This document shows, one piece after another, positions 1 through 64,000 of a stretch of DNA of 64,000 nucleotides; the first letter of the stretch is position 1, and each line of letters begins with the position of its first letter. Source of the DNA: Venatoribacter cucullus. GTDB lineage: Bacteria > Pseudomonadota > Gammaproteobacteria > Pseudomonadales > Oceanobacteraceae. The translations under genes were made by a program, and so were the position numbers. The notes beneath the pieces were generated by a model. It saw only the letters and a program-made list of their open reading frames with translations. It was not told the origin of the DNA and ran no database searches. The stretch covers positions 744,001 to 808,000 of the forward strand of contig NZ_CP046056.1 of the NCBI RefSeq assembly GCF_016132445.1. The letters run 5' to 3'.

Positions 1-201
1 TTTCGGCCGCAGCGTGGTGGCAATAGGGCGATCATCGGAATCCAGATAGACAAAGACTTTCAGCACATCGCCGATGGCGGTATTGGCCGGAATCTGTTTG
101 CGCGGCAGCAACACTTTGCCGCCTTCCGCGTCGTCCAGATACAGGCCGTGTGGCTGTTCTTCCACAACAGTCAGGTGATGATAGCGTCCGGGTTCGGCCA
201 T
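1..201 (-). CDS. S1/CvfB-type RNA-binding protein, N-terminal part (cut by window edge)
   Basis: Only the first 67 codons are in the window; the frame stays open through base 1. The peptide starts MAEPGRYHHLTVVEEQPHG and continues with a phrase about a residue-23 'YLDDAEGGKVLLPRK' and 'GDVLKVFVYLDSDDRP', which is the typical first S1-like (OB-fold) repeat of the CvfB/YitL family of multi-S1 proteins with a C-terminal winged helix. Family members bind RNA and affect gene expression; the exact role in this group is unknown. The ATG at 201 was chosen because the family begins with this short lead into the first S1 repeat. It is divergent from slyD, with 187 bases between them. The assignment rests on the N-terminal pattern only. 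Confidence 0.6.
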   Translation of the reverse strand, partial: MAEPGRYHHLTVVEEQPHGLYLDDAEGGKVLLPRKQIPANTAIGDVLKVFVYLDSDDRPIATTLRPK

Positions 202-281
202 GGTTGGGTACCGTGCAAAGGGGTAAAAGAGGGCGCCAGTGTAGCACAGCGGCAGGGGGTGTTACCCGGCCTGTCAGTTGT

Positions 282-287
282 TATACT
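282..287 (+). promoter_or_regulatory. Possible -10 element for slyD
   Basis: TATACT lies about 100 bases before the slyD start codon in the divergent gap. No good -35 hexamer is seen 16-18 bases upstream, so this is a weak call. Confidence 0.3.
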
Positions 288-388
288 GACCGGCCTTTCG
301 TAGAGACCGGTCGTGCTGGAACGTTCGCATCGCCTTTGCGGAACTTCATTTTTCCCCCGTCAGGGGCGTAGCTACAAGGACAACCGAC

Positions 389-874
389 ATGACCATCAGC
401 CAGAACAAAGTCGTTACCATTCACTATAAAGTTGTTGATACCGCCAGCGGTGAAACCATCGACAGCTCTGAAGGCGGTCAGCCGATGACTTACCTGCATG
501 GCGCGCAGAACATTATCCCGGGTCTGGAGCAGGCTCTGGAAGGTAAAACTGTGGGTGATGAATTCGAAGTGACCATCGCCGCCGGCGATGCGTACGGTGA
601 ATACAGCGAAGATCGTGTACAGCAGGTACCGATGGAAGCCTTCCAGGGCGTTGAGCAGGTTGAGCCGGGTATGGCCTTTACCGCCCAGACCCCGAACGGC
701 CCGGTGAACCTGATCGTGACCGAAGTCGACGAAGCCATGGTGACTGTCGATGCCAACCACCCGCTGGCGGGTAAATCACTGAGCTTCAGCGTGAAGGTAG
801 AATCCATCCGTGAAGCCAGCGATGAAGAAATGGCCCATGGCCATGTGCACGGTGAAGGCGGTCATCACCACTGA
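389..874 (+). CDS. slyD: FKBP-type peptidyl-prolyl isomerase SlyD
   Basis: Cytoplasmic proline isomerase and chaperone of the SlyD class. The 161-residue product opens with the FKBP core (residues 1-70 and 120-145, including 'MTYLHGAQNIIPGLEQAL' near residue 32), has the inserted IF chaperone domain (about 70-120), and ends in a short His-rich tail (HGHVHGEGGHHH) that in SlyD proteins binds nickel and other metals. AAGGA lies just upstream of the ATG. The tail is shorter than that of E. coli SlyD, as is usual outside the enterics. It is followed by a rho-independent terminator and faces plsB. slyX, its usual genomic companion, lies 2.7 kb away beyond plsB. Confidence 0.93.
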   Translation: MTISQNKVVTIHYKVVDTASGETIDSSEGGQPMTYLHGAQNIIPGLEQALEGKTVGDEFEVTIAAGDAYGEYSEDRVQQVPMEAFQGVEQVEPGMAFTAQTPNGPVNLIVTEVDEAMVTVDANHPLAGKSLSFSVKVESIREASDEEMAHGHVHGEGGHHH

Positions 875-925
875 GTGATAACCCCGGTGCGGTTAACGCC
901 GCATCGTTGCACAATAAAGCGTGAT

Positions 926-956
926 AAAAATGCCGGCTCTGAGCCGGCATTTTTTA
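926..956 (+). terminator. Rho-independent terminator between slyD and plsB
   Basis: A 9-bp GC-rich stem (ATGCCGGCT / AGCCGGCAT) is followed by T6, and A5 precedes it, so it can serve both convergent genes. Confidence 0.85.
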
Positions 957-1007
957 TATCTGCTTTTTTATATCAGTTTTTTTACCTGCAACAGAGGCAG
1001 CCAATGC

Positions 1008-3461
1008 TCAGACCAGGCTGCGCAAAATGCTCTGACGCAAGCCGCCATCCAGCAGTGCTTCCAGCATCTGGGCCAGGGGTTCCAGCTGGTCGCTGTGGCA
1101 CAGCTGGTCATCGTTATGCTGCAGTACGCCTTGTTTCAGTAATTGCTGAATTAATGTACGGAACAGCGATTTATCGAAAAACTCCGGCGCATTAATGCCA
1201 TACAGCAGGCTGATACGCTGTGCCAGCAAGGTGCATTGTTCTTCCAGCGAAGCGGTGCTGAGGGTGCAGGCCTGACGACTGCGCAGCACGCTTAAGGTCA
1301 GGTAATAACGCTGCAGGGTCTGCATCACGTTATCGGCCAGCCCCTGCAGGAACGCGTGTTCGTTGCTGCTGGATGGGGTGGAATGGTAGCCCTTGTCGTT
1401 CAGCAATAAGTAGCCGCGCTGCACCATAATATCCAGCCACTGCTGTACTTCGGTGGCCAGTTCCTCTGCCTGCCAGTGCAGGAAGAGTTCTGCCTGCAAA
1501 TAAGGATAGAGCTGCTGCACAATGTTCTGTACCTGGGCGGCCGTATAACGCTGATTATTCACAAATAAGCAGGCCAGTAACGACGGCAGGGCCAGCAGAT
1601 GCAGCACGTTATTGCGGTAATAGGTGAGAATGACCGCCTGGCGGTCGCTGGTCTGAATTAAATCCCCCAGCGGGTGTTTGCTGCGGGAAACGGAATCCAG
1701 TTTTTCGGCGTAGTGCAGCCATTCCTGGCCCTGACCTTCCGGCAACACCGTAATGTCGGTGTAGGGGTTGGCGGCCAGCAGGTCGCGGTAGGCTTCCATC
1801 TGCTGCACCAGCTGCTGTTCGTCCATGGCCTGACGGGGCGCACTCAGAATGCTTAATGCCAGCAGGTTGATCGGGTTAACCGAGGCGGCGGCATTAATGC
1901 CGGTTACGACCTGGTTGGCGAGTTTATCCACCACCACCGGTGCCCAGTCGGGGCGGTATTCACAGTCGCTGTAATCCTGTTCACGCCAGCCCGGTTGCTG
2001 CTGGTCTAGAAAGGCGTTTAATTCAATGGGCCGGCCGAAGGTAACATTCACTTTGCCGAATGAACGCTTAAAGGCGCGTAAGGTACCCAGTACGCCCAAC
2101 AGGCTTTCTTTCTTTTTCGCAGCGCCGCGTAATTCACCCAGATAACTGTTGGCTTCAAATACTTTTTCATAACCGGTATACACCGGCATAAAGATAATGG
2201 GCTTGCGGGAATCTCGCAGGTAACTGCGTAAGGTCATGCCCAGCATGCCGGCTTTCGGAGTCAGGGTGCGGCCGGTACGCGAACGGCCACCTTCGACAAA
2301 GTATTCGGTGGCGTAGCCGCCGGAAAAAACCGAGTGCAGGTATTCATCAAACACGGCGGCGTAGAGTTTGTTGTCGCGGAAGGTGCGGCGCATAAAAAAG
2401 GCACCGCCACGGCGCAGAATGGGGCCGGCGACCGGCATATTCAGGTTAATACCGGCGGCAATGTGCGGCAGTTGCAGACCGTTGTGGTACAGCACATACG
2501 ACAGCAGCAGGTAATCAATGTGGCTGCGGTGACAGGGCACATAAATAATTTCGTTGTCTTTGCTGACATCACGCAGGGTATTCAGGTTATGCACCGAAAC
2601 GCCGTCGTAAATTTTGTTCCACACCCAGGTCAGCAATACATCGAGGAAGCGCACGTTGGTGTAGGAAATATTTGAAGCAATTTCATCGGCGTATTTCAGT
2701 GCCCGCTGGCGTGCTTTATCTTTGCTGATGTTTTTGCTCTGTGCTTCTTCTTCAATGGCTTTTAACACCAGTGGTTTATTGGGGATCTGATGCACCAGCG
2801 TGCGGCGGTGGGATAAATCCGGGCCCAGTACCGAAGCGGTTACCTGGCGGTTGTGAACCCGCAGCATACGCGCTGCTTTACGAGCCAGTTTTTCGGCGCT
2901 CTGATTGTCTTCGTACAGATCGCGCAGTGAAAACGGCTTGCTGAAATGCACATAGGTGTTGCGGCCGTTCAGCAGAATGGCCATTAAAGTAACCAGACGG
3001 CCACCCAGAATGCCGCTGATCTGCAGCCAGATACGCAGGAATGACTGCTCTTTCTCCGGGGCCTTACCCCAGAACACCCGTACCGGCACAATCTGAATAT
3101 CGCGTTGGGCATCGGCACTGACCCAATCGGCCATTTTGATTAACTCGCGCGACACCACGGGCGTCAGCTGGCGCCGGAAGGGCGCCCGGGAGCGCCGGTA
3201 AATACTGAAGAAGGGTTTGGCTGGCAGTTGGTTCTGCAATCGTTGCAGGTGCGGGCTGGGCCAGCCCAGTTGCTGTACTTCCCGGTCAATCACCAGTCGT
3301 TCCGCCAGCGATTCATTCAGAACGGCGTACACCACCGGACGCGAGAGGTCCGGTTGCAGCTCATCGGCATCGGTGCCGATGCGGCGGGTACGCAACAGGC
3401 TGAACAGCAGCTTTTGCTGCCAGCGGAACAGGGTATTACGGAGTGTTTTAACAATATTCAT
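1008..3461 (-). CDS. plsB: Glycerol-3-phosphate 1-O-acyltransferase PlsB
   Basis: Inner-membrane enzyme that transfers a fatty acyl group to sn-glycerol-3-phosphate, the first step of phospholipid synthesis. The 817-residue length matches the large proteobacterial family. All four acyltransferase blocks are visible: HRSHID (H311, D316, the HX4D catalytic pair), GGAFFMRR (352-359), FVEGGRSRTG (388-397) and IIFMPVYTGYE (422-432). A TTG two codons upstream is in frame, but the ATG at 3461 has AGAG at a suitable distance and gives the usual MNIVKTLRN-type start. It points toward slyD and shares a strand with slyX, which lies upstream. Confidence 0.95.
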   Translation of the reverse strand: MNIVKTLRNTLFRWQQKLLFSLLRTRRIGTDADELQPDLSRPVVYAVLNESLAERLVIDREVQQLGWPSPHLQRLQNQLPAKPFFSIYRRSRAPFRRQLTPVVSRELIKMADWVSADAQRDIQIVPVRVFWGKAPEKEQSFLRIWLQISGILGGRLVTLMAILLNGRNTYVHFSKPFSLRDLYEDNQSAEKLARKAARMLRVHNRQVTASVLGPDLSHRRTLVHQIPNKPLVLKAIEEEAQSKNISKDKARQRALKYADEIASNISYTNVRFLDVLLTWVWNKIYDGVSVHNLNTLRDVSKDNEIIYVPCHRSHIDYLLLSYVLYHNGLQLPHIAAGINLNMPVAGPILRRGGAFFMRRTFRDNKLYAAVFDEYLHSVFSGGYATEYFVEGGRSRTGRTLTPKAGMLGMTLRSYLRDSRKPIIFMPVYTGYEKVFEANSYLGELRGAAKKKESLLGVLGTLRAFKRSFGKVNVTFGRPIELNAFLDQQQPGWREQDYSDCEYRPDWAPVVVDKLANQVVTGINAAASVNPINLLALSILSAPRQAMDEQQLVQQMEAYRDLLAANPYTDITVLPEGQGQEWLHYAEKLDSVSRSKHPLGDLIQTSDRQAVILTYYRNNVLHLLALPSLLACLFVNNQRYTAAQVQNIVQQLYPYLQAELFLHWQAEELATEVQQWLDIMVQRGYLLLNDKGYHSTPSSSNEHAFLQGLADNVMQTLQRYYLTLSVLRSRQACTLSTASLEEQCTLLAQRISLLYGINAPEFFDKSLFRTLIQQLLKQGVLQHNDDQLCHSDQLEPLAQMLEALLDGGLRQSILRSLV

Positions 3462-3602
3462 GGCCAATCTCTGGTAACCGGGTCTGCTTTGCAGCAGGGC
3501 GCGGAGTTTACCTTGGCCGCGCCGCAGTTAAAACGCTTGTGCGTCAGCGGAAACGTAGCGGAAGTCTCATTTCTGCCATGCCGGCCGCTGCTGCTGCCGC
3601 AC

Positions 3603-3839
3603 TCAGTAATGCGGTGGCGGGGTTTCGTCGCTGAAGTCTTTCATCAGCGACTCCGACGACTGCATCTGCTCCAGCCGCTGATGCATTACCTGCATCGCCT
3701 GCCGGGCGAGGGAAAATTCCTGCGTATTGGCCGCCAGTTGCTGGTTCAGCACCTCGACGGTGTCCTCCAGAAAGGTAATGCGCATCTCCAGATCGTCGAT
3801 ACGCTGTAACAGGTGTTCCGGGCTTTGATTCTGGCTCAT
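3603..3839 (-). CDS. slyX: SlyX family protein
   Basis: A 78-residue, mostly helical protein with a leucine/hydrophobic heptad pattern over residues 8-60 (coiled coil) and the family-defining C-terminal PPPHY. SlyX is a widespread small proteobacterial protein of unknown biochemical role, named for its position next to slyD in enterics. Here plsB intervenes between the two. Both termini fit the family, so the gene appears complete. Confidence 0.9.
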   Translation of the reverse strand: MSQNQSPEHLLQRIDDLEMRITFLEDTVEVLNQQLAANTQEFSLARQAMQVMHQRLEQMQSSESLMKDFSDETPPPHY

Positions 3840-3974
3840 AAGGGCTTCTTTACTCTGGGGCTATCGTGTTGATTTTTTTAATGAAATGGGCTTTTATAGC
3901 CGACTTGTCACAAGGCCCGGTGGGCCTTTGGGTATGTTTCTGTTGTGATAATAACGAGTGATACGGGATAACGC

Positions 3975-4466
3975 ATGGGTAAATTAATTTTACGGAAAAC
4001 GCTGCTCGCGCTGGTGTGTAGCGCGGTGGTTGTGGTGCTGGCAATTATGTTGTTTCCGGTGCTGGTAACCGGTTTGCAGCTGGCCGATGGTGTCGTACTG
4101 ACCGCTGACAATCTGTTTATGGCTGAAGGTATGCAAGCTTTTGTACTGACGCTGGCCGTGCTGGTGTTTGCCGGTGTGCTGGTGGCGGTGCTGTTAACGC
4201 CGGTACGTCGTCGTCGCTTCCGCTCCAGTGGTACCGTGGTGGAAAGCGATGTGGAAGATGGCCGCGAGCGTGGTGTGGTGAAGTGGTTTAACGTCAAAAA
4301 AGGCTTTGGCTTTATTACCTGGGATGAAGGAGAAGATGTGTTTGTGCATTTCCGCTCCATCCGTGGTCAGGGTCATCGTTCCTTAACCGAAGGCCAGCGG
4401 GTGAAGTTTACCGTGGTGCGTGGGCAGAAAGGTCCGCAGGCGGAAGACGTATCCGCAGTGCGCTGA
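3975..4466 (+). CDS. Membrane-anchored cold-shock-domain protein
   Basis: A 163-residue protein with two N-terminal transmembrane helices (about 8-32 and 53-76), a short basic stretch (RRRRFR, about 78-83), an acidic linker, then a full cold-shock domain (about 96-163). The domain has both RNA-binding motifs: KGFGFI (RNP1) and VFVHF (RNP2). This is the reverse order of the better-known CSD-DUF1294 proteins, in which the cold-shock domain comes first. The topology would place the nucleic-acid-binding domain on the cytoplasmic face of the membrane. The role is unknown; RNA binding at the membrane is an inference. It ends at a terminator shared with suhB. Confidence 0.85.
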
Positions 4467-4490
4467 GTCTTTGCTCTGATTAAAACCGGA

Positions 4491-4526
4491 ACAACAAAAA
4501 AGCGGCCTGGGCCGCTTTTTTGTTGT
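4491..4526. terminator. Bidirectional rho-independent terminator
   Basis: A long symmetric stem has a GCGGCC/GGCCGC core flanked by A-runs and T-runs on opposite sides. It sits between two convergent genes and can stop both. Confidence 0.88.
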
Positions 4527-4543
4527 CTGCGATTCCGGCGGGC

Positions 4544-5317
4544 TTAATCGCGGGCCAGCATCGGCTTCAGCAGGCGCGGGTTGGTCACCACCAGGTTGGC
4601 CGGCGCGCGCAGTTTCGGCTGGCCACTGACATCGGCCAGCAGACAGCCGGCTTCGGTGGCGATCAGGCCAGCGGCGTTCAGAGCGAACTCATCGACGTTG
4701 CTGAGCAGTGCGCCCTGGAAACGGTCGGCGGCAACGTAGCACATAGACAGAGCGTTGGAACCGATATTGCGCAGGTCGAAGGCTTTCGACATCAGGCGCA
4801 TCAGGCGTTCACGCTGGTCAAAGGCGGCTTCGTTATTGCCCAGTGGCTGGGTGTAACCGGCAATGGCATCGCTCAGGTTGGTTTCGCCACCGCAGCGGAT
4901 ACGGCGGTTGTTCAGCTGTGCACCGCGACCGCGGGAAGCGCTGAATTCATCACCATTAATGGGGTTAATCACCACCGCATGCTCGGCTTTATCGCCATTC
5001 AGGCAGGCCAGGATAATGGCGAAAGAGGGAATCCCTACGCGGAAGTTAGCCAGATCGTCGATCACGCACACCTGCCAGGTCGGCTGATTGCGGTTATCGC
5101 CATTGTGGCCGGTTTCGCGGCCGGCAAAGTTGTGCTCGGGCAAGGCTTTTTTCAGTTCAAAGATAATGCCTTTTTCCAGACTGATGGTGCAGTCAGCAAT
5201 GAACTTTGCTTTTTCCAGGTCGGTGCTCTGTACCGCATCAAAGCGGTCGAGGCGGCGGATCAGGTCCTGACCTGCATTACGCGCAGCGCGCAACGCCAGA
5301 TTTACCATGGGCTGCAT
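4544..5317 (-). CDS. suhB: SuhB-like inositol monophosphatase family protein, catalytic site degenerate
   Basis: The 257-residue product follows SuhB from end to end (N-terminal MQPMVNLALRAARNAG; C-terminal NLVVTNPRLLKPMLA). SuhB in E. coli is both an inositol-1-phosphatase and a Nus-type transcription factor acting on rRNA operons. Here the metal site is broken. The usual GEE is GRETG (66-70). The DPLDGTTNF motif is reduced to VIDD-LANF (85-92), which removes the second catalytic aspartate and the GT pair. The WDxAAG motif reads VDEFALNAAG. Phosphatase activity is therefore unlikely, while the scaffold is kept. It is divergent from trmJ, which is the standard neighbour of suhB in pseudomonads. 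Confidence 0.85.
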   Translation of the reverse strand: MQPMVNLALRAARNAGQDLIRRLDRFDAVQSTDLEKAKFIADCTISLEKGIIFELKKALPEHNFAGRETGHNGDNRNQPTWQVCVIDDLANFRVGIPSFAIILACLNGDKAEHAVVINPINGDEFSASRGRGAQLNNRRIRCGGETNLSDAIAGYTQPLGNNEAAFDQRERLMRLMSKAFDLRNIGSNALSMCYVAADRFQGALLSNVDEFALNAAGLIATEAGCLLADVSGQPKLRAPANLVVTNPRLLKPMLARD

Positions 5318-5440
5318 AAGGGATTCTATCTCTTAAAGAACGTTGGGGGTCGGCGATTATAGCGGCAGCTCTATGGTTTGCGAAGCCCGTTTTGCGTTAC
5401 ACTTCGCGGCCTCATTTTTCAGGCAGCGGCAGGCCGGTTT

Positions 5441-6193
5441 ATGCTCGGACAGATCCACATCGTTATGGTGAACACCACCCACTCCGGCAACATCGGTGCC
5501 GCCGCCCGGGCCATGAAGAATATGGGCCTCAGCCGGCTGACTCTGGTTGACCCCATTGCCGTGGTTGATGAGGACGCCATTCAGCGCTCCTCCGGTGCCG
5601 CCGACATTCTGCAGCAGGTGCGTATTGTGCCCACCCTGGAAGAGGCCATTGCCGGTTGCGGCCTGGTGGTCGGCACCAGTGCGCGCAGCCGCCATATTCC
5701 TTGGCCGCTGCTGACGCCGCGTGAATGTGCGGCCAAAGCGGCCCAGGCCATTCCGGCGGGTAATGAAGTGGCGCTGGTGTTCGGTCGGGAATCGCGCGGG
5801 CTCACCAACGAAGAGCTGCACCTGTGCAATGCCCACGTGCACATTCCCACCAATCCGGATTTCTCCTCCCTGAACGTGGCCCAGGCCATTCAGGTGCTCA
5901 GCTATGAAATGCGGCTGGCGCTGGTGGAAGACAGTGTGGCGGCCGACGCCGGTCAGTGGGGCGTGGAATGGGATTATCCGCTGGCCACCCACGCCGAGCT
6001 GGACGGTTTGTTTACCCACATGGAACAAGCCCTTATTGATACCGGCTTCCTCGACCCCAATACACCCAAACAGCTGATGAGCCGGTTGCGCCGCCTGTAC
6101 CAGCGGGCGGCACCGGACAAAATCGAAGTGAATATTCTGCGCGGTATGCTGGCCGCTATGCAGAATCCGCGCAAACAAGGGGAATCATCTTGA
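5441..6193 (+). CDS. trmJ: tRNA (cytidine/uridine-2'-O-)-methyltransferase TrmJ
   Basis: SPOUT-class enzyme that uses S-adenosylmethionine to 2'-O-methylate position 32 of several tRNAs. The 250-residue product has the N-terminal [19 protein letters not shown] stretch (11-29, with the catalytic region around the conserved asparagine) and the cofactor-knot motifs [12 protein letters not shown] (110-121) and [11 protein letters not shown] (143-153). The ATG at 5441 was preferred to the longer frame starting near 5378 because the family begins only a few residues before the HIVMVNT strand. The stop overlaps the cysE start by four bases, which suggests translational coupling. Confidence 0.92.
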
Positions 6194-7023
6194 GTATCCG
6201 TCACCTGCGTGAAGACATCGCCTGCGTATTCGAGCGCGACCCGGCCGCCCGCAATACCTTTGAAGTGCTGACCACTTACCCGGGTTTGCATGCTGTTATG
6301 CATTACCGGCTGGCGCACTGGCTGTGGCTGAAAGGCTTTAAATGGCTGGCGCGCTGGCTGTCGACCATCAGCCGCTGGTTTACCGGTATCGAAATTCACC
6401 CCGGCGCCACCATCGGCCGGCGTTTTTTTATTGACCATGGTATGGGCGTGGTGATCGGTGAAACCGCCGAAATCGGCGACGACTGCACCCTGTACCACGG
6501 CGTTACCCTGGGTGGCACCACCTGGAACAAGGGAAAGCGTCACCCCACATTGAAAAACGGTGTGGTGGTGGGGGCCGGCGCTAAAGTGCTGGGGCCGATT
6601 GAGGTGGGTGATAACGCCCGTATCGGCTCCAATGCCGTGGTCACCAAAGAAGTGCCGGAAGGCGCGACCGTGGTGGGTATTCCCGGTCGTATCGTGCGCA
6701 AAGCCAGCACCGCCGAAGATGAACAGCGCCGGCGCATGGCTGAAAAAATCGGGTTTGATGCCTATGGTATTGCCGATGAAATGCCCGACCCGATTGCCCG
6801 TTCCATTCATAACCTGATGGATCACATGCACGCGGTCGACCGCAAAATCGACACCATGTGCAAAGCCCTGCACACCCTGGGCGACACCACCTGCTCAGAG
6901 GCACTGCCGCAGCTGGAAGCGGAAACCTTCCTCAGCCTGAACGAGGGCGCGCGTGCGACCGCGGCAGAACCGGACGATAACAACGGAGCAGAACCGCCGT
7001 GTCAGCCCTGCGGTAAATCCTGA
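6190..7023 (+). CDS. cysE: Serine O-acetyltransferase CysE
   Basis: Makes O-acetylserine from serine and acetyl-CoA, the committed step of cysteine synthesis. The 277-residue protein has a helical N-terminal SATase domain and a left-handed beta-helix of hexapeptide repeats ([27 protein letters not shown]; roughly 75-175). These include [11 protein letters not shown] and the YHGVTLGGT active-site segment. It starts at a TTG that overlaps the trmJ stop, with AAGGGG upstream. The last ~60 residues are acidic, low in conservation and end with CQPCGKS. Its position before iscR/iscS links cysteine supply to the enzyme that consumes it. Confidence 0.92.
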
Positions 7024-7038
7024 CGGCGGTTGTGCATT

Positions 7039-7063
7039 AAAGTTGACTGAATTAGTCGGATAT
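7039..7063 (+). promoter_or_regulatory. IscR type-1 operator overlapping the iscR -35 region
   Basis: The central bases AGTTGACTgaattAGTCGG match the E. coli type-1 IscR consensus (ATASYYGACTRWWWYAGTCRRSTAT) at nearly every position, and the flanks (AAA..., ...ATAT) also agree. The site covers the -35 hexamer, as expected for autorepression by [2Fe-2S]-IscR. Confidence 0.85.
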
Positions 7064-7072
7064 CCGCATAAT
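7043..7072 (+). promoter_or_regulatory. iscR promoter
   Basis: TTGACT (7043-7048) and CATAAT (7067-7072) are separated by 18 bases, 36 bases before the iscR ATG. The -35 lies inside the IscR operator. Confidence 0.75.
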
Positions 7073-7107
7073 GCCGTCCGGTTTGTAAGGATTATGCGGG
7101 GTTCGCA

Positions 7108-7590
7108 ATGCGCTTAACCACCAAAGGGCGTTACGCCGTCACGGCCATGCTGGATCTGGCCATTCATGCCCAGCAGGGGCCGGTCAGTCTGAATGATATT
7201 TCTGGCCGTCAGGGTATTTCCCTGTCGTATCTGGAACAGTTGTTTGCCAAGCTGCGGCGCAGTGAACTGGTGGCCAGCGTGCGCGGTCCGGGCGGTGGTT
7301 ATCGTCTGAACCGGGCGCCGGAGCTGCTGAACGTAGCCGATATTGTCGATGCCGTGAACGAATCCATCGACGCCACCCGCTGCAATCGCCGCGGTAATTG
7401 TCAGGACGGCCATGAATGTCTTACGCACCATCTGTGGTGTGATTTAAGTGAACAGATTCATGGCTTTCTGGCCGGCATTACCCTGGCGTCACTGATTGAG
7501 CGCGAAGAAGTGCGGGCCACGGCCGAGCGGCAGAATCAGCTGCGCCACAATCGTATCGCGGCGCTGGAAAGCCACGACGAAATCGCCTGA
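7108..7590 (+). CDS. iscR: Fe-S cluster-sensing regulator IscR
   Basis: Rrf2-family winged-helix transcription factor that senses Fe-S status. The N-terminal [18 protein letters not shown] and the wing with RGPGGGYRL (59-67) are typical. The three cluster ligands C92, C98 and C104 and H107 are all present, with the same spacing as E. coli IscR (160 residues here). It should therefore bind [2Fe-2S] and act on both type-1 and type-2 sites. The operator upstream predicts autoregulation. It is followed directly by a hairpin with a T-run before iscS, and the classical downstream isc assembly genes are missing. Confidence 0.95.
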
Positions 7591-7617
7591 CCCGGCTGCA
7601 GCCCCTTGACCCATCCG

Positions 7618-7650
7618 ACAGAGCGGCGACAATGCCCGCTCTGTTTTTTT
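7618..7650 (+). terminator. Terminator/attenuator between iscR and iscS
   Basis: A 9-bp stem (ACAGAGCGG / CCGCTCTGT) with a 9-base loop is followed by T7. The T-run ends 13 bases before the iscS ATG, leaving no room for a separate promoter, so iscS depends on read-through. Confidence 0.8.
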
Positions 7651-7662
7651 GACGGTACTGGC

Positions 7663-8826
7663 ATGACTCCCCTGTATTTTGATTACGCCGCCACCACACC
7701 GGCCGATCCGGCCGTTGCCGCCGTAATGGCGGGTTGTCTGACCCTCGACGGCACCTTTGGTAACCCGGCTTCCCGTTCCCATCGTTTTGGCTGGCAGGCG
7801 GAACAGGTTGTGGAACATGCCCGCCGTCAGCTGGCCGACCTGCTCGGTGCCGATCCGCGGGAAATTGTCTGGACCTCCGGTGCCACCGAAAGCAATAACC
7901 TGGCCTTAAAGGGCGTGGTGGAAGCACTGCGCAATAAAGAGCCACAACGGTCGCTGCACATCATCACCTCGGTGATTGAACACAAAGCCGTGCTGGATAC
8001 CTGTGCCTGGCTGCTGCAGCAGGGTGTGCATGTTACCTACCTGTGCCCGGATGCCGACGGCCTGATTCAGCCGCAGCAGGTGGCTGAAGCGCTGCGCGAC
8101 GATACCTGTCTGGTCAGTCTGATGGCGGTGAATAACGAACTGGGCACCATCACCGATATCGCCGGCGTGGCGGCGGTGCTGAAAAACCATGCGGCGCTGC
8201 TGCACGTCGATGCGGCGCAGGCCATCGGTAAAGTGCCGGTGCATGTTCAGGACTGGGGCGTGGATCTGTTGTCGGTGTCAGCGCACAAATTTTATGGCCC
8301 TAAAGGCATCGGCGCGCTGTATGTGCGGCGTGAACCGCAGGTGCCGTTAGCGGCACAGCTGCACGGTGGTGGCCATGAACGCGGTATGCGCTCCGGCACC
8401 TTACCGACCCATCAGATTGCCGGTCTGGGCGAGGCGGCGCGTCTTGTCGCGGCTAATCTGGCTGAAGAATGTAGCCGTCTGGGCGCCTTGCGCGACCAGC
8501 TTTGGCAAGGTCTGCAGACGCTGGGGGATGTCTACCTCAATGGCCACCCGACGCAGCGGTCGGCGCAGCATCTGAACGTCAGTTTTGCCGGCGTCGATGG
8601 TGAAATTCTGCTGGCCTCGCTGGCCAAGGTGGCGGTGTCGTCCGGCTCGGCCTGTAACTCGGCCACCGTGGCGCCGTCCTATGTGCTGAAGGCCATTGGC
8701 CGCAGTGACGAACTGGCCCATGCCGGCCTGCGTTTCAGCCTCGGACGCTTTACCACCGCAGCCGATGTTGAAGCGGCGGTGGCGGAAGTAGGGCGGGTGG
8801 TGAAGTTGCTGCGCAAACAGGCATAA
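7663..8826 (+). CDS. iscS: Cysteine desulfurase IscS, lacking the C-terminal tail
   Basis: PLP enzyme that removes sulfur from cysteine as an enzyme-bound persulfide for Fe-S clusters, thiamine and tRNA thiolation. The product has 387 residues. The PLP lysine is in SAHK209, H107 stacks on the cofactor, and the mobile-loop cysteine is C331 in SSGSACNSA. The sequence is clearly of the IscS type (GTFGNPASRSHRFGWQAE near 30-47). However, it stops at LLRKQA, where E. coli IscS (404 residues) continues for about 17 residues into the tail used for docking IscU. The ATG at 7663 follows the hairpin; a TTG upstream would place the hairpin inside the gene. No iscU follows. Confidence 0.92.
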   Translation: MTPLYFDYAATTPADPAVAAVMAGCLTLDGTFGNPASRSHRFGWQAEQVVEHARRQLADLLGADPREIVWTSGATESNNLALKGVVEALRNKEPQRSLHIITSVIEHKAVLDTCAWLLQQGVHVTYLCPDADGLIQPQQVAEALRDDTCLVSLMAVNNELGTITDIAGVAAVLKNHAALLHVDAAQAIGKVPVHVQDWGVDLLSVSAHKFYGPKGIGALYVRREPQVPLAAQLHGGGHERGMRSGTLPTHQIAGLGEAARLVAANLAEECSRLGALRDQLWQGLQTLGDVYLNGHPTQRSAQHLNVSFAGVDGEILLASLAKVAVSSGSACNSATVAPSYVLKAIGRSDELAHAGLRFSLGRFTTAADVEAAVAEVGRVVKLLRKQA

Positions 8827-8853
8827 ATAATGCAAAGCAGGCCGCGTCACGCG

Positions 8854-8882
8854 TACACCTTTAGTCAAAAGGTGCGTATAAT
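8854..8882 (+). promoter_or_regulatory. Probable ndk promoter
   Basis: A perfect TATAAT (8877-8882) lies 52 bases before the ndk start. The -35 position (TACACC) is poor, so only the -10 is convincing. Confidence 0.55.
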
Positions 8883-8933
8883 CCGCGGGTTTATTTTCCC
8901 CTAACCCCTTACATAGACTTTCTGGAGCATAAA

Positions 8934-9359
8934 ATGGCTGTTGAACGCACTCTGTCCATCGTAAAACCGGACGCCGTTGCCAAAAACGTAATTGGCGAAA
9001 TCGTTACCCGTTTTGAAAAAGCCGGCCTGCAGGTTGTGGCTGCCAAAATGATCAAACTGGACGACGAAAAAGCCGGCGGTTTCTACGCTGAACACAAAGA
9101 GCGTCCTTTCTTCAAAGATCTGGTGTCTTTCATGACCTCTGGTCCGGTGGTTGTTCAGGTGCTGGAAGGCGAAAACGCCATTGCCAAAAACCGTGAACTG
9201 ATGGGTGCTACCAACCCGAAAGAAGCCGCTGCCGGTACTATCCGTGCCGATTTCGCTGAAAGCATCGATGCCAACGCCGTACACGGTTCTGACTCTGCTG
9301 CTTCTGCTGAGCGTGAAATCGCTTACTTCTTCGCTGCAGACGAAATCTGCGCCCGCTGA
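8934..9359 (+). CDS. ndk: Nucleoside diphosphate kinase
   Basis: Transfers the terminal phosphate from ATP to nucleoside diphosphates through a phosphohistidine. The 141-residue product has the full family pattern: [12 protein letters not shown] at the start, K11 for nucleotide binding, and the active-site NAVHGSDS with H117. GGAG precedes the ATG. Codon use is strongly biased toward preferred codons, which fits high expression. In relatives it follows iscX; here it follows iscS directly, with its own -10 box. Confidence 0.97.
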
Positions 9360-9432
9360 TAGCAGCGGAACTCAGAGGGCAGTGATGCCCTCTGATCCAT
9401 CCTGCGGGAGGCAATACTCCGGGTAATTACTG

Positions 9433-10566
9433 ATGACCGAAACCACACAAAAGATCAATCTGCTGGGGCTGTCACCGGCCAAAATGGAAGCCTTTTTTGC
9501 CGATATGGGTGAAAAGAAATTCCGTGCCCAGCAAATGCTGAAATGGATTCATCAGTACGGGCAACCCGACTTCAACAGCATGACCAACATGAGCAAAGCG
9601 TTGCGTCAGCGTATCAGTGAAGTCGCAGAAATCCGCCTGCCGGAAGTGGTTTACGAAGATTTCTCCAAAGACGGTACCCGTAAGTGGGTGATGCGCGTGG
9701 ATGGCGGCAGCGCCATTGAAACCGTGTATATCCCCGAAAAAGACCGCGGTACTCTCTGTGTCAGTTCTCAGATTGGCTGCTCACTCGATTGCAGTTTCTG
9801 CTCCACCGGTAAGCAGGGTTTTAACCGCGATCTCAGCGTGGCTGAAATCATCGGTCAGGTCTATGTGGCGGCCATGAGCTTCCATGAGCAGGGCGAGCGC
9901 CGTGAGCGCCGTATCACCAACGTGGTGATGATGGGCATGGGCGAGCCGCTGCTGAATTTTGATAACGTCGTCGATGCCATGCAGCTGATGATGGACGACA
10001 ACGCCTACGGCCTGTCCAAGCGCCGCGTTACCCTCAGCACCTCCGGCGTGGTGCCGATGATGGATAAGCTCGGTGATGTCACCGACGTATCACTGGCAGT
10101 ATCGCTGCACGCACCCAATGATGAGCTGCGTAACCAGCTGGTACCCATTAACAAAAAATACCCGCTGAAAGAGCTGCTGGCGGCCACAAACCGCTATCTG
10201 GCCAAGCTGCCGGACCGCCGCAAAGCCACCATCGAATACACCATGATGGAAGGCGTCAACGACGAGCTGGAACACGCCGAACAGCTGGCCGAACTGCTGC
10301 GTGATACGCCCTGCAAAATTAACCTGATTCCGTTTAACCCGTTCCCGAATTCAGGGTATAAACGCCCCAGCAATAACCGCGTGTACCGCTTCCGCGATTA
10401 TCTGCAGAGCAAAAATTACATCGTCACCATCCGCTCCACCCGGGGTGACGATATCGACGCCGCCTGCGGTCAGCTGGTTGGCCGCGTGGAAGACCGTACC
10501 CGCCGCAGCGAGCGCTATATCAAGGCGGTACAGATTGATGATGTGACCCAGGGAAAAGCACTATGA
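9433..10566 (+). CDS. rlmN: Dual-specificity rRNA/tRNA adenine-C2 methyltransferase RlmN
   Basis: Radical-SAM enzyme that methylates A2503 of 23S rRNA and A37 of some tRNAs. The 377-residue protein has the CxxxCxxC cluster motif at C116, C120 and C123 and the C-terminal mechanistic cysteine C345 (AACGQL) that carries the methyl group. Glycine-rich [12 protein letters not shown] marks the SAM site. The stop codon overlaps the pilW start (ATGA), so the pair is translationally coupled, as in other gammaproteobacteria. Confidence 0.96.
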
Positions 10567-11369
10567 TCAGACTGTCCGTTACGCCCCGTTTTTTCGCCCC
10601 GTTACTGTTGCTGGTGGCCAGCCTGCTGCTGACCTCCTGCGTTACCGTGACCGAAAGCCGGCTGACCAAAAAAGCCTCACCGGAAAAAGCGGTCGAAAAT
10701 TACACCCAGCTGGGCCTGGGGTATCTGCAGCGTGGCCGTCCGGATCTGGCCCGTCAGCGCCTGCAGAAAGCGCTGGATATTGAAGAAGACTATGCCCCGG
10801 CCAACGACGCCATGGGCTTGTTATGGCAAACCGAAGGCGAGTTTGATCTGGCCGAAGAGTATTTCCGCAAAGCCATCCGCAACGACGGTTCTTTTACCCG
10901 CGCCCGCCACAATCTGGGCCGGCTGTTTTCTCAGACCAAAGAGTACGCCAGCGCGGAAAGCGAGCTGAAGCGCGCCAGTGGTGACCGTTATTACGACAAC
11001 CGGGTCGGTGCCATGAATGACCTGGCGCTGAATTTTTACCGCCAGAACAAAATTGAACAGGCCATTGATACCTACGGCCAGACCCTGCGCATTGCGCCTT
11101 ACAATGCCGAAGCGCTGGTAAACGGCTCTACGCTGTTGTTTGAAGCACAGCGCTACGAAGAATCGCTGAAATATTTCGACCGTTTTGACCGTCTGGTGCA
11201 ACGCGAGCAGGCGGCTCACAACGCCCACAGCCTGTGGCTGGGTATCAAGCTGCTGACCATTCAGCAGGACACCCGCCGTACCATCGCCCTGGCCACCGAT
11301 CTGAAGCGTAATTTCCCGGACTCGGTCGAATACCGTCTGTATCAGGAATCCCTGACCGGAGCCAACTGA
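10563..11369 (+). CDS. pilW: Type IV pilus pilotin PilW/PilF (TPR lipoprotein)
   Basis: Outer-membrane lipoprotein that guides the secretin PilQ into the outer membrane. The 268-residue product has a signal peptide with the lipobox LLTSC (C26), followed by tandem TPR repeats from about residue 45 to 230 (for example [20 protein letters not shown] and the [10 protein letters not shown] repeat). This is the PilF/PilW architecture of pseudomonads. It overlaps rlmN by four bases and ends two bases before ispG. In most relatives rodZ lies between pilW and ispG; it is not present here. Confidence 0.9.
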
Positions 11370-11371
11370 CC

Positions 11372-12484
11372 ATGCATTTTGAAAACCCCATCAAGCGCCG
11401 GGTAAGCCGGAAAATCTGGGTTGGTAATGTCCCGGTGGGTGGCGATGCCCCCATTTCCATCCAGACCATGACCAACACCGAAACCTGCGATGTGGCGGCC
11501 ACGGTGGCACAGATTCAGCGTGCCCAGGATGCCGGTGCCGATATCGTGCGGGTGTCGGTGCCGACCATGGAGGCGGCGGAAGCCTTCGGCCAGATCCGTA
11601 AACAAGTGAACGTGCCGCTGGTGGCCGATATTCATTTTGATTACAAAATTGCGCTGCGGGTGGCCGAGCTGGGCGTCGATTGTCTGCGTATTAACCCGGG
11701 CAACATCGGTCGTGAAGACCGCGTGCGCGCCGTGGTTGATGCGGCCCGTCACCATGGCATTCCGATCCGCATCGGTGTGAATGCCGGCTCGCTGGAAAAA
11801 GATCTGCAGAAAAAATACGGCGAACCAACGCCGGACGCGCTGGTGGAATCGGCCATGCGTCATATCGATATTCTTGACCGGCTGAACTACCCCGATTTCA
11901 AACTCAGCCTCAAAGCCTCAGACATTTTTATGACCGTGGCGGCCTATAAAAAGATCGCCAGCCAGATCGAACAACCGCTGCACCTCGGTATTACCGAAGC
12001 CGGCGGTTTGCGAGGTGGCACGGTGAAGTCGTCCATTGGTCTGGGGCTGCTGCTGTGGGAAGGCATTGGCGATACCATCCGCGTCTCGCTGGCGGCTGAC
12101 CCGGTGGAAGAAGTGAAAGTGGGCTGGGACATGCTCAAGTCGCTGAAACTGCGTTCGCGCGGCATTAACTTTATCGCTTGTCCGAGCTGCTCACGGCAGA
12201 ACTTTGACGTGATCAAAACCATGAACGAGCTGGAAATGCGCGTCGATGATATCCGCACTGACATGAGCGTGTCGGTGATCGGCTGCGTGGTGAATGGCCC
12301 GGGTGAAGCCAAAGAAACTGACGTCGGTCTGGCCGGTGGACAGCCGAATCTGGTCTACATCGACGGCAAGCCGGTGGGCAAACTGCAGAACGAAACCCTG
12401 GTCGATGACCTTGAACGGCTGATTCGGGCGCGCGCCGCCGAGCTGGATGAAGCCCGGCAAAAATTGATTGCCAGCGATCTGTAA
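11372..12484 (+). CDS. ispG: (E)-4-hydroxy-3-methylbut-2-enyl-diphosphate synthase IspG
   Basis: [4Fe-4S] enzyme of the MEP isoprenoid pathway that converts methylerythritol cyclodiphosphate to HMBPP. The 370-residue product has the TIM-barrel start ([16 protein letters not shown]) and the C-terminal cluster domain with C270, C273 and C305 and E312 (CPSC and GCVVNGPGE). It is the two-domain bacterial form. It is the second gene after rlmN in a tight run, two bases after pilW. The enzyme needs Fe-S clusters, which makes the missing isc assembly genes upstream notable. Confidence 0.97.
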
Positions 12485-12517
12485 GCAGGCGCGGCAGAAC
12501 GGAATACACAGAAGATT

Positions 12518-13798
12518 ATGGCGAACAAAATCCAGGCCATCCGTGGCATGAACGATATCCTACCGGCCCAGAGCCCGGTGTGGCAGTATCTTGAAGGCAC
12601 CGTTAAAGAACTGCTGGCGTCTTATGGCTACGACGAAATCCGTATGCCCATCGTTGAGCAAACGGCGTTGTTCAAGCGCTCCATCGGCGAAGTGACCGAC
12701 ATCGTCGAAAAAGAGATGTACACCTTCGACGACCGCAATGGCGACAGCCTGACCCTGCGTCCCGAAGGCACCGCCAGCTGTGTGCGTGCCTGTGAAGAAC
12801 ACGGCCTGCTGTACAACCAGACGCAGCGTCTGTGGTACACCGGCCCGATGTTCCGCCACGAGCGGCCGCAGAAAGGCCGTTACCGCCAGTTTTATCAGAT
12901 CGGCGTGGAAACCTTTGGCATTGCCAGTGCCGACATCGACGCCGAAGTGATTCTGATGACCGCCCGCCTGTGGCAGCAGCTGGGCTTAACCGATGCCGTT
13001 ACCCTACAGCTGAACACTCTGGGCTCCAACGAAGCCCGCGCCCGCTACCGCGACGCGCTGGTGGACTTCCTCGGCGCGCGTAAAGAACAACTGGACGAAG
13101 ACAGCCAGCGCCGCCTGGAAACCAACCCGCTGCGCGTTCTCGACAGTAAAGACCCGGCCACACAAGCCTTGTTGGCCGATGCGCCGCAACTGCACGATTA
13201 CCTCGACGACGACAGTCGCGCGCACTTTGCCGAACTGCGCAGCATTCTGGATGCTGCCGGCGTGCAGTACGAAATTAACCAGCGCTTAGTGCGCGGCCTC
13301 GATTACTACTGCAAAACCGTGTTTGAGTGGGTCACCGACAAGCTTGGCTCGCAAGGCACCGTCTGTGCCGGTGGCCGTTACGATGGTCTGGTGGAACAGC
13401 TGGGTGGCAAGCCAACCCCGGCGGTGGGCTTCGCCATGGGGGTGGAGCGCCTGATTCTGCTGCTGGAAACCCAGGAACTGATTCCCCCCGCTGTGATGCA
13501 GACCATTGATCTGTATATTTGCCCGGTGGGTGAGGGCAGTGCCCGCAGCGCCTTGTTGCTGGCCGACCGGCTGCGTGACGAGCACAGCTGGCTGCGCATT
13601 CAGACCCATTGCGGTGGTGGCAGCTTTAAAAGCCAGATGAAAAAAGCCGATAAAAGCGGTGCCCGCTTTGCCCTGTTGCTGGGCGAAGATGAACTGGCCA
13701 ATGACAGCGTAACCGTGAAAGATCTGCGTACCGACAGCGCCCAGCAAACCCTGGCGCAAGCGGAACTGGCCGGCTGGCTGACACAACAAACCTTTTAA
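12518..13798 (+). CDS. hisS: Histidine-tRNA ligase
   Basis: Class II aminoacyl-tRNA synthetase charging tRNA-His. The 426-residue protein starts with [12 protein letters not shown] and has motif 2 ([11 protein letters not shown]), the histidine-specific [15 protein letters not shown], motif 3 (GFAMGVERL) and the C-terminal anticodon-binding domain (about 330-426). Its place between ispG and yfgM is the standard order. Confidence 0.97.
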
Positions 13799-13828
13799 TA
13801 ACAACACGAACCTGACGGGGAAGCGGAC

Positions 13829-14494
13829 ATGAGCGATTTGCGTACGGATGAAGAACAGGTAGAACTGATCAAGAGCTGGTGGAAAGAGAACGGCAAAACC
13901 CTGCTGTTGTCGGTCATCGTGGTATTGGGCGGTTGGTTTGGCTGGAACAGCTGGCAAACCAGCCAGCAGCAGAAAGCCGAAGCCGCGTCAGAGCTGTACA
14001 GTCAGCTGGTGGATGCGGTGGCCCAACCGGCGGCCCAGCAGACTGAAGAACAGAAAGCCAGTGCAGCGGCCCTGGCGACCGAGCTGAAAACCACCTATGC
14101 CGGTACTGCCTACGCCGATTTCGGTGCCTTGTTCCTGGCCCGTTTTGCCGCCGACGCTGGTGATTTTGCTGCCGCTGCCGCCGAGTTACAGGCGGTGGTC
14201 AATACCAGCAAAGCCGATGCGGTTAAATACACCGCTCAGGCCCGTCTGGCGCAGGTGCTGATTCAGCAGGAAAAATTCGACGAGGCACTGGCGCTGGTGA
14301 ACACCGTGCCGGACCCGGCTTATACCGTGCAGTTTGAAGATGCCAAAGGCGATGCGCTGTACCGTAAAGGCGACAACGCCGAAGCCCGCAATGCCTGGAT
14401 CCGTGCCCGCGATGCGGCACAGACGCTGGGTCTGAATACTCAACCGCTGCAGCGTAAAATTGATGCTCTGGCAGCGGTGGCCGGAGACGCCTGA
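13829..14494 (+). CDS. yfgM: YfgM family ancillary SecYEG/TPR protein
   Basis: Inner-membrane protein with a short cytoplasmic N-terminus carrying the conserved TDEEQVELIKSWWKENGK, one transmembrane helix (about 24-43) and a periplasmic TPR-like domain. In E. coli YfgM binds the Sec translocon with PpiD and links it to periplasmic chaperones. The product has 221 residues, close to the family length. It overlaps bamB by one base, so the two envelope genes are coupled. Confidence 0.9.
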   Translation: MSDLRTDEEQVELIKSWWKENGKTLLLSVIVVLGGWFGWNSWQTSQQQKAEAASELYSQLVDAVAQPAAQQTEEQKASAAALATELKTTYAGTAYADFGALFLARFAADAGDFAAAAAELQAVVNTSKADAVKYTAQARLAQVLIQQEKFDEALALVNTVPDPAYTVQFEDAKGDALYRKGDNAEARNAWIRARDAAQTLGLNTQPLQRKIDALAAVAGDA

Positions 14495-15717
14495 TGCCAA
14501 AAATTCTTGTTGCCCTGCTGACCCTGCTGGTATTGGCCGGTTGTTCTTCCAGCCCGGAAAAAGCCCCCGCAGAGGACGCGGCCGACAAGAGCGGCCTGCC
14601 CGAGTTTGACGCGCAGGCCGATATCCGCATCCGTTGGCGCACCCAGCTGGGGGATGGCTCCGGCAGCAATTACATCCGCCTGCAGCCGGCGGTGCAGAAC
14701 GACACCCTGTACGCCGCCGATACCAGCGGCCGGGTAACCGCCATGACGCTGGCGGATGGTGACGAACTCTGGTCGGTGGATCTGGATGTGCCGGTATTAT
14801 CCGGCGTCAGCCTGGCCGGCGAACAATTATTTGTCGCCACCCGCGACGGCTTTCTGCTCAGCCTTAACCGCGCCGACGGCACGGAGCTGTGGCGCAGCCG
14901 TTTAACCAGCGAGGCCTTGTCGCCGGCCTCAGCCGATGCTCGTCGGGTGTTTGTGCACACCGTCGATGGCCGGGTCACTGCGTTTGAGCGCGCCGATGGC
15001 AAGCAAGCCTGGTCTTATGAAACCGCCATGCCGGTATTAACCGTGCGGGGTACCGGTGCGCCGCTGGTGCTGGAACAATTGGTGGTTACCGGCTTTGCCA
15101 CCGGCAAAGTGGTGGCACTGGATAAAACCCTGGGCATTCCGCGCTGGGAAGTACGGCTGGCCAGCCCGGATGGCCGCTCCGAGCTGGAACGTCTGGTGGA
15201 TATCGACGGCCAGCCGGTCTGGGAAGAAGGCATTATTTATGCCGCCAGCTACCACGGTAATGTGGCAGCCATCAGTCTGAACGGTGAAACCCGCTGGCAG
15301 GAGCCCGGTTCATCCTACGGTCACCCCGAGCTGGCGCTGGGCAACCTGTACCTGACCCTCGACAGCGATGTGATTCAGGCTTACGACCAGAACATTGGTG
15401 CCCGCGTGTGGCAGCAGCCGGCGTTATCCGGGCGCAAGCTGGGCCAGGTAACGGCCCATGGCCGCTGGCTGGCGGTGGCTGATAACGACGGTTATCTGCA
15501 TCTGCTCAGCCAGGTGAATGGTGAATTGGCAGCACGCCGGTTGCTGCGGCCGAAGCCGCTGCACATCGTCTATCCTAATCAGACCGAAGCCACCAACTGG
15601 CGCGCGGTGCGCGGCAAGCACATGGGTATCCGCAGTGCATTGCTCAGCACGCCGGAAGGTTTGTTGGTGTACACCAACACGGGTGAATTATTGTTGCTGG
15701 AGATTCGCGACCGTTAA
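14494..15717 (+). CDS. bamB: Outer-membrane assembly lipoprotein BamB
   Basis: Beta-propeller lipoprotein of the BAM complex that inserts outer-membrane proteins. The 407-residue precursor has the lipobox LAGC (C17) and repeated propeller blades with the PQQ-like pattern (for example [19 protein letters not shown] and GTELWRSRL). The family ending [14 protein letters not shown] is present. The start overlaps the yfgM stop by one base. Confidence 0.95.
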
Positions 15718-15740
15718 GCGCGGGCGGCACGGCAACTCTG

Positions 15741-15764
15741 AACGGGGCATTGGCCCCGTTTCTT
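15741..15764 (+). terminator. Possible weak terminator after bamB
   Basis: An 8-bp stem (AACGGGGC / GCCCCGTT) with a 4-base loop is followed by TTCTT. The T-run is short and der starts 22 bases later, so partial read-through is likely. Confidence 0.5.
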
Positions 15765-15785
15765 ATTGAATTTGAGGTTACACGA

Positions 15786-17285
15786 ATGGTTCCTGTTATA
15801 GCGCTGGTCGGACGTCCTAACGTTGGTAAATCCACGCTGTTCAACCGCCTGACCAAAACCCGCGACGCGCTGGTGGCGGAAATTGCCGGCCTGACCCGCG
15901 ACCGTAAATACGGCGAGGGCAAAGTGGGCGATCACCCCTTTATTGTGATTGATACCGGCGGTATTACCGGCGAAGAAGAGGGCATTGATGCGGCCATGGC
16001 GCAGCAAAGCTATCTGGCCATTCAGGAAGCCGACATTGTGTTCTTCATGGTCGATGTGCAGGCCGGTCTGGTGGCTGCCGACCGTATGATTGCCGAACAC
16101 CTGCGCCGCAGCGGCAAACACGCCTATCTGGTGGCGAATAAAATCGACGGCAAAAACCCCGATATCGTGCTGAGCGAATTTTTTGAGCTGGGGATGGGTG
16201 ATCCGCTGCCCATCGCCGCCGAGCATAACCGTGGCATCAGCGCCCTGATCGACTATGTCATGGACGAGCTGCCGCAGGACGAACAGGCCGAAAACAACGC
16301 CTACTTCGCTGAACTGGACGGTGAAGAATTACCGCCGCCGCACGAAGAGCTGAATGTTAAGGGCATTAAAATTGCCGTAGTCGGCCGCCCCAACGTGGGT
16401 AAGTCTACCCTGGTGAACCGCTTTCTGGGTGAAGACCGGGTGGTGGTATACGACGAAGCCGGTACCACCCGTGACAGTATTTATATTCCCTACGAGCGCC
16501 ACGGTCAGGACTACACATTGATCGACACCGCCGGGGTGCGCCGGCGTAAGAACATTGTTGAAGCGGCCGAAAAGTTTTCCATTATCAAAACCCTGCAGGC
16601 CATTCAGGATTGCCACGTCTGTATTCTGGTGCTGGATGCCCGTACCGGCATTGTGGAGCAAGACCTGCACATGCTCAGCTTTGTACTGAACTCTGGCCGT
16701 GCGCTGGTGCTGGCCATTAACAAATGGGACGGTATGGATGCCGATGCCAAGCAGCGCGTTAAAGATGAAATTGACCGTCGCTTTGAGTTTTTAACCTTCG
16801 CCGAAATGCATTTTATTTCAGCCCTGCACGGTACCGGCGTTGGCCATTTGTACGAGTCGGTCGATAAAGCCTACCAGTCGGCGATGGCCAAATGGCAAAC
16901 CAGCATGCTCACTCGCATTCTGGAAGATGCCGTGTCCAGCCATCAGCCACCGGTGGTACGTAACCGCCGGCCGAAGCTGCGTTATGCGCACCAGGGTGGC
17001 TCGAACCCGCCGATTATTGTGGTGCATGGTAACCTGGCCAAAGAATTACCGGATGACTATAAGCGTTACCTGGCCAACACCTTCCGCCGCGTGCTGGAAA
17101 TTCAGGGTACCCCCATCCGCATGGAGTTCCGCCAGGGCGACAACCCCTTCGCAGACAAAGAAAAAGAGATTCGTCACTCCAGCAAGAAACGCGCAGAGGC
17201 GGTCGAGCGGACCACCAATAAACGTAAAATTAAGATTGAAAAAGCCCGTAAACAGCTGCGTAAAAGTTATAAAAAACCGACCTGA
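15786..17285 (+). CDS. der: Ribosome biogenesis GTPase Der (EngA)
   Basis: Essential GTPase for 50S subunit maturation with two tandem G domains followed by a KH-like domain. The 499-residue product has P-loops GRPNVGKST at about 9-17 and 199-207, NKID and NKWD specificity motifs, and the basic C-terminal tail ([16 protein letters not shown]). The ATG at 15786 was chosen over upstream in-frame starts because GAGG lies eight bases before it and the family starts [12 protein letters not shown]. Confidence 0.97.
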
Positions 17286-17318
17286 TCCGGATCGGAATAT
17301 TGCTGCATTATTTTCATT

Positions 17319-17344
17319 AAAAGGGGCGTTTGCCCCTTTTTTTA
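17319..17344 (+). terminator. Rho-independent terminator after der
   Basis: Stem AAAAGGGGC / GCCCCTTTT is followed by further T residues, 30 bases past the der stop. Confidence 0.88.
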
Positions 17345-17406
17345 TGGGGTTTCCAACCGTTAATTCACAAGCCTTGTGATGGCAGGAAATAACAGGCCGA
17401 TACAGA

Positions 17407-17433
17407 TCAAGTTATGGTGCGATTGTCCGATAA
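17407..17433 (+). promoter_or_regulatory. FliA (sigma-28) promoter of the chemoreceptor gene
   Basis: TCAAGTTA and TCCGATAA are separated by exactly 11 bases. The enteric consensus is TAAAGTTT-N11-GCCGATAA, so 13 of 16 positions match. It lies about 110 bases before the receptor start codon and no other gene intervenes. Confidence 0.8.
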
Positions 17434-17543
17434 CCTCTTGGTAAGGTGGCGCATCTGGACTAAAAATATAGTGGTAGCTGGATACGCTTTTATGAGTAAA
17501 AAGGTATCGGAGCTGCTGCTGATTCCATAACGGTGAGGTTTGC

Positions 17544-19157
17544 ATGACCAGATTTCTGGGTTCGTTGTCGGTTCGTCAAAAATTAATGTTCAGTTTTGGC
17601 CTGTTGGCGGCTTTGATGCTGGTGGTGGCGCTGACCATTTCCCTGTCATTGCGCAATATGGCCCTGGCAGAAAGCAAAGCGCGGGAAGAGATGGCCGTGA
17701 CGTTGCTGCAGTTTGACCGTGAAATCGGTCACCTGGTGTGGGCCAATAATCTGGCCAACAGCATTATGTTCAGCCGACCTTTCGCCGGCAAACTGGACCC
17801 TACCCAGTGTGAGTTTGGGCAGTGGTACGACCAGTTCCGCCGCAGTGATGCCTACCGCAATGCCATGCCGGCACTGAAGCGGGCGCTGGACAGCCTGGAT
17901 CAGCCCCATAAAGACCTGCACGCCAGTGCCCGTGAAGTGCTGGCCAATCCTCAAACCGCCCTGTCGGTATACGACAACAAGACCATGCGCCACTTAAGCG
18001 ATATGCGCGCAGCGTTTAATACCGTGCGTACCTTGCTGCAGGAACAGCAGGAAATTTACATCGCCGAATCCGAGGCGGCTTCAGAGCGTGCCAGTGTGGT
18101 GGTATGGGTTGCGACCGGTATTACCGCCGTGCTGGCGCTGGGGCTGGCGATTCTGCTCAGTATGCTGATTTCCCGCCCATTGAACGCACTGAAGAAAAAA
18201 GCCGAACAGATTGCCAGCGGTGATCTGACCATGGCGCCGATGCGGATCGAATCCCGTGATGAAGTCGGACAAGCCAGTGAAGCCTGTAACCAGATGCAGA
18301 TTCAGCTCAGTGAGCTGATCCGCGGCCTGGTGGACTCAGCCCAGACGCTGGCCCATGAAGCCGATGTGGTGGCCGAAACCACGGCCCAGACCAATATGGA
18401 CTTGCAGAAGCAGGCCATGGAAATTGATCAGCTGGCGACCGCTATGAACGAAATGGCCGCCACCATTACCGAAGTGGCCCAGCATGCGCAAAATACCTCG
18501 GAAGCCACCGGTGAATCCCAGCGCTTCGCTGAAACCGGCCAGAGCACTGTGCGCACCGTTATTGAATCCATCCGCAAACTGGCCAGCGGTGTGGATGAAG
18601 CGGCGGGTGTGATTGGTAACGTGCGGCAGGAAAGTGTGAATATTGGTGCCATTCTCGACACCATTCAGGCCATTGCCGAACAAACCAACCTGCTGGCCCT
18701 GAACGCTGCCATTGAGGCCGCACGTGCCGGTGAACAGGGCCGTGGTTTCGCCGTGGTGGCCGATGAAGTACGGACTCTGGCGGCGCGTACACAGCAATCG
18801 ACCTCGGAAATTAAAACCCTGATCGACCGCTTGCAGCAAAGCTCGTCCAGTGCGGTAACCAGCATGGAAAGTGGCGTGAAACAGGCTAACTATAGCGTGC
18901 AGGAAGCGGATAAAGCCGGTGAGGCACTGCAGCAGATTACCGGTTCGGTGACCACCATTACCGATATGACTCATCAGATTGCCAGCGCCACGGAAGAGCA
19001 GAGCCTGGTGGTGAAAGAGATGGACCGTAACCTGATTCAGGTAAACCACCTAACCGAACAAACCAAAGAGCGTTCACGTTCGGCGGATGAAGCGGCGGAA
19101 AAACTGGGCAAAACCGCCAAGGTGCTGCTGGGGTATACCCAACGGTTCAAATTCTGA
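17544..19157 (+). CDS. Methyl-accepting chemotaxis protein with periplasmic CZB-like zinc-binding domain
   Basis: Membrane chemoreceptor of 537 residues with transmembrane helices at about 14-34 and 185-209. Between them lies a domain with the pattern of the CZB (chemoreceptor zinc-binding) fold: H63xxW66, C89 in CEFGQWY, and H122/H126 in HKDLH, the 3His-1Cys set. A HAMP domain (about 208-262) and a long methyl-accepting coiled coil follow. The hairpin tip reads [20 protein letters not shown] and is near-invariant. CZB domains are mostly cytoplasmic, so the placement between the two membrane helices is notable. The C-terminus lacks a CheB/CheR tether. A FliA promoter upstream ties it to the flagellar regulon. 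The ligand may be zinc or a zinc-oxidising signal; this is inferred. Confidence 0.9.
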
Positions 19158-19202
19158 GCATTTCTGATCGTCACGCGCAGAAAATTTCGCTGTAGACCGC
19201 AA

Positions 19203-19232
19203 GGCCGCTCATTAATATGAGCGGTCTTTTTT
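19203..19232 (+). terminator. Rho-independent terminator after the chemoreceptor
   Basis: An 8-bp stem (CCGCTCAT / ATGAGCGG) with a TAAT loop is followed by TCTTTTTT. Confidence 0.85.
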
Positions 19233-19248
19233 ATGCCAGCTATCTTCC

Positions 19249-20082
19249 ATGCAGCTGATTACCTTTGATCCGTACCGGACACTGAGTTACGCCCGTACCG
19301 AGTACATCAAGCCTGAGTTGATGAACAATCACCTTGACCGGCTGATTGCTGCCGATGGCATTTTATTTCCGCAATACTGGCAGGTGAATGCACTGCTGTA
19401 TGGGCTGAAAAAGCGTATTTTCCCCAGCCCGGCCAGTTATTACATTGGTCACGATAAAGTGGAAATGACCCGCTGCTTCCAGACCATTGCGCCGCAGCAG
19501 GTACCCTGGACCATCATTGAAGCCAATACCGCCACTGCCGCTGCTCAGGTGTGGGACAGCATGCCCTTGCCCTTTGTCGCCAAAATTCCGAAAAGCAGCA
19601 TGGGCAACGGCGTATTTCTGATCGAAACCCAGGCCGACTGGCAGCGCTATCTGGCGCAAACCCCGGTGATTTATGCGCAGGAATATCTGCCCATTGACCG
19701 CGACCTGCGCATTGTCTGGGTGGGTAACCGCATCATCGGTGGTTACTGGCGGATTCAGGCGGAGCAGGGGTTTTACAACAACGTCGCTAAGGGCGGCCAG
19801 GTAGAAACCGGTATTCTGCCGCCGGAAGCCTGCGCGCTGGTGGAAAAGCTGGCGTTGGGGCTGGGCATTGACCACGGCGGTTTTGATATTGCCATGGTCG
19901 GCCATCACCCTTATGTGTTCGAATTTAACCGTTTATTCGGCAATCAGGGGCTGGCGGGCATGCAGGATAAAATCGACGCCGCCATTCATGAGTATCTGGC
20001 CCAAAGCTGGGGCGATAACGAGCCGGATAACCCGCTGACGCCCGATCTGGGTGATGAGCCGAACCTGCCGGAAGCGGTGTAA
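19249..20082 (+). CDS. RimK-like ATP-grasp protein
   Basis: A 277-residue protein with an N-terminal pre-ATP-grasp region and an ATP-grasp core. The lysine-containing strand PFVAKIPKSSMGNGVFLIE (about 107-125) and the phosphate-loop glycines, the YAQEYLPIDRDLRIVWVGNRI stretch, and the metal-site FEFNRLFGNQG near 225-235 are visible. ATP-grasp enzymes of this class join a carboxylate to an amine or thiol. The substrate cannot be told from sequence. It stands alone between a terminator and a convergent crotonase gene, with only a weak ribosome-binding site before the ATG. Confidence 0.75.
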   Translation: MQLITFDPYRTLSYARTEYIKPELMNNHLDRLIAADGILFPQYWQVNALLYGLKKRIFPSPASYYIGHDKVEMTRCFQTIAPQQVPWTIIEANTATAAAQVWDSMPLPFVAKIPKSSMGNGVFLIETQADWQRYLAQTPVIYAQEYLPIDRDLRIVWVGNRIIGGYWRIQAEQGFYNNVAKGGQVETGILPPEACALVEKLALGLGIDHGGFDIAMVGHHPYVFEFNRLFGNQGLAGMQDKIDAAIHEYLAQSWGDNEPDNPLTPDLGDEPNLPEAV

Positions 20083-20105
20083 AAACCACTTCTGGCAGGT
20101 CTGCT

Positions 20106-20888
20106 TTAACGGCCTTTAAACTGAGCCGCGCGGCGTTCCATAAAAGAACGTACGCCTTCCATGGCATCCTCGCTGCGCATCACCGCCGGCATATCATTAA
20201 ATACCTGAGTTAATGCCGCCGTATCGCCGTGCAGACGGGCGGTTTTGGATGACTTCAGGGCTGCCTGTACGCCCAGCGGGGCGGCTGCGGCGATGCTGAG
20301 CGCCAATTCCCGGGCGCGGCTCTGCACGGTATTGGCACTGCACAATTCCGTAATCATGCCCCAGTCATAGGCTTGCTGGCCGGTAAATTCATCGCCGGTA
20401 AGCAGATACCGCTGCGCCCGCGCCCAACCGATTTCTTCCGGCAGCCGTACCGTGCCGCCACCGCAGGGGTAAATGCCGCGTTTCACTTCCAGTTGCGCAA
20501 ACCGCGCTTCAGGGGTTGCCACGCGAATATCGGTGTTCAGCAGTAATTCCAGCCCGGAGGTGTAGCAAATGCCCTGTACTGCCATCACCAGCGGTTTGGT
20601 TAATGGCTCACCGCTGATGCCGTAGGGATCGAGATGCTCTGGTGGTAATTCCGGCATTTTTCCTTTAGCAAAAATCGGTGCCCATTTTTCCAGTTCCAGC
20701 CCGGCAGTGAAATGCATACCGTTGGCCTGAATCACGCCGACGCGTAATTCCGGATCGTGTTGCAGACGGTACAGCGCCTGCGCCAGCTGGAAGAAACTTT
20801 CCGGGTCCAGGGCGTTCATTTTTTCTGGCCGGTTAAAGGTAATGGTCAGAATATGCTCGCTGCTATCAATCAGAATTTTTTCGCTCAT
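20106..20888 (-). CDS. Crotonase / enoyl-CoA hydratase-isomerase family protein
   Basis: Acyl-CoA-binding enzyme of 260 residues. The oxyanion-hole segments are present (MHFTAGLELEKW; QGICYTSGLELLL). The catalytic glutamate corresponding to E144 of rat crotonase is kept (AQLEVKRG). The second one (E164) is replaced by arginine in ARAQRYLLTG. This favours an isomerase or another crotonase reaction over classical hydration. AGAGGG precedes the ATG. It lies downstream of an acyl-CoA dehydrogenase on the same strand, so a shared role in fatty- or branched-acid breakdown is likely. A 268-base gap with inverted repeats separates them. Confidence 0.85.
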   Translation of the reverse strand: MSEKILIDSSEHILTITFNRPEKMNALDPESFFQLAQALYRLQHDPELRVGVIQANGMHFTAGLELEKWAPIFAKGKMPELPPEHLDPYGISGEPLTKPLVMAVQGICYTSGLELLLNTDIRVATPEARFAQLEVKRGIYPCGGGTVRLPEEIGWARAQRYLLTGDEFTGQQAYDWGMITELCSANTVQSRARELALSIAAAAPLGVQAALKSSKTARLHGDTAALTQVFNDMPAVMRSEDAMEGVRSFMERRAAQFKGR

Positions 20889-20957
20889 ATCAATCCCTCT
20901 TAAATATTGGAGGTCGTTCGCAGATGTACATGCCTCTCACGCTGACTCGCCGTGAAT

Positions 20958-21043
20958 CCGTCCTTGGAGGCTCGAGTGCGCCATCGATCCCCAGGACGGG
21001 GTGAATGCCGAATCTTGTCGGGAACAAGATTCGGCCATGGCGC
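20958..21043. repeat. Nested inverted-repeat element between acyl-CoA genes
   Basis: Three pairings are visible. CCGTCCTTGG (20958-20967) pairs with CCAGGACGG (20991-20999). GCGCCAT (20978-20984) pairs with ATGGCGC (21037-21043). A perfect 12-bp hairpin GCCGAATCTTGT / ACAAGATTCGGC spans 21007-21035. No T-run follows on either strand, so it is not an ordinary terminator. It looks like an intergenic palindromic repeat unit. Confidence 0.6.
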
Positions 21044-21156
21044 ACACGGTTCATGCACAGACATCCGGCAACGCCAGCGCGCGCTGCAGCATTGAAGCTG
21101 CTGTTCGATTCATTGGGAGAACGGTATCCCTGAATGAGAAGAACAACCGGGGTGAA

Positions 21157-22959
21157 TTAAAACCAATCCGCCTGCATATCCAGACAAGTGCGATCAAAGC
21201 TTTGCAGCAGCCGCGCCTGATGCTGAACTTCAGGTAATTCCCAGCGAATAAAATACTGCGCTGCCTGACATTTACCGGCGAGGAATTGTTGTTCTTCCTG
21301 CACCGGCGAATTGGCAAAGGCATCCAGTGCTTTATCGGCCATTTCCAGCCACAGCCAGCCGATGATGGTTTTACCCATCATGTCCAGATACAACGCCGAG
21401 TTGGCCAGCGCCTCGGTCACCTGACCTTTCTGCAGCGCGCCGCCCAACAGCAAGGTGGTTTCCTGTACGGTTTTTAATTGCGCCTGATATTCACCCACCA
21501 ATGCAGCCAGCTCCGGTTTCTGACTGGCCGAGGCGAGGGTGGCATGAATGCGCGCCATTAATAATTTCAGACCTTTGCCATTGTGCTGCCACAATTTCCG
21601 GCCCAATAAATCCAGCGACTGAATGCCGTGGGTACCTTCGTGAATCGGATTCAGGCGGTTATCGCGGTAACACTGTTCCACTGGATATTCGCGCGTATAA
21701 CCCGCGCCACCCAATACCTGAATGGCTAAATCGTTGGCGCGGGGGCCATAAAACGACGGGAAAGATTTCACCACCGGCGTGATTAAATCCAACAGCATGC
21801 CGCTGTCTTCGCGCTGCTGCGCATCGGTGCCGGCTTCCTGCTCATCGACTAAACGCGCAGCCAGTAAGCACAGCGCCAGCGAACCCTCCACATAGGATTT
21901 TTGCGCTAACAACATACGTTTTACATCGGCGTGTTCAACGATATTCAGCGGTTTGCTGTGCGGATCTTTTTCCGCCGGTGAACGGCCCTGTGGACGGTTG
22001 CGGGCATAATCCAATGATTCCAGATAACCGCGGTAACCAATCATAGCGGCCCCTAAGCCAACGCCAATACGCGCTTCGTTCATCATTTTGAACATGTACA
22101 TCAGGCCACGGCCGGCGTCGCCGATTAAATAGCCGACGCAGTTATCCTGTTCACCAAAACTCAGAACGGTGGAGGTGGTGCCACGATAGCCCATTTTGTG
22201 CAGCAAACCGGCCAGTTGCACGTCGTTGCGCTGCGCCAGTGTGCCATCGGGGTTAGTGATGAATTTCGGCACAATAAACAACGAAATGCCTTTTACGCCT
22301 TTTTCCGCGCCTTCAATACGCGCTAACACTAAATGCACAATGTTTTCGGTAATGTCCTGATCACCACCGGAAATGTACATTTTCTGGCCTTTAATCCGGT
22401 AGGTGCCATCCGCGGCCGGAACCGCCCTGGTGGTTAAATCACCCAGTGACGATCCCACATCCGGCTCCGTCAGAGCCATGGTGCCGGCAAAACGGCCATC
22501 AAACATCGGCGGCAAAAAAGTCGCCTTTTGCTCGTCACTGCCAAAGGCGTGAATCACGTTGGCGGCGGCGCTGGTTAAAAACGGATAACCGGCGGTCGAT
22601 GGGTTGGCGGCCATAAAAAAAGCGTTGGCGGCCATGTGAATGAGCGAGGGTAATTGCATGCCGCCGTCTGCATAGGCATGCCGGGCATTGAGTAAACCGG
22701 CCTTGGCAAAATGCTGCCAGGCTTCTTTTACTTCCGGGATGGTGGTCACGGTTTTGCCGTCGAATTGCGGTTCGTGTTCGTCGGCTTTGCTGTTATGCGG
22801 GGCGAAATAGGTCTCGGCAATGCGTTCTGCGGTGGTCAGAATGCCATCGAAGGTGGTGCGGTCGTGGTCGGCAAAGTGCGGCAGGCGGGTAAGCTGTTCG
22901 GCGTTAAACACCCGGTACAGTAAAAATTCCAGATCTTTCAGGCTGATAAGTTTGGACAC
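21157..22959 (-). CDS. Acyl-CoA dehydrogenase (large, with C-terminal extension)
   Basis: FAD-dependent dehydrogenase of 600 residues, longer than the ~380-residue short-chain enzymes because of a C-terminal domain after about residue 460. FAD- and substrate-binding motifs are clear (GTMALTEPDVGSSLGDL; YISGGDQDI). The catalytic base is the glutamate in NPIHEGTHGIQ. The set fits the DmdC / long-chain AcdA-like family that acts on 3-methylmercaptopropionyl-CoA or long acyl-CoA; the substrate is not determined. GTG at 22959 is preferred to the longer frame because GGAG lies six bases upstream and the family starts MSKLISLKDLEFLLY. It is divergent from a GlxA-type regulator. Confidence 0.9.
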   Translation of the reverse strand: MSKLISLKDLEFLLYRVFNAEQLTRLPHFADHDRTTFDGILTTAERIAETYFAPHNSKADEHEPQFDGKTVTTIPEVKEAWQHFAKAGLLNARHAYADGGMQLPSLIHMAANAFFMAANPSTAGYPFLTSAAANVIHAFGSDEQKATFLPPMFDGRFAGTMALTEPDVGSSLGDLTTRAVPAADGTYRIKGQKMYISGGDQDITENIVHLVLARIEGAEKGVKGISLFIVPKFITNPDGTLAQRNDVQLAGLLHKMGYRGTTSTVLSFGEQDNCVGYLIGDAGRGLMYMFKMMNEARIGVGLGAAMIGYRGYLESLDYARNRPQGRSPAEKDPHSKPLNIVEHADVKRMLLAQKSYVEGSLALCLLAARLVDEQEAGTDAQQREDSGMLLDLITPVVKSFPSFYGPRANDLAIQVLGGAGYTREYPVEQCYRDNRLNPIHEGTHGIQSLDLLGRKLWQHNGKGLKLLMARIHATLASASQKPELAALVGEYQAQLKTVQETTLLLGGALQKGQVTEALANSALYLDMMGKTIIGWLWLEMADKALDAFANSPVQEEQQFLAGKCQAAQYFIRWELPEVQHQARLLQSFDRTCLDMQADWF

Positions 22960-23082
22960 AGGACACTCCGCTAACAATATGGCTATTTCGACCAGTATCG
23001 GGGTTGTCATGCCGTTGTTTAATCGTCAATATAGCCACACATAAGGCTTAAAGTGACAGTTTCTGAACATTCCGGAGGATTC

Positions 23083-24063
23083 ATGCTGAACGTCGTGATT
23101 GTGGGGTTTGATAAGGCACTGTCTTCCGCCATGACCGGGGTGGCCGACTTGTTTGGCCTGGCCGGCGTTACCTGGAACCGTATTCAGGGGCAACCGGCCG
23201 AGCGGCTGTTTAATGTGCGCATTGCCAGCCCTGATGGCCAGCCGGTGCAGTGCATCAACGGCATTCAGCTGGGGGCGCATTTAAGTTACGACCAGGTGCA
23301 GGATGTGGATGCCATTGTGGTGCCCACTATTGGCGGCCCGGTGACTGAGGTGGTGGAGCATAATCCGGCCCTGCTGGCATTATTGCGCCGCGCGGATGCC
23401 GAAGGCTGGACCATTACCGGCAACTGTACTGGTAATTTTCTGCTGGCTGAGGCCGGTATTCTGGATGGCAAAACCGCCACCACCCACTGGGGCTTTAAAG
23501 ATTATTTTCAGCAACGCTACCCGCAGGTGGATTTAAAAGCCGACCAGCTGATTACCCGGCAGGATCATATTTATTGCGCCGGCGGCGGGCTGGCCTGGTT
23601 TGATCTGGGGCTGCACATTATTGAACGGCACTACGGTTTTGAAACCGCCATTCAGACCGCCAAAGCCTTTGTGATTGATTACCGCCGTGACAGCCAGTTG
23701 TCCTACTCATTAATGCGGCTGGCCAAACCGCATAAAGATGACCTGGTGAAACAGGTGCAGAAGTGGCTGGAAGATCATTACGCCGATAATTTTACCGTGG
23801 ATGAACTGGCCGACCGTTTCAGCGTGTCCAAGCGGACATTAATCCGCCGCTTTAATGCGGCACTGGATATGCCGCCCAATACCTATGTGCAATCCATCCG
23901 CATTGAAGCAGCGCAGAAACTGCTGGAAGAAACCGAACGCACGGTGGATGTGGTGATGAACGATGTCGGCTACGAAGACGCCAGTTCCTTCCGGCGTTTA
24001 TTCCGCAAAAAAACCGGCTTAACGCCGACAGAATATCGCCGCCGTTTCAGCCGTCGTTTTTAA
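23083..24063 (+). CDS. GlxA-family AraC-type transcriptional regulator
   Basis: A 326-residue regulator with an N-terminal DJ-1/PfpI-like (class I glutaminase amidotransferase-like) domain (about 1-190, nucleophile-elbow C115 in GNCTGNFL) and a C-terminal AraC HTH pair (about 220-320; DELADRFSVSKRTLIRRF and AC-type GYEDASSFRRLFRKKTG). This is the GlxA/CdhR class, which controls catabolism of amines, arginine or acyl derivatives. The start at 23083 has GGAGGA four bases upstream and removes a spurious N-terminal extension. Its divergent placement suggests control of the acyl-CoA dehydrogenase; this is inferred. Confidence 0.88.
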   Translation: MLNVVIVGFDKALSSAMTGVADLFGLAGVTWNRIQGQPAERLFNVRIASPDGQPVQCINGIQLGAHLSYDQVQDVDAIVVPTIGGPVTEVVEHNPALLALLRRADAEGWTITGNCTGNFLLAEAGILDGKTATTHWGFKDYFQQRYPQVDLKADQLITRQDHIYCAGGGLAWFDLGLHIIERHYGFETAIQTAKAFVIDYRRDSQLSYSLMRLAKPHKDDLVKQVQKWLEDHYADNFTVDELADRFSVSKRTLIRRFNAALDMPPNTYVQSIRIEAAQKLLEETERTVDVVMNDVGYEDASSFRRLFRKKTGLTPTEYRRRFSRRF

Positions 24064-24070
24064 TAACAGC

Positions 24071-24523
24071 ATGCATACCGGACCGCGCCCACCACAACCT
24101 ACAGAATCAGCCGCCGGATTGGCTGAGCGTAAAGCCATCCGCAATCCGTTATTACGGCCGTTGATTTTTGCCTGTGGCTGGCTGAGTGTGGTGCTGGGCG
24201 TACTGGGTATTTTTTTACCGGTATTGCCGACCACGCCATTTTTACTGTTGGCGGCCGCCTGTTTTTTACGCACCTCGCCACGCTTTTATCACTGGCTGAT
24301 TCACCACCCACGGCTGGGTAAATACGTTATTTACTACCTGGATGGTAAGGGTATTCCGCGTAAGGCTAAAATTTATACTTTGACGACCTTATGGCTGACC
24401 ATGCTGATCACGGTTGTACTGGTGGACAGCACAGTGGTGCGGATTATTCTGCCGTTAATCGGCCTGAGCGTGACTGTGTATATTCTGCGGTTACCCACAT
24501 TGGTACTGCCGCCGGAAAAATAA
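24071..24523 (+). CDS. DUF454 (YbaN) family inner-membrane protein
   Basis: A 150-residue membrane protein with the family signature GxLGIFLPVLPTTPFLLLAAACF (helix about 36-70) and the RTSPRFYHWLIHHPRLGKYV segment, followed by two hydrophobic helices near 104-145. YbaN/DUF454 proteins are common in proteobacteria and have no settled function. It begins seven bases after the regulator stop, so the two are probably cotranscribed. Confidence 0.85.
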   Translation: MHTGPRPPQPTESAAGLAERKAIRNPLLRPLIFACGWLSVVLGVLGIFLPVLPTTPFLLLAAACFLRTSPRFYHWLIHHPRLGKYVIYYLDGKGIPRKAKIYTLTTLWLTMLITVVLVDSTVVRIILPLIGLSVTVYILRLPTLVLPPEK

Positions 24524-24548
24524 CCATAACAACAATAAGAGAGCCGTG

Positions 24549-25430
24549 ATGAGTATTTCCTTAGCACAATGGCAACAGCAGGGTTTGTATTTCACCGTTA
24601 ACGGCGAGCAGATTTTTTACCGCTGTTCTGGCAACCGGCATAAGCCGGTGCTATTACTGATTCACGGTTTTCCCACCGCCAGCTGGGACTGGCGCCACCT
24701 GTGGCCGGCATTAAGCCGGGATTATTGCCTGGTGGCGGCCGATATGCCGGGCTTCGGTTTCAGTGCCAAACCGCGCAGTTGGCAGTACAGCATCGTCCTG
24801 CAGGCCGATGTGCAGCAGGCATTGTTGCGCGAGCTGAATATTCAGCAGTTTCATATTCTGGCCCACGATTATGGCGATACGGTGGCGCAGGAGTTGCTGG
24901 CGCGCCATGCTGAACAGCCCATCGGTATTCAGACTGTGACGTTACTGAACGGCGGTTTATTTCCGGAAACCCATCAGCCGGTACTGGTGCAGCGGTTATT
25001 AATCAGCCCGCTGGGTTTTTTGCTGGCCAAATTCTTTTACGGGAAAAAACTGCGCCGCACGTTCTCCCGTATTTGCTCCCAGCCACTGGCGGAAGAAGAG
25101 CTGCAGGGGTTCTGGACGCTGATGAATTATCAGAATGGCCGGGCGGTGCTGCCTAAATTAATTCGTTATATGAGCGAGCGCCGCCGTTATCGCAGCCGCT
25201 GGGTCGGGGCTTTGCAACACAGCCCGGTGCCGCTGTGTTTGATTAATGGCAGTGATGATCCCATTTCCGGGCGTCACATGGTGGCGCGTTACCGGGAACT
25301 GGTCGGGGATACCAATATTACCGAGCTGGAACAGGTGGGGCATTATCCGCAGCTGGAAGCGCCGGCGGCGGTGCTGGCCGCCTGGCAGAATTTTATGGCA
25401 GCGCAGCAACCCAACGAACAGAATTTATAA
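24549..25430 (+). CDS. Alpha/beta hydrolase with aspartate nucleophile (haloalkane dehalogenase/epoxide hydrolase-like)
   Basis: A 293-residue alpha/beta-hydrolase. The oxyanion loop is HGFPTASWDW. The nucleophile elbow reads AHDYGDT, with aspartate where lipases have serine. The late acid lies in NGSDDPISG and the histidine in VGHYPQLEAP. An Asp nucleophile is characteristic of haloalkane dehalogenases, epoxide hydrolases and the MEST-like group; the HDYGD form points to the last. ATG at 24549 follows AAGAGAG. Its end overlaps the convergent permease gene by six bases. Confidence 0.82.
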   Translation: MSISLAQWQQQGLYFTVNGEQIFYRCSGNRHKPVLLLIHGFPTASWDWRHLWPALSRDYCLVAADMPGFGFSAKPRSWQYSIVLQADVQQALLRELNIQQFHILAHDYGDTVAQELLARHAEQPIGIQTVTLLNGGLFPETHQPVLVQRLLISPLGFLLAKFFYGKKLRRTFSRICSQPLAEEELQGFWTLMNYQNGRAVLPKLIRYMSERRRYRSRWVGALQHSPVPLCLINGSDDPISGRHMVARYRELVGDTNITELEQVGHYPQLEAPAAVLAAWQNFMAAQQPNEQNL

Positions 25431-26813
25431 ATTAGCCGGGTGCAATGACATCCGGTAGGCCGAAACCGCCGGAATTAAACCAGCCACTAAGCCCAGACCA
25501 ATACTCAGCCCCAGATACAGCGGTAATTCCTGCAGATTCAGCCAGCCATTCACCAGCACGCCGTAATGGCTGGCCAGCCAGCCCTGCAGTAACCATAACG
25601 CTGCACTGCTTAGCAGTACCGCCAGCAGCCAGCTGGCCATAATAATGAACAGCACTTCCAGCTGAATTAACAGCAACAGCTGCCAGGGGCGGGCGCCGAT
25701 CAACCTTAATAAACCGATTTCCGCTTGCCGTACCGCCAGGCTCAGCTGCAGCATGGCCACTGAGCCCAGCACCGCCGTCACCAGCATAATGCCGCTGAGC
25801 AGATTCAGCAGTTGTTCGGCGCTGCTTAATAATTGCCAGAATTCACTGAGCGCCACGCCGGGTAAAACTGCACTCAGTGGTTCGCTGTGCGCGCCGTTAA
25901 GTTGCGCCTGCGCCTGAAAGGTCAGGGCACGGCTTTTTAAACCGATAAACACCGCCGACACCGCACTGGCGGGTGGCAGTTGCGCCAGGCTCAGCGCCGG
26001 CAGGGCACGCGCTTCGGCCGCCGGAATATGCAGCGGGTGATGGCCGTGATGGCCATGGTCATGCTTATCGTGCGTGTGTTCTTCGTGAGCCTGTTCTTTA
26101 TGCGCGTGTTCGTCGTGTGCGTGTTCGTCTTCTGCCACTGCTTCCGCGGCCGCCAATAAGCGTGGCAGCGCCGGTGAGTGCAGCGCTTCCAGCGTATTCA
26201 GATGCACATGAATGGAACGGTCGACCGGTGTGCCGGTGGGCGCCAGCACGGCGCTGATCTGAAAACTCAGTTCATCATGGTGCTGGAAACTGTGCTGGTG
26301 GCTGCCATGGCTGAGCAGCAGATGGTCGCCCATCCGGTAGCCCAGTTCGCGCGCCACGCTGGCACCAATAATGGCCTGCAGCGGGTGGTTAAAGGCGGGT
26401 TCGTCGCCCTGCTGGCTGACCAGCGGCTGGCGGCGGCCGTAGCGGAAATGCTGAAAATAATCGTCATTGGTGCCGATCACCGCATAACCGCGGTGCGAAT
26501 CACCCAGCACCAGCGGAAATTGCCAGGCCAGCTGCGGCAGGTTGCGGATGTCCTGCCAGCGTTCTGCCGACAAGGCCTGAGTCGGCGTGCCGAGGCGAAA
26601 CACCGAGTACAGCACCACCTGCAGCGGATGGCTGCGGGCCGCGACAATTAAATCGGTGCCGCTGACGCTGCTGTTAAAACTGCTGCGTAATTCCTGGCTG
26701 ACACTGCGGCCCAGCAATAAAGCCGACAGGCTCAGTGCCATGGCCAGAATGACCAGGCTCAGCGCCAGCTTGCGGGTGAGCAGGCTGCGTAACGCGACTT
26801 TCCACAACATCAT
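25425..26813 (-). CDS. FtsX/MacB-type ABC permease with histidine-rich periplasmic loop (predicted zinc system)
   Basis: A 462-residue FtsX-like permease with one N-terminal helix (about 12-34), a large periplasmic domain (about 45-330) and three C-terminal helices from about 335 on. Residues 229-262 form a loop dense in His, Asp and Glu, and a second His cluster (SHGSHQHSFQHHD) lies at 169-180, both well suited to bind zinc. The gene order with an ATPase, a TonB receptor and DUF3299 matches the Zur-regulated PA4063-4066-type system of Pseudomonas. The ATG at 26813 overlaps the ATPase stop and has a strong GCAGGAG upstream. Confidence 0.85.
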   Translation of the reverse strand: MMLWKVALRSLLTRKLALSLVILAMALSLSALLLGRSVSQELRSSFNSSVSGTDLIVAARSHPLQVVLYSVFRLGTPTQALSAERWQDIRNLPQLAWQFPLVLGDSHRGYAVIGTNDDYFQHFRYGRRQPLVSQQGDEPAFNHPLQAIIGASVARELGYRMGDHLLLSHGSHQHSFQHHDELSFQISAVLAPTGTPVDRSIHVHLNTLEALHSPALPRLLAAAEAVAEDEHAHDEHAHKEQAHEEHTHDKHDHGHHGHHPLHIPAAEARALPALSLAQLPPASAVSAVFIGLKSRALTFQAQAQLNGAHSEPLSAVLPGVALSEFWQLLSSAEQLLNLLSGIMLVTAVLGSVAMLQLSLAVRQAEIGLLRLIGARPWQLLLLIQLEVLFIIMASWLLAVLLSSAALWLLQGWLASHYGVLVNGWLNLQELPLYLGLSIGLGLVAGLIPAVSAYRMSLHPANL

Positions 26814-27499
26814 ACCGGCTGCTCCTGCATCGTCTGCGCTGGCTGCTGCAACTCCTGCAGGCTGCACACCCGGCTGAAATACTGGCGCAGCCGCTGATCG
26901 TGGCTGACCAGCAATAAGCCAGCGCCGGTATCGGCGCATTCCTGCAGCAATAACTGCATAAAGGCGGCGGTATTGTCGTCGTCCAGCGCCGAGGTAGGTT
27001 CATCGGCAATAATCAGCGCTGGCCGGTGCACCAGTGCGCGGGCAATGGCGGCCCGTTGTTGCTGGCCAATGCTCAGCTGGCTGACCCGCTGCTGGCGCTG
27101 GCCGGTGAGATTCAGGCTGCCTAACAAATGCTGCAGCCAGGCCGGCTCGGCTTTCTGGCCGGCAAAATGCAGCATTAATTGCAGGTTTTCTTCCACGGTC
27201 AGATAGGGCAGCAGATTCAGCGTCTGGCTGATAAACCCCAGCTGGCGCGCGCGCCAGTGGTCACGCCGGGCAGCGCTCAGTTGCCACAAGGATGTTCCCT
27301 GCAGAGTTACCGAACCGCTATTGGGACACTGCAGACCGGTAATAATCTGCAGCAGGGTGGATTTGCCAGAACCGGACGGGCCGTGCAGAAACAGGCGTTC
27401 GCCCGCCTGCAGGCAGAAGTGTGGAATGTGCAGCAGCGGCCGGGGCTGCCCCGGCCACTGGTGCTGCAGGTTGTTCAGTTCTAATAACGCGTCCGTCAT
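26810..27499 (-). CDS. ABC transporter ATP-binding protein of the predicted zinc system
   Basis: A 229-residue ATPase of the MacB/LolD class that pairs with FtsX-type permeases. Walker A is GPSGSGKST (40-48), the signature is LSIGQQQ (142-148) and Walker B is LIIADEP (162-168), followed by SHDQR. It sits between the TonB receptor and the permease on the same strand and shares an ATGA overlap with the permease, so stoichiometric production is expected. The Zur operator upstream of the receptor implies that the whole unit is zinc-repressed, if transcription continues through. Confidence 0.88.
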   Translation of the reverse strand: MTDALLELNNLQHQWPGQPRPLLHIPHFCLQAGERLFLHGPSGSGKSTLLQIITGLQCPNSGSVTLQGTSLWQLSAARRDHWRARQLGFISQTLNLLPYLTVEENLQLMLHFAGQKAEPAWLQHLLGSLNLTGQRQQRVSQLSIGQQQRAAIARALVHRPALIIADEPTSALDDDNTAAFMQLLLQECADTGAGLLLVSHDQRLRQYFSRVCSLQELQQPAQTMQEQPV

Positions 27500-27561
27500 G
27501 CCGGTTCCTTTTATTGGCCGTACTTTATTACCGTGCTTGTATCAGCCGTGCCTGGCCGGCG

Positions 27562-29730
27562 TTAAAAACGCCAGCGCACACCGGCCTGCAGGTTACGGCC
27601 CGGCAGCGGCGCGGCTTGTTTCAGATATGACACATGATTGACCGCGTATTCATCGGTCAGGTTCTGTACCGCCAGATGCCAGATTAACTCGCTGCCACCG
27701 ATTGGCATATTGTATGCCGCATAAGCATTCAGAAGCATAAAGTCACTGGTTCTGGTTTCGTTTGGTGCGGTGTCATTCTGGGTAAAGATGGCACGACCTT
27801 CGGCGCGCAGATCCCAGCCATTATGCTCCCAATTTAGCGCTAACAGCATACTGGCCGGAGGGGTGCGCGGCAGATCTTCACCATTCGTGCGTTCCGCTTT
27901 AACCACGTCGCCACCAATATCCACATGCCAGGTGTTGGTCAGGTTATGCTGCCAGTTGAACTCCGCACCGGTAAAGCGGGCATCGCTCTGTTCATAACGG
28001 TAGACGTCATCGCAGTGGAAGGGATCGCCAGTGTTACCACATGGGCGTCCATAGTTATGCTCAATCTCTTTTATTTCGTTATAGATGTAATCGTCAAAGC
28101 GGTAGTGGTATACCGCCGCCTGCAGTTTGTTACGGTCACCCTGATACAGCCAGTTAAGGTCGATGGTCCAGGCTGTTTCGACATCCAGATCCGGGTTGTC
28201 CAGCTGGAAAGAGGAGGTGGCGTGGTGATCACCGTTCCAGTACAGCTCATACACTTCCGGAGCGCGTTGTACCCGTGCCAGGCTCAGGCCCAGGCGTTGT
28301 TGTTCAGACAAGACCCAGGTGCCGGCTGCTGACAGACTGACAGGAGTGAACTCTTTGTCATCGTAATAACTGCTCTGGTGGCGATAGTCATGGGTACCCG
28401 TAAATTCAATCGGGTCAGGATCGGTGCTGATATTAATGTGGTCAATCCGTGCGCCCAACTCGATGGTGCCATGGGTCCAATCACGTTGTTCTACCAAAAA
28501 TACCCCAGCCTGTTCTGTGGTGGTGAGCGGCATGGGGGTGCTGTGAGCAAACTGATAGGTACCGTTAACATCAGTGCTGAAGTTCGCTCCTTCCAATCCG
28601 TCCCATCCAGTTGAGCCAAAGGAAGCGATATCATCACAGCCACCGTGGCTGTGACAAAGTCCAAGGTCTTGCTTCTCTAACTGAATACCGAACGTACCCT
28701 GCCATTGGCCAATAGCGCGATGACGGATACGGCTTTGCAATTCCCAGGTTTCTTGTTGGAATAAACCAACCACTTCGCCGGGTTCGGTTTCATCATGTTC
28801 GTAATCGGTGTAGGACAGTTCAGTACGCCATTCTTCCATCCAGTGGAACGCCGAGTCCGCAGCCGGACGCCAGGCGCCTTTTAAGTCGTAGCGGATTTGT
28901 TTGGGGACAACGCGGTACTGATCATCGTCGAGGCTGGGTACGCCGTAATCGTATTCCAGTGTGCTGATGCTGCCACCAACAAAGCCATTCACACCATCGG
29001 CCCAGCTGAGTGCTACCGCGCCACCCTTGCCTTCAGTGTTGCTGTTGGCAATGCGACCGCTGTTGTTACCGGCAGGAACGCGACCATTTTTACCACTGCG
29101 GTAATTGTCAGAGTCGCGTTTGAAACCATCCAGGTGCAGTGTCCAGTTGCCTTTACTCAGATCGAGTACTGCATCGGTACTGTAACCACTGTCGACACTG
29201 CTGCTTTTAACACCGACTTCTCCACTGATGCCATCGCCGGGTTGTTCATGAATGCGGCGATCAATGACGTTAACTACACCACCAATCGCACCACCGCCAT
29301 ACAACAGGGTTGCCGGGCCATAGATGACCTCAATTTGTTCCGCCGCACTGGCTTCGCTCATCGGGCTGTGGTCGGAGCTCATCGCAGAGGTATCACCGGT
29401 ATCACTGCCGTTCTGCAGGATTTTTACCCGGCTGCCGCTCATGCCACGAATAACCGGTCGGCCTACACCCGGGCCAAATGACGAGTTGGCAATGCCCGGA
29501 GTGCTCTCCAGCAAGGTACCCAAAGAGGTTCCGCTGTTGTTGTCGATAGCATTTTTATCCAGCACGGTGACTGGTTGGGCAACATCGTAAACCGAACCTT
29601 GGCTAGCGCTGCTGATCACTAAGGTATCTAATTCTGTTGTATGAGCAGCAACTTGTGCGCTGCTGGTGGTGGCACAGATCGCCAGAAACAAGGCATTACG
29701 ACGGTAACCGGATTGAAACGGCTGGAACAT
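27562..29730 (-). CDS. ZnuD-like TonB-dependent outer-membrane receptor
   Basis: A 722-residue outer-membrane receptor with an N-terminal signal region (cleavage near VAAH, ~30), a plug domain (about 35-160; PVIRGMSGSRVKILQNG and EVIYGPATLLYGGGAIGG) and a 22-strand barrel ending in VRWRF with a terminal aromatic. Zinc-type features are the SSDHSP segment in the plug (D120, H121) and the extracellular CHSHGGC loop (359-365), both in the manner of neisserial ZnuD. AAGGG precedes the ATG. Uptake of zinc or a zinc complex is inferred from these residues and from the neighbours. Confidence 0.85.
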   Translation of the reverse strand: MFQPFQSGYRRNALFLAICATTSSAQVAAHTTELDTLVISSASQGSVYDVAQPVTVLDKNAIDNNSGTSLGTLLESTPGIANSSFGPGVGRPVIRGMSGSRVKILQNGSDTGDTSAMSSDHSPMSEASAAEQIEVIYGPATLLYGGGAIGGVVNVIDRRIHEQPGDGISGEVGVKSSSVDSGYSTDAVLDLSKGNWTLHLDGFKRDSDNYRSGKNGRVPAGNNSGRIANSNTEGKGGAVALSWADGVNGFVGGSISTLEYDYGVPSLDDDQYRVVPKQIRYDLKGAWRPAADSAFHWMEEWRTELSYTDYEHDETEPGEVVGLFQQETWELQSRIRHRAIGQWQGTFGIQLEKQDLGLCHSHGGCDDIASFGSTGWDGLEGANFSTDVNGTYQFAHSTPMPLTTTEQAGVFLVEQRDWTHGTIELGARIDHINISTDPDPIEFTGTHDYRHQSSYYDDKEFTPVSLSAAGTWVLSEQQRLGLSLARVQRAPEVYELYWNGDHHATSSFQLDNPDLDVETAWTIDLNWLYQGDRNKLQAAVYHYRFDDYIYNEIKEIEHNYGRPCGNTGDPFHCDDVYRYEQSDARFTGAEFNWQHNLTNTWHVDIGGDVVKAERTNGEDLPRTPPASMLLALNWEHNGWDLRAEGRAIFTQNDTAPNETRTSDFMLLNAYAAYNMPIGGSELIWHLAVQNLTDEYAVNHVSYLKQAAPLPGRNLQAGVRWRF

Positions 29731-29861
29731 ACAAAACCCTTAAATATGAACATCACAGGAGACCATTGCAGCGCACAAAATTCAGCAGCCACATAGGTGG
29801 TGCGGCTGGTTTCATTTATAGTCACAACAATGAATCAATCGGCCGGATCGGCCATTTGAAC

Positions 29862-29884
29862 GATATGTTATATTATAACTTTTC
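29862..29884 (+). promoter_or_regulatory. Zur operator in the divergent zinc-gene region
   Basis: The core TGTTATATTATAAC is a palindrome that fits the gammaproteobacterial Zur consensus (GNAATGTTATANTATAACATTNC), with G and C at the outer ends also correct. A perfect -10 hexamer for the TonB gene (TATAAT on the minus strand, 29877-29872) lies inside it. TTGAAC (29856-29861) lies at its edge for the DUF3299 direction, 17 bases before the start of the other arm's end. Binding would block both genes. Confidence 0.85.
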
Positions 29885-29900
29885 AGTTTGGGAAGTCTTT

Positions 29901-30464
29901 ATGCGTGGATTTTTGCTTTTACTGCTCAGCCTGGCGCTGCCGCTGCAGGCGCAACCCTACAAAACCATCGAGTTTATGGAGCTGCTGCCGGCGAAAGATT
30001 TACAGGCGTTGTCGAACCCGCCCGAAGATCTGCTGAGTATTGAAGAAGGCTCGCTGGAAGATCAGGTTGCCGCTGCTGTGGGAAAAGCGGTGGAGCAGTC
30101 GGCTAACAAAGAACCGCAGAACGAATGGGAGCGGGCGCTGCAGTCCACTGATGTACGGCCCGAGTACAACGGCAAAAAAATCCGCATTCCGGGTTTTGTG
30201 GTGCCGCTGGAGTTTGATGATCAGCAGGTGGTAACCGAGTTTTTCCTGGTGCCTTACTACGGCGCCTGCATTCACCTGCCGCCGCCACCACCGAACCAGA
30301 TCATCCTGATGCAAAGCAAGAAAGGGGTGTATATGGACACCATCTACGACCCCTATTGGATTGAAGGCACCCTGTACACCGATCTTAAAACCAACGAGCT
30401 GGCCACCTCGGCGTACCGCATGGTGGTGGATAAGATCGAGCTGTATATCGGGCCGGCTGAATAG
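29901..30464 (+). CDS. DUF3299 exported protein of the zinc cluster
   Basis: A 187-residue exported protein with a signal peptide (about 1-17, cleaved after QAQ/A). Its family hallmark is the GACIHLPPPPPNQ segment (about 120-132), with one Cys, one His and a polyproline run that could bind metal. DUF3299 genes are repeatedly found beside FtsX-type ABC zinc modules, as here. The ATG at 29901 lies 17 bases past the Zur operator; longer frames upstream would run through it and are rejected. A periplasmic zinc-binding or chaperone role is inferred. Confidence 0.85.
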   Translation: MRGFLLLLLSLALPLQAQPYKTIEFMELLPAKDLQALSNPPEDLLSIEEGSLEDQVAAAVGKAVEQSANKEPQNEWERALQSTDVRPEYNGKKIRIPGFVVPLEFDDQQVVTEFFLVPYYGACIHLPPPPPNQIILMQSKKGVYMDTIYDPYWIEGTLYTDLKTNELATSAYRMVVDKIELYIGPAE

Positions 30465-30533
30465 TCTTGTTGTGCGGGGCGGTATAAAAACCGTTATCCT
30501 GTGCGCCGTTTTACCTCTGAAAGTGAGTGATTT

Positions 30534-31211
30534 ATGTTGTTGCTGAAACAGCACGCCGACTGGATTCTGTTTGCCCTGGTGGCGTTTCTGTTTGTGGTTT
30601 TTCCACAACTGGACCTGTGGGTCAGTGGCTGGTTTTACGACCCTGACAGCCACAGCTGGCCGATGAATGACAATGCCGTTGTTATGTCGATTTATGAATT
30701 GCTGCGCTATGGGCCGTTTTTTATCGTGCCATTGTTGCTGGCGGCCGTGGCCATGACCTTTGTAAAGCATGGCATTGATAAAGCTCAGCGCCGGATCTGG
30801 GTCTTTTTACTGGTGGGGTTGCTGGCGGGGCCGGGGTTGCTGGTGCACAGTGTTTTTAAAGAAGTGTTCGAGCGTCCGCGGCCGCGTGCAGTACAGGAGT
30901 TCGGCGGTACGGAAACCTTTGAGCCGGCCTTTGTTGTGTCTGAAAAGTGCCAGCGCAGCTGTACATCCTTTGTCAGCGGGCATTCCGCAATGGGGTTCTG
31001 GCTAATGGCTTTTGCCTGGGTTTTCCGGCGTCGCAGCTGGTTGTGGGCCGGTATTGTTGTCGGTTCACTGGCCAGTGCCGGGCGCATTGTGCAGGGCGGG
31101 CATTTTCTCAGCGACACCCTGGTTTCCGGCTTTATCTGCTACTTCGTTTACCGGGGTTTCAGCTGGTGGTTGTTGGGCCACAGCCGGATTCAGGAACCGG
31201 CTACGCGATAA
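30534..31211 (+). CDS. PAP2-superfamily membrane phosphatase
   Basis: A 225-residue membrane protein with five to six hydrophobic helices and the three PAP2 motifs: KEVFERPRP (about 109-117), SGHS (about 148-151) and RIVQGGHFLSD (about 183-193). Family members remove phosphate from phosphatidate, PGP, undecaprenyl-PP or lipid A. The size and the CQRSCTSF segment before SGHS are typical of LpxE/PgpB-like lipid phosphatases, but the substrate is open. It lies 69 bases after DUF3299 and ends at a terminator. Confidence 0.85.
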   Translation: MLLLKQHADWILFALVAFLFVVFPQLDLWVSGWFYDPDSHSWPMNDNAVVMSIYELLRYGPFFIVPLLLAAVAMTFVKHGIDKAQRRIWVFLLVGLLAGPGLLVHSVFKEVFERPRPRAVQEFGGTETFEPAFVVSEKCQRSCTSFVSGHSAMGFWLMAFAWVFRRRSWLWAGIVVGSLASAGRIVQGGHFLSDTLVSGFICYFVYRGFSWWLLGHSRIQEPATR

Positions 31212-31223
31212 GAAATGCAAATA

Positions 31224-31248
31224 AAAAAAGGCGCCGCGGCGCCTTTTT
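31224..31248. terminator. Bidirectional rho-independent terminator
   Basis: A stem of AAAAAGGCGCC / GGCGCCTTTTT with a two-base turn lies between convergent genes. A-run and T-run on opposite sides allow use in both directions. Confidence 0.9.
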
Positions 31249-31268
31249 GTTTACCTGTAAAACGGCAA

Positions 31269-32111
31269 TTATTCCGCTTCAATACCAGCAATTAACCAGG
31301 GTGCGTTGTCTTTGCTCAGGTCGCGCTCCAGATGCCAGACATCAAAGACGGCATCTTCGCTCTGCTCGCCGGCATCGCGGGCTAAACCCCGGAACAACAG
31401 GCTGATTTCAGCGCTGTTGCCCTGAGTGCCTGCGGCCACAATTTCGGCGTTCAGGTCGATAATGTCGGTTTGCGGGGCGCTGTCCATTTGCTGGCGCTGG
31501 TTGGCCAGCTGGGCAAAGAGTTCTGGTTTCACGTATTCGGCAATTACGTCCAGGTTGCCACTGTTCCAGGCGCTCTGTACGGCGCGGTAATGTTCCAGCG
31601 CACCCTCAATAAAGGCCTGCTGATCAAAGCCGGCCGGCAGATCAATCACCGCGGTGCTGGCCGGTGCGGCTGCTGCAGAATCACCGATGCTGCCCATATC
31701 AAACGCCTGGCGTTGCTGCGGCTGGGCCGGGCTTTGCGCACCGGGTGCGTAAGCGGCAGCGGGTTGCGGCGCGCGGCGACGCAGCAGTTTGAACAGTACA
31801 AAGCCCACCAGTGCAATCAGCAGGATGTCCATAAACTGAATGCCTTCAAAGGCACCGCTGCCGAGCAGGTAAGCGAAAATTCCGCCGGCCAGTAACCCCC
31901 CCATCAGTCCGCCCAGCATGCCTTTACCGGCTGCGCCGGCTGCCGGTGTTGCCTGCTGAGCCTGATCCTGCTTTTGCGGGGCCTGACGTTGTTGCGTGGG
32001 TACGGCTTTGCTTTTACCGAAACCACCGCCACCGAAGCGCTTGGCATCGGCCTGGTGGGCAATACCAAAGGTCAGAATCAGTACGGAAAACAATGTCCAG
32101 AAGGCTTTCAT
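31269..32111 (-). CDS. Tim44-like domain membrane protein
   Basis: A 280-residue protein with a signal/anchor (about 1-22), a Gln/Ala/Pro-rich low-complexity segment, a Gly/Leu helix pair (about 65-105) and a C-terminal Tim44-like domain (about 150-280; GFDQQAFIEGALEHYRAVQSAW and VWHLERDLSKDNAPWLIAGI). Bacterial members are membrane-bound and are proposed to assist assembly of inner-membrane transporters; the role is unproven. GAGGA precedes the ATG at 32111; a longer frame starting upstream lacks a ribosome-binding site. Confidence 0.82.
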   Translation of the reverse strand: MKAFWTLFSVLILTFGIAHQADAKRFGGGGFGKSKAVPTQQRQAPQKQDQAQQATPAAGAAGKGMLGGLMGGLLAGGIFAYLLGSGAFEGIQFMDILLIALVGFVLFKLLRRRAPQPAAAYAPGAQSPAQPQQRQAFDMGSIGDSAAAAPASTAVIDLPAGFDQQAFIEGALEHYRAVQSAWNSGNLDVIAEYVKPELFAQLANQRQQMDSAPQTDIIDLNAEIVAAGTQGNSAEISLLFRGLARDAGEQSEDAVFDVWHLERDLSKDNAPWLIAGIEAE

Positions 32112-32249
32112 AAGGTCCTCTATGCAGGTCAAAAAATGATGCCCATGGTAGGTAAGGGCTGAGTAAAAGTCACCTGCGGCTTAGGCAGGAAGCGTAAAGC
32201 CGGGGCGCACACCTGTGCCGGCGATTAAAGCCTTTATTTTTGTGTGGGT

Positions 32250-32263
32250 TTGATTCAGGTCAA
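32250..32263 (+). promoter_or_regulatory. Anr/Fnr/Dnr-type box before the hemerythrin gene
   Basis: TTGATTCAGGTCAA matches the Fnr/Anr dyad TTGAT-N4-ATCAA in nine of ten defined positions. A -10-like TAGACT at 32285-32290 would place the start near 32297, so the box is centred close to -41, the class II activator position. Confidence 0.65.
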
Positions 32264-32329
32264 CGCGTGTTTTGCTGGCTTGCCTAGACTCGGCAAGGAT
32301 ACGCCATCTGATAAGAGGGAAAAGGACGT

Positions 32330-32800
32330 ATGGAAATCACTGAATGGACACAGGATCTGAACCTGGGTATTGAGATTATTGATTCGCAGCATCGCCGTAT
32401 TGTCGATTACATCAACGATCTGACGCACGCCATTATTGCCGAAAATCAGGCCGAAGTGGCGGATGTGCTGGAGCGTCTGCGCGATTACACCTTTGACCAC
32501 TTTGCCTTTGAAGAGCAGCTGATGAAAAAGGCAGGCTATGAGCTGCTGGAGGCGCATCAGGCGGTACACCGGCGTTTTGAGGAAAAAGTGGTGCGTATGC
32601 AGCATGAACTGCAAAGCGGCCGCGACCCTTTCGGCATTGCCCGGCGCGTGCGTACAGCGCTGCTGGCCTGGCTGATTCAGCATATTCGCCACGAAGACGT
32701 GGACTACGTGCCGCTGGTGAAAAAGAGCCTGAAAAGCAATGAAAGCTGGATCGAAAGCACACTGACCAGAATCTTTGGCAGTTCCTCGGCCACCAGTTAA
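32330..32800 (+). CDS. Bacteriohemerythrin
   Basis: A 156-residue single-domain oxygen-binding protein. All diiron ligands are present at the usual spacing: H21, H57 and E61 (HFAFE), H76 and H80 (HQAVH), H118 and D123. Stand-alone bacteriohemerythrins store or deliver O2, or scavenge it. It lies behind an Anr/Fnr-type site, which predicts induction at low oxygen. The C-terminal extension of about 25 residues is not conserved. It is convergent with the SLC13 transporter gene. Confidence 0.93.
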   Translation: MEITEWTQDLNLGIEIIDSQHRRIVDYINDLTHAIIAENQAEVADVLERLRDYTFDHFAFEEQLMKKAGYELLEAHQAVHRRFEEKVVRMQHELQSGRDPFGIARRVRTALLAWLIQHIRHEDVDYVPLVKKSLKSNESWIESTLTRIFGSSSATS

Positions 32801-32820
32801 CTGCCGCCCTGCCGGCAGGC

Positions 32821-34182
32821 TTACCAGAACAGGGTGGCGTAGCCGCTAATCAGGCCAATACAGAGCAGGTTAAGCCAGATACCGGTGCGCATCATCCGTT
32901 GCTGCGGTACCTGGCCGGTACCAAATACAATGGCATTGGGCGGGGTGGCGACCGGCAGCATAAAGGCACAGGACGCTGAGACTGCAATCAATACCGCTAA
33001 GGTCACCGGATCCACGCCCATACTGCCGGCAATGCCGGTAAAGACCGGAATCAGCAGCGCGGCACTGGCGGTATTGCTGGCAAATTCAGTCAGAAACACC
33101 ACGAAGGTAACAATCACCAGCGTTACCAGTACCGGGCTGGCCTGATCCAGTAACGCACCGATGTTATTGGCCAGAAACAGGCTGGTGCCGGTGGTGTTCA
33201 GCACCGCACTCAGGCACAGGCCACCGCCGAACAGCAGCAGTACACTCCAGTCGGTGGTGCGCTCTATGTCTTTCCAGCCCACCACGCCGCTGATGGCCAG
33301 GGCAATAATGGCGGCAATGGCCACCAGGGTGTCAAAGGACGATAACCCACCCAGCAGCTTGTTCAGCGGCGCACTGAAAATCCAGCACAGTACGGTGGCA
33401 ATAAAAATCAGCAGGGTCAGCTGGCGTTGGCGGGTCCACTGTACCTGGGTTTTTTCTACGGCGACGCGGGCGCTTAAATCCGGTTTCAGAACCATATACA
33501 AAACCAGTACCGCGGCTGGTAATAACAGCAAGGTCAGCGGCAGGGCTTTCTGCATCCAGCCCATAAAGGTTAAGCCGGTCTGGGCCGCAGCAATGGCATT
33601 GGGCGGGCTGCCAACCAGGGTGGCAATACCACCAATGCTGGCACAGTAAGCAATGCCCAGCAGGGTGAAAACCCAGGTGTTCTGGTTATGTTCACGGTCG
33701 AGCTGGCTCAGCATCCCCAATGCCAGCGGCAGCATCATGGCCGCTGTAGCGGTATTGCTGATCCACATGGACAGTCCGGCAGCCACGGCAAACAGCAACA
33801 ATACGGCAACGGCCAGGCGGCCACGGGCAAAGTTCAGCACCAGCGCAGCGATGGCTTTATCCAATCCCTGCGTGCTGAGGGCCGAAGCCAGGGCAAAACC
33901 ACCCAAAAACAGAAAAATAATGGGGTCGGCAAAGCTGCTGAGGGCTTTGCCGGTGGGAAAGACATCCAGCAAGACGGCCAGCACCGGCACCAGCAGCGCC
34001 GTGATGCTGACGTGAATAGCCTCGGTCAGCCACAGCACGGCAATAAAAATCAGCATGCTGAGGCCTGTGACCACCTTCGGCTCAAACGGCAGCAGGTTCA
34101 GCAGGGCAATCAGCAACAGTACATCGACTGCCAGAATGATCCGTTTGCGGCGGATGTGCGCCGCCGGTACTGATAAGCTCAT
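32821..34182 (-). CDS. SLC13/DASS family Na+/dicarboxylate or sulfate symporter
   Basis: A 453-residue inner-membrane transporter with about 11 helices. The two Ser-Asn-Thr motifs that bind sodium and substrate carboxylate are clear: SNTATAAMM (about 142-150) and SNTASAALL (about 368-376). Each is followed later by a PPNA segment (GSPPNA and ATPPNA). This is the bacterial DASS layout (VcINDY-like). The substrate is likely succinate, malate or a similar dicarboxylate, but sulfate cannot be excluded. Confidence 0.88.
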
Positions 34183-34212
34183 AGGTTCTCCGCTAAACAG
34201 GCCGGGGGCGGG

Positions 34213-36324
34213 TTACATCACCCGCATACCCGGTTGGGCACCTTCGTGGGGTTCCAGCAGGAAAATATCGCTGCCACCGGGGCCGGCGGCCAGCACCATG
34301 CCTTCTGATAAGCCGAATTTCATTTTGCGTGGGGCCAGGTTGGCGACCATGACCGTCAGCTTGCCGTTCAGGTCTTCCGGGTTATAAGCCGATTTAATGC
34401 CGGAGAAAACATTACGGGTTTCGCCGTTGCCGATATCGAGGGTCAGTTGCAGCAGCTTTTCGGCGCCTTCCACATGCTCCGCTTTGATAATGCGGGCAAT
34501 GCGCAGATCCACTTTGGCAAAATCCGGAAATTCGATGGTGTCGGCGATCACTTCATTGCCGTCGTCGCGCAGGGCAGGGCCTTTCGCTTTCTCTTTTTTA
34601 TCGGCTTTTTTGTCCGCTTTTTTATCAGCGGGATTGGCAGCCGCTGGTTGTACGCCACCGTTTTCTTTTTCCAGCTCGGTTTTGGTTTCTTCCAGAATGG
34701 CGGTTACTTTGTCCATTTCTGCGCGCGCCAGCATGGGCTGGAATTTATTGATTTTGTGGCTGGTCAGAATGCTGCGGCGGGCTTCCCAGTTAAGGTTTTC
34801 CAGGTTCAGGAACTCACAGGTTTTGGCCGCAATTTCCGGCAGCACGGGCGCCAGGTAAGTAACCAGCTGGCGGAACAGGTTCAGCGCCACCGAGCACACC
34901 TCCTGCACTTCCTGCTGGCGGCCTTCTTCCTTGTTCATGGCCCAGGGGGCTTTATCCTGAATGTATTCGTTGGCACGATCGGCCAGCGCCATAATCTCTT
35001 TCATGGCGCGGCTGAATTCGCGTTTTTCGTAGTGCCCGGCAATCTGGTCGCCGGCGTCGATAAATTCCTGCACCATGGCCGGTTCGGCACAGGTGGCACT
35101 TAATTCACCGCTGGCCTTGGCAATAAAATTGCCGGTACGGCTGGCAATGTTCACCAGTTTGTTGACCAGATCGGCGTTCACGCGCTGCACAAAATCTTCC
35201 AGATTCAGGTCGAAATCATCGACGCTGGCACCCAGCTTGGCGGCAAAGTAATAGCGCAAATAGGTGGGGTTTAAATGGTTCAGGAACGTGCGGGCCTTAA
35301 TAAAGGTACCGCGCGACTTGGACATTTTGGCGCCATTTACCGTTACAAAACCGTGCGCATTGACCGCCGTGGGGGTGCGGTAATCGGCGGCGGTCAGCAT
35401 CGACGGCCAGAACAGCGCGTGGAAGTTAATAATGTCTTTGCCGATAAAGTGGTACAGCTCGGCTTCGGAGCCTTTTTTCCAGAACGCATCAAAATCGATA
35501 TCGCCGCGCTGGTCGCACAGGTTTTTAAAGCTGGCCATGTAGCCGATGGGGGCGTCCAGCCAAACGTAGAAATACTTGCCCGGGGCATCGGGAATTTCAA
35601 AACCGAAATAGGGCGCATCGCGGGAGATGTCCCATTCCTGCAGGCCGGAATCCAGCCATTCCTGCAGCTTGTTGGCCACTTCGTCCTGCAGCGTGCCGGA
35701 GCGGGTCCAGTCTTTCAGAAACTGCTGGAAATCCGGCAGTTTGAAGAAGTAATGCTCGGATTCTTTTTCCACCGGCGTGGCGCCGGAAATAGTGGAAAAC
35801 GGATTTTTCAGTTCAGCCGGGGTGTAGGTGGCACCGCAGGCTTCACAGTTATCGCCGTACTGGTCGCCAGCGCCACATTTCGGGCACTCACCTTTAATGT
35901 AACGGTCGGCCAGAAACAGCTCTTTCACCGGATCGTACAGCTGTTTGATTTTGCGTACGGCAATATGGCCTTTATCACGGCAGGCTTTGTAGATCCGCTC
36001 GGAGAAATAACGGTTTTCTTCGCTGTGGGTGCTGTGAAAGTTATCGAAGGCCACCTGAAAACCGGCGAAATCGGCTTCGTGCTCGGCTTTTACCCGGTCA
36101 ATCAGTTGTTCCGGAGTAATGCCCTCTTTTTCGGCACGCAGCATAATGGCGGTGCCATGAGCATCGTCGGCGCAAACGTAGTAACACTCGTGGCCACGGG
36201 CTTTCTGGAAACGAACCCAGATATCCGTCTGAATATATTCCAGCATATGGCCCATGTGGATGGAGCCGTTGGCATAGGGAAGGGCGCTGGTTACCAGAAT
36301 TTTACGAGGGTTCGGTGCGGTCAT
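34213..36324 (-). CDS. metG: Methionine-tRNA ligase
   Basis: Class I synthetase of 703 residues. The HIGH-type motif is in [14 protein letters not shown], the four-cysteine zinc knuckle is CPKCG...CEACG (about 145-162) and the KMSKS motif reads [10 protein letters not shown] Lys/Asp-rich linker (repeats of KKAD near 575) leads to the C-terminal EMAP/Trbp111 tRNA-binding domain (about 600-703), which makes this the dimeric long form. It is followed by the SLC13 gene on the same strand. Confidence 0.97.
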
Positions 36325-36423
36325 GACAATTCGCTACGGTTGCTCAAAGGAAAGGCGGCATTGTAGCGAATTTAAGGCCTGCCCGCGATGGGCCACCGCA
36401 GGCAGGTTAAGAGGCACTCTGGT

Positions 36424-37710
36424 TTATTCGTCGTAACGGAAGGACGGGTCAATGGTGACGCGGGCGGCACGCACGGTGTTGTCTTTGATCTGCAGAATTT
36501 CCACCCGGTACTGGTTAATACGCAGACAGGCCGGGGAGTCGGGGATGTGCTCCATCATTTCCACAATCAGGCCGCTGATGGTTTTCGGGCCATCGGTCGG
36601 CAGGTTCCACTTCAGTGCTTTGTTCACATCACGCACATAAGCCGCACCGTCCACCACATAGCTGCCGTCTTCCTGCGGATGCACATCCGGTGAGCTGGCG
36701 GCCACCACGTCGGTGGTAAACTCACCCACGATCTCTTCCAGAATATCTTCCAGGGTGCAAATACCCTGAACGTCGCCGTACTCATCCACCACCAGGGCGA
36801 TGCGGCGTTTGTTTTTCTGGAAGTTGAACAGCTGGGTGTGCAGCGGCGTGCTTTCCGGAATGAAGTAGGGTTCGCGGCAAATTTTCTCGATATGCTCTTT
36901 CAGCAATTCACCGGCATTCAGAAAACGGCTGATATTACGGGTGTGCAGCATGCCCACCACGTTATTGATATCACCGCGGTACACCGGCATCCGCGTATGC
37001 TGGGTGGTGCGCAGACGTTTGGTCAGGGCGGCAATATCATCGTCCAGATCCAGCCCTACCACTTCATTACGCGGCACCATAATGTCGTTTACGGTCATTT
37101 TCTCGAGGTCGAGAATACTGATCAGCATATGCTGGTGGCGCTTCGGGATCATGGTGCCGGCTTCCCGCACAATGGTGCGCAGCTCTTCGGTACTGAGATT
37201 ATCCGGGGTGTTGTTGTGAACATCGATCCGCACCAGCCGCAGCAGGCCATTGGCGATAGCACCAACAAACCATACAAAAGGATGCAGCAGGGTTTGCACC
37301 GGCAACAGAATGCGCGATGCCGGGTAAGCAATGCGCTCGGGCCGGATGGCGGCCAGGGTTTTCGGCGTCACTTCGGCAAAAATCAGCACCACCAGAGTAA
37401 ACAGAATGGTGTTTACAAAGACGGCCAGGTCGGGGTTATCGGGCCACAGGCGTTGGCTGATGATGGTAGCCAGAGCGGCAGCGGCAAAGTTAACCAGGTT
37501 ATTACCGGTAAGAATGGTACCGATCAGACGATCGGGCTTTTCCAGCAATTTCGTGGCGCGTACGGCCCCTTTATGCTTGTTCTTTGCCAGATGCCGTAAC
37601 CGGTAACGGTTCAGCGACATCATGCCGGTTTCTGAACTGGAAAAAAAAGCAGAGCACAGTAACAGGACGATCAGTATGCCAAACAGCATACTTAAGGGAA
37701 CGTCGCTCAA
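36424..37710 (-). CDS. corB: CorB/CorC-type transporter-associated protein (DUF21-CBS-CorC_HlyC)
   Basis: A 428-residue membrane protein with three to four helices in the DUF21 domain (about 1-180; GMMSLNRYRLRHLAKN), a CBS pair (about 205-330; VDEYGDVQGICTLEDILEEIVGEF) and a C-terminal CorC_HlyC domain (about 340-425). CorB homologues bind Mg-ATP and take part in Mg2+ efflux. The gene precedes ypjD on the same strand, next to ffh; this is the same neighbourhood as in E. coli yfjD-ypjD-ffh. Confidence 0.92.
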   Translation of the reverse strand: MSDVPLSMLFGILIVLLLCSAFFSSSETGMMSLNRYRLRHLAKNKHKGAVRATKLLEKPDRLIGTILTGNNLVNFAAAALATIISQRLWPDNPDLAVFVNTILFTLVVLIFAEVTPKTLAAIRPERIAYPASRILLPVQTLLHPFVWFVGAIANGLLRLVRIDVHNNTPDNLSTEELRTIVREAGTMIPKRHQHMLISILDLEKMTVNDIMVPRNEVVGLDLDDDIAALTKRLRTTQHTRMPVYRGDINNVVGMLHTRNISRFLNAGELLKEHIEKICREPYFIPESTPLHTQLFNFQKNKRRIALVVDEYGDVQGICTLEDILEEIVGEFTTDVVAASSPDVHPQEDGSYVVDGAAYVRDVNKALKWNLPTDGPKTISGLIVEMMEHIPDSPACLRINQYRVEILQIKDNTVRAARVTIDPSFRYDE

Positions 37711-37782
37711 GAGTGGATCCTTCTGTTATTAAGATTCCGCCATCATAGGCACAGACAACAAGCTGTCAACTGCAGAGCCGGT

Positions 37783-38583
37783 TCAGGGCTGCTGCAGCAG
37801 CAGTTCCAGGACGAATTTGGTACCCATGTACGACAAGATCAGAAAGGCGGTACCGGTCAGGGTCCAGCGGCTGGCAATGATGCCGCGCCAGCCAAAGCGG
37901 TAACGGCCAAACAGCAGGGTAGCGAAGACCAGCCAGCCGATGCTGGCAAAGGCCACTTTGTGCAGCAGATGCTGGGCTTTTAAGTCCCATACCACCGGCA
38001 GGCCAATGGCGAATGCGGCGGTCAGCAGCAGCATGCCCAGCCAGATCATTTCAAACAGCAGCGCATCCATGGTTTGCAGAGATGGCAGGGCCTGTACCAG
38101 ACCACGGGTCTGACGGGCTTTCAGGGCGCGGTCCTGCAGCCACAGCAGAATGGATTGTACGGCGGCGATGCTGAACACACTGTAGGCCAGAATGGACAGC
38201 AGAATATGCCAGGTAAGGGCATAGCTGAGTTCTGGCAGCGGTGCCTGCACGTCGGTAATGGCAGCAATCAGCAGCAGCAGGCTGGCGATGGGCAGCAGGC
38301 CGACCAGCAGGTTGTCGACCGGTTTGCGCCAGCTGGAGAACAGCAGTAACAGCACCACCACCCAGGCGATGAGTGAACCGACTTCAAATAAGGCGAAGTT
38401 AATCTGTGGCTGTCCCAGCATGGCCAGGCCCAGATACACCAGATGCAGCAACGCACCGACCATGGTGCCGGTGAGAACCTGTGAACGGTTGGCGGGTGCC
38501 TGGCCGCTCAAGGTTTGCCATTGGCGATATGCCGCCCACAGATAAAAACCGGCGGCGGGAACTGCTGCTACTAATCCGGACAT
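37783..38583 (-). CDS. ypjD: Cytochrome c assembly-type membrane protein YpjD
   Basis: A 266-residue protein of the CcsA/HemX superfamily with eight hydrophobic helices and conserved tryptophans and histidines (HLVYLGL; WHILLSILAYSVFSIAAVQS; HLLHKVAFASIGWLVFATLLFG). The function of this stand-alone group is not settled; heme handling and a link with CorB have been proposed. ATG at 38583 has AGGAG nearby; the longer frame would run into the divergent ffh promoter region. Confidence 0.85.
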   Translation of the reverse strand: MSGLVAAVPAAGFYLWAAYRQWQTLSGQAPANRSQVLTGTMVGALLHLVYLGLAMLGQPQINFALFEVGSLIAWVVVLLLLFSSWRKPVDNLLVGLLPIASLLLLIAAITDVQAPLPELSYALTWHILLSILAYSVFSIAAVQSILLWLQDRALKARQTRGLVQALPSLQTMDALLFEMIWLGMLLLTAAFAIGLPVVWDLKAQHLLHKVAFASIGWLVFATLLFGRYRFGWRGIIASRWTLTGTAFLILSYMGTKFVLELLLQQP

Positions 38584-38644
38584 GCCCGATCTCCTGTCAA
38601 GAGCGGCAGTTTCGCACAAGGCGGGCATTGGTAAAAGTGCGTGT

Positions 38645-38673
38645 TTGGGGCCGGGGCGGTGGCGGGGTATACT
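38645..38673 (+). promoter_or_regulatory. Probable ffh promoter
   Basis: TTGGGG and TATACT are 17 bases apart, 35 bases before the ffh start. The -10 is good and the -35 moderate. Confidence 0.5.
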
Positions 38674-38708
38674 GCGCGCTGAATTTTTATGGGTTTGAGT
38701 CATCCGCT

Positions 38709-40124
38709 ATGTTTGAGAGCCTTACCGACCGCCTTGGCAGTGCCTTAAAAAGCATCACTGGCCAGGCCAAACTGACCGAAGACAATATTAAAGCGACCGT
38801 CCGCGAAGTGCGCATGGCGCTGCTGGAAGCCGACGTGGCTTTGCCGGTTGTAAAAGCCTTTACCGAGCAGGTAAAAGAGCGTGCCATTGGCGCTGAAGTG
38901 CTGAAAAGCCTGAATCCGGGCCAGGTATTCCTGAAGATCGTCCATGAAGAACTGATGCAGGTTATGGGCGAGGCCAACGAAAAACTGAATCTGGCCACGC
39001 AGCCACCGGCCATTGTGTTAATGGCCGGTTTACAGGGTGCCGGTAAAACCACCACGGTGGGCAAACTGGCGCGCTTTCTGATTGAACGCGAAAAGAAAAA
39101 AGTGATGGTGGTATCCGCCGACGTTTATCGTCCGGCCGCTATTAAACAGCTGGAAACCCTGGCCAACGATGTCGGCGCGCTGTTCCACCCATCCAGCGCT
39201 GACCAGAAGCCGGTCGATATTGCCAAAGCGGCCATTGATGCGGCTAAGCGTGCCGCCGCCGACGTACTGCTGGTGGATACCGCTGGTCGTCTGGCGGTAG
39301 ACGAAGAAATGATGGCGGAAATCAAACAGCTGCACGCCGCCATTAATCCGATTGAAACCCTGTTCGTGGTCGATGCCATGACCGGCCAGGACGCGGCCAA
39401 TACCGCTAAGGCCTTTAATGAGGCGTTACCGCTGACCGGCGTGGTGTTAACCAAAGCCGACGGTGATGCCCGTGGCGGTGCGGCACTGTCGGTGCGCCAC
39501 ATTACCGGCAAGCCAATTAAGTTTATGGGGATGGGTGAAAAAACCGATGCCCTTGAGCCTTTCCACCCGGACCGGGTGGCGTCACGGATTCTTGACCTCG
39601 GTGATGTACTGTCGCTGATCGAACAGGCCGAGCGCACCATCGATAAAGCCAAAGCCGATAAACTGGCGAAAAAGATCAAAACCGGTAAAGGCTTTGATCT
39701 GGAAGATTTCCTCGACCAGATTCAGCAAATGAAAAACATGGGCGGTTTAACCTCCATGCTGGATAAATTGCCGGGCATGGGCAACCTGGGCCAGATGGCC
39801 AAGCAGACCGATGCGGCAGAGAAAAACTTCAAACAAATGGAGTCGATTATTTTCTCCATGACCCGTGAAGAACGTCGTTTCCCGGACAAAATTAACGGCT
39901 CGCGCAAAAAGCGTATTGCCGCCGGTTCCGGTACGCAGATTCAGGACGTTAACCGCGTACTGAAGCAGCACGCCCAGATGCAGAAAATGATGAAGAAAGT
40001 CACCGCCAAAGGTGGCATGCAGAAAATGATGCGCGCCATGGGTGGTATGCGTGGCATGGGGGGCGGCGGCCCGTTCGGCGGCGGTGGTGGTCCGTTTGGT
40101 GGTGGCATGCCACCGATGCGCTGA
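38709..40124 (+). CDS. ffh: Signal recognition particle protein Ffh
   Basis: GTPase that binds signal peptides of nascent membrane proteins together with 4.5S RNA. The 471-residue product has the N domain (1-90), the G domain with GLQGAGKTTTVGKLA (about 107-121), DTAGR and TKAD motifs, and a Met-rich M domain (about 300-440; QIQQMKNMGGLTSMLDKLPG). The tail is Gly/Met-rich (GGMRGMGGGGPFGGG) and is common in Pseudomonas-like Ffh. ATG at 38709 follows the promoter; upstream in-frame starts overlap ypjD. Confidence 0.97.
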   Translation: MFESLTDRLGSALKSITGQAKLTEDNIKATVREVRMALLEADVALPVVKAFTEQVKERAIGAEVLKSLNPGQVFLKIVHEELMQVMGEANEKLNLATQPPAIVLMAGLQGAGKTTTVGKLARFLIEREKKKVMVVSADVYRPAAIKQLETLANDVGALFHPSSADQKPVDIAKAAIDAAKRAAADVLLVDTAGRLAVDEEMMAEIKQLHAAINPIETLFVVDAMTGQDAANTAKAFNEALPLTGVVLTKADGDARGGAALSVRHITGKPIKFMGMGEKTDALEPFHPDRVASRILDLGDVLSLIEQAERTIDKAKADKLAKKIKTGKGFDLEDFLDQIQQMKNMGGLTSMLDKLPGMGNLGQMAKQTDAAEKNFKQMESIIFSMTREERRFPDKINGSRKKRIAAGSGTQIQDVNRVLKQHAQMQKMMKKVTAKGGMQKMMRAMGGMRGMGGGGPFGGGGGPFGGGMPPMR

Positions 40125-40154
40125 GCTGGGTAATTAATAAGGCGGAATACCGGT

Positions 40155-40658
40155 ATGGAACGTTTGTTTGAGCAGTTAATGTACGCCTCCCGCTGGATTA
40201 TGGCCCCGATTTATCTGGGCCTGAGCCTGCTGCTGATTGCCCTGGGTATTAAATTTTTCCAGGAAGTGATTCATCTGGTCCCCATTATTTTTTCCATTAA
40301 AGAAGTGGATTTAATTCTGGTGGCGCTGTCGTTAATCGATATTGCCCTGGTTGGCGGTCTGATTGTGATGGTGATGTTTTCCGGTTACGAAAACTTTGTT
40401 TCCAAGTTGGATGTGGATGCAAGCCAGGAAAAACTCGGCTGGCTGGGTAAGCTGGATTCTAACTCCCTGAAAAATAAAGTGGCCGCCTCCATTGTGGCTA
40501 TTTCCTCCATTCATCTGCTCAAAGTCTTTATGAATACCGAGAGCATTCCGAACGACAAAATTCAGTGGTACCTGCTGATTCACATTACCTTTGTGATTTC
40601 AGCCTTTGCCATGGGCTACCTGGATAAACTGGTGCGCGAAGGTAAGGACAGCAAATGA
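40155..40658 (+). CDS. UPF0114 (YqhA) family membrane protein
   Basis: A 167-residue inner-membrane protein with four hydrophobic segments. The sequence [19 protein letters not shown] and [11 protein letters not shown] (about 74-84) match the UPF0114/YqhA family closely. No biochemical role is established. The stop overlaps the start of the bestrophin-like gene (ATGA), which suggests that the two membrane proteins work together. Confidence 0.88.
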
Positions 40659-41584
40659 TTGTCCGTCCGCGCCCCAATGCCATTGCCTTGTTATTTATTA
40701 TCCGTGGTTCTGTGGTGCCACGGGTGTTACCGCATTTGCTGGTGCTGGGTGCATTTGCTTTTCTGGTGGTAAAACTGCACGACAGCAACTGGATTGTGTT
40801 GCCGGAGTTTTCCATCGCGCCTTTCGCCCTGCTGGGTATCGCTCTGTCCATTTTTCTCGGTTTCCGTAATAACGCCGCTTACGACCGCTGGTGGGAGGCG
40901 CGTAAACAATGGGGCGAAATGGTGTACGAAATCCGCAGTCTGGCGCGTTCCAGTGAAACCCTGCTGGATCTGCAGGCTGAACATTCTGATGCCGGCCCGT
41001 TGCGCCGGCGCCTGCTGGAATGGTGTGCCGCGCATTGCCATGCCTTGCGCGCATCGCTGCGCCAGGAAAGCGGCCAGGCCGAGCTGGAAACCTGGCTGGG
41101 CAAAGAAGATGCCGCCCACACGCTGAAGCACACCAATCATGCCGATTACTGTCTGCGCCGTGCCGGCCGTATTATCGGCAGCCTGTACCGGCAGGGGCAT
41201 ATTGATGCGATGGGCCTGCGTATTCTGGATGAGCATCTTACCCGGCTGGCGGCGGTGCAATCTTCCTGTGAGCGCATTGCAACCACACCATTACCCTTTG
41301 CATATACCTTGCTGACTCACCGCACCGCCTATATCTACTGCTATTTACTGCCCTTTGCGCTGGTGCCCGCCATTGGCGCTTATGCGGTGTTGTTTACCAT
41401 GGTGGTGGCGTACACATTTTTTGGTCTGGATGTGTTGTCGCAGGAACTGGAAGGGCCGTTTGGCCGCGAAGCCAACGATCTGCCGCTGGACGCGCTGTGC
41501 CGGGTTAACGAAATTTCCATTGCCGAATCACTGGGGCAGCAACCGCCACCCCTCTTACAGCCGGTCAAAAACCGGCTGACCTGA
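40655..41584 (+). CDS. Bestrophin-like (UPF0187/YneE) membrane channel protein
   Basis: A 309-residue protein of the prokaryotic bestrophin family, which includes pentameric ion channels. The signature [19 protein letters not shown] (about 69-87) is intact. Hydrophobic helices lie at about 24-42, 52-70 and 220-262. In the family these proteins pass Na+ or Cl-; the ion here is unknown. It overlaps yqhA by four bases. Just before its end, AGCCGGT and ACCGGCT form a small hairpin without a T-run. Confidence 0.85.
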
Positions 41585-41594
41585 TCCGGAGCTG

Positions 41595-42104
41595 TCAGGC
41601 ACGCAACCAGCCGGTCATCCGGTTCCAGAACCCTTTGCGTACCGGCTCTTCGTTGGCGGCTATGGTTGGCAGAGCTTCACCAGCCTGAGCGCGCTGAAAG
41701 TAATCCAGCAGCATCTCAATCATCGGCAATGAAAATTCCAGCGGCACAAACCGGCGGTAGCCTTCGCGCTTCAGCAGTGCCTGCACTTCATGTGCGGCGG
41801 GTACGTATTTCATCGACCAGTCGTTAAACAGACGTTTGGTGATCGGTTTATTCTGCAGAATGGTAGCGCCGGTGTGGCGGCTGTCGCGAGTAATGCGGGC
41901 ATAGGTTTGTAATACCTGACTTTCCTCACCTTCCAGACACTGGAAAAAATACCCATCCCCGAAAAACAGCACGCCGCCGATCTGGTCCTTCTGATTATTA
42001 CGCCGAGATTGCGCCAGAATGGAGCCGATTGACGATTCAACACTGCCGCGCTGCGATGCTTGGGTTGAGCGGCTGGCGTATACCAGACGAATCAGATGGT
42101 TCAT
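41595..42104 (-). CDS. BLUF-domain blue-light sensor protein
   Basis: A 169-residue protein with an N-terminal BLUF domain (FAD-binding photoreceptor) and a short C-terminal extension of about 70 residues with no recognised output domain. The photocycle residues are visible: Y9 (RLVYASR), Q55 in FFQCLEGE, and W96/M98 in FNDWSMKY. Short BLUF proteins act through a partner rather than a fused output. ATG at 42104 is preferred; a TTG five codons earlier is in frame but lacks support. TACAA-type repeats lie upstream. Confidence 0.9.
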   Translation of the reverse strand: MNHLIRLVYASRSTQASQRGSVESSIGSILAQSRRNNQKDQIGGVLFFGDGYFFQCLEGEESQVLQTYARITRDSRHTGATILQNKPITKRLFNDWSMKYVPAAHEVQALLKREGYRRFVPLEFSLPMIEMLLDYFQRAQAGEALPTIAANEEPVRKGFWNRMTGWLRA

Positions 42105-42154
42105 ACAAATCTCATACAATTATCTATACAGAAGTTGTGCAGATTGTTGTACAA
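42101..42154. promoter_or_regulatory. Repeated TACAA motifs upstream of the BLUF gene
   Basis: TCATACAA occurs twice, 11 bases apart (42101-42108 and 42112-42119). TATACA lies at 42125-42130 and the palindrome TTGTACAA at 42147-42154. The arrangement looks like a regulator-binding array over the promoter; the regulator is unknown. Confidence 0.4.
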
Positions 42155-42210
42155 GAAGGGTGATATTGACAGGCTTGTCGATCTATTGGTTTTTGAAAAT
42201 CTATAGCTTA

Positions 42211-42241
42211 AAACAATAAGACCGGCAGGCGCCGGTCTTAT
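42211..42241 (-). terminator. Terminator after the old yellow enzyme gene
   Basis: An 11-bp stem (ATAAGACCGGC / GCCGGTCTTAT) with a four-base loop lies 30 bases past the stop of the minus-strand gene. It is followed on that strand by TTGTTTT. Confidence 0.8.
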
Positions 42242-42270
42242 CAATAACAGAAGAGCCTTTAAGGCGTTGG

Positions 42271-43404
42271 TTAAACCAGTGTTTTCAGGGCTTCTTTGTC
42301 GTAGTCCTGCAGCTCGTCATAACGGCCGGCCTTCACTTTCAGCACCCATTCCGGGTCCTGCAGCAGCGCCCGGCCAACGGCAACCAGGTCAAATTCACCG
42401 GCGGCCATGCGCGCACCCAGTTCATCAATGGAAGCGGTAGCGACGCCGGAACCATCAACCATGTCGCGCTTTTCTTCATCAATAAAGCTGGCGTTCAGGC
42501 CCACAGAGCCCACGGTAATCACCGGCTTGCCGGTCAGTTTTTTGGTCCAGCCGGCCAGGTTCAGATTGGAGCCTGCAAATTCCGGTTCCCAGAAACGACG
42601 GGTAGAGCAATGGAAAATATCCACGCCGGCGTTCACCAGGGGTTTCAGGAAGGCATCCAGTTCCTCAGGGGTGTTGCACAGGCGGGCGTTGTAATCCTGC
42701 TGTTTCCACTGTGAGAAGCGGAAAATAATCGGGAAGTCCGGGCCTACGCGCTCGCGGATAGCGGCGACAATTTCACAGGCAAAGCGGGTGCGGCCAACCA
42801 GATCACCACCGTATTCATCGCTGCGCTGGTTCGAACCTTCCCACAGGAACTGGTCGATCAGGTAGCCGTGGGCGCCATGTACTTCCACCGCATCAAAGCC
42901 AATGGCTTTGGAGTCTTCTGCGGCCTGGGCGAAGGCTTCAATCACCTCGTTAATATCGTCTTTACTCATGGCCACGCCGTTTTCCACGCCCGGACGTACC
43001 AGGCCGGACGGGCTGTAACCCGGTACGCTTTCATCCGGACCGGCGCCAGTGTTTTCTTTGCGGATGGCACCTACGTGCCACAGCTGCGGGGCAATTTTGC
43101 CGCCCTTGGCGTGTACGGCATCGACCACTTTTTTCCAGCCGGCCAGGGCTGCTTCACCGTAAATAAAGGGTACGCGCGGGTAACCGTTGGCGGCTTTGTG
43201 GCCAACGCAGGTGCCTTCGGTGATGATCAGGCCCACTTCGTGTTCGGCGCGGCGGGCGTAATACTGTGCCACCAGATCGTTAGCGGCATAACCCGGGCTG
43301 AAGGTGCGGGTCATGGGGGCCATCACAATGCGGTTGCTCAGGTGCAGCGGGCCCAGGGTAATGGGTTCAAACAGAGCGCTGACAGCGCCGTGGATATTGC
43401 TCAT
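42271..43404 (-). CDS. NADH:flavin oxidoreductase (old yellow enzyme family)
   Basis: FMN enzyme of 377 residues that reduces activated C=C bonds. FMN-binding and active-site motifs are present: RIVMAPMTR (25-33), QLWHVG, EVHGAHGYLIDQFL (about 181-194, including the substrate-binding histidine pair) and VAVGRALLQDPEW near the C-terminus. It resembles the xenobiotic/enone reductases of pseudomonads. It is a single gene with its own terminator. The physiological substrate is unknown. Confidence 0.9.
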   Translation of the reverse strand: MSNIHGAVSALFEPITLGPLHLSNRIVMAPMTRTFSPGYAANDLVAQYYARRAEHEVGLIITEGTCVGHKAANGYPRVPFIYGEAALAGWKKVVDAVHAKGGKIAPQLWHVGAIRKENTGAGPDESVPGYSPSGLVRPGVENGVAMSKDDINEVIEAFAQAAEDSKAIGFDAVEVHGAHGYLIDQFLWEGSNQRSDEYGGDLVGRTRFACEIVAAIRERVGPDFPIIFRFSQWKQQDYNARLCNTPEELDAFLKPLVNAGVDIFHCSTRRFWEPEFAGSNLNLAGWTKKLTGKPVITVGSVGLNASFIDEEKRDMVDGSGVATASIDELGARMAAGEFDLVAVGRALLQDPEWVLKVKAGRYDELQDYDKEALKTLV

Positions 43405-43547
43405 AATCGCCTCTTCTCACAGGTGTACAGAATGGCGCTCAGCATACTTGGCCCTTTGGCCTATCAAGAGGGGCAAAAGTGCCATTTTCGTCCAGCAGCT
43501 GGTGCACCTGTGCAACAAACTGATGCAGAACTGATGCAGAGAAGGTT

Positions 43548-44051
43548 ATGGAATTGCAAAACATCGACAAAGCCCGCTTCAAAAAACACCTGAACCGTTT
43601 TCAGGGTGGGCTGGTGGTGGCGTTACTGCTGTTAAGTCTGGGCTTGTCGGAGCTGTATGTGGGGTTGTGGTCAGACGGGGGTTCGCATTTCTGGCTCAAT
43701 GCCGCCGCGGTAGCGACAGCGGCGTTTATCATTGCCGGGGTGGTGGGGCTGGTGAAAAACCATCCGGCGCTGACCGAAGTAATGTATGTGTGGCGGCTGA
43801 AAAACGAGCTGAACCGTATTTACCGCGCCAGCCGTAAGCTGGATAAAGCGCTGGCGGACAATAATCCGGATGCGCTGGCCATTAAGTATTACCAGCTGCA
43901 CGCCTCCAAACACCTGTATCAGCTGGAAGACAACACCTTAACGCTGGATGAACTGAACCAGCAGATCACCGACTTTGACCAGAAGCTGGCCGAGCTGGGG
44001 CTGACCCTGAGCATAGGTGATTATCAACCGGACTTGCTCAACCGCTTGTAA
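43548..44051 (+). CDS. DUF3087 family membrane protein
   Basis: A 167-residue protein with two transmembrane helices (about 19-40 and 48-70) and a helical cytoplasmic tail. NHPALTEVMYVWRLKNELNRIYR (about 71-93) is the recognisable family segment. No function is known for this family. It lies 81 bases before thrC on the same strand. The pairing of thrC with this gene instead of hom is unusual for pseudomonad relatives. Confidence 0.7.
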   Translation: MELQNIDKARFKKHLNRFQGGLVVALLLLSLGLSELYVGLWSDGGSHFWLNAAAVATAAFIIAGVVGLVKNHPALTEVMYVWRLKNELNRIYRASRKLDKALADNNPDALAIKYYQLHASKHLYQLEDNTLTLDELNQQITDFDQKLAELGLTLSIGDYQPDLLNRL

Positions 44052-44132
44052 GCGGCGGCGGGTGCGCCGCGCCCGTTATCCATGTAAACTACGCCCCAAT
44101 TTTTTCCCGTCCGAGATACGCAGGCACCTGCC

Positions 44133-45545
44133 ATGATGAAATACATTTCTACCCGCGGAAACGCCCCGGAACTGAGCTTTGAAGACGTACTGCTGACTGG
44201 CCTGGCCACCGACGGCGGTCTGTATGTACCGAAAGAAGTGCCGCATTACAGCCTGGAAGAAATCGAATCCTGGCGTGACCTGCCGTACACCGAACTGGCG
44301 CACAAGGTGATTTACCCCTTCGTCGAAGGCTGTGTGGATTCAGCGGCGCTGAAAAAGATGCTGGAATCGGTTTACAACAACAGCGTGTTCGGCCACAAAG
44401 CCATTGCGCCGCTGCAGCAGATTGACCACAACGAATACGTGCTGGAACTGTTCCACGGCCCGACTCTGGCGTTTAAAGATTTCGCCTTGCAGATGCTGGG
44501 CCAGCTGCTGGATTACGTGCTGGAACGCCGCCACGAAAAAGTGGTGATTATGGGCGCTACGTCCGGTGATACCGGTTCCGCCGCCATCGAAGGCACCAAA
44601 GCCTGCCGCAACGTGGATATTTTTATTCTGCATCCGCACGGCCGCGTGTCTGAAGTACAGCGCCGCCAGATGACCACCGTGAAAGGCGACAACATTTACA
44701 ACATTGCCATCGAAGGCAACTTCGACCAGGCGCAGGATATGGTGAAAGCCAGCTTCGGCAATCAGGCCTTTCTGCGTGGCGAGCGCAAGCTGGTGGCGGT
44801 AAACAGCATTAACTGGGCGCGCATCATGTCCCAGATTGTGTACTACTTCTATTCCAGTCTGAACCTGGGCGGCCCGCTGCGCCCCATGGCCTATTCCGTA
44901 CCGACCGGTAACTTTGGCGATATCTTTGCCGGCTATATGGCGAAGAAAATGGGCCTGCCGGTTGAGCAGCTGATTATTGCCACCAACAGCAACGATGTAC
45001 TGCACCGTCTGCTGAGCAAAAACCAGTACGAAGTGCACCCGCTCAAGCACACCATCACCCCGTCCATGGACATTGCCGTCTCCAGCAACTTTGAACGTCT
45101 GCTGTTTGATCTGTACGACCGCGATGGCGCTAAACTGGCCGATCTTATGGCGCGCATGAATGCCAAAAAAGAGGTGGTATCCCTGGACGAAGACAAGCTG
45201 GCCAAGGCCCGCGAACTGTTTGACTCGTACGCCGTCGACGAAACCACCACCGTGGCCACCATGCAGGAAGTGTACGGTGAAACAGGTTACCTGCTCGACC
45301 CGCACACCGCCATTGGTGTTAAGGCCGCGCGCGAATGCCGCCGCAATAAGCACATTCCGATGATCACTCTGGGCACTGCCCACCCGGTGAAATTTGAAGA
45401 TGCCGTACAGCGCGCCGGTTACGACATGCCGAAACTGCCGCACCATCTGAGTGACCTGATGGAGCGCGAAGAGCGCCTGAACGTATTGCCGGCCGAGCTG
45501 GCTGCGGTGCAGGAATTCATCGCTGCCAACACCTTCCGCGACTGA
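44133..45545 (+). CDS. thrC: Threonine synthase
   Basis: PLP enzyme that converts O-phosphohomoserine to threonine. The 470-residue length and sequence are of the long (fungal/gammaproteobacterial) type: MKYISTRGNAPELSFEDVLL, LFHGPTLAFKDFALQMLG (PLP lysine in AFKD, about 111-113), GATSGDTGSAAIEG and SVPTGNFGDIFAGY. Two ATG codons stand in tandem at the start. hom, which often precedes thrC, is not in this neighbourhood. Confidence 0.96.
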   Translation: MMKYISTRGNAPELSFEDVLLTGLATDGGLYVPKEVPHYSLEEIESWRDLPYTELAHKVIYPFVEGCVDSAALKKMLESVYNNSVFGHKAIAPLQQIDHNEYVLELFHGPTLAFKDFALQMLGQLLDYVLERRHEKVVIMGATSGDTGSAAIEGTKACRNVDIFILHPHGRVSEVQRRQMTTVKGDNIYNIAIEGNFDQAQDMVKASFGNQAFLRGERKLVAVNSINWARIMSQIVYYFYSSLNLGGPLRPMAYSVPTGNFGDIFAGYMAKKMGLPVEQLIIATNSNDVLHRLLSKNQYEVHPLKHTITPSMDIAVSSNFERLLFDLYDRDGAKLADLMARMNAKKEVVSLDEDKLAKARELFDSYAVDETTTVATMQEVYGETGYLLDPHTAIGVKAARECRRNKHIPMITLGTAHPVKFEDAVQRAGYDMPKLPHHLSDLMEREERLNVLPAELAAVQEFIAANTFRD

Positions 45546-45550
45546 CCCGG

Positions 45551-46036
45551 ATGAGCAACGTCCGCGCCTGGTCCGACTACCCCGAAGGCTGGATTTTCCG
45601 CCACCGCGAATTGCCGGTGGCAGCGGAAGATCTGGCCGCTATTCAGCCGTTAACCGCGGTGGCGTCGCGTCAGTATTGGGTGCAGCAGATCAGCCGCGAA
45701 GCCAGCCACGCCAGTCATTTCCTCAACGATGACTGGCCGGCCCGCAACGGCGTCTGGACCGACAGCGGCAACTGGCAAAGTTGCTGGGACAGCGACAGCA
45801 ACGAACTGCCGGAATTATTGGCCGCGCATTTAAGCTGGGACGACAACACCCCGGTATATTTCTGCTATCACGCCGAACACGTGGTACAAACCACCTGGAA
45901 AATCTTCCGCCGTTACTGGAAAAATTTCCTCTTCTACGATGATGAACCCTTGCTGCTGGCGAAAAAGCGCGCTCAGGTGGCGCAGTTTCATTCCGATGGC
46001 ACCTTTCATATAGGTATTCGTCCGGCCGGGCAATAA
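45551..46036 (+). CDS. DUF2947 family protein
   Basis: A 161-residue soluble protein with many aromatic residues, beginning SDYPEGWIFRHRELPVAAEDLAAI and containing CYHAEHVVQTTWKIFRRYWKNFLFYDDE (about 103-130). The pattern matches the small DUF2947 family of marine gammaproteobacteria. No catalytic motif or function is recognised. It starts six bases after the thrC stop, so it is probably cotranscribed with it. Confidence 0.6.
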   Translation: MSNVRAWSDYPEGWIFRHRELPVAAEDLAAIQPLTAVASRQYWVQQISREASHASHFLNDDWPARNGVWTDSGNWQSCWDSDSNELPELLAAHLSWDDNTPVYFCYHAEHVVQTTWKIFRRYWKNFLFYDDEPLLLAKKRAQVAQFHSDGTFHIGIRPAGQ

Positions 46037-46051
46037 ATCCTTGACCGGAAA

Positions 46052-46082
46052 TTACCGTAATAAGAGTATTTTTTATCGGTAA
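46052..46082. promoter_or_regulatory. Dyad and weak promoter before the bacterioferritin pair
   Basis: TTACCG (46052-46057) is repeated inverted as CGGTAA (46077-46082). A TTGACC lies just upstream at 46041-46046 with GAGTAT 17 bases on. No clear Fur box was found. The call is tentative. Confidence 0.35.
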
Positions 46083-46195
46083 ATTAAGGCTTTTTAATAC
46101 TGGTTTTTATTGCGTTTATTATCTTCCCGGTGCTGGTTGCAGCGACCTTAGCCTGCACCTACACTGTGGCTTAAATCCGCTCCGGAGAACCGACT

Positions 46196-46660
46196 ATGCA
46201 AGGCGACGCCAAGGTTAATGCCTATCTGAACCAGATACTGGCCATCGAATTAACCTCCATTAATCAGTATTTTCTGCATGCCCGTATGTTTAAAAACTGG
46301 GGTCTGGAACAGCTGAACGACAAGGCTTACAAAAAATCCATTAAGGATATGAAACAAGCCGACGCACTGATTGAACGCATTTTATTTCTTGAAGGCTTAC
46401 CGAATCTGCAGAAGCTCAACCGCCTGCGTATTGGTGAACACACCGCTGAAATGCTGCAGTGCGATCTGGACCAGATTCTGGAACAGCTGGAGGTGCTGAA
46501 AGAAGCCATTGCCTACTGTGAATCGGTCCGCGATTACGTTACCCGCGAACTGCTGGAAGACATTCAGGAATACGAAGAGGAATACCTCGACTGGCTGGAA
46601 ACCCAGCAAACCCTGATCAGCCAGCTGGGTATCGAAAACTATCAGCAATCCATGATGTAA
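46196..46660 (+). CDS. bfr: Bacterioferritin, heme-ligand (Met52) subunit with degenerate ferroxidase site
   Basis: A 154-residue 24-mer iron-storage subunit. Aligned to E. coli Bfr, the heme ligand M52 (KDMKQAD) and E18 are kept. Other ferroxidase residues are replaced: E51 is Asp, H54 is Gln, E94 is Ile and H130 is Tyr; E127 remains. It should bind heme but oxidise iron poorly on its own. GGAG precedes the ATG. The second bacterioferritin gene follows 12 bases later and has the opposite pattern, so the two probably build mixed shells. Confidence 0.92.
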   Translation: MQGDAKVNAYLNQILAIELTSINQYFLHARMFKNWGLEQLNDKAYKKSIKDMKQADALIERILFLEGLPNLQKLNRLRIGEHTAEMLQCDLDQILEQLEVLKEAIAYCESVRDYVTRELLEDIQEYEEEYLDWLETQQTLISQLGIENYQQSMM

Positions 46661-46672
46661 GGGGAGATCACC

Positions 46673-47143
46673 ATGAAAGGTAACGCGCAGGTAATTGCCA
46701 AACTGAACGAACTTCTGGCCGGTGAACTCAGCGCCATGGACCAGTATTTTATTCATTCCCGTATGTACGATGACTGGGGTCTGAAAAAACTGTTTGAGCG
46801 CATCGACCACGAATTTGAAGACGAAAAACTGCACGCCTCCAAACTGATTGAACGTATTCTGTTCCTCGGTGGCACGCCGGATATGGTAACCCGCGTACCG
46901 CTGAATATTGGCGCGGATGTGCCGTCCATGCTGCAAAACGACCTGAACCTGGAGTACAAGGTGATTGTCGATCTGCGCGAAGTGATGGCGCTGTGTGAAG
47001 AAGTCCGTGATTACCAGACCCGCGATATGCTGCAGGTACTGCTGGAAGATACTGAAAACGACCACACCCACTGGCTGGAGCAGCAGCTGGGCCTGATTGA
47101 GAAAATCGGTTTGCCCAACTATCTGCAGTCGCAGATGGGCTGA
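46673..47143 (+). CDS. bfr: Bacterioferritin, ferroxidase subunit lacking the heme Met
   Basis: A 156-residue bacterioferritin with a complete ferroxidase set: E18, E51, H54, E94, E127 and H130 (E. coli numbering; seen in FEDEKLHASKL, LNLEYK and TENDHTH). The heme ligand M52 is lysine. It complements the preceding subunit. Comparable pairs are known in Neisseria, Pseudomonas putida and Magnetospirillum. GGGGA lies before the ATG and a strong terminator closes the operon. Confidence 0.93.
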   Translation: MKGNAQVIAKLNELLAGELSAMDQYFIHSRMYDDWGLKKLFERIDHEFEDEKLHASKLIERILFLGGTPDMVTRVPLNIGADVPSMLQNDLNLEYKVIVDLREVMALCEEVRDYQTRDMLQVLLEDTENDHTHWLEQQLGLIEKIGLPNYLQSQMG

Positions 47144-47184
47144 CCGGCATTTCTGGTATCACTGCAACAGTGCGTTGCACCTTT

Positions 47185-47211
47185 AAAAAGCTCCCGCGGG
47201 AGCTTTTTTTT
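47185..47211 (+). terminator. Rho-independent terminator after the bacterioferritin operon
   Basis: Stem AAAAGCTCCC / GGGAGCTTTT with a GC turn is followed by additional T residues, 42 bases past the stop. Confidence 0.9.
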
Positions 47212-47395
47212 ATTCTGGCTGTCAATAGCCCCTTCTGAAAGCACCCCTTGCCGGTTTATGCTGTGCACCGCGTTGTTATTGTGCGCAAACCGTTGCTGTT
47301 GGCGGTGTTGTAACAGTCCTGGTTGCCCGCAGGTTCAGCCTGCTGTGTTGTTTGTGATTAAATGGCGACCAAAATAATAGATTCTGGAGGTTGTT

Positions 47396-48448
47396 ATGCC
47401 CCATCGGGCAAGGCTGATGGCCGGCACGGTGTTGTCGTTGTTTCTGAGTGGCTGTGCGCATTGGCCGGGGCCGGAGCACCGGGCCGTTACCCTGGAGGGT
47501 ATTCAGCAGCTGTTGCAGCAGCAGGCTGAACCGCAGCCACAGATACAGACCAATATCCCGACGGAATGTAGTGGTCTGGCGGGTATAGAAGATCAGCTCG
47601 AAGCTCAGCATCTGCAGATCAATCGCCTGAGCAAGCAGGTGCAGAACCTGACCGCTGCCACCCCGGCCTTTGCAAACAGCAGTTGTCCCCCCAATACGCC
47701 GGCCGCCTATTACGAAGGGAAGCTGGTGGTTGGTTCGACCGAATGGATCTATCTGACCCCGCCGGGGCATCATTACCAGGCCCGCGTTGACAGTGGCGCC
47801 ACCACCTCGTCCCTGAGTGCGCAGGAAATCACCCGCTTTGAGCGGAATGGCAAACCCTGGGTCAGTTTCAAACTGCAGCATGATGACGAAGCCGAACCGC
47901 TGCAGATCGAAGCGCCGGTGGTGCGTAATGTGCGTATCCGGCAGGCTTCTGCGGATGACGTTGAACGTCGTCCGGTGGTGCAGCTGACCATTAATCTGGG
48001 TTCCGGATTGCAACAGGATGCCGAATTTACTCTGACTGACCGCTCACAGATGACCTATCCGATTCTGCTCGGGCGTGAATTTCTGCGCGATATAGTGCTG
48101 ATTGATGTGGGGCGTAAGAATGTGCAGCCCAGATTCCAGCCGGATGATGGCAAATTACCCGTACCGGCCGTGCCGAAAGCCCAGCGCCCGGTGGTGGTAA
48201 ACCCGGAGGCTGCCGAGGAACCCAGGGTTAAACCCAAAGCAGCATCCAAAGCCGAGCCAAAGACTGACCCAAAGGCTGACCCAAAGGCTGACCCAAAGGC
48301 TGACCCAAAGGCTGACCCAAAGGCTGACCCAAAGGCTGACCCAAAGGCTGACCCCAAAGCAGTGCCAAAAACTGAACCTAAAGCAGCCGCCGAACCCGAG
48401 GCTGAGGCTCAGCCTGCCATTCCTCCTTCTTCCGCTGTCAGCGAGTAA
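47396..48448 (+). CDS. Retropepsin-like aspartic protease lipoprotein (Zn_protease/RimK-associated family)
   Basis: A 350-residue predicted lipoprotein (lipobox LSGC, C20) with a short coiled-coil stretch (about 60-90) and a single retropepsin-like domain (about 108-245). The catalytic aspartate is D132 in VDSGATTSSL, and YPILLGREFL (about 221-230) is the second conserved strand. Such one-domain proteases need to dimerise. The family is linked in genomes with RimK-like ligases. The C-terminus is a low-complexity Lys/Pro/Asp tail with seven ADPK-type repeats (about 294-321). TGGAGG precedes the ATG. It is the first gene of a three-gene operon. Confidence 0.82.
   Translation: MPHRARLMAGTVLSLFLSGCAHWPGPEHRAVTLEGIQQLLQQQAEPQPQIQTNIPTECSGLAGIEDQLEAQHLQINRLSKQVQNLTAATPAFANSSCPPNTPAAYYEGKLVVGSTEWIYLTPPGHHYQARVDSGATTSSLSAQEITRFERNGKPWVSFKLQHDDEAEPLQIEAPVVRNVRIRQASADDVERRPVVQLTINLGSGLQQDAEFTLTDRSQMTYPILLGREFLRDIVLIDVGRKNVQPRFQPDDGKLPVPAVPKAQRPVVVNPEAAEEPRVKPKAASKAEPKTDPKADPKADPKADPKADPKADPKADPKADPKAVPKTEPKAAAEPEAEAQPAIPPSSAVSE
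48275..48358 (+). repeat. 12-bp tandem repeat encoding ADPK units
   Basis: Seven head-to-tail copies of GCTGACCCAAAG lie in frame in the tail of the protease gene; the first six are identical and the last differs by one or two bases. Identity at the DNA level implies recent slippage, and copy number is likely to vary among strains. Confidence 0.9.
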
Positions 48449-48454
48449 CCGAAC

Positions 48455-49993
48455 ATGATGTCCAGCCGTCAGTCGTCTCTGCGTTTACCCTTGTATGTGT
48501 TGGTGGCTGTGCTGCTGATCACCGGAACCTTTCTGATCGTGCATCGCCACTGGGTGTATGAAGTACCGTTGATGTACGGCGAAACCCAGACCATCTGGTC
48601 GGTGGAAGCGCGGGTGGAATTTACCGCCAGCGGTGGACCGGTGAAGGTCTCTATGGCGCGCCCCTCGGCTCAGGATGGTTACACCGTATTGAAAGAGGCG
48701 GGCGCCTCGCCCGGTTACGGCCTGAATTTTATTGATGAAGAAGAACCGCGGGCCGAATGGTCAGTGCGGGGTGCCAGTGGCCGGCAGGAACTGTTTTACC
48801 GGGCTGAAATTCTGGTCAGCCAGAATCAGGGCCGTACCGAGTTACCCGCCCCCGGAATCCGCCCTGTTAGCTGGCCCGAACCCTATGCCGCCGCCATCAG
48901 CGAAGTGCTGGCCCAGGCGTATTCAACCTCGGCCGACAATTACAGCCTGACGCGGGAGTTACTCAAGCGTTTCAGCAGTGACGAAGTGGCCCAGAACATT
49001 GAGCTGTTGCGCACTCAGTTTGGCGATAAACTGCCGGAATTGTGGGTGGATATGCTGCATAAGGCGCGGGTCCCGGCCAGTCTGGTGTATGGTCTGGAGC
49101 TGCGCGACGGCCGGCGCCGGCAGTCGCTGATACCGCTGTTACGGGTGTGGGATGGCGATGACAGCCAGGTGTTTGAATTGCCGGTCAGCGATGGCCGCAG
49201 TGTGCTGGTGGGCAAGCATCCGGTACTGCTGTGGGAGCAGCGCGGCGCCCCTGTTCTGGATGTGCTGGGGGGCACCGATTCCAATATCCGTTTTTCCATG
49301 ATCCGGCGCGAAGAATCCACCTACGCCAACATCGCTGAAAACCTGTCCAGCCAGCACGACTTTCTGAATTTCTCGATTCACAGCCTGCCGATCGAAGAGC
49401 AGGCCATGTTCCAGACCATTCTGCTGTTGCCTATCGGCGCTCTGGTGGTCTGTTTGTTGCGTGTTCTGGTGGGCATTAAAACGTCCGGCACCTTTATGCC
49501 GGTGCTGATCGCGCTGGCCTTTATTCAGACCTCATTAATCACCGGTCTGGTGGGTTTTCTGCTGGTGGTGGCCACCGGTCTGTACATCCGGGGGTTCCTG
49601 TCACGATTGAATTTATTGCTGGTGCCCAGGATCACGGCGGTGATTATTACCGTGATTGCCATCATCAGTTTATTCAGCGTGCTGTCGTACAAACTGGGGC
49701 TGACCGAAGGTCTGAAAATCACCTTCTTCCCGATGATTATTCTGTCCTGGACCATCGAGCGCATGTCCATTCTGTGGGAAGAAGAGGGCGGGCGTGAAGT
49801 GATGAAACAGGGCGGTGGCAGCCTGCTCACTGCGGTGCTGGCCTACTGGGCCATGAGCGATCCCTGGGTGCGCCATCTGACCTTCAACTTTATTGGTCTG
49901 CAGTTTGTGGTGCTGGCGCTGGTGCTGATGATCGGTTCTTACACCGGTTACCGCCTGCTGGAACTGAAACGCTTCAGCGTGTTTGGAAAATAA
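48455..49993 (+). CDS. Inactive transglutaminase-like / 7TM membrane protein (UUP1 family)
   Basis: A 512-residue protein with an N-terminal helix (about 11-30), a large periplasmic region (about 35-315) that includes a transglutaminase-like fold lacking an evident Cys-His-Asp triad (about 140-250), and seven hydrophobic helices from about 325 to 500. This matches the 'inactive transglutaminase fused to 7TM' architecture that accompanies RimK-like ligases. It starts seven bases after the protease gene. It is probably the membrane platform of the operon; this is inferred. Confidence 0.82.
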   Translation: MMSSRQSSLRLPLYVLVAVLLITGTFLIVHRHWVYEVPLMYGETQTIWSVEARVEFTASGGPVKVSMARPSAQDGYTVLKEAGASPGYGLNFIDEEEPRAEWSVRGASGRQELFYRAEILVSQNQGRTELPAPGIRPVSWPEPYAAAISEVLAQAYSTSADNYSLTRELLKRFSSDEVAQNIELLRTQFGDKLPELWVDMLHKARVPASLVYGLELRDGRRRQSLIPLLRVWDGDDSQVFELPVSDGRSVLVGKHPVLLWEQRGAPVLDVLGGTDSNIRFSMIRREESTYANIAENLSSQHDFLNFSIHSLPIEEQAMFQTILLLPIGALVVCLLRVLVGIKTSGTFMPVLIALAFIQTSLITGLVGFLLVVATGLYIRGFLSRLNLLLVPRITAVIITVIAIISLFSVLSYKLGLTEGLKITFFPMIILSWTIERMSILWEEEGGREVMKQGGGSLLTAVLAYWAMSDPWVRHLTFNFIGLQFVVLALVLMIGSYTGYRLLELKRFSVFGK

Positions 49994-49996
49994 GCC

Positions 49997-50965
49997 GTGT
50001 TTATTTTGCCCTGGCATTTAAAAGCGCGCGGTATTCTGGGCATGAACCGCCGTAATATCCGCTACATCAGCCGCTACAATCCACGGCATCTGTACCCGCT
50101 GGTGGATAACAAGCTGAAAACCAAAATCCTGGCCCAGAAAGCCGGTATTACCACGCCGAAACTCATCGGTACGGTGGAAAGCCAGCACGAAGTGGCCGAT
50201 CTGGGCCGGATTCTGGAAGGTGTGCAGGGGTTTGCCATCAAGCCGGCCAAAGGCAGTGGCGGTAAAGGCATTCTGGTGCTGCACCGTAATGAACAAGGCC
50301 AGCTGGTGAAAAACAGCGGCGCGGTGGTCAGCCTGGAAGACCTGCAGCGCCACGTTTCCAACACCCTGTCCGGCCTGCACAGTCTGGGCGGCAGCCCGGA
50401 TGTGGCCATTATTGAAGAACTGATCGAATTTGATCAGCAGCTGGGCGGCTTTTCTTTTGAAGGCGTGCCCGATATCCGCGTGATTGTGTGCCGGGGTTAC
50501 CCGGTGATGGCGATGATGCGGCTGTCGACCCGCGCCTCCGACGGCAAAGCTAACCTGCATCAGGGCGCCGTGGGCGTGGGGCTGGATATCGCCACCGGAC
50601 GGCCGTTAAATGCGGTGCAGAATGGTCTGCAGGTCGAGCGTCATCCGGATACCGGCCGTATGTTGGCCGAATTACAGATTCCCGACTGGGAAGTGCTGCT
50701 GGAACTGGCGGCGCGTTGCTATGAAGTGACGGGGCTGGGCTATCTGGGCACCGATATGGTGCTGGACCGCCGCTACGGTCCGATGCTGCTGGAGCTGAAT
50801 GCCCGCCCGGGGTTAACCATTCAGGTCGCCAATGGCACCGGCTTATTGCCGCGGTTGCAGAAAATCGATGCACTGGGCCCTGATGATATCGCCTTGCCGG
50901 CCGCCGAACGGGTAAAACGCAGCCGCGAATGGTTTGCTGCCGATCCGGCCGATTTGTTCAGCTGA
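49997..50965 (+). CDS. Alpha-L-glutamate ligase-like ATP-grasp protein (RimK-related)
   Basis: A 322-residue ATP-grasp enzyme with the adenine/phosphate loop FAIKPAKGSGGKGI (79-92), a middle strand (IIEELIEFDQQ) and the metal-binding end LLELNARPGL (about 271-280). It belongs to the RimK-like ligase subgroup found with UUP1 membrane proteins and retropepsin-like proteases. These would add amino acids, probably Glu, to a protein or peptide carboxylate; the acceptor is unknown. GTG start three bases after the membrane protein, so expression is tightly coupled. Confidence 0.85.
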   Translation: MFILPWHLKARGILGMNRRNIRYISRYNPRHLYPLVDNKLKTKILAQKAGITTPKLIGTVESQHEVADLGRILEGVQGFAIKPAKGSGGKGILVLHRNEQGQLVKNSGAVVSLEDLQRHVSNTLSGLHSLGGSPDVAIIEELIEFDQQLGGFSFEGVPDIRVIVCRGYPVMAMMRLSTRASDGKANLHQGAVGVGLDIATGRPLNAVQNGLQVERHPDTGRMLAELQIPDWEVLLELAARCYEVTGLGYLGTDMVLDRRYGPMLLELNARPGLTIQVANGTGLLPRLQKIDALGPDDIALPAAERVKRSREWFAADPADLFS

Positions 50966-51097
50966 TTTCTCCAGATGCTAATCCGGCTGATTGTTACAGC
51001 CGGCAGATTCTTTTTTCCCTGTCTTTACGGCGCTATCATGCGCCGTTTTTACAGGCTGCTTTGGCAGCCACCGGATTCTCTGCTGAAAGGAGCCGTT

Positions 51098-51982
51098 ATG
51101 CACAGCCCCCGTATTGGTTTTATTGGCATGGGCTTAATGGGCGTGCCCATGAGCCTGCGCCTGTTACAGGCTGGTTTTCCCCTGACCGTGTGGAACCGTA
51201 ATCCGGCCAAAACCGCCACTGTGGCTGCCGCCGGCGCCGTGGTGGCCGGCTCGGTTGCTGAGCTGGTACGCAGCAGCGACATTATTATGCTGTGCGTCAC
51301 CGATACTGCTGCGGTTGAGACCCTGGTGTTTGGCGAGGGCGGCGTGGCCAGCGCGGCGCAAGCCGGTCAGCTGCTGGTGGATTTTTCCAGTATTGATCCC
51401 GAAGCCACCCGCACCATGGCGGCGCGCCTGCAGCAACAGTGCGGTGCGGGCTGGGTGGATGCGCCGGTATCCGGCGGTGTGGCCGGGGCTGAGCAGGGCA
51501 CATTAGCGATTATGGCTGGCGGTGAAGCCAGCGATATTGAACGCCTGCAGCCGCTGCTGGCACCGCTGTCGCAACGGGTAACCCGTATGGGGCCGGTGGG
51601 TGCCGGGCAGGTGACGAAAATCTGCAACCAGATGCTGGTCAGCTGCAATGTGCTGGTAATGGCGGAAGTGATGGCGCTGGCGGAAAAAGCCGGCGTGGAT
51701 GCCGGGCTGATTCCGGCGGCGCTGAAAGGCGGTTTTGCCGATTCCATTCCGCTGCAGCTCACCGGCCCGCGCATGGCCGGGCGTGATTTTGAAGGGGTGA
51801 AATGGCATGTCAAAACCCTGCTGAAAGACCTGGATATGGCCAACGCGCTGGGGAAATCGCTGCACAGTGCCATTCCCATGGCCGGGCTGGGCGCTGAGCT
51901 GATGCGCCTGCACGCCAGTAAAGGCCATGCCGACCACGACCCCTGCACCTTAATCGATTTATACGCGGAGCCACGCCCATGA
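51098..51982 (+). CDS. Beta-hydroxyacid dehydrogenase (tartronate-semialdehyde reductase-like)
   Basis: NAD(P)-dependent dehydrogenase of 294 residues. The nucleotide fold begins with GFIGMGLMG (7-15), the substrate loop is DAPVSGGVAG (about 119-128), and the catalytic lysine is in QVTKICNQ (about 168-175). The size and motifs match GarR/GlxR, which reduces tartronate semialdehyde to glycerate. Coupling by a four-base overlap to hydroxypyruvate isomerase supports this. GAAAGGAG before the ATG at 51098 favours it over an upstream frame. Confidence 0.87.
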   Translation: MHSPRIGFIGMGLMGVPMSLRLLQAGFPLTVWNRNPAKTATVAAAGAVVAGSVAELVRSSDIIMLCVTDTAAVETLVFGEGGVASAAQAGQLLVDFSSIDPEATRTMAARLQQQCGAGWVDAPVSGGVAGAEQGTLAIMAGGEASDIERLQPLLAPLSQRVTRMGPVGAGQVTKICNQMLVSCNVLVMAEVMALAEKAGVDAGLIPAALKGGFADSIPLQLTGPRMAGRDFEGVKWHVKTLLKDLDMANALGKSLHSAIPMAGLGAELMRLHASKGHADHDPCTLIDLYAEPRP

Positions 51983-52758
51983 AACTCTGCGCCAACATTA
52001 CGTTGCTGTATCCGGAGCTGCCCTTTATTGAACGCTTTGCCGCCGCTGCAGCCGATGGCTTTAAGGCCGTGGAAATCCAGTTTCCCTATGACACCCCGCT
52101 GGCGGTTATTCAACACGAATTGCAGCAGCATAATCTGCGTTGCGTGCTCATTAACGTACCGGCCGGCGATTTAATGCAGGGCGGAGAAGGGCTGGCGGCG
52201 GTGCCGGAACGTCAGGCTGAGTTCCGTGCGGCGCTGGAGCAATGCGTTGAGTACGCCAGGGGGCTGCAGGTGGACTGCGTGAATGTACTGCCAGGTCGTT
52301 GTAACGATAACAGCCGCCGGGCCCAATACCTGGCCACCTTGCAGAGCAACCTGCGGCTAGCGGCGGCGGCGCTGGCCCCACTGGGCATTACCACCACCTT
52401 CGAAGCCATTAATACCTTCGATATGCCCGGTTTCCTGATTCACAGCGGCCAGCAGATGCTGGATGTGCTGGCCGAGCTGCAGCAGCCGGCGGTTAAGGCG
52501 CAGTTTGATCTGTATCACATGGCCAGAATGGGCGAACCGCTGGTGGAATTTATCCGCGCAAATATTGGCAGCATTGGCCATATTCAGTTTGCCGACACGC
52601 CCGGACGGGGTGAGCCAGGCACTGGTGAGCTGGATTTTGCCGCTGTTTTTGCCGCGATTACTGAATCCGGTTATTCCGGCTGGGTGGGGGCGGAATACCG
52701 CCCGAGCGGTCCGACCAGCAGCACGCTGGGCTGGATGCAGAGGGTACCGGCGGCTTAA
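51979..52758 (+). CDS. hyi: Hydroxypyruvate isomerase family protein
   Basis: TIM-barrel isomerase of 259 residues (AP endonuclease 2-like fold). It has the metal-site glutamate in TTTFEAINTFD (about 139-149), the QFDLYHM segment (about 175-181), and HIQFADTPGRGEPGTGE (about 206-222), typical of Hyi/OtnI. It interconverts hydroxypyruvate and tartronate semialdehyde, or 2-oxo-tetronates in OtnI. No glyoxylate carboligase lies beside it, so the exact pathway is uncertain. Confidence 0.85.
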   Translation: MKLCANITLLYPELPFIERFAAAAADGFKAVEIQFPYDTPLAVIQHELQQHNLRCVLINVPAGDLMQGGEGLAAVPERQAEFRAALEQCVEYARGLQVDCVNVLPGRCNDNSRRAQYLATLQSNLRLAAAALAPLGITTTFEAINTFDMPGFLIHSGQQMLDVLAELQQPAVKAQFDLYHMARMGEPLVEFIRANIGSIGHIQFADTPGRGEPGTGELDFAAVFAAITESGYSGWVGAEYRPSGPTSSTLGWMQRVPAA

Positions 52759-53126
52759 AACAGATCAATCTGGCCCGGTTGGGCCGGTTTGGATTCTGCT
52801 GCTGGTGCGGCCGCTGCTGACGGTGTGCCGGTATTGGTTGTGGCAGCGGTATCGGTTTCGCTGAGGGCGGTAAATAAATCCGGTTGCGGTGGCAGGGGGT
52901 CTGCAATGGCGGCCGGTTGTAACGCCGCCTGTTTGGCGGCCAGCACCTTCAGGCGGCGCTTTTCACACAGGTTTACCACTAACTGCTTCTGAAAATTACT
53001 GAACTGATTCCAGTACAGGCGCTCATCGCGGCTGCGGAAACAGCCTTTGCAATAGCCACGGTTATTCAGCTCGCAGATACGCTTGCAGGGGCTGGGAATG
53101 TCAAAAAACTCACCCTGATCAATCAT
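52755..53126 (-). CDS. DUF1289 Cys-motif protein
   Basis: A 123-residue protein whose N-terminus has the DUF1289/YdhL signature: SPCKRIC (C14, C18) and GYCKGCFRSRDE (C26, C29), followed by the tryptophan in LYW. The four cysteines likely hold zinc or an Fe-S cluster. The C-terminal half is a low-complexity Ala/Pro/Thr tail ending QIDLF, unusual for the family, which is normally about 60-80 residues. Its end overlaps hyi by four bases on the opposite strand. Confidence 0.85.
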   Translation of the reverse strand: MIDQGEFFDIPSPCKRICELNNRGYCKGCFRSRDERLYWNQFSNFQKQLVVNLCEKRRLKVLAAKQAALQPAAIADPLPPQPDLFTALSETDTAATTNTGTPSAAAAPAAESKPAQPGQIDLF

Positions 53127-53180
53127 AACAGGCCGTTAAAACACAAGAGGCATTCAGCTTACCAGCAGCTGAGCCGGAGG

Positions 53181-53220
53181 CAAAAACAAAACAGCCCGCA
53201 GGCTTGCGCATGCGGGCTGT
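53181..53220 (-). terminator. Terminator after the cold-shock gene
   Basis: A 10-bp stem (ACAGCCCGCA / TGCGGGCTGT) lies downstream of the gene. On the minus strand it is followed by TTTTGTTTTT. Confidence 0.85.
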
Positions 53221-53244
53221 CGGGAGAAACACTAACCAGCTGGA

Positions 53245-53454
53245 TTACAGCGGGGTAACGTTCTCGGCCTGTGGGCCTTTCTGACCTTGGGTAACTTCCA
53301 TGGTCACTTTCTGACCTTCAGCCAGAGACTTACGGCCGTTGCCGTTGATCGCGCTGAAGTGAACGAATACGTCTTTGCCAGATTCTTGAGCGATGAAGCC
53401 GAAGCCTTTTTCATCGTTGAACCACTTGACGGTGCCTTGAACTAAATTTGCCAT
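53245..53454 (-). CDS. Cold-shock protein (CspA family)
   Basis: A 69-residue single cold-shock domain that binds single-stranded RNA and DNA. Both RNP motifs are present: KGFGFIAQ (16-23) and VFVHFSAI (29-36). The C-terminus [12 protein letters not shown] is standard. AGGAAAA lies before the ATG. It is transcribed from a promoter about 180 bases upstream, giving a long structured leader as in cspA of enterics. Confidence 0.96.
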
Positions 53455-53628
53455 GCTTTTTTTCCTGAGTAATGCGCCGGTTGAAACCGGCCTTGCTATT
53501 CATCTGGCATTATCATCGATACTGGCCGGCGAACCGGAAAACAATCAATCAATGCCGCTATCGACCAGTATCTTGCATATCTTACGAATATGGAGCACTC
53601 GCCAATATGTTCCAACCCAAGTCAGAAC
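53455..53628 (-). promoter_or_regulatory. Long 5' leader of the cold-shock gene with pseudoknot-capable pairings
   Basis: Read on the minus strand, GATACTGG (53572-53565) pairs with CCAGTATC (53525-53518), and GGCATT (53556-53551) pairs with AATGCC (53511-53506). The order A-B-A'-B' means that the two helices are interleaved. A further hairpin GCCGGTT / AACCGGC lies just before the ribosome-binding site. This recalls the cspA thermosensor; the function is inferred. Confidence 0.5.
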
Positions 53629-53634
53629 GAAGCC

Positions 53635-53663
53635 ATAGTAGCTTACTTATTCACGCCTACCAA
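53635..53663 (-). promoter_or_regulatory. Promoter of the cold-shock gene
   Basis: On the minus strand TTGGTA (53663-53658) and TACTAT (53640-53635) are exactly 17 bases apart. This gives a start near 53628 and a leader of about 175 bases. The rest of the 53455-53773 gap holds no gene; a TATACT at 53738-53743 may serve the diguanylate cyclase gene. Confidence 0.65.
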
Positions 53664-53773
53664 GCGTTTAGAACCCCCGATTGGCAACATTTTTACTGTC
53701 ACAGATCAGGCTTCGTGCTGCTGCCGGCCAGGATGGTTATACTGGGCGGCGTTTTTATCACCCGGAGCTGATT

Positions 53774-55000
53774 GTGTCGCTTGCCCGCCTGATGTTGATT
53801 CTGCCGCTGCTGCTGTGCCTTATCCTCTTTGCCACCGGCGTACCGCGCATGGCCGGCTGGGTGGCTGACTCCGGCACCTTGCTGGTGGTGGTGCTGGGTG
53901 CCGGCGGGGCATTACTGCTGGTATTGGCACAGGTGTTTAACCAGGGCCGCATTGGTCACATGGCATTATTGGTGCTGGCCAGCTTCGCGTTGCAGCACTA
54001 TGGCTTACCGGCACCGGGCGTGGCGTACAGCGGGCCGGCGTATTGGCTGTTGTTCTGGCTGGCGCTGCTGCTGCCGCTGAACATTGTTCTTATCCGCTGG
54101 CTGCCGGAATACCGGCCCTGGTCGGTCGGGGCGCTGAGCTGGCCGGTGTTGTTGCTGGTGCAGCTGGTGCTGGTGTGGGCGGTACCGCGCAGCCCGTTAT
54201 TTGTTGATGCGTACAGCTGGGTGCAGAGCTGGCAATTGCAGGCGGGTGGTGGTGGATTGCCGTTACCTGCCTGGATGTCTGCCACATTGGCCGCCGGTAT
54301 TTTGCTTACCCGTCTGCCGCGCCAGCCCGATACCGTACTGGCCATGCTGGGCGTGCTGTTATTACAGGCACTGGCGTTTTATTTTGCCGCCAGTGCAGGT
54401 GCGCCGTTGCTGGCGGCGCTGCTGTCGTTATTGTTGTTACTGGTGGCTTTGCTGATTCATAACCATCAGCTGGCTTTTGTGGATGAACTCACCGGCATTC
54501 CCGGCCGCCGCGCACTGCTGAACGATCTGCGCCATCGCCATGGCCGCTACACACTGGTAATGGCCGATATTGATCATTTCAAATCCTTTAACGATACCCA
54601 TGGCCACGATGTCGGCGATGATGTGCTGCGCCTGGTCGCCAGCCAGCTGCGTCTGGTCGGCGGCGGTGGCAAGGCATTCCGTTATGGCGGCGAAGAATTC
54701 ACTCTGGTGTTTGGCAGTGACGACCTGAAAGAGGTAACGGCCGAAGTCGACCGGCTGCGAGAAAGCATTGCCGTTTACCCGCTGGTGGTGCGCAATAAAG
54801 CCGGTCGCCCGGCCGATAACCGCAGTGGTAAACAACAGCGCGGCCGTCAGCCGAAAGACAAAGTGCTGCACGTCACCATGAGTTTTGGGGTGGCGTTGCG
54901 GCAGCCGGGTGAAGAGAGTGAAATGTTAATGAAACGCGCCGACAAAGCACTGTACAAGGCCAAACAAAATGGCCGCAACCGGGTAGAGCGGGCACGCTGA
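53774..55000 (+). CDS. Membrane diguanylate cyclase (GGDEF protein)
   Basis: A 408-residue protein with eight or so hydrophobic helices (about 3-230) and a C-terminal GGDEF domain (about 235-408) that makes cyclic di-GMP. The active site is GGEEF (about 305-309), with DIDHFKSFNDTHGHDVGD upstream. No RxxD inhibitory site is seen in the usual position, so product feedback is probably absent. An insertion (NKAGRPADNRSGKQQRGRQ) lies late in the domain. GTG at 53774 has GGAG six bases upstream. It overlaps nth by one base. Confidence 0.88.
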   Translation: MSLARLMLILPLLLCLILFATGVPRMAGWVADSGTLLVVVLGAGGALLLVLAQVFNQGRIGHMALLVLASFALQHYGLPAPGVAYSGPAYWLLFWLALLLPLNIVLIRWLPEYRPWSVGALSWPVLLLVQLVLVWAVPRSPLFVDAYSWVQSWQLQAGGGGLPLPAWMSATLAAGILLTRLPRQPDTVLAMLGVLLLQALAFYFAASAGAPLLAALLSLLLLLVALLIHNHQLAFVDELTGIPGRRALLNDLRHRHGRYTLVMADIDHFKSFNDTHGHDVGDDVLRLVASQLRLVGGGGKAFRYGGEEFTLVFGSDDLKEVTAEVDRLRESIAVYPLVVRNKAGRPADNRSGKQQRGRQPKDKVLHVTMSFGVALRQPGEESEMLMKRADKALYKAKQNGRNRVERAR

Positions 55001-55635
55001 TGAACAAAGAAAAACGCACCGAAATTTTCCGCCGCCTGCGTGAACACAACCCGGAACCGCGCACCGAACTGGAATACAGCACGCCGTTTGAATTACTGAT
55101 TGCGGTGTTGTTGTCAGCGCAGGCCACGGACGTAAGCGTCAATAAAGCCACGCGCAAACTCTACCCGGTGGCCAATACCCCGGAGAGCATTCTGGCGCTG
55201 GGCGAAGACGGCCTGAAGGATTACATCAAAACCATCGGCCTGTTTAACAGCAAAGCCAGCAACGTGATAAAGCTGTGCCGCATGTTAATTGACCAGCATG
55301 GCAGCGAAGTGCCGCAAACCCGCGAGGCGCTGGAAGCGCTGCCCGGGGTAGGGCGGAAAACCGCGAACGTGGTGCTGAACACCGCCTTTGGTCAGCCCAC
55401 CATTGCTGTTGATACCCATATTTTCCGGGTGTCGAACCGCACCAAAATTGCGCCGGGAAAAAATGTGGATGAAGTGGAGCAGCGGTTAATCCGGCTGGTG
55501 CCGGCCGAATTCCGGCTGGATGCCCACCACTGGCTGATTCTGCATGGCCGTTATACCTGTGTGGCGCGCAAACCCAAATGCGGTGCCTGTATTATTGAAG
55601 ATCTGTGTGAATACAAACAAAAAACATCTGACTGA
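55000..55635 (+). CDS. nth: Endonuclease III
   Basis: Base-excision repair glycosylase/AP lyase for oxidised pyrimidines. The 211-residue protein has the HhH motif [12 protein letters not shown] with the catalytic K120, the catalytic D138 in VDTHIFR, and the [4Fe-4S] ligands C187, C194, C197 and C203. Its start overlaps the diguanylate cyclase stop. Confidence 0.97.
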
Positions 55636-55649
55636 GACGGAGAGAGACG

Positions 55650-56054
55650 ATGAGACTGTTGCATACCATGCTGCGCGTAGGCGATTTAAAACGCTCGGTT
55701 GAGTTTTACACCCAGGTGATGGGCATGACCTTGCTGCGCCAGCACGACAACGAAGAATATAAATACAGCCTGGCCTTTGTGGGGTATCAGCCGGAAAGCG
55801 CAGGCGCGGTGATTGAACTCACCTACAACTGGGGCGTTACGGAATATGAGCTGGGCACCGCCTACGGCCATATTGCGCTGGAAGTGGATAACGCTGCGGA
55901 ATCCTGTGAACGTATCCGCAATAACGGTGGCCGGGTAACCCGCGAAGCCGGCCCGGTAAAAGGCGGCAGTACCGTCATTGCGTTTGTAGAAGATCCGGAT
56001 GGCTACAAAATTGAATTAATCGAGAAAAAATCCATCGCCAGCGGACAATTCTGA
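55650..56054 (+). CDS. gloA: Lactoylglutathione lyase (glyoxalase I)
   Basis: Metal-dependent enzyme that converts the methylglyoxal-glutathione hemithioacetal to lactoylglutathione. The 134-residue protein has the ligand set H5, E56, H74 and E122, as in the nickel-type bacterial GloA. ACGGAGAGAG lies before the ATG. It follows nth by 14 bases and precedes rfbC by three, so the whole run may be one transcript. Confidence 0.95.
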
Positions 56055-56057
56055 ACC

Positions 56058-56612
56058 ATGCAGATTACCCGCGCCGGCCGCTTCGCCGATGTGTACGTAC
56101 TGACGCCGCCGGTGTACAGCGACGAGCGCGGGTTTTTTATGGAAAGCTTCCGCGCCAGCTGGCTGCATGATATCGCGCCCGGTGTGCAGTTTGTGCAGGA
56201 TAACCACTCGTTTTCCCACGCGGGTGTGCTGCGCGGTTTGCATTATCAGCTGCAGCAGCCACAGGGCAAACTGGTGCGGGTAATGCGCGGCCGCATTCTG
56301 GATGTGGTGGTGGATATGCGCGCAGCATCACCCACCTTCGGGCAATGGGAGCGCGTCGAATTATCCGCCGCCAACCGCTGCCAGTTATGGATACCGCCGG
56401 GTTATGCCCACGGCTTTTACACACTGGAAGACGCCGATTGTTTATACCGCTGCAGCGATTATTACCACGCCGCCAGCGAGCGGGTATTGCGCTGGGATGA
56501 TCCGCAGCTGGCTATTCAATGGCCGGCAGCACAGCCGCTGGTGTCGGCCAAAGATCAACAGGGCGTGGCCTTTGCTGAAGCCGATTATTTTACCGAACCC
56601 GGGCTGCTTTAA
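56058..56612 (+). CDS. rfbC: dTDP-4-dehydrorhamnose 3,5-epimerase
   Basis: Cupin enzyme of the dTDP-L-rhamnose pathway. The 184-residue protein has the catalytic H62 in VLRGLHYQ and the pattern GRILDVVVDMR, then GYAHGFYTLED near 118. RmlC-type sugar-nucleotide binding residues (QDNHSFS) are visible. It overlaps rfbD by one base. Confidence 0.93.
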   Translation: MQITRAGRFADVYVLTPPVYSDERGFFMESFRASWLHDIAPGVQFVQDNHSFSHAGVLRGLHYQLQQPQGKLVRVMRGRILDVVVDMRAASPTFGQWERVELSAANRCQLWIPPGYAHGFYTLEDADCLYRCSDYYHAASERVLRWDDPQLAIQWPAAQPLVSAKDQQGVAFAEADYFTEPGLL

Positions 56613-57517
56613 TGCGCGTCTTAATGACCGGTGCCGGTGGTCAGTTAGGGCAGGCGTTACTGGCCTTACCGCCTCGCGCCGATACCGAATGGCTACTGTT
56701 CACCCGGGCGCAACTGGATATTACCGACCGGCAAACTGTGCAGCGTTTGGTGGCAAAATACCGCCCGGATGTGATCATTAATACCGCTGCTTATACCGGC
56801 GTGGATAAAGCCGAAACGGATAGCGAACAGGCCTTTACTGTGAATGCTAAGGGGCCGGAAATACTGGCACAGGTTTGTACTGAACATCAGGTCGCGCTAG
56901 TGCAGCTGTCCACCGATTTTGTTTTTTCCGGAACCGCGACTCAGCCCTATACCGAAGTGGATACAACCGACCCGCAGTCCGTCTACGGGCGCAGCAAACT
57001 GGCCGGTGAGCAGGCTGTTTTAACATCGCCCGGTGTGCAGGCGCTGGTGCTGCGCACCAGTTGGCTGTGTAGCCGTTACGGAGATAATTTTGTCAAAACC
57101 CTGCTGGCCAAAATGCAGCAGGGGCAGCACCTGCAGGTGGTTAATGATCAGATTGGTTCCTTTACTTTGGCCGATGATCTGGCTGGCTGGATCGTGGAAT
57201 TATTACCGCTGCTGCGGCAGGGAAAATTGCCGCCGTTATTACACGCGGCCAACAGCGGTCAGTGCAGTTGGTACGACCTGGCGGTGGCTATACAGAAAAC
57301 AGCCGTAGAACAAGGTGTATTACAGCAGCCGGTAGCCATTACCCCTGTAAGTACGGCCGCTTACAGCGCCGGTAAAACGCTTGCGCCACGGCCGGCGTAT
57401 AGCGCGCTGGATAACCATTTATTAAGTCATTATCTGCCCCAGCCACCGCAATCCTGGCAGCAGGCGTTAGCGCGCTGCGTGGCCGGTTTACATACATCTT
57501 CGGATAAACATTCATGA
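56612..57517 (+). CDS. rfbD: dTDP-4-dehydrorhamnose reductase
   Basis: NADPH-dependent last step of dTDP-L-rhamnose synthesis. The 301-residue short-chain dehydrogenase fold begins MRVLMTGAGGQLGQAL; the catalytic YxxxK is Y125/K129 (YGRSK), with QLSTDFVFSG upstream. It overlaps rfbB by four bases. Confidence 0.93.
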   Translation: MRVLMTGAGGQLGQALLALPPRADTEWLLFTRAQLDITDRQTVQRLVAKYRPDVIINTAAYTGVDKAETDSEQAFTVNAKGPEILAQVCTEHQVALVQLSTDFVFSGTATQPYTEVDTTDPQSVYGRSKLAGEQAVLTSPGVQALVLRTSWLCSRYGDNFVKTLLAKMQQGQHLQVVNDQIGSFTLADDLAGWIVELLPLLRQGKLPPLLHAANSGQCSWYDLAVAIQKTAVEQGVLQQPVAITPVSTAAYSAGKTLAPRPAYSALDNHLLSHYLPQPPQSWQQALARCVAGLHTSSDKHS

Positions 57518-58569
57518 GACGACTGCTGGTTACCGGCGCCGCCGGCTTTATTGGCGCCAATTTTATTGAATACTGGCAGCAGCAGTATCCGCAGGATTTT
57601 ATTCTGGCGCTGGATGCGCTTACTTATGCGGGCAATATCCGTAATCTGGACCGCGCACGGCAGCAGCCTAATTTTGAATTTGTGCAGGGCAATATCGCCG
57701 ATCAGGCGTTAATTGAACATTGCCTGCGCCATTACCAGCTGGATACGCTGGTGAATTTTGCTGCTGAATCGCACGTTGACCGCTCCATCAGCGATCCGGC
57801 GATTTTTTTGCACACCAATATTCTCGGTACTTTCAGTTTACTGCAGGCAGCGCGCACGGTCTGGCAGGAAGAACCGCGCGCCCGTGGTGAAGCGCCCGTT
57901 AAACATCGCTTTCATCATGTGTCCACCGATGAAGTGTTCGGCGACCTGGGTGAGCAGGGCGAGCCTTTTGTGGAAACCAGCCGCTACCAGCCGAGTAACC
58001 CGTATTCCGCCACCAAAGCCGCGTCCGACCATTTATTAATGGCCTGGGCACGCACCTACGGACTGCACGTCAGTTTATCGAATTGCTCGAATAATTTCGG
58101 AATTTACCAATACCCGGAAAAGCTGATGCCGCGGGTGATTACCAATATTCTGCACAACCGGCCGCTGCCGGTATTCGGCAGTGGTTTGCAGGTGCGCGAC
58201 TGGCTGTATGTGCACGACCACGCAGCGGGCATTGACCGTATTCTGCAGGCCGGCCAGCCTGGTTGTTATTACAATATTGGCGGACGTAACGAACGCACGA
58301 ATATTGAGGTGATTAAACTGCTGTGCGAATCAGTGGAAAATTTTTTGCAGGAAAACCCGGACTTGCAGGCGCGTTATCCGCAGGCGCAGCAGGCGCTGGC
58401 CGGTAACGCGGCGGCGCTTATTCAATACGTCGCTGACCGGCCCGGTCACGACCAGCGTTATGCGATTAATCCGGATAAAATTGAACGGGAATTAGGCTTC
58501 CGGCCGCAGCATGATTTCCGTGCGGCGTTACGGACAACGGTGGAGTGGTATTTGCAGTATTTTGCCTGA
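57514..58569 (+). CDS. rfbB: dTDP-glucose 4,6-dehydratase
   Basis: Extended short-chain dehydrogenase of 351 residues. The NAD motif is TGAAGFIGANF (7-17), the STDEVFG catalytic acid pair lies at 137-143, and YxxxK is Y164/K168 (YSATK). It makes dTDP-4-keto-6-deoxyglucose for rhamnose. The order C-D-B without rfbA is unusual: the thymidylyltransferase must be elsewhere. A terminator follows. Confidence 0.94.
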   Translation: MRRLLVTGAAGFIGANFIEYWQQQYPQDFILALDALTYAGNIRNLDRARQQPNFEFVQGNIADQALIEHCLRHYQLDTLVNFAAESHVDRSISDPAIFLHTNILGTFSLLQAARTVWQEEPRARGEAPVKHRFHHVSTDEVFGDLGEQGEPFVETSRYQPSNPYSATKAASDHLLMAWARTYGLHVSLSNCSNNFGIYQYPEKLMPRVITNILHNRPLPVFGSGLQVRDWLYVHDHAAGIDRILQAGQPGCYYNIGGRNERTNIEVIKLLCESVENFLQENPDLQARYPQAQQALAGNAAALIQYVADRPGHDQRYAINPDKIERELGFRPQHDFRAALRTTVEWYLQYFA

Positions 58570-58595
58570 GTGCTGGCTGTTTCATAGTGATCAGG

Positions 58596-58619
58596 GCCGT
58601 CACTGCGTGACGGCTTTTT
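58596..58619 (+). terminator. Rho-independent terminator after rfbB
   Basis: An 8-bp stem (GCCGTCAC / GTGACGGC) with a TGC loop is followed by T5. Confidence 0.85.
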
Positions 58620-58983
58620 GCGGGCTACGCCCGCTGGTATTGCAAGGGGAGGTATCCCCTTGCGAACCCCTCTGGCCCGCGTCCCAGCTGTTTACTCGCT
58701 TCGCTCGCCCTTCGGGTCAGCCTGCGGCTGTTACTCCCGTTGGTCGTTTCCTCGTTTACCAAACCCAATTGAGCATACGCGGCCAAAGGGCATCCATGCC
58801 CCTGGCCACTCGTTTGGAGTCATCCAAACGATGCTATTGGCTTTGGTAAACTTCGGGCTGGCCCGAATGGGCCGGGAAACATCGGGGGCGCTGGGTTCGT
58901 TCGGCGTTAAGGGTTCAGCGAGCGTTGCGGTACATTACCATGCACGCTCAACGCTCAACCCAGAACGCCTGACGAACCGCGAC
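58620..58983. other. Highly structured non-coding region between rfbB and dapD
   Basis: No credible gene lies here. Successive hairpins are GCGGGC/GCCCGC (58620-58634), GCAAGGGGA/TCCCCTTGC (58642-58663), and a branched unit closed by GTTTACCAAA (58754-58763) with TTTGGTAAAC (58842-58851). Inside that unit are GGGCAT/ATGCCC (58788-58801) and CGTTTGGA/TCCAAACG (58811-58830). GGCCC/GGGCC lies at 58860-58873. A second long pairing joins the region near 58893-58908 with that near 58962-58978, enclosing AGCGTTG/CAACGCT. Such density suggests a structured RNA or a palindromic mobile repeat. Confidence 0.6.
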
Positions 58984-60015
58984 TCAGTTATTCGCGTGCA
59001 GTTCGTTGTTCAGCTCAATGGCGGTTTTGTTGGTCACGCACTGCACCGCACCGCTGATGGAATCACGACGGAACAGCAGGTCGGTTTTACCAGCCAGATC
59101 ACGGCCTTTCACCACTTCCACCACGTTTTTCTGGTCGTCCAGCAGCTGGATTTTGGTACCGGCGGTCACGTACAGGCCGGCTTCGACGGTGCAGCGGTCG
59201 CCCAGCGGAATACCGATACCGGCGTTGGCGCCGATCAGGCACTTCTCGCCCACGGAAATAATGATATTGCCGCCACCGGACAGGGTGCCCATGGTTGAGC
59301 AGCCGCCACCCAGATCGGAGCCGTCACCCACGACTACGCCGGCAGAAATACGGCCTTCAACCATGGAAACGCCCAGCGTGCCGGCGTTAAAGTTCACAAA
59401 ACCTTCGTGCATGATGGTGGTGCCTTCACCAATGTAAGCACCCAGGCGCACGCGCGAGGTATCGGCAATGCGCACGCCTTTCGGTACTACGTAATCGGTC
59501 ATGCGCGGGAATTTATCCACGCTGTTCACGCTCAGAATTTCGCCGTGCAGGCGGGCTTCCAGCTGCGCCGCCGGCAGATCGTTCAGATCCACCGCGCCTT
59601 TGTTGGTCCAGGCGACGTTCGGCAGCAGACCGAACATGCCGGCCAGGTTCAGGCTGTGCGGCTTGGCCAGACGGTGCGACAGCAGGTGCAGTTTCAGGTA
59701 CACCTCGGGGGTGCTGGTGGATTGCGCATCGCTTTCCAGTACGGTTACCACCACCGGACGTTCGCTTTCGGTAAAGGTACGGGCCAGCGCGGCCAGTTCA
59801 GCATTGGTGCTTTCTGCGGCTGCTGCAAAGGCTTCCAGTTCGCCACCATCGGCTTCCAGGGCCACGTTGCCACCCTCATAACCCAGCGCGGTTTTTGCGG
59901 CTTCAATCAGTGCGGCGGCCGGGTTCAGCAGTGGCTGCGGGTAATACACTTCCAGCCAGTCACCGTTGCTGTTTTTGGTGCCAATACCAATGGCCAGGGC
60001 AAATGCTTGCGTCAT
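58984..60015 (-). CDS. dapD: 2,3,4,5-tetrahydropyridine-2,6-dicarboxylate N-succinyltransferase DapD
   Basis: Step in lysine and diaminopimelate synthesis. The 343-residue length is that of the Pseudomonas-type DapD, longer than the 274 of E. coli. The left-handed beta-helix occupies about 180-310 (RVRLGAYIGEGTTIMHEGFVN; GVVVGDGSDLGGG; GANAGIGIPLGDRC). It is followed upstream on the same strand by the ArsC-like gene, as in pseudomonads. Confidence 0.95.
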   Translation of the reverse strand: MTQAFALAIGIGTKNSNGDWLEVYYPQPLLNPAAALIEAAKTALGYEGGNVALEADGGELEAFAAAAESTNAELAALARTFTESERPVVVTVLESDAQSTSTPEVYLKLHLLSHRLAKPHSLNLAGMFGLLPNVAWTNKGAVDLNDLPAAQLEARLHGEILSVNSVDKFPRMTDYVVPKGVRIADTSRVRLGAYIGEGTTIMHEGFVNFNAGTLGVSMVEGRISAGVVVGDGSDLGGGCSTMGTLSGGGNIIISVGEKCLIGANAGIGIPLGDRCTVEAGLYVTAGTKIQLLDDQKNVVEVVKGRDLAGKTDLLFRRDSISGAVQCVTNKTAIELNNELHANN

Positions 60016-60075
60016 AAGAAATCCTCGTAAAAATGGGGTAAGCGAAAATTCAGTTAAACCGTTCAGGTAAACCCG

Positions 60076-60426
60076 TTAGTTAAATAATGCGGCGTAGTCG
60101 GCGGCGCTGAAGCCCAGCACTTTACGGCTGCCGGTATCCAGCAGCGGACGTTTGATAATGGACGGGTTGTTCAGCATCAGGGTTTTGGCGCTGGCGGCAT
60201 CAATGCCGGCTTTCACGTCATCGGGCAGGGCGCGCCAGGTGGTACCGCGCTTATTCAGCAGGTCTTCCCAGCTCAGCTCGGCCAGAAAGCTGTCCAGCAG
60301 CTCAGCGCTCAGGCCGTCTTTTTTGTAATCGTGAAAGGCGTACTCAATACCTGCTGCTTGCAGCCAGGCGCGGGCTTTTTTGATGGTGTCGCAGTTTTTG
60401 ATGCCGTACAGGGTCACCATGGGCAT
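60076..60426 (-). CDS. ArsC/Spx-family protein (YffB-like)
   Basis: A 116-residue thioredoxin-fold protein with [15 protein letters not shown] (8-22). It has a single N-terminal cysteine where arsenate reductases have their catalytic one, followed by RGTTWRAL and KRPLLDTG (about 92-99). Its position next to dapD is shared with YffB-like proteins, which use glutathione and are not proven arsenate reductases. AGGAG precedes the ATG at 60426. Confidence 0.85.
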
Positions 60427-60509
60427 GTCTCCTGTGCTGTCTGAACCGTAAAAATGACGCGCAAGGATACCAGAAGCTGCCGGCAGGGTCAGCCGCAGTG
60501 GCGGCTGGT

Positions 60510-61667
60510 TCAGATCAGAGCCCGGGTTGCCCAGGCCACGGCAATGCCCAGATAATTGCCCAGCACATAGCCAATAATGGCAGCGGCAAAGCCGGGCACG
60601 ATAAGGGCGCGGTTTTTCAGGGCGCCGGCGATCACCGGAATAAAGGGCACCGACATAATGGCGGCCGAGGCGGTAATCAGGAAGGTGTCGGTATCAATCT
60701 TCAGCCAGCGGCACAGCAGCGCCTGCAACACCATGGCACCGATCAGAATGCAGCTGATGTAACCGAATAAGGGCATGTTCAGGCGGGTCAGGATGCCGGT
60801 ATCGGTCATGCTGCCGGTGGTAAAACAAAACACCAGAATCAGGTACATCCCCAACGGGTAGCTGTTCGGCAGATTCCGCACCGCCGGCACAAAGGACGCC
60901 GCCACCCCCAACGTGGTAATGGCAATAATGGCGATGGCGGAGGCCATGCTGCCGGGCACCAGTTTGGCAATGCCAACCGCAGCACCGACGATCACACCGG
61001 CCAGCAACAGCGCCAGCAGGGTTTTCGGCAGCAAGGCCAGGCGCAGCAGCGGTTTGTAGGCATGGGCGGTTTCGTCGGCCAGATGACGGAACACCGAGTG
61101 ATCCTGCTCCTGCTCCGGTGCTTGAAAGGCTGGCAGCAGGCGGCTGAAGATGGGTTTGGCGATGGTCATGACAAACAGCAGATACATGGCCGAGAGCAGA
61201 ATGTCGTAGGTAATCATGGTGGTGAACAGCGTATCGTCAGCACCGATGGCGGTTTTGATGGCGGCCATATTGGGGCCCCCGCCGGTGTAAGCCCCCACTG
61301 ACATACCGGCAATCTGCCAGATGTCATTCAGATGGGGAGCAAAGAGCACGGCCGCCACGGTGCTGACCAGCATCACCGCCAGCAGAGCCAGGCCTAAGCT
61401 TTTCAGGGTATTGCCAGCCAGACGCAAGGCTGCGCCAACATCCATGGAAAACACCAGCAGTGGTAAGGCCAGCGCCACACTGACTTCGGCTAACGTACTT
61501 TGCAGAGCGCGGATATCATCACCGGCCGGTAATACGCCGCTGGCCGCCAGCAGAATGCCGAGGGTGAACGACAACACCACTACTCCGGCTTTATCCAGCC
61601 AGGGCAGCCGCTGGCACAGCCAGATCAGCAGAGCGGGCAGGCATAAGCCACACAGAATGACCAACAT
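60510..61667 (-). CDS. DUF819 family membrane transporter
   Basis: A 385-residue inner-membrane protein with about ten helices. It has the family segment [22 protein letters not shown] (about 118-139) and a second half with [10 protein letters not shown] and [15 protein letters not shown]819 (YjcL-like) proteins resemble other secondary transporters and are often linked to amino-acid enzymes; the substrate is unknown. ATG at 61667 follows the stop of the upstream enzyme by five bases; the in-frame extension into that gene is rejected. Confidence 0.8.
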
Positions 61668-61672
61668 GGCGA

Positions 61673-62950
61673 TCAGTCCGGTTGCATCAGCGTGCTGGCG
61701 CAGGGCTGCGGCTGACGTGCCCGCTGCAGACGATATTGCGGAAAGGTATCGGGATAGCTGAACACCGGCCACCAGTCGCAGATGCGTCCTTGTTCCACCA
61801 CCGCCAGCTGGCCGAATTGCAACAACAACGCTTCGCTTTGGGTGGGTTGGAAGAATACATAATCATCCTGCTGCAGGCGGGTATCGGCGGGCAACTGGTA
61901 AAATTCCTGATTGCTGGAGCGGCCCAACAGGCTGCTCAGCCTGGCCTCCGCCGGGTAGCAGGGCGACGCCAGCCAGTTGCCGCCGTATAAATAACAGCCC
62001 TGTTTCGGCAGCAGGCCGATGGCGCGTAATGCCCGCGACAGGCGCGGCGCTTCAGGAATTTCCGGCTGTTGCACACGTTTTAATACGGGTGCGGCAATGT
62101 AGGCAGCGGGCAGGTGGTGTTCCAGGGTTTCCACGTCAAAATCGGTGGGTTTAAGCAGCGCTGAACCGACCGAAATTTCACTGACAATGCCCAGACTGTC
62201 GGCATCGTACAGTGGGTAGGTGGTGCTGCCGCCGGTGTTCAGGCACAGGGTTTTCAGTACCGCTTCGCCCAGCACGTCGCGCACTTGCTGTACGCAGGCG
62301 GCATAGCGCTGGCGGGTGGCGTTGAAGGCCGCGGTTGGGCCACCCAGCAGGGCCGGGATTTTGCCGATATGAGCCTCATAGCCCATCAGGCCGGACAGGC
62401 TCAGCCAGGGTGAACGGCTGATTTTTTCCAGCGCGGCGATAAAGGCTTCACCCGGCTGAAAACCACCGCGGTGCAGCCCGACATCAATTTCCAGGCTGAC
62501 GCGCATGCGTACATTCAGTTCCTGTGCCAGTTGTTCGTATTGCTGCAGGCGTTGCGGGCTGTCGATCAGCCATTGCAGCTGCAGCTCGGGGGCAAAACAC
62601 ATACTGCTGGTTTGCTGGCCATGCCAGGCATAAAAATGCCGGGCGGCGCATACCGGCATGGGCTTGCCGAGCAGAATATCGGCGGCCGGAATATGTTCGA
62701 TCAGGTGCATCAGAAAGGGCAGGTGAAAGCACATCAGCCGGCTGGTGCCGGTGCGGCGCATAATGTATTGCAGCAGCGGCACCGAGGGCAGGGATTTGGC
62801 CACAATGCGGTAATCAAAACCGCGGTTCATCACATCAATTAAGTGGTCAATATTGTGGTCGAGCCGTTCCCGGTCAATAACCATAACAGGCGTGCACACG
62901 CCGGCATCGTGAAGGGCGCTGGTGAGCGTCCGGAAATACAGATCGGTCAT
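61673..62950 (-). CDS. DSD1/D-threonine-aldolase-like PLP enzyme
   Basis: A 425-residue fold-type III PLP enzyme. The N-terminal Schiff-base lysine is K52 in YRIVAKSLPSVP, the glycine-rich phosphate site is TLCLNTGGSTTYP (about 244-256), and the C-terminal domain carries the metal- or substrate-site histidine region. Related enzymes cleave D-threonine or 3-hydroxy-aspartate or dehydrate D-serine. The gene is coupled to the DUF819 transporter, which may move the substrate. ATG at 62950 is preferred to the more distant one for lack of a ribosome-binding site there. Confidence 0.8.
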   Translation of the reverse strand: MTDLYFRTLTSALHDAGVCTPVMVIDRERLDHNIDHLIDVMNRGFDYRIVAKSLPSVPLLQYIMRRTGTSRLMCFHLPFLMHLIEHIPAADILLGKPMPVCAARHFYAWHGQQTSSMCFAPELQLQWLIDSPQRLQQYEQLAQELNVRMRVSLEIDVGLHRGGFQPGEAFIAALEKISRSPWLSLSGLMGYEAHIGKIPALLGGPTAAFNATRQRYAACVQQVRDVLGEAVLKTLCLNTGGSTTYPLYDADSLGIVSEISVGSALLKPTDFDVETLEHHLPAAYIAAPVLKRVQQPEIPEAPRLSRALRAIGLLPKQGCYLYGGNWLASPCYPAEARLSSLLGRSSNQEFYQLPADTRLQQDDYVFFQPTQSEALLLQFGQLAVVEQGRICDWWPVFSYPDTFPQYRLQRARQPQPCASTLMQPD

Positions 62951-63035
62951 GGTGTGTTCCGCGATGAGCATGGTGATTATTATTGTTGTTATTTATGTTT
63001 GGTACCTTTGTACCACAAGCATTTTCGGCCGGCCA

Positions 63036-63060
63036 CAAAAAAGGCGGACAGTGTCCGCCT
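63036..63060 (-). terminator. Terminator after feoB
   Basis: A 9-bp stem AGGCGGACA / TGTCCGCCT is followed on the minus strand by a T6 tract (the plus-strand A-run at 63037-63042). It lies 17 bases past the feoB stop. Confidence 0.88.
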
Positions 63061-63076
63061 GATCGTGAGCAGGGCC

Positions 63077-64000
63077 TTACAGCTGCACTAAGGGGATGCG
63101 TTTGGCGTCCTGCTGCTGGCCGTAGCGGCGCATTGTCAGTAAACAGCCGCCGACAAAGGTGATGCTGCCGGTAATCCATAAGGAAGAGCTGAGAGGGTGC
63201 TGGCCAAAGCTGCCAACCTGATACACCACTACGGCGGTGGTATAGGCCAGCCCGGTGCTCCAGCCGGCGACAAACAGCATCCAGCGCAGCCCGGCTTCGC
63301 GCACCATAGCGCCCAGTGTGGCTACACAAGGGGTGTAGAGCAGCACAAACACCAGGTAAGAGAACGCCGCCAGCTGGCTGCCGAATAACTCACCCATGCG
63401 GGTAAAGGTACTGCTTTCCACACCTTGTTCTTCGGTCTGGTCGGCGCCAATCAGGCTCAGCCCCAGCGGGTCGAGCAGGGCATCAGCCAGCCCGGCCAGA
63501 TTGTCCGGGATGGTTTGCAGCGCTTCGGTTAAGCCACCCAGCAGGGAATAGCCTTCATCACTGGCTTCCGCGTCCGGGCTGTACAGCGCATCCAGCGTAC
63601 CCACCACCGCTTCTTTGGCAAAAATGCCGGTAATCACGCCGACGGTTGCGGGCCAGTTATCGTCCTGAACGCCCAGGGGGGACAGGGCCGGGGTTACCAC
63701 GGCAGCCATTTTGGCCAGCACGGATTTATCGGTGTCTTCGTTGCCGAACGAGCCGTCGGTACCAAAAGAATTGAGGAAGCTCAGCACCACCACCACGGTG
63801 ACGATGGTTTTACCGGCGCGCAGGCAGAACGATTTCAGTCGTTCCCAGGTTTTCAGCAGTACGCCTTTTACAGTCGGAATATGGTAGGCCGGCAGCTCCA
63901 TTACGAAAGGCGTCAGCTCGGGTTTGAACAGGGTGTTTTTCAGTGCCATGCCGGTCAGCATGGCCATAACAATGCCCAACACATAGAGGCTGAAGACGAT
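63077..64000 (-). CDS. feoB: Ferrous iron transporter FeoB, C-terminal part (cut by window edge)
   Basis: The last 307 residues of the Fe2+ transporter are present; the frame continues past base 64000. Core membrane motifs are visible: FVMELPAYHIP (Gate region), GIFAKEAVVGTL and LYTPCVATLGAMVRE, which contain the family's conserved polar and cysteine residues, plus the long non-helical segment between. The N-terminal G domain lies outside. No feoC follows; the gene ends at a terminator. Confidence 0.93.
   Translation of the reverse strand: MVFSLYVLGIVMAMLTGMALKNTLFKPELTPFVMELPAYHIPTVKGVLLKTWERLKSFCLRAGKTIVTVVVVLSFLNSFGTDGSFGNEDTDKSVLAKMAAVVTPALSPLGVQDDNWPATVGVITGIFAKEAVVGTLDALYSPDAEASDEGYSLLGGLTEALQTIPDNLAGLADALLDPLGLSLIGADQTEEQGVESSTFTRMGELFGSQLAAFSYLVFVLLYTPCVATLGAMVREAGLRWMLFVAGWSTGLAYTTAVVVYQVGSFGQHPLSSSLWITGSITFVGGCLLTMRRYGQQQDAKRIPLVQL

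Follow-up and report, generated by a model that had tools for sequence, protein, structure and literature searches.

An IscS without its IscU-docking tail at an iscR-iscS-ndk locus, and the agreement between tail and IscU across the order

IscS is a hub for which several partners compete, and the map that assigns its faces to those partners is known mainly from E. coli mutants. The alternation between the ISC and SUF systems of Fe-S cluster assembly, as well as the placement of iscRS beside suf, is already known. In Alphaproteobacteria, PMC11475020 describes iscRS without iscU joined to suf and gives 34.9% identity between the IscS of Caulobacter and that of E. coli. For Pseudomonadales, a survey of the two systems states that most members carry one of them and that a few lineages are SUF-only; Oceanospirillales are collapsed as an outgroup in its figure, and the portion of the survey available to us makes no mention of a retained or altered IscS (PMC11559095). 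The open-licence literature searched, a limited scope, yielded no report tying loss of the IscS tail or erosion of its partner surfaces to the loss of IscU. The finding is an ordinary case of ISC or SUF; what is unusual in it is that IscS has, for the most part, shed the features for which it has no further use.

The isc locus of the window and the cluster-building genes of its genome

The window analysed here is a stretch of 64,000 nucleotides (G000:C1:744001-808000) from the source genome G000, that of a marine bacterium, a single contig of 2,827,114 bases that is 99.64% complete. Its gene order is trmJ, cysE, iscR, iscS, ndk, rlmN, pilF, ispG and hisS. The proteins of cysE, iscR, ndk, rlmN and ispG score above the cut-offs of their NCBIfam models, and the names trmJ, pilF and hisS are our own presumed assignments. 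The features that define the isc locus are the following:

6190..7023, + strand: cysE, the upstream neighbour of iscR (TIGR01172, 263.6 bits, above the cut-off of 210.65)
7039..7063, + strand: candidate IscR type-1-like operator agreeing with 23 of 25 consensus positions and overlapping a sigma-70-like -35 element, TTGACT, at 7043
7108..7590, + strand: iscR, 160 aa (TIGR02010, 211.5 bits, above the cut-off of 207.55), with the [2Fe-2S] ligand pattern C-x5-C-x5-C-x2-H
7663..8826, + strand: iscS without the IscU-docking tail, 387 aa from ATG, C-terminus VVKLLRKQA
8827..8933, no strand: iscS-ndk junction of 107 bases, where IscU-bearing relatives have iscUA-hscBA-fdx-iscX
8934..9359, + strand: ndk, the downstream anchor of the isc locus in relatives (NF001908, 224.8 bits, above the cut-off of 155)
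9433..10566, + strand: rlmN, the second downstream anchor (TIGR00048, 475 bits, above the cut-off of 290)

The preliminary description of this DNA placed ndk 107 bases after iscS and the end of IscS at residue 387, and both coordinates and translation confirm it; an alternative TTG start at 7606 would give a protein of 406 aa. Against NF008110, the window's IscR scores 211.8 bits, below the cut-off of 275. Its IscS scores 523.3 bits against the equivalog TIGR02006 (cut-off 643.2), a model passed by five of five IscU-bearing IscS and by none of three other IscU-less IscS, and 533.1 bits against the equivalog NF010611 (cut-off 548), which is passed by the three other IscU-less proteins and by all five IscU-bearing ones. 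For annotation, this means that TIGR02006 missed four of the four tail-less IscS tried and NF010611 the window's only. A single-sequence IscS scan of genome contigs returned 11 loci, four of them close (55-79% identity), and the close relatives are MAGs labelled Thalassolituus, Bacterioplanes, Saccharospirillaceae and unassigned Pseudomonadota. An AlphaFold model from four IscS sequences was poor (mean pLDDT 57.6) and was left unused.

The ISC scaffold is missing from the genome. PF01592, the IscU family, gave no match in the whole of G000, and a control search with it returned matches in 12 of 14 genomes, E. coli included. The family was matched in 13 of 35 genomes; across the 22 genomes of the window's own family it revealed no ISC-type IscU and five long NifU-type frames of 308-330 residues. 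Frames of this type, found in the f1 genomes G001, G004, G007, G010 and G021, suggest nitrogen fixation genes in some relatives. The best HscA match of G000 reached 624.7 bits, under the TIGR01991 cut-off of 708.55; 8 of 35 genomes exceed that cut-off, and they are precisely the ones that carry a short IscU. Frataxin (CyaY) was not matched in G000 and was seen in 3 of the 35, all of them IscU-bearing, and Fdx and IscX are absent at the isc locus of the window.

SUF is present. PF01458 matched twice in G000, and the suf locus (L058, G000:C1:960000-975000) comprises a divergent Rrf2 regulator, sufB, sufC, sufD, sufS, an A-type carrier and SufT, about 212 kb separating the end of iscS from sufT. 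The regulator passes TIGR02944, and SufB, SufC, SufD and SufS pass TIGR01980, TIGR01978, TIGR01981 and TIGR01979, respectively; SufT likewise exceeds its NCBIfam TIGR cut-off. The A-type carrier scores 123.3 bits against TIGR01997 (SufA), under the cut-off of 136.2, and passes the broader TIGR00049. SufS (L058:5741-6973) reaches 583 bits with the SufS model TIGR01979, above the cut-off, and a higher score, 647 bits, with the model for the family 2A encapsulin cargo desulfurase, where it falls short of the cut-off of 800. The operon lacks sufE; a SUF system devoid of a sulfur shuttle was considered and rejected, as SufE is encoded elsewhere, at G000:C1:2426491-2426847 (154.3 bits, cut-off 27). 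The genome further encodes two copies of TusA and a full-length ThiI frame. At 2.83 Mb, against 3.9-4.4 Mb in eight genomes of the same genus, it is a reduced genome.

The genome-wide search for iscU, hscA and sufBCDSE thus found no IscU and no HscA over the cut-off, together with sufBCDSAT and sufE, and neither an isc cluster elsewhere nor a recoverable IscS tail came to light. This gene content supports the earlier proposal that the classical ISC scaffold pathway was lost and that clusters are made by SUF.

IscU, gene order and the IscS tail across the order

Among 194 genomes sampled from the order, 84 carry ISC only, 103 SUF only, five both and two neither, with PF01592 matches of NifU type (4 genomes) and short SufU-like or marginal matches (9 genomes) counted as IscU-less. 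By family, 19 of 47 are IscU-bearing only, 19 IscU-less only and nine mixed, a tally that omits five genomes absent from the family table. An IscS match was present in 189 of the 194 genomes, and its sequence was read for 151 of these: 58 of 88 IscU-bearing genomes, picked to spread over families, and 93 of 101 IscU-less ones (all except G035, G076, G108, G135, G160, G184, G202 and G204). One IscU-less row, L209 of G082, was dropped because a contig end cuts its IscS, leaving 150 rows, 58 IscU-bearing and 92 IscU-less.

The order iscR-iscS-iscU-iscA-hscB-hscA-fdx-iscX-ndk-rlmN was recovered in all seven IscU-bearing genomes with a long locus read, which span six families (queries for IscU, IscA, HscB, Fdx and IscX were taken from G025, and all pass NCBIfam models), and iscU follows iscS in 58 of 58 IscU-bearing loci. 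The earlier statement that relatives have six assembly genes and then ndk holds for these seven genomes and fails for the 22 genomes of the window's own family. In the 93 IscU-less loci, ndk lies 3' of iscS in 55 and sufB in 26, with neither found in 12 within the stretch examined. An iscR match lies near iscS, with no iscU, in 76 of the 93; in G030 iscR is downstream of iscS. G011, from the window's family, and G038 carry iscR-iscS-sufBCDS-sufA-sufT in the ISC slot, followed by ndk-rlmN. The ISC genes look to have been excised or replaced in place at one junction with unchanged flanks, because IscU-bearing relatives read iscRSUA-hscBA-fdx-iscX-ndk at the same spot. In G154 (family f44), the space between iscS and ndk holds a tyrosine-recombinase-like ORF (L225:5703-6626) that matches XerC best among NCBIfam models, with 53.7 bits, short of the cut-off, and that is possibly a mobile element that removed the isc genes; no iscR was found upstream of iscS in this genome, and the search for isc remnants in its iscS-ndk gap returned only weak matches (E above 0.01).

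Alignment of IscS C-termini, extended to 150 genomes of the order, showed that the state of the tail agrees with IscU in every one. The motif PLW[DE]M...W..H and 43 residues past the LGR motif characterize 58 of 58 IscU-bearing IscS, and PLW[DE]M occurs in none of the 92 IscU-less proteins, 88 of which have 20-33 residues past the LGR motif. The window's IscS retains 23 residues past LGR[FY]T, against 43 in IscU-bearing relatives, so that the docking tail is indeed absent, as first described, and about 20 residues are missing rather than the ~17 initially estimated. Decayed remnants of the tail persist in four IscU-less IscS, namely SPQWRVFKEKQAAGH in G038, SPQWKRAQKSL in G067, SPQWKQYQNTKDLVQERAAAQ in G154 and SPLWNRFKEGLDLPS... 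in G166. The shared SPQW in place of SPLW in G038, G067 and G154, which belong to different families, may reflect chance, convergence or gene exchange.

All nine mixed families are concordant, the tail occurring with IscU, although f25 rests on one 86%-complete genome. The idea that the gain of SUF drives tail loss was rejected: the four genomes with both systems whose IscS was read (G025, G032, G091 and G097; the SUF match of G032 is partial) retain the tail, so that its loss goes with the loss of IscU and not with the gain of SUF. Absence of the tail is by itself compatible with IscU-type partners, because an archaeal IscS without the long tail (probably 4eb5, listed as a cysteine desulfurase) was reportedly crystallised with IscU. 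In E. coli IscS, deletion of residues 374-404 lowers IscU binding, and the single tail mutants L386R and M389R still bound IscU (PMC2854127).

Partner surfaces of IscS and the number of switches

Erosion beyond the tail was assessed at 187 sites, each conserved in at least 93% of IscU-bearing IscS and numbered as in E. coli IscS from alignment and published papers. The 18 most eroded sites in IscU-less IscS are K221, R112, F89, Q113, R223, E309, E285, E117, R225, R340, L333, S304, S312, E347, E227, M315, S351 and T329. Ten of 13 published ISC-partner sites fall among these 18, against eight of the 174 other sites (Fisher p about 1e-9, a value that is optimistic because the 13-site list was compiled after the erosion ranking was known). 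Separately defined sets gave p = 0.025 for IscU contacts and p = 0.0012 for groove-only sites; neither the ThiI set (p = 0.25) nor the TusA set (p = 0.46) differed from the rest. As published for E. coli, Glu309-Ala316 and Glu347 lie at the IscU interface, mutants at R112, R220, R223, R225/E227 and R340 weaken or abolish binding of IscX or CyaY, W45 and D52 are needed for TusA and L333A lowers s2C only (PMC2854127), and R220E/R223E/R225E abolishes ferredoxin binding (PMC3750173).

In the window's IscS, these surfaces show the changes K221E, R112A, F89A, R223Q, R225P, R340K, L333V, S312I and M315A, with E347 and S304 unchanged. The window and all 92 IscU-less rows carry the catalytic Lys206 and Cys328, and between 88 and 100% of these rows retain W45, E52 and D65 (TusA), R220, R237, M239, K206 and C328. 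The TusA positions W45, E49, D/E52 and D65 read W, Q, E and D in the window, three of the four being kept, and six of ten residues whose mutation weakens ThiI binding persist. Several observations count against a simple partner-loss picture: the other four ThiI-weakening residues (F89, R116, R223 and R340) erode; the TusA residue E49 persists in just 65% of IscU-less rows; S326, required in E. coli chiefly for s2C, is retained in 92 of 92; and the L386R and M389R proteins still bind IscU.

All 58 IscU-bearing IscS have F or Y at position 307, where 77% of the 92 IscU-less ones have G; the latter carry W or Y at position 113 in 52 of 92 rows and Lys at position 221 in about 1%. K221, Q113, E117 and Y307 are candidate residues of E. 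coli IscS that do not appear among the mutants in the available portions of PMC2854127 and PMC3750173.

The gene trees differ in the number of changes that they need. The IscS tree needs three changes of state and the tree of the adjacent iscR 26, of which the supported (starred) branches force only two. With the neighbour taken outside each row's own IscU-less relatives, the nearest other iscR is the same-family IscU-bearing one for 15 of 21 mixed-family IscU-less rows, in seven of nine families (not f16 and f24). On IscS, the nearest sequence is a same-family IscU-bearing row for just 2 of 23 such rows. Once the 60 or the 120 columns that best separate the two states were left out of the IscS alignment, the changes rose to 8 or 16, a partly circular result, against 3-4 in random column drops (six each), and same-family neighbours were not restored (4 of 23 and 2 of 23). 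In our reading, the IscS tree is drawn together by convergent erosion, and taxonomy implies one or more switches in each mixed family.

We lean, from these sequence comparisons, towards a history in which ISC would have been swapped for SUF many times in the order, at least once in each of the nine families and often at the same iscS-ndk junction, and in which IscS would each time have shed its faces for IscU and for ferredoxin, IscX and frataxin while keeping those for TusA and ThiI. Spread of a tail-less IscS lineage by horizontal transfer, with the tail lost once or a few times and its association with IscU a matter of inheritance rather than repeated adaptation, would account for the three changes in the IscS tree and for the scarcity of same-family IscS neighbours both before and after column removal; with only three changes in its tree, any movement of IscS itself from one lineage to another would bring the number of tail losses below nine. 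We nevertheless judge such a spread unlikely, given the 26 changes of the weakly supported iscR tree, the 15 of 21 rows whose IscR is nearest to a same-family IscU-bearing one, the unchanged genes flanking the locus, the remnants of the tail persisting at four loci and the (partly circular) rise in changes on removal of state-divergent columns.

Predicted role of IscS and comparison with known systems

The site at 7039-7063 is the best IscR-like match in the 64-kb window, where the next best reaches 19 of 25 consensus positions, and a promoter-like site lies at 7043-7072. IscR-like sites of at least 20 positions occur 5' of iscR in 61 of 76 IscU-less and 47 of 57 IscU-bearing loci, against 1 of 180 shuffles, and the cluster-ligand pattern of IscR is found in 71 of 76 and 56 of 57, respectively. 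IscR therefore probably continues to repress iscRS when SUF-made clusters are plentiful. Control of suf by IscR is not claimed, because the best site upstream of suf agrees with the consensus at 19 of 25 positions, close to what chance would give.

It is likely, as judged from the genomes compared, that clusters come from SUF and that IscS is kept, under IscR control, to donate sulfur for tRNA and thiamine, its partner surfaces having been shed after the loss of IscU. Gene content, synteny and the loss of tail and residues are directly observed; the direction of sulfur flow, the repression of iscRS by IscR and the order of events are inferred. SUF would have replaced ISC for cluster building in the lineage, and iscUA-hscBA-fdx-iscX would have been lost between iscS and ndk, iscR-iscS staying behind. 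Freed from IscU, ferredoxin and IscX, IscS would then have shed the docking helix at its C-terminus together with a large part of the basic groove used by acidic partners, while retaining Lys206, Cys328, the core TusA face and most of the residues that affect ThiI. It would most likely serve as an IscR-controlled sulfur donor for TusA (s2U34 tRNA) and ThiI (s4U8 tRNA, thiamine), with SufS-SufE feeding SufBCD. A function for tRNA and thiamine is suggested because the corresponding residues are conserved and the partners TusA and ThiI are encoded.

IscS might instead have been recruited into SUF as a sulfur source for SufBCD, acting by itself or together with SufS, a situation that may exist in alphaproteobacterial isc-suf operons, with tRNA thiolation as a side job. 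The adjacency of iscS to sufB in 26 of 93 IscU-less loci points that way, as do the iscRS-sufBCDSAT array filling the ISC slot before ndk in G011 of the window's family, the co-transcription of the Caulobacter isc-suf operon (PMC11475020) and the reported interaction of the lone M. tuberculosis IscS with Fe-S proteins, whose clusters it is reported to assemble (PMC8300815). Such recruitment is nonetheless quite improbable here, as the window genome encodes its own SufS and SufE, its iscS lies about 212 kb from suf with its own IscR-like site and the core TusA residues of IscS are conserved. An artefact, with iscU and the IscS tail concealed by a gap in the sequence or by a frameshift, is a bare possibility that we regard as negligible, because the intact tail is missing from 92 of 92 IscU-less genomes, the window's genome is a single contig at 99.64% completeness and PF01592 is unmatched also in the single-contig relatives G003, G018 and G019.

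For the order, the rule that emerges is that the IscS tail predicts IscU. Since one partner class was removed and others were left across dozens of genomes, surface erosion tends to separate ISC contacts from thiolation contacts. If the reading of IscS as a retained thiolation donor is true, a repeated natural separation-of-function experiment would allow the IscS partner map to be read from genomes, and would predict a thiolation-only cysteine desulfurase under IscR Fe-S control. The window's IscS is a natural candidate for such an enzyme and lets one ask whether IscR couples tRNA thiolation to Fe-S status.

Among described systems, M. tuberculosis resembles the window in that it has SUF and retains IscS as its only ISC component (PMC8300815); its IscS is a distant protein, and the likeness drawn here concerns gene content. 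The alphaproteobacterial isc-suf operon of Caulobacter and Rhodobacter shares iscR-iscS without iscU and SUF as the cluster builder, and its gene order is that of G011 and G038. In the window, unlike that operon, iscRS and suf are unlinked, ndk directly follows iscS and suf has its own Rrf2-type regulator. With the classical ISC system of E. coli and Pseudomonas (iscRSUA-hscBA-fdx-iscX), the window has in common iscR, iscS, the locus with its flanks and an IscR-like operator; it departs from that system in having no assembly genes after iscS and in an IscS whose tail is gone and whose partner groove is eroded.
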